From contig JAIWOG010000239.1 of the NCBI GenBank assembly GCA_020217035.1, positions 1 to 10,000 on the forward strand: DNA of 10,000 nucleotides, given 5' to 3'. Below the pieces are notes generated by a model. The model had not been told where the DNA came from. It ran no database searches and worked only from the letters and a program-made list of their open reading frames with translations. Shown here in pieces: positions 1 to 10,000 of this stretch; within the stretch, counting starts at the first letter, position 1; the number at the start of each line of letters is the position of its first letter. This stretch comes from Magnetospirillum sp. GTDB taxonomy: Bacteria > Pseudomonadota > Alphaproteobacteria > Rhodospirillales > Magnetospirillaceae. A program made the position numbers and the translations under genes.

Positions 1-303
1 ACCGGCTCGAGAAGGATCGGCGGGGCCGCGGACGGGGTCCGATCCCCAGGCGTCGCCCCATCCCCCTACGTCGGCCGGGCGGGGGCCGCTGGGCAGCGGG
101 GAAGGGCTGACCGCCGGGGCGGTGGGAAGGGGCGTGCGCGGCACTTCGGTCCGGGCCGGACGCGGGGACGCGGCGGTGGGCGTTGGCGACGCCGTGTCGC
201 CCCAGGCGTCGCCCCAACTGCCGACATCCGAGGGCGAGGCGGCCCAGGCGGGGGTGCAGATCACAAGGCCGGCCAGAACCAGGGCGGGATGCGTCTTTTT
301 CAT
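1..303 (-). CDS. Secreted proline-rich protein of unknown function (3' part off window)
   Basis: The reading frame opens with ATG at 301-303 and stays open for all 101 codons to the window edge, so the C-terminus is missing. Residues 1-21 form a classical signal peptide: MKK, a hydrophobic core (ALVLAGLVI), then TPAWA with cleavage likely after Ala21. The mature part is low in complexity and rich in Pro, Ala, Ser and Thr. It carries the segment WGDAWG twice (about residues 31-36 and 82-87), each preceded by DVG-S/G. It begins 13 bases after the lptF stop codon, so it is probably co-transcribed with lptF. Only a weak ribosome-binding site is visible (GGATG). In many alphaproteobacteria lptG follows lptF; this is not LptG, which would begin with a membrane helix and no signal peptide cleavage site. 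I do not recognise the family. An exported periplasmic or envelope protein is inferred from the signal peptide alone. Confidence 0.72.
   Translation of the reverse strand, partial: MKKTHPALVLAGLVICTPAWAASPSDVGSWGDAWGDTASPTPTAASPRPARTEVPRTPLPTAPAVSPSPLPSGPRPADVGGWGDAWGSDPVRGPADPSRAG
44..216 (-). repeat. 17-bp direct repeat encoding the WGDAWG motif
   Basis: The 17-bp string CCCCAGGCGTCGCCCCA occurs exactly at 44-60 and again at 200-216 on the plus strand. The copies are 156 bases apart, which is 52 codons, so both are read in the same frame of the secreted protein and encode the WGDAWG motif. The flanking bases differ. This may be an internal protein repeat of about 52 residues, with further copies possibly beyond the window edge. 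Confidence 0.75.
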
Positions 304-316
304 GGTCACAGCATCC

Positions 317-1438
317 CTAGGCCGGTTGCGCCGAAGACCGGCGGCGAAATGGATTGGGTCGCGGGGCACGGGTCAACCCCCAGAACCCCAAGACCAGGGG
401 GAGCGCCGCCAAGGCGTAAAGGCTGGTCAGGAACGCCGGGTTGGACGACGCCAGATTGGCCAGTCCCAAGGCGGCGGCCTGGGTCGCCACCATCAAGCCG
501 ATGGCGGTCAGGATGGTGACGGTTTGGCCGCGGCGGTCGAAAGAGGCGGTCAGCAGGGTGACCAGGGCGATCAAGGCATACCCCATGCAATAAAGCGGCG
601 AGGTCAGGCGTTGGTGGAGCTCGACCTTGGCGCGGCGGTAATCGGATTCGCCCATTTCGGCGGGGTCGGCGGTGAACAGCTCCACCATCGAACGTTCACG
701 GGCGTCGCGGAAACGAGGGCCGCTTTCACCTTGGGCGGTGTTAAGGTCGACGGTGTAGGAATCGAAATGCAGCACCGACAATTGGCCGGTGCCTTCCGGC
801 AATTGCTGGCGGTTGCCGTTGACCATCAGGATGCGCGGTCCTTGATCGGTGAACACCATGGCCCCCTTTTCGGCCATCAGGGTGACCGGCTTGGCGGGGT
901 TGCGGCGGTCGTGGACCAGAATGCCCAGAAGCTCGCCCTCGCTGGTGCGGGCGCGGATGTAGATGGTCAGGCCGTTGCCGAATTTGTTGAAGCTGCCTTC
1001 CTGCAACAAGATGTTCGAGATGTCGTTGCGGATGGTCCATTGCAATTCGCGGAAGTTCTGCACCGTCTTGGGAATGATCCACAAGGACAGGGCATAGGCG
1101 ACGATGGTGGCGGCGGCGGCCAGGATCAGGGCGGGGCGGGCCAAGGCCCAGTTGGACAGGCCGGCGGACCGCAGCACCACCAATTCGCGGTCGGTGTTCA
1201 GCTTGTTGTAGGTGAACAAGATCACGGCGAACAGCGCGATGGGAATGATCACCACCAGGAAGGAGGGCATCAGCATGCCGGTCAGCAGCAGGAAGGTGCC
1301 CACCGAGATGCCCTGGGTGACGATCATCTCGATCAGGCGCAGGGACTGGGTCAGCCACAAGACACAGGCCAGCGCGGCGGAGACGAAGATCATCCCCACT
1401 GCGAGCTGACGCAGGATGTAGCGCGTAATTCCCATCAT
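317..1438 (-). CDS. lptF: LPS export ABC transporter permease LptF
   Basis: Inner-membrane permease of the LptB2FGC machine, which extracts lipopolysaccharide from the inner membrane and feeds it to the periplasmic Lpt bridge. The 373-residue length is normal for LptF. Hydrophobic segments at about 15-33, 47-77, 100-122, 279-298, 305-328 and 335-355 give the six-helix, YjgP/YjgQ-type topology. Residues about 125-250 form the periplasmic domain expected to be a beta-jellyroll. The cytoplasmic stretch DRELVVLRSAGLS (83-95) is the conserved coupling region that contacts the LptB ATPase. The sequence WLTQSLRLIEMIV (28-40) and the region round LLQEGSFN are typical of alphaproteobacterial LptF rather than LptG. 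Two ATG codons are adjacent at the start (1436-1438 and 1433-1435), and neither has a Shine-Dalgarno sequence. A candidate promoter ends only nine bases upstream. The gene downstream is not lptG, so lptG must lie further downstream or elsewhere. Confidence 0.95.
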   Translation of the reverse strand: MMGITRYILRQLAVGMIFVSAALACVLWLTQSLRLIEMIVTQGISVGTFLLLTGMLMPSFLVVIIPIALFAVILFTYNKLNTDRELVVLRSAGLSNWALARPALILAAAATIVAYALSLWIIPKTVQNFRELQWTIRNDISNILLQEGSFNKFGNGLTIYIRARTSEGELLGILVHDRRNPAKPVTLMAEKGAMVFTDQGPRILMVNGNRQQLPEGTGQLSVLHFDSYTVDLNTAQGESGPRFRDARERSMVELFTADPAEMGESDYRRAKVELHQRLTSPLYCMGYALIALVTLLTASFDRRGQTVTILTAIGLMVATQAAALGLANLASSNPAFLTSLYALAALPLVLGFWGLTRAPRPNPFRRRSSAQPA

Positions 1439-1447
1439 GGCGGCCGG

Positions 1448-1476
1448 ATTATAGACAGCACCGGGGCGGCGACCAA
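1448..1476 (-). promoter_or_regulatory. Candidate sigma70-type promoter of lptF (leaderless)
   Basis: On the minus strand, TTGGTC (1471-1476) and a perfect TATAAT (1448-1453) are separated by exactly 17 bases. The -35 box matches the consensus at only three positions. Only nine bases (1439-1447) separate the -10 box from the lptF ATG, so transcription would begin within about three bases of the start codon. This agrees with the missing Shine-Dalgarno sequence and suggests a leaderless mRNA. It lies in the 66-base gap after the preceding dehydrogenase gene. Confidence 0.6.
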
Positions 1477-1504
1477 AGGGAATCTGCCCGACGCGTTTCG
1501 GGGA

Positions 1505-2902
1505 TCAGGGCACAACCTTTCCGGGGTTCATCAGGCCCAGGGGATCCAGCGCCTGCTTGACCCGGCGCATCAGGTCCAGTTCGACGTCCTGCTTGTACCT
1601 GGCCATCTCGGCGACCTTCAACTGGCCGATGCCGTGTTCCGCCGAGACCGAGCCGTCCATTTCGGCGACGATGTCGTGGACGATGTGGTTCATCTCGGCC
1701 CAGCGTTCCAGGAAAGCCGCCTTGTCGGCACCCGCCGGCTGCGTCAGGTTGAAATGGATGTTGCCGTCGCCCACATGGCCGAAGGGCACCACCCGCACGC
1801 CGGGCATGGCGGCTTCCACCGCGCGGGTGCAGCGTTCGATCATCTCGGGCACCCGGCTGACCGGCACCGCGACGTCGTGCTTGATGGACCCGCCTTCCTT
1901 CTTCTGGGCTTCCGGCACCCCTTCGCGGATGCGCCACAAAGCGGCCCGCTGCTCGCCCGACTGGGCCAGCACCGCATCTTGCGCCATCCCCTGTTCGAAG
2001 GTTTCGGCCAAGATGTCCTCAAGCGCCTGTTGCAGCCCGGCCAGTCGCGACGACGACAGTTCCAGCAGCAGGTACCAAGGATGCGGCTGTTCGAACGGGT
2101 CGCGCACGCCGGTCACGTGGGTCATGCCCAGTTCCAGTCCGATGCGGGCCACCAATTCGCAGGCGGTGACGGAATCGCCCGATTGCCGCCGGGCGACGGA
2201 CAGCACCGCCAGCGCCGCCGCCGGGTCGGCCAGCGCGATCAGCGCGGTGGCCCGTTCGGCCGGCTTTGGGAACAACTTCAGGCAGGCGGCGGTGATGATG
2301 CCCAAGGTGCCTTCGGCGCCGATGAACAGGTGTTTCAGGTCATAGCCGGTGTTGTCCTTGCGCAACGACCGCAGGCCGTTCCACACCCGGCCGTCGGGCA
2401 GCACCACTTCCAAGCCCAGGGTCAGGTCGCGGGTGTTGCCGTAACGCAGCACCCCGACGCCGCCGGCATTGGTGGACAAGTTGCCGCCGATGCGGCACGA
2501 GCCCTCGGCCCCCAGGGACAGCGGGAACAGGCAGCCGGCCTGGTCAGCGGCTTGCTGGACGTTGGCCAGCACGCAGCCGGCTTCCACCGTCATGGTGAAG
2601 TTGGCGGTGTCGACGGCGCGGATGCGGTTCAGCCGTTCGGTGGAGATCACCACCGACCCCGTCCGGGGCACCCCGCCACCGCACAGGCCGGTGTTGCCGC
2701 CTTGCGGCACCACCGCCACCTTGGCGTCGGCGCAAGCTTTCATGGCGGCGGCCACCTGGTCGGTGTCGGCCGGGCGCAGCACGGCCAGGGTCTGGCCGCG
2801 ATAAAGGCCGCGTTCCTCGACCACATAGGCTTCTTGATCGGCGGCCTCGGTCAGCACGTGGGATGCGCCCAGCAAGTCCGTCAGGGTGGCGATCAGGCTC
2901 AT
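1505..2902 (-). CDS. FAD-binding D-2-hydroxyacid dehydrogenase (D-2-hydroxyglutarate / D-lactate dehydrogenase family)
   Basis: A 465-residue flavoenzyme of the GlcD/D2HGDH type, oxidising a D-2-hydroxy acid to the 2-oxo acid. The N-terminal PCMH-type FAD domain (about 30-210) shows PQGGNTGLCGGG at 66-77, where the FAD pyrophosphate binds, IGGNLSTNAGGVGVLRYGN at 138-156, and GAEGTLGIIT at 195-204. The C-terminal catalytic cap carries HVGDGNIHFN (His376 and His383) and SAEHGIGQLK (Glu422, His423), the metal and substrate residues of this family, plus a conserved Lys in IKHD (340-343). Everything expected is present and the length is normal. The overall pattern resembles bacterial D-2-hydroxyglutarate dehydrogenases, but D-lactate or another D-hydroxy acid cannot be excluded from sequence. 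It starts two bases after the stop codon of the threonylcarbamoyl-AMP synthase gene (TGA-CC-ATG), so the two are almost certainly translated from one mRNA. In D2HGDH-containing bacteria the enzyme is known to recycle D-2-hydroxyglutarate made by SerA; serA is not in this window. Confidence 0.9.
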   Translation of the reverse strand: MSLIATLTDLLGASHVLTEAADQEAYVVEERGLYRGQTLAVLRPADTDQVAAAMKACADAKVAVVPQGGNTGLCGGGVPRTGSVVISTERLNRIRAVDTANFTMTVEAGCVLANVQQAADQAGCLFPLSLGAEGSCRIGGNLSTNAGGVGVLRYGNTRDLTLGLEVVLPDGRVWNGLRSLRKDNTGYDLKHLFIGAEGTLGIITAACLKLFPKPAERATALIALADPAAALAVLSVARRQSGDSVTACELVARIGLELGMTHVTGVRDPFEQPHPWYLLLELSSSRLAGLQQALEDILAETFEQGMAQDAVLAQSGEQRAALWRIREGVPEAQKKEGGSIKHDVAVPVSRVPEMIERCTRAVEAAMPGVRVVPFGHVGDGNIHFNLTQPAGADKAAFLERWAEMNHIVHDIVAEMDGSVSAEHGIGQLKVAEMARYKQDVELDLMRRVKQALDPLGLMNPGKVVP

Positions 2903-2904
2903 GG

Positions 2905-3867
2905 TCAGCTCCGGGGGCTGGCGGCGCGGCGCAGGCGGTCGTTGATGGCCGCCCCCAGACCGGTCTCGGGGATGGGGGCGACGGCGATGCCGGTGAAGCG
3001 GGAATCGTCCAGGCGGCGCAGGAAGGCGAAAAGGTTGGCCGCCGCTTCTTCCAGGTCGCCGGCGGGCGACAGGTTCAAGGTGGCGTCCATGGCGCCGAAT
3101 CCCAGCAACGCTTCGCCAGCGGCGGCGGAGACGGCGTCCAGGCGCACCGGCAGGCCGGGGGCGTAATGGCTGGCCAGCATGCCGGGGCTTTTCGGCGCTT
3201 GCGGGTCTTGATGCGGGCAGGCCAAGGGTTCGCCCAGGGCCTGTTCCAACTGCTCGGCGGTGACGCCGCCGGGACGCAGCAAGGTCGGACGCGGAGTGGA
3301 CAGGTCCAGCACGGTGGATTCCACCCCGACTCGGCAGGGGCCACCATCGACGATCAGGCCGACGCGGTCGCCCAGGCTTTCCGCCACGTGTTCCGCCAAG
3401 GTCGGGCTGACGGCACCCGACCGGTTGGCGCTGGGGGCGGCGACGGGGCGGCCGGCGGCGCGGATGACGGCGCGGGCGACGGGATGGTCGGGCATGCGGA
3501 TGGCCAGGGTGTCCAGCCCGGCGCTGGCCAGCAACGACACCGGCGAATTATCGGCACGGGGCAGCACCAGGGTCAGCGGGCCGGGCCAGAACCGGGTCAT
3601 CACCTGCCGGGCACGGTCGTCCAGGCGGACCAAAGCAGCGCAATCATCCAGGTCGGCGACATGGACGATCAGCGGGTTGAAGCTGGGGCGGCCCTTGGCG
3701 GCGTAGATGGCGGCCACCGCGCGGTCGTCGGTGGCGTCGGCCCCCAGGCCATAGACGGTTTCGGTGGGAAAGGCCACCAGTTGACCATGGCGCAGCATGT
3801 CGCCGGCCAAGGCGATGGCGTGATCGGTCGCCGGTTCGATGCGGGCATGGGTCTGCGACAGGCTCAT
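2905..3867 (-). CDS. tsaC: L-threonylcarbamoyladenylate synthase, Sua5 (long) type
   Basis: Makes threonylcarbamoyl-AMP from threonine, bicarbonate and ATP, the first step of the t6A37 modification of ANN-decoding tRNAs in the cytoplasm. The YrdC domain occupies about residues 13-200, with PTETVYGLG (34-42), KGRPSFNPL (58-66), PSANRSG (145-151) and GVESTVLDL (181-189), which bind ATP and substrate. The linker SPGM-LASHYAPG (227-238) and the following Rossmann-like Sua5 domain (about 240-310) mark the long form (about 320-350 residues) rather than short TsaC. I chose the ATG at 3865-3867 because family members align from about there. An in-frame ATG at 3883-3885 would add six residues (MFYGAG) but has no ribosome-binding site either. 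The gene follows the fadL-like gene by 39 bases (21 from the alternative start) and precedes the FAD dehydrogenase by two bases. No clear terminator or promoter is visible before it, so it may be read through from the fadL-like gene. Confidence 0.95.
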   Translation of the reverse strand: MSLSQTHARIEPATDHAIALAGDMLRHGQLVAFPTETVYGLGADATDDRAVAAIYAAKGRPSFNPLIVHVADLDDCAALVRLDDRARQVMTRFWPGPLTLVLPRADNSPVSLLASAGLDTLAIRMPDHPVARAVIRAAGRPVAAPSANRSGAVSPTLAEHVAESLGDRVGLIVDGGPCRVGVESTVLDLSTPRPTLLRPGGVTAEQLEQALGEPLACPHQDPQAPKSPGMLASHYAPGLPVRLDAVSAAAGEALLGFGAMDATLNLSPAGDLEEAAANLFAFLRRLDDSRFTGIAVAPIPETGLGAAINDRLRRAASPRS

Positions 3868-3906
3868 GCCCGCACCATAGAACATTCGGGGCGGCGCCGA
3901 AAAGGG

Positions 3907-5172
3907 TCAGAACTTGTAGGAAAAGCCGATGGCCAACTCGTCCTGGTCCATGCGCAGCTTGGTGGTCTGGTTGGCGTTCATCGCCGGGTTGGAACCGCTG
4001 ATGTCGTGCGAGAAGGCGTGGGCGTAGGATCCGGTCAGCGACCATCGCTCGTCGATGTGCCAGGTGCCGCCGAAGCCCACATGGGTGGTGGGTGTCGCCG
4101 GCGCCAGGATGTTGAACAACACTTCCTGGCCGTCGGTGAATTCGGTGGCATGGCTGACCCCGGCCCGCAGGGTCAGCGCCGGGTCGGCCTGCCATTGCAC
4201 ACCGATGCGGTAGATGTCCATGTTGTTCCAACCGAACCCGCCGCCGTCGTCGCCGCCCAAACGCAGCACACCGGCAGAGCGGGCGTGGGAATTGCTGAGC
4301 GAGGCGACGTCTTCATAGAAGATTCGCTGGTGTTCGATCATCACCGCCCAGTCCCGATGCGGCTTGATGGCGATGCCTTCGTTGATGAAGGACGGAATGT
4401 CGAAATCGCCTTGTTCGGCGAACAGGCCGGAATACTTCTCGAACTTGCTCATCCACATGCGTGACTGATAGGCCACGCCCAGGGACAGCCAGGGAACGGG
4501 ATCCCAGGTGGCGCCCAGCTTGAAGCCGCCGCCATAGGACCAGTCGTAACCGTTGCCGGTCAGATGCGCCGAATCGGTGGACGAGCCGGAAAACATCTCG
4601 AGCCCGTAAGCCTTGAAGCGCTGCACCGCCAGCACCGGAGCGATTCCCAGGCTGACATTGTTGTCGAGCTTGTGCGCCAGGTTGAACGAGAAGAAGGCTT
4701 GCGCCAGATCGACGCCCAAGGGCGAGGTGCCGCTGCCGAAGCCGGGAACGAACACGTTGTCCTTATATTCGGTGTTCATGCCGCCATTGCCGAACATCAA
4801 GACGCCGACCGAGGTCTTGTCGTCGACCATGTAATTGGCGCCGCCGCAGACGATTTCGAAAAACTCGTTCTCGCTTTCATAGGTGCCGTTCTTCAGGCCG
4901 CCGGTGCCTTCGTTGGTGACGTCGCGGTGCGGCATGAACGAGGTGAAGCATAGACCTGCGACGTTGCCGACAGCGGTGCCCAAGGCGGGATTCTGGGCCG
5001 AGGCCAACGGCCCTTCGCCCATGGCCACGCCGGCGCCGGCCATGGCTTTGGAAGGGGCGCCGTAACCGTTGGAAAAGTAGCCGTTGGTGGCCCAGGCCGG
5101 CGTCGCCGCCGCCAGCGTCAGGCAAAGCACCAGGGTTCGCCCGGCATGTGCCGGAACGGTGTGTGTGGACAT
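3907..5172 (-). CDS. FadL/OmpP1/TodX-family outer-membrane transport protein
   Basis: A 421-residue outer-membrane beta-barrel of the family that passes long-chain fatty acids or other hydrophobic molecules across the outer membrane. Residues 1-28 are a signal peptide ending TPAWA, with cleavage before Thr29. The mature N-terminus, TNGYFSNGYGAPSKAMAGAG, followed by a GEGPLASAQNPAL block (53-64), matches the FadL N-terminal hatch with its NPA-containing signature. The rest alternates short aromatic-rich strands and loops, and the chain ends in ...SYKF, the terminal phenylalanine recognised by the BAM complex. Two cysteines in the mature part, Cys75 and Cys109, could form a disulfide. A strong Shine-Dalgarno sequence (GGGAGG at 5180-5185) supports this start. 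The substrate cannot be told from sequence: fatty acids, alkanes and aromatics are all known in the family. No fatty-acid degradation genes are adjacent. The long AT-rich, palindrome-rich leader suggests regulated expression. Confidence 0.9.
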   Translation of the reverse strand: MSTHTVPAHAGRTLVLCLTLAAATPAWATNGYFSNGYGAPSKAMAGAGVAMGEGPLASAQNPALGTAVGNVAGLCFTSFMPHRDVTNEGTGGLKNGTYESENEFFEIVCGGANYMVDDKTSVGVLMFGNGGMNTEYKDNVFVPGFGSGTSPLGVDLAQAFFSFNLAHKLDNNVSLGIAPVLAVQRFKAYGLEMFSGSSTDSAHLTGNGYDWSYGGGFKLGATWDPVPWLSLGVAYQSRMWMSKFEKYSGLFAEQGDFDIPSFINEGIAIKPHRDWAVMIEHQRIFYEDVASLSNSHARSAGVLRLGGDDGGGFGWNNMDIYRIGVQWQADPALTLRAGVSHATEFTDGQEVLFNILAPATPTTHVGFGGTWHIDERWSLTGSYAHAFSHDISGSNPAMNANQTTKLRMDQDELAIGFSYKF

Positions 5173-5179
5173 CGAGGAA

Positions 5180-5185
5180 CCTCCC
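5180..5185 (-). promoter_or_regulatory. Ribosome-binding site of the fadL-like gene
   Basis: GGGAGG on the minus strand lies seven bases upstream of the ATG at 5170-5172. It is the best Shine-Dalgarno sequence in the window and fixes the start of the FadL-family protein. Confidence 0.85.
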
Positions 5186-5193
5186 GTTTGCGC

Positions 5194-5213
5194 ACGACCA
5201 TCTTGCGGGTCGT
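5194..5213 (-). other. Inverted repeat in the 5' leader of the fadL-like gene
   Basis: ACGACC (5194-5199) and GGTCGT (5208-5213) are perfect six-base arms round an eight-base loop. In the mRNA this hairpin would sit eight bases upstream of the Shine-Dalgarno sequence, so it could influence translation or mRNA stability. No known riboswitch or thermometer fold is recognised. Confidence 0.45.
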
Positions 5214-5254
5214 CTTAATCAGAGCATGCTGATAGGCAAGCGAGATTTGAAGGC

Positions 5255-5312
5255 AGTATAATGTTACTTCCTGGGCGCAAGTATTATGTATTGCGCATAT
5301 TTTGCACCGCAA
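5255..5312 (-). promoter_or_regulatory. Candidate promoters of the fadL-like gene
   Basis: Two minus-strand -10 candidates lie in the AT-rich region. One is CATAAT (5283-5288, five of six consensus bases) with TTGCGG (5307-5312) 18 bases upstream; this -35 box lies inside the central palindrome. The other is TATACT (5255-5260, five of six), whose -35 region falls on an arm of the outer inverted repeat and matches the consensus poorly. Either arrangement puts a dyad on the polymerase binding site, which suggests repression or activator dependence. The choice between them is open. Confidence 0.45.
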
Positions 5313-5335
5313 AATATTGATTTCCAATACTTGCG
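5276..5335. repeat. 60-bp nested inverted-repeat element, candidate operator
   Basis: Outer arms CGCAAGTATT (5276-5285) and AATACTTGCG (5326-5335) are perfect 10-base complements 40 bases apart. Inside lies a second perfect dyad, ATATTTTGC (5297-5305) and GCAAAATAT (5309-5317), with a three-base centre. The two centres differ by only 1.5 bases. A third short dyad, TATTG/CAATA (5315-5319 and 5325-5329), overlaps the right side. The element is strongly AT-rich against GC-rich surroundings. It can be read as a compound operator, as a bulged hairpin in RNA, or as a small palindromic mobile repeat. The 192-base gap 5173-5364 holds this element, the candidate promoters, the leader hairpin, an AGCATGCT palindrome at 5223-5230 and the ribosome-binding site, but no gene. 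No T-run follows the inner stem, so it is a poor intrinsic terminator for cysQ. Confidence 0.7.
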
Positions 5336-5364
5336 AGTGGGCTGCCGCGACCCCTGCGGGTTGG

Positions 5365-6129
5365 TCAGGGCTTGGCGCGGGCCAGGAAATCGGGATTGCG
5401 GAACTTGGGCTTGCCGTATCCCAAGGCGGCGCCGTCCCAGGTCACCACCTCGCCGCCGGCCGCCAGTAATACCGCGTGGGCGGCCGCCGTGTCCCATTCG
5501 CTGGTCGGGCCGAAACGCGGGTAGTAATCGCCGCTGCCTTCGGCGATGCGGCAGAATTTCAGCGACGACCCGGCGTTTTCCACCTGGGCGCCCGGCAAGG
5601 TGTCCAGGAAGGCTTGCAGGCGGTCGGCGGCGCGATGCGAGCGCGAATCCAGCACCACCGCGCCGGTGGCCGGGGCCTTGCGGCAGGCGATGGGGGTGCG
5701 GCCATGGCTGTCCTGGCGCCAGGCTTGGCCGCCGGCGCCGGCCCACAGGATATCCAGCGCCGGGGCGTAGACCACCCCCAGCACCGGCACACCGCCCTGG
5801 ATCAGGCCGATGTTGACGGTGAACTCGCCGTTTTTCTTGACGAATTCCTTGGTGCCGTCCAGCGGGTCGACCAGCCAGAAATCGGCGCCGACATCGGGAA
5901 TACGCCCGGCGGCGGCTTCTTCCTCGGCGACAATGGGAATGTCGGGGGTCAGGTGACGCAGCACCGGCAGGATCACCGCCTCGGCCTGGCCGTCGGCGGC
6001 GGTCACCGGATCGTTCTCGCCCTTGAACTTCACCGCGAAGTCCTGGGCGTAGATGTCCATGATGACGCGGCCGGCGTCGCGGGCGGCATGTTCAAGGGGA
6101 AGCAGCAAGTCGAGCACGGGGCGATCCAA
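5365..6129 (-). CDS. cysQ: 3'(2'),5'-bisphosphate nucleotidase CysQ
   Basis: A 254-residue member of the inositol monophosphatase-like family that hydrolyses adenosine 3',5'-bisphosphate (PAP) to AMP, removing the by-product of PAPS-dependent sulfate assimilation and sulfation. Motifs in order are DPVTAAD (40-46), VAEEE (67-71), the metal-binding WLVDPLDGTKEF (85-96; Asp88, Asp91), the NGEFTVNIGLI stretch (100-110) typical of CysQ, GSSLKFCRIAEG (187-198), and SEWDTAAAH (210-218; Asp213 as the third metal ligand). All catalytic residues are present and the length is normal. The first codon of this reading is TTG (6127-6129), with no clear Shine-Dalgarno sequence; a GTG four codons later is an alternative. 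It lies 20 bases downstream of the MEMO-AMMECR1 gene on the same strand and is probably in the same operon. No sulfate-assimilation genes are nearby. Confidence 0.92.
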   Translation of the reverse strand: MDRPVLDLLLPLEHAARDAGRVIMDIYAQDFAVKFKGENDPVTAADGQAEAVILPVLRHLTPDIPIVAEEEAAAGRIPDVGADFWLVDPLDGTKEFVKKNGEFTVNIGLIQGGVPVLGVVYAPALDILWAGAGGQAWRQDSHGRTPIACRKAPATGAVVLDSRSHRAADRLQAFLDTLPGAQVENAGSSLKFCRIAEGSGDYYPRFGPTSEWDTAAAHAVLLAAGGEVVTWDGAALGYGKPKFRNPDFLARAKP

Positions 6130-6149
6130 TCCAAGGCAACAGGCGCAAG

Positions 6150-7523
6150 CTAGTGGGCGGGCGCCTTGATTTCAACCGCCTCGAAGCGCTGCGCCCGGAA
6201 GCTGGGCGACCAATAATCGGCGGCCATGCCGGCCTTCAGCTTCAGATGGGCCAGGAACTGGCGCTTGTCCGGCAGTTGTTCCCAGACGCTGGGCAGGAAC
6301 AAGGCGCGTTTGCCCGCGTCCTCGATGATCAATCCGTCGATTCCGGGACGCAATTGCGCCAGCAAGTCGTCCTGGTCGGCGATGGTCATGGCGGTGGGGG
6401 GCGTCAGCACCGACACCGACAGCGTCACCTCCGGCCATTCGGCGGCGGTGACGGGGGGGAAGCGCGGGTCGCGGCTGGCGGCTTTCACCGCGTTGTCGCA
6501 GACGTCCTCGGCCAGTGGCCGCCACGCCTGGGGTGAACCGATGCAGCCACGCAACTGGCCGTTCTTCTTCAGGGTGACGAAACAGGCGCCAGGCTGGCGC
6601 AGCGGCGCCGGCATGTCGGGGCCGGCATGGGCATCCACCGGCCGCCCATGGTCCAGATGGGTCTGGATGGCGGCCCGCGCCAGTTCCAGCAACAGTGGGC
6701 CGACGGGGCGAATGTCGGCGGCTTCGGGCTCGTACAACGCCCAGGCGCCGTATCCTACGACCTTGTCCTTGGGGCCCTTGGTGTCGCCGGAATTGCGCAA
6801 ATCCAAGGTGGCGATGGTCATGCCGCGCCGCTTGGCCGCCAGCAGCAAGCCGCCCATGGGCATCCGCCCGCAGGCTTGGTCGCGCGACAGCGCGGCGGGG
6901 TCCAGGTTTTCGATGGCGATCCGGGTGCGGTCGTCCAAGTCGCGGCAGGCGGCGTAATCCAGGTAATGGGACAAGTCGGAGGACACCACCACCAGGGTTT
7001 CCGGCCCGCCCCACAGGGCGTCCAGCAGCGCCGCCACTTGTTCGGGTGCGCAATCGCCCACCACCACCGGGATCAGCGAAAAATCTCCCAGGGTCTTTTG
7101 CAAGAAGGGCAGGTGCACTTCCAGGGAATGTTCCTGGGCGTGGGCCTGTTCCAGTGTGCCGACCATGGGAACCTTGCCGACCACTTGGGCGATGGCGGCG
7201 CGGTCCAGCGGCACGTCGCCCAGCGGCGAGGCCCATGCATCGGCTTCGCTGACCGCCATGCCACGGAAGGCGACGCGGTGCGACGGTCCCAGCAGCACCA
7301 CGCGAGTGATGGCGCCCCGCGGCCCCCGCAGCAAGTCATAGGCGCTGGCAGCCACCGCGCCGGAATAGACCCAGCCGGCATGGGGCGCGATGATCGCCTT
7401 GGGCACCCCCAGTTCGGGGTGCGGCTTGGCATCGGCCCAGCATTGGTCCAGTTGACGCATGGCTTGGGCGGCGTCTTGCGGATAGAACATGCCGGCGACG
7501 GCACTTGGGCGTATGATGGTCAT
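6150..7523 (-). CDS. amrB-amrA: AmmeMemoRadiSam system protein B-A fusion (MEMO1 domain + AMMECR1 domain)
   Basis: A 457-residue two-domain protein. The N-terminal MEMO/AmrB domain (about 1-265) belongs to a dioxygenase-like (LigB-type) fold. It shows PHAGWVYSG (47-55, His48), LLGPSH (77-82, His82), EHSLEVHLPF (131-140), SSDLSHY (181-187, Asp183 and His186) and ACGRMPMGG (217-225, Cys218). His48, His82 and Cys218 correspond to the metal-binding His, His and Cys of human MEMO1. The C-terminal AMMECR1/AmrA domain (about 272-457) has the hallmark LRGCIG (324-329) and the DNAVKAASRDPRFPPV block (343-358). The start at 7521-7523 was chosen because MTIIRPSAVAGMFYP is where MEMO proteins begin; upstream in-frame codons to 7640 would overlap the divergent radical SAM gene. 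In many genomes A and B are separate genes, so this is a fusion. The reaction of the system is not known to me. It is divergent to the radical SAM partner and followed by cysQ. Confidence 0.93.
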   Translation of the reverse strand: MTIIRPSAVAGMFYPQDAAQAMRQLDQCWADAKPHPELGVPKAIIAPHAGWVYSGAVAASAYDLLRGPRGAITRVVLLGPSHRVAFRGMAVSEADAWASPLGDVPLDRAAIAQVVGKVPMVGTLEQAHAQEHSLEVHLPFLQKTLGDFSLIPVVVGDCAPEQVAALLDALWGGPETLVVVSSDLSHYLDYAACRDLDDRTRIAIENLDPAALSRDQACGRMPMGGLLLAAKRRGMTIATLDLRNSGDTKGPKDKVVGYGAWALYEPEAADIRPVGPLLLELARAAIQTHLDHGRPVDAHAGPDMPAPLRQPGACFVTLKKNGQLRGCIGSPQAWRPLAEDVCDNAVKAASRDPRFPPVTAAEWPEVTLSVSVLTPPTAMTIADQDDLLAQLRPGIDGLIIEDAGKRALFLPSVWEQLPDKRQFLAHLKLKAGMAADYWSPSFRAQRFEAVEIKAPAH

Positions 7524-7572
7524 GGCGGCGCCCCATTGCGGTTGCGGGGGCCATGATAGCACGGGTTCGGCC
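7524..7572. promoter_or_regulatory. 49-bp divergent intergenic region of the AmmeMemoRadiSam locus
   Basis: Only 49 bases separate the ATG of the MEMO-AMMECR1 gene (minus) from the ATG of the radical SAM gene (plus). Both sets of promoter signals must lie here or inside the opposite coding sequence, so the two genes are likely co-regulated. I see no convincing -35/-10 pair and only weak ribosome-binding sites on either side. Confidence 0.5.
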
Positions 7573-8661
7573 ATGAACGCAGACTTGCAGGGCTCGCATT
7601 TTCCTGCCCGCCATTGGCATGCGCTGGTGGATGGCCGCATCCAGTGCGACGTCTGCCCGCGTTATTGCAAGCTGAATGACGGCCAGCGCGGCCTGTGCTT
7701 CGTCCGGGGGCGGGACGGCGACCACTTGGTGTTGACCACCTACGGACGGTCGTCGGGGTTCTGCGTCGATCCCATCGAAAAGAAGCCGTTGAACCATTTC
7801 CTGCCCGGCACCCCGGTTTTCTCGTTCGGCACGGCGGGTTGCAACCTGACCTGCAAGTTCTGCCAGAACTGGGACATCTCGAAAGCCCGCGAAATCGACC
7901 GGCTGAACGACTTCGCCAGCCCGGATCAGATCGCCCGGGCGGCGGCGCAACTGAAATGCCGGTCGGTGGCCTATACCTACAACGATCCGGTCGTCTTCAT
8001 GGAATACGCCATCGACACGGCCATCGCCTGCCGCAGGTTGGGGCTCAAGAACGTGGCGGTGACGGCGGGCTACATGGCGCCGGCCGCGCGCGCCGAGTTC
8101 TATGCCCACATGGACGCCGCCAATGTCGACCTGAAGGCGTTTTCCGAGGATTTCTACCACCAGCTTTGTGGGGGGCATCTGGCCGACGTGCTGGATACCC
8201 TGGTCTATCTGAAACATGAAACCCAGGTGTGGTTCGAGATCACCACGTTGCTGATCCCCGGCCAAAACGATTCCGATTCCGAAGTGGCGGAAATGTCGGC
8301 TTGGATCTTCCGCGAGCTTGGCCCCGACGTGCCGCTGCACTTCACCGCCTTCCATCCCGACTGGAAGATGCGTGATCTCGCCAACACTCCGGCCGCCACC
8401 CTGACGCGGGCCCGCCGGATCGCCATGGAGGCGGGTTTGGCCTATGTCTACACCGGCAACGTCCACGACCAAAGCGGGGGCGGCACCTATTGCCGGGGCT
8501 GCGGGACCCTTCTGATCGGCCGCGATTGGCATCAGTTGACCGCCTGGAGGCTGGACGAAAAAGGCGCCTGCCAAGATTGCGGCACGCCGCTTCCCGGAGT
8601 GTTCGAAGCCGCTCCCGGCGATTGGGGGCGCAAGCGTTTGCCCGTGCGCCTGCGGCGGTGA
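7573..8661 (+). CDS. amrS: AmmeMemoRadiSam system radical SAM enzyme
   Basis: A 362-residue radical SAM protein; it binds a [4Fe-4S] cluster and cleaves S-adenosylmethionine to a 5'-deoxyadenosyl radical. The cluster motif CNLTCKFC is at 90-97 (Cys90, Cys94, Cys97), preceded by DPIEKKPLNHFLPG (66-79) and followed by QNWDISKA, all characteristic of the system's radical SAM component (PflA-like, COG1180). An N-terminal cysteine set, CDVCPRYC (25-32) with Cys42, precedes the barrel. A C-terminal pair of CxxC motifs (Cys307/Cys310 and Cys333/Cys336) looks like a zinc ribbon or an auxiliary cluster site. The start at 7573 fits family members, which begin shortly before the first cysteines; extending upstream would run into the divergent gene. 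Pairing with the MEMO-AMMECR1 fusion defines the system, but its substrate is unknown to me. The flippase-like gene follows after 44 bases and may be co-transcribed. Confidence 0.93.
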   Translation: MNADLQGSHFPARHWHALVDGRIQCDVCPRYCKLNDGQRGLCFVRGRDGDHLVLTTYGRSSGFCVDPIEKKPLNHFLPGTPVFSFGTAGCNLTCKFCQNWDISKAREIDRLNDFASPDQIARAAAQLKCRSVAYTYNDPVVFMEYAIDTAIACRRLGLKNVAVTAGYMAPAARAEFYAHMDAANVDLKAFSEDFYHQLCGGHLADVLDTLVYLKHETQVWFEITTLLIPGQNDSDSEVAEMSAWIFRELGPDVPLHFTAFHPDWKMRDLANTPAATLTRARRIAMEAGLAYVYTGNVHDQSGGGTYCRGCGTLLIGRDWHQLTAWRLDEKGACQDCGTPLPGVFEAAPGDWGRKRLPVRLRR

Positions 8662-8671
8662 TGTGCTAAAC

Positions 8672-8689
8672 CGGCTGCGCTTACAGCCG
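8672..8689 (+). other. Short inverted repeat between the radical SAM and flippase-like genes
   Basis: CGGCTG (8672-8677) and CAGCCG (8684-8689) are perfect six-base arms with a six-base loop, inside the 44-base gap. No run of T follows, so an intrinsic terminator is unlikely. It could tune expression of the next gene, whose AGGA ribosome-binding site starts eight bases later at 8697. Confidence 0.35.
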
Positions 8690-8705
8690 AGTCCACAGGA
8701 TTTTC

Positions 8706-9713
8706 ATGGTCAAGCGTCTTCTGCCTTGGATTGTGAAGGGCGGTGTTTCCGTCGGATTGATCGCCTGGGTGCTGTCCAAGGTGGACCTGCCCAGCGCCTG
8801 GGAACAGGCCAAGGCCATGGATATCGGCATGGTGGTGCTGGCCTTGGTGTTGATGCTGGCTCAAATCGGCCTGGGCGCGGTGCGCTGGGGGCTGGTGCTG
8901 CGGGCGTTGGACGCCTGCTTCCGGTGGTCGTCGACGGCGGCGGTCTATTATATCGGGGTGTTCTTTTCCATCGTCTTGCCCGGCGCGGTGGGTGGCGACG
9001 CGGTGCGCATGTGGTTTTCCCGCCGTGCCGGCCTGTCCTTGTCCACCGCCGTCAATTCGGTGGCGCTGGAACGGGCCATGACGGTGTTCGCCCTGGTATT
9101 GCTGGTCTGCCTGACCCAGCCCATCCTGATGACCCGCATTCCCGACTTGCCCGGTGTCTGGGTGTTCCCCATGCTGCTGGCCATCTGCGTCATCGGCATC
9201 CTGGCGCTGGCGTCCTTGGACAAGCTGCCGGCATCCCTGCACCGTTGGAAATTGGTGCGAGGATTGGTGCAGTTGGCCGGCGACACCCGCAAGCTGTTCT
9301 TTCATCCGGCCTGGAGTTTGGGGACCCTGGTGGTGGCCTTGGTCGGGCACGCCAACCTGTCCTTGGCGGTCTACGTCCTGGCCATCGGGTTGAATCTGGA
9401 TGTCCATGTGCTGGACACCCTGGTGCTGGTGCCGCCGGTCATCCTGGTGATGACGTTGCCCATTTCCATCGCCGGCTGGGGGGTGCGGGAAACCGCCATG
9501 GTCACCGCCTTCGGTTTCGTCGGCGTGGCGGATCATTCGGCCATCGTGCTGTCCATCATCTTCGGCATCGTCACCATGGTGACGGCGCTGCCCGGCGGCT
9601 TGGTGTTCCTGATGGCCGGCGGCAAGAAGATGGAGGACGAGGAGCTGGCCGAGGAAAAGGCGGCCGGCGACCAGCCCCACGGCGTGCACACCCCGCCTTC
9701 GCCCTTGCCGTAA
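8706..9713 (+). CDS. Flippase-like integral membrane protein (LPG synthase TM / UPF0104, YbhN family)
   Basis: A 335-residue inner-membrane protein resembling the N-terminal flippase domain of MprF and stand-alone relatives such as YbhN and HpnL. Hydrophobic segments lie at about 6-23, 40-66, 78-93, 123-141, 152-170, 203-228, 236-252 and 277-303. The family motifs are visible: LPGAVGGDAVRMW (91-103), SVALERAMTVFAL (118-130) and LPISIAGWGVRET (251-263). The last 30 residues form a charged, then proline-rich, cytoplasmic tail. There is no synthase domain, so it is not a full MprF. Lipid or isoprenoid-linked substrate movement is a family-based inference, and no hopanoid genes are adjacent to suggest HpnL. 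The start is supported by AGGA (8697-8700) five bases before the ATG. It follows the radical SAM gene closely. Its stop codon lies within the candidate pepA promoter. Confidence 0.85.
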   Translation: MVKRLLPWIVKGGVSVGLIAWVLSKVDLPSAWEQAKAMDIGMVVLALVLMLAQIGLGAVRWGLVLRALDACFRWSSTAAVYYIGVFFSIVLPGAVGGDAVRMWFSRRAGLSLSTAVNSVALERAMTVFALVLLVCLTQPILMTRIPDLPGVWVFPMLLAICVIGILALASLDKLPASLHRWKLVRGLVQLAGDTRKLFFHPAWSLGTLVVALVGHANLSLAVYVLAIGLNLDVHVLDTLVLVPPVILVMTLPISIAGWGVRETAMVTAFGFVGVADHSAIVLSIIFGIVTMVTALPGGLVFLMAGGKKMEDEELAEEKAAGDQPHGVHTPPSPLP

Positions 9714-9732
9714 CGCGCCAGGGCGCTACATT
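9705..9732 (+). promoter_or_regulatory. Candidate sigma70-type promoter of pepA
   Basis: TTGCCG (9705-9710) and TACATT (9727-9732) are separated by 16 bases, with four of six consensus matches in each box. The -35 box overlaps the end of the flippase-like gene and its TAA stop lies in the spacer. Transcription starting about seven bases later would give a leader of about 30 bases containing the AAGGA ribosome-binding site at 9753-9757. Confidence 0.55.
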
Positions 9733-9767
9733 GGAAGAAAGGCTTTTCCGCAAAGGACCTCTCTTCC

Positions 9768-10000
9768 ATGAAAATCAGCTTCGCCAAGCCGCAATTGCCC
9801 GACCAGGGCGCCGTGATCGTCGGCGTCTTGGAAAACAAGGTGTTCAGCCCCACCGCCCAGGCCCTGGATGACCTGGCCGGGGGCGGGATCGCACGGGCAG
9901 TGGACGCCTCCAAGTTCACCGGCAAGAAGGACCAGACCCTGACCATCCTGGCGCCCGTCGGGACCAAGGTGTCGCGTGTCGTGTTGGTGGGCCTGGGCAA
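9768..10000 (+). CDS. pepA: Leucyl aminopeptidase, N-terminal part (3' end off window)
   Basis: The frame opens at ATG 9768-9770 and runs 77 codons to the window edge. The N-terminus (MKISFAKP, then VGVLENKVFSPTAQALD, SKFTGKKDQTLTILAP, and SRVVLVGLG) matches the N-terminal macro-like domain of M17 leucyl aminopeptidases of alphaproteobacteria. These are cytoplasmic two-metal enzymes that release N-terminal residues from peptides. The catalytic C-terminal domain, with its metal ligands, lies outside the window, so activity cannot be judged. AAGGA at 9753-9757, ten bases before the ATG, supports the start, and a candidate promoter lies just upstream, so the gene can be expressed independently of its neighbours. 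Confidence 0.9.
   Translation, partial: MKISFAKPQLPDQGAVIVGVLENKVFSPTAQALDDLAGGGIARAVDASKFTGKKDQTLTILAPVGTKVSRVVLVGLG

Follow-up and report, generated by a model that had tools for sequence, protein, structure and literature searches.

Two proteins, one joining a MEMO domain to an AMMECR1 domain and the other a radical SAM enzyme, are encoded back to back in the 10,000-nucleotide stretch of Magnetospirillum sp. DNA analysed here (the window), and the locus raises the question of what the set is, whether its parts work as one, and what kind of reaction they might perform. That the window carries an intact MEMO-AMMECR1 fusion and the AmrS enzyme of the AmmeMemoRadiSam system is as good as certain, and that the three families form one physical or obligatory functional unit is very probable. 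The fuller reading, in which this identified and unified set also carries out a radical-initiated modification, of a substrate that we do not name, is the one we favour and consider fairly likely.

Architecture of the locus

The fusion gene (AmrB-AmrA, 457 residues) occupies 6150..7523 on the minus strand, from the ATG at 7521-7523 to its end at 6150, with the MEMO domain (residues 5-262, 6738..7511, minus strand; TIGR04336, PF01875) preceding the AMMECR1 domain (residues 278-450, 6174..6692, minus strand; TIGR04335, PF01871). Across a divergent intergenic stretch of 49 bases (7524..7572) lies amrS (7573..8661, plus strand; TIGR04337), its 362 residues counted from the ATG at 7573, the longer mechanical open reading frame beginning at 7489. 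The MEMO part scores 260.3 bits against its NCBIfam model (cut-off 26), the AMMECR1 part 202.9 bits (cut-off 99) and AmrS, over its whole length, 642.2 bits (cut-off 220), identifying them as protein B, protein A and the radical SAM enzyme of the system, and the respective E-values of 1.8e-77, 2.4e-60 and 1.7e-193 exclude chance. The preliminary description was therefore correct in its three families, their domain order and the 49-base divergence, none of the three models failing to match. The AlphaFold2 model of the fusion has a mean pLDDT of 95.6 and a pTM of 0.88, and a Pfam scan matched Memo and AMMECR1 with no other domain. The window genome (G000, 94% completeness) has a single match to each family, the genes lying adjacent, and thereby contains the complete AmmeMemoRadiSam set.

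The metal-site, LRGCIG and CX3CX2C residues named earlier are all in place in our alignments. His48 (codon 7380-7382), His82 (7278-7280) and Cys218 (6870-6872, all minus strand) align with the H49, H81 and C244 of human MEMO1 and are kept in 97/97, 97/97 and 92/97 rows of the MEMO alignment, in which H132, D183 and H186 are also conserved; the His-His-Cys ligands and the fold of the MEMO family are both present. The LRGCIG motif (residues 324-329, 6537..6554, minus strand), described for AMMECR1 in passages of PMC5502304, sits in an AMMECR1 fold, and its Cys327 (codon 6543-6545), found in 78/78 AMMECR1 rows, is invariant or nearly invariant together with Asp352, Arg354 and Lys430. AmrS combines a PF04055 match with the CX3CX2C motif of the radical SAM superfamily (C90, C94, C97; 7840..7863, plus strand), each cysteine being present in 115/115 rows. 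It also has an N-terminal four-cysteine motif (C25, C28, C32, C42; 7645..7698, plus strand), in which C28 is kept in 111/115 rows and the others each in 115/115, and a C-terminal CX2C...CX2C module (C307, C310, C333, C336; 8491..8580, plus strand; 115, 112, 113 and 113 of 115 rows), zinc-ribbon-like by its pattern only. These two modules are additions relative to the pyruvate formate-lyase activating enzyme (3cb8), the nearest known protein to AmrS in sequence and fold; the score against the model of that enzyme (TIGR02493, 47.6 bits, cut-off 231.75) indicates resemblance of fold and not membership. MEMO likewise has the fold of the extradiol dioxygenases (LigAB, DesB, 2-aminophenol 1,6-dioxygenase), but their third metal ligand is Glu where MEMO has Cys (comparison with LigB in a passage of PMC11081632), and the window protein departs from the His-His-Glu/Asp pattern by Cys218 at that position.

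The locus had been put forward as a candidate for an undescribed biochemical system, which we do not uphold: NCBIfam names the system, and an eLife paper of 2020, in its passage on Memo-Ammecr1 systems with a radical SAM partner, calls them "recently described" (PMC7159879, citing Burroughs 2019). The window locus is a further copy of this known system, with the same three components over their cut-offs in adjacent genes, and differs in that A and B are one protein; because such a fusion is common in relatives, it counts as a variant layout rather than as a system of its own. Our literature searches found no reaction or common substrate for AmmeMemoRadiSam, the titles retrieved under that name do not concern function, and no paper joining MEMO1, AMMECR1 and radical SAM was found under those spellings. 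The surrounding window (317-6129 and 8706-9713) encodes LptF, a GlcD-like FAD oxidase, a threonylcarbamoyl-AMP synthase, a FadL-type porin, CysQ and a flippase-like membrane protein, an order that recurs in part in some alphaproteobacterial loci.

Distribution and gene order

Neither the compact layout nor the fusion is special to this strain; both are the norm in its bacterial family. Profile searches of 55 family genomes place MEMO in 51, AMMECR1 in 51 and AmrS in 52 over the cut-off, and the first two, counted as fused where their open frames are equal, form one protein in 49 of the 51 MEMO-positive genomes and are separate in two (G032, G049). An intact amrS shares the contig of MEMO in 37 of the 51 genomes with both, divergently in every case (37/37); in 11 it lies on a different contig of these draft assemblies, so adjacency is perhaps not obligatory, and in three it is split by an insertion. 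The split genes belong to one genus (L134 2258-4324 and L135 8515-9870 in G042; L047 and L048 in G040; G038, from the hit table only): the fusion still has the native 5' part of the gene, up to about codon 99, next to it, and at a distance of 17-27 kb another 5' part runs in frame into the 3' part. In G042 the native 5' part is followed by a 570-residue protein that has a phage-integrase domain, and GC content falls from about 70% to 50%; in the rebuilt genes of G042 and G040, two copies of QNW[DS]ISK stand about 40 residues apart.

Across a sample of 249 genomes of the phylum, MEMO is over the cut-off in 57, AMMECR1 in 55 and AmrS in 59. MEMO and AmrS occur together in 55, MEMO alone in 2, AmrS alone in 4 and neither in 188 (Fisher p 9e-48, an overstatement because related genomes are not independent). 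Fusion to AMMECR1 is seen at 31 of 66 MEMO places, one match under the cut-off being left out of the count, and 6 places have the two apart. Fusion and AmrS co-occur, and the survey outcome that the preliminary description would have taken as a refutation did not arise. G110 was rejected as a fused place, since its equal lengths belong to two different frames and the 440-residue span exceeds 299. The four genomes with AmrS alone are G076, G211, G176 (in which AmrS is of the more distant kind only) and G222, whose broken copy, in two pieces with a stop, suggests decay; AmrS stands without MEMO or AMMECR1 in L046 (G211), L067 (Bradyrhizobium sp. NAS80.1, G321) and G222.

Further AmrS-like genes (L031-L036, L038-L041) are of two kinds. 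One, 43-47% identical to the window AmrS, adjoins or lies near a MEMO-AMMECR1 fusion that is the second MEMO of the genome in 5/6 genomes; the other, 34-38% identical, has Ser in place of the N-terminal C28. Several weaker AmrS matches contain one TGA, and a selenocysteine AmrS was considered and rejected: the TGA directly follows the C-terminal GVWT in L031, L033 and L034 and is the natural stop, and in L032, L035 and L036 the alignment ends before it.

How much of this pattern could arise without any common function? The genes might be co-inherited neighbours with separate roles and the fusion a neutral read-through. MEMO precedes AMMECR1 in unfused operons (e.g. G223), which makes the fusion the expected join of neighbours, and at 29 of the 66 places the two are adjacent, separate and on one strand, so that fusion needs little beyond loss of a stop; AmrS, moreover, is sometimes on another contig. 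This account is at odds with a co-occurrence that persists even when one fetched stretch does not contain all the genes, as seen in the 80 best AmrS loci of more than 590 matches in a collection of named genomes. Among these best 80, nine have the fusion, and MEMO lies divergently upstream of AmrS in 50, is co-directional in 7, convergent in 2 and absent from 21, the fetched stretch being short in several. MEMO or AMMECR1 is missing from 35 of the 80 loci, and the genomes of 21 were searched, MEMO being found somewhere in 19 and AMMECR1 somewhere in 15. For the 21 loci without AMMECR1 in the stretch, 15 genomes have it elsewhere; 15 of those loci also have no MEMO there, and 13 of their genomes have it elsewhere. 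AMMECR1 is absent, with MEMO and AmrS kept, from G314, G317, G318 and G319 (of 21 checked, several being metagenome assemblies whose completeness is not given), and the profile search did not find it in G197, which has MEMO and AmrS. These cases suggest that MEMO and AmrS may be the core, with AMMECR1 an accessory.

A conserved extra partner gene is rejected for the loci compared. When the mechanical open reading frames of the 80 loci and the window were grouped by single-linkage clustering, clusters 0-10 were AmrS, MEMO, AMMECR1 or frames overlapping them (judged from where a single representative of each cluster lies), and, antisense frames aside, the widest cluster outside the system, a flippase-like LPG_synthase_TM gene, reached only 7/81 loci, followed by an M17 aminopeptidase (6/81) and HolC, CysQ, Sua5 and an ABC ATPase (5/81 each). 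We read LPG_synthase_TM, the M17 aminopeptidase, HolC, CysQ and Sua5 as local synteny, because the loci that contain them are mostly titled as Rhodospirillales or alphaproteobacterial kin. The abstract of Burroughs 2019 is said to connect Memo with AMMECR1, with a radical SAM domain and with modification of nucleotide bases or isoprenoids; neighbour clustering of the 81 loci lends no weight to tRNA or isoprenoids as targets, and the analysis as a whole does not favour RNA over other targets. In viral contigs a single-sequence search gave no match and a search with alignment A1 one distant match of 27%.

Single-chain proteins of planctomycetes

Of the 199 planctomycete genomes searched, 118 have MEMO, 101 have AmrS over the cut-off, 93 have both and 8 have AmrS without MEMO, counts that take in a clade of low-scoring MEMO proteins and AmrS of more distant kinds; where the best AmrS match is at least 494 bits (39 genomes), MEMO is present in 38. 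Three genomes (G369, G390, G502) have MEMO and AmrS in a single frame of 1078-1112 residues, ordered in profile scans as AmrS, AMMECR1, a region X of about 205 residues and MEMO, with Pfam and NCBIfam confirming all three families in two of the three proteins. A region X query matches 50 of 150 genomes of that planctomycete order; from these we took 20 further loci, of which 19 encode X together with the three families in a single frame of 1062-1242 residues and one (L212) has AMMECR1-X-MEMO with no AmrS in frame. The one-chain arrangement is thus present in 22/23 loci, chosen among X matches and not from all planctomycetes, and the CX3CX2C, LR[GS]C, PHAG and GP[KR]H motifs are found in 22/22 of the proteins.

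This conservation, across planctomycetes so deeply diverged that region X is 22-77% identical to the first row of its alignment, supports one machine and is hard to reconcile with neutral read-through. Taken with co-inheritance, adjacency and pairwise fusion, it makes separate functions very improbable, and the earlier proposal that the MEMO and AMMECR1 parts act together is now better supported than the fusion alone would allow; its more specific form, that the two act on a product or substrate of the radical enzyme, is a possibility for which the data speak neither way. Region X has no convincing match in Pfam (16 members, best E 0.018) and none among PDB sequences up to E 1; compared with AMMECR1 by HHalign it gives P 0.003 with a probability of only 10% over 74 columns, and to call it a degenerate second AMMECR1 would be only a guess from sequence. 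The architecture was not found in our literature searches, and as Burroughs 2019 lay outside their reach we do not claim that it is unpublished.

Other planctomycete variants were also seen. A MEMO-AMMECR1 gene with a C-terminal caspase domain (L171 3071-5704, minus strand; PF00656, 52 bits) adjoins a second MEMO-AMMECR1 gene in a genome without an AmrS match (G481). A divergent MEMO clade (L172-L177, frames of 411-523 residues, about 103-131 bits) is without the HAG and SGD motifs and keeps H48, H82, C218, D183 and H186 in 6/6 rows. The long N-terminal MEMO extension of L178-L180 was rejected as protein, being a frame left open in DNA of high GC content; that of L178 and L179 has no Pfam match.

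MEMO occurs without AmrS over the cut-off in 25 of the 118 MEMO-positive planctomycete genomes, and H48, H82 and C218 are unchanged in 12/12 inspected, from which MEMO seems able to work without AmrS. The same persistence of the ligands would fit a different account, in which MEMO-AMMECR1 serves to handle iron or copper, the His2-Cys site of MEMO binding metal to supply or protect the Fe-S clusters of AmrS or of the cell, with no catalytic part in the fate of the AmrS substrate. Passages of PMC11081632 report that human MEMO1, with H49, H81 and C244 as iron ligands, binds iron and copper and modulates iron homeostasis, and that no enzymatic activity, including dioxygenase activity with standard substrates, was found; the window MEMO has the same ligands. 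We nevertheless hold metal handling to be unlikely, as it leaves unexplained the conservation of H132, D183 and H186 on an extradiol-dioxygenase fold and the role of AMMECR1 with its invariant cysteine.

A possible reaction

AmrS, with its activase-like fold and extra cysteine modules, seems suited to acting on a protein or a bulky substrate. It might be an activase that gives MEMO or AMMECR1 a stable radical, much as a glycine of pyruvate formate-lyase receives one, the activated fusion then being the enzyme. Besides the kinship of AmrS to pyruvate formate-lyase activase, this would draw on a VVGY sequence near the MEMO C-terminus, present in 92/92 rows with letters at that place; human MEMO1 reads VSY, and among planctomycete MEMO proteins of genomes without AmrS, L154 has VVAY at that place, the two rows of L171 have VSY, and VS is read in five rows of low score. 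Yet the MEMO of L181, beside a full-length AmrS, reads VSY, and L139, L152, L163 and L170 keep VVGY in genomes without AmrS over the cut-off. Since the glycine does not track AmrS, a glycyl radical at VVGY is rejected as a specific claim, and with the fusion matching nothing but Memo and AMMECR1 in Pfam, an activase role in general appears decidedly improbable.

We return to the reading in which the set itself modifies a substrate. The activase-like AmrS with its two extra cysteine modules would dock on the MEMO-AMMECR1 pair, its [4Fe-4S] cluster cleaving SAM to a 5'-deoxyadenosyl radical. This radical would abstract hydrogen from a substrate positioned on or close to AMMECR1 (Cys327, Asp352, Arg354, Lys430), and the mononuclear His2-Cys site of MEMO, in its extradiol-dioxygenase-like fold, would perform or complete a redox step. 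Such a relay from AmrS through the AMMECR1-held substrate to the MEMO metal site is a tentative proposal, and we would rate it as possible and somewhat doubtful in its detail.

Animals, to our knowledge, are without AmrS. The human MEMO1 structures (PDB 7kq8, 7l5c, 3bcz) and those of AMMECR1 (1vaj, 1zq7, 1wsc, deposited as hypothetical or of unknown function) are of stand-alone proteins; in the window AMMECR1 is fused behind MEMO. Both human proteins are conserved and connected with cancer, development and an X-linked disorder, and passages of PMC11081632 and PMC5502304 state that their primary function is unknown. It is conceivable, though we stop short of thinking it probable, that AmmeMemoRadiSam is a single obligatory radical/non-heme-metal enzyme, that its split versions reassemble the planctomycete one-chain machine, and that human MEMO1 and AMMECR1 are orphaned components of this enzyme. 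The window copy is itself one more member of AmmeMemoRadiSam; as a fusion with one enzyme it offers, like the single planctomycete chain with its fixed stoichiometry, practical material for finding the reaction.
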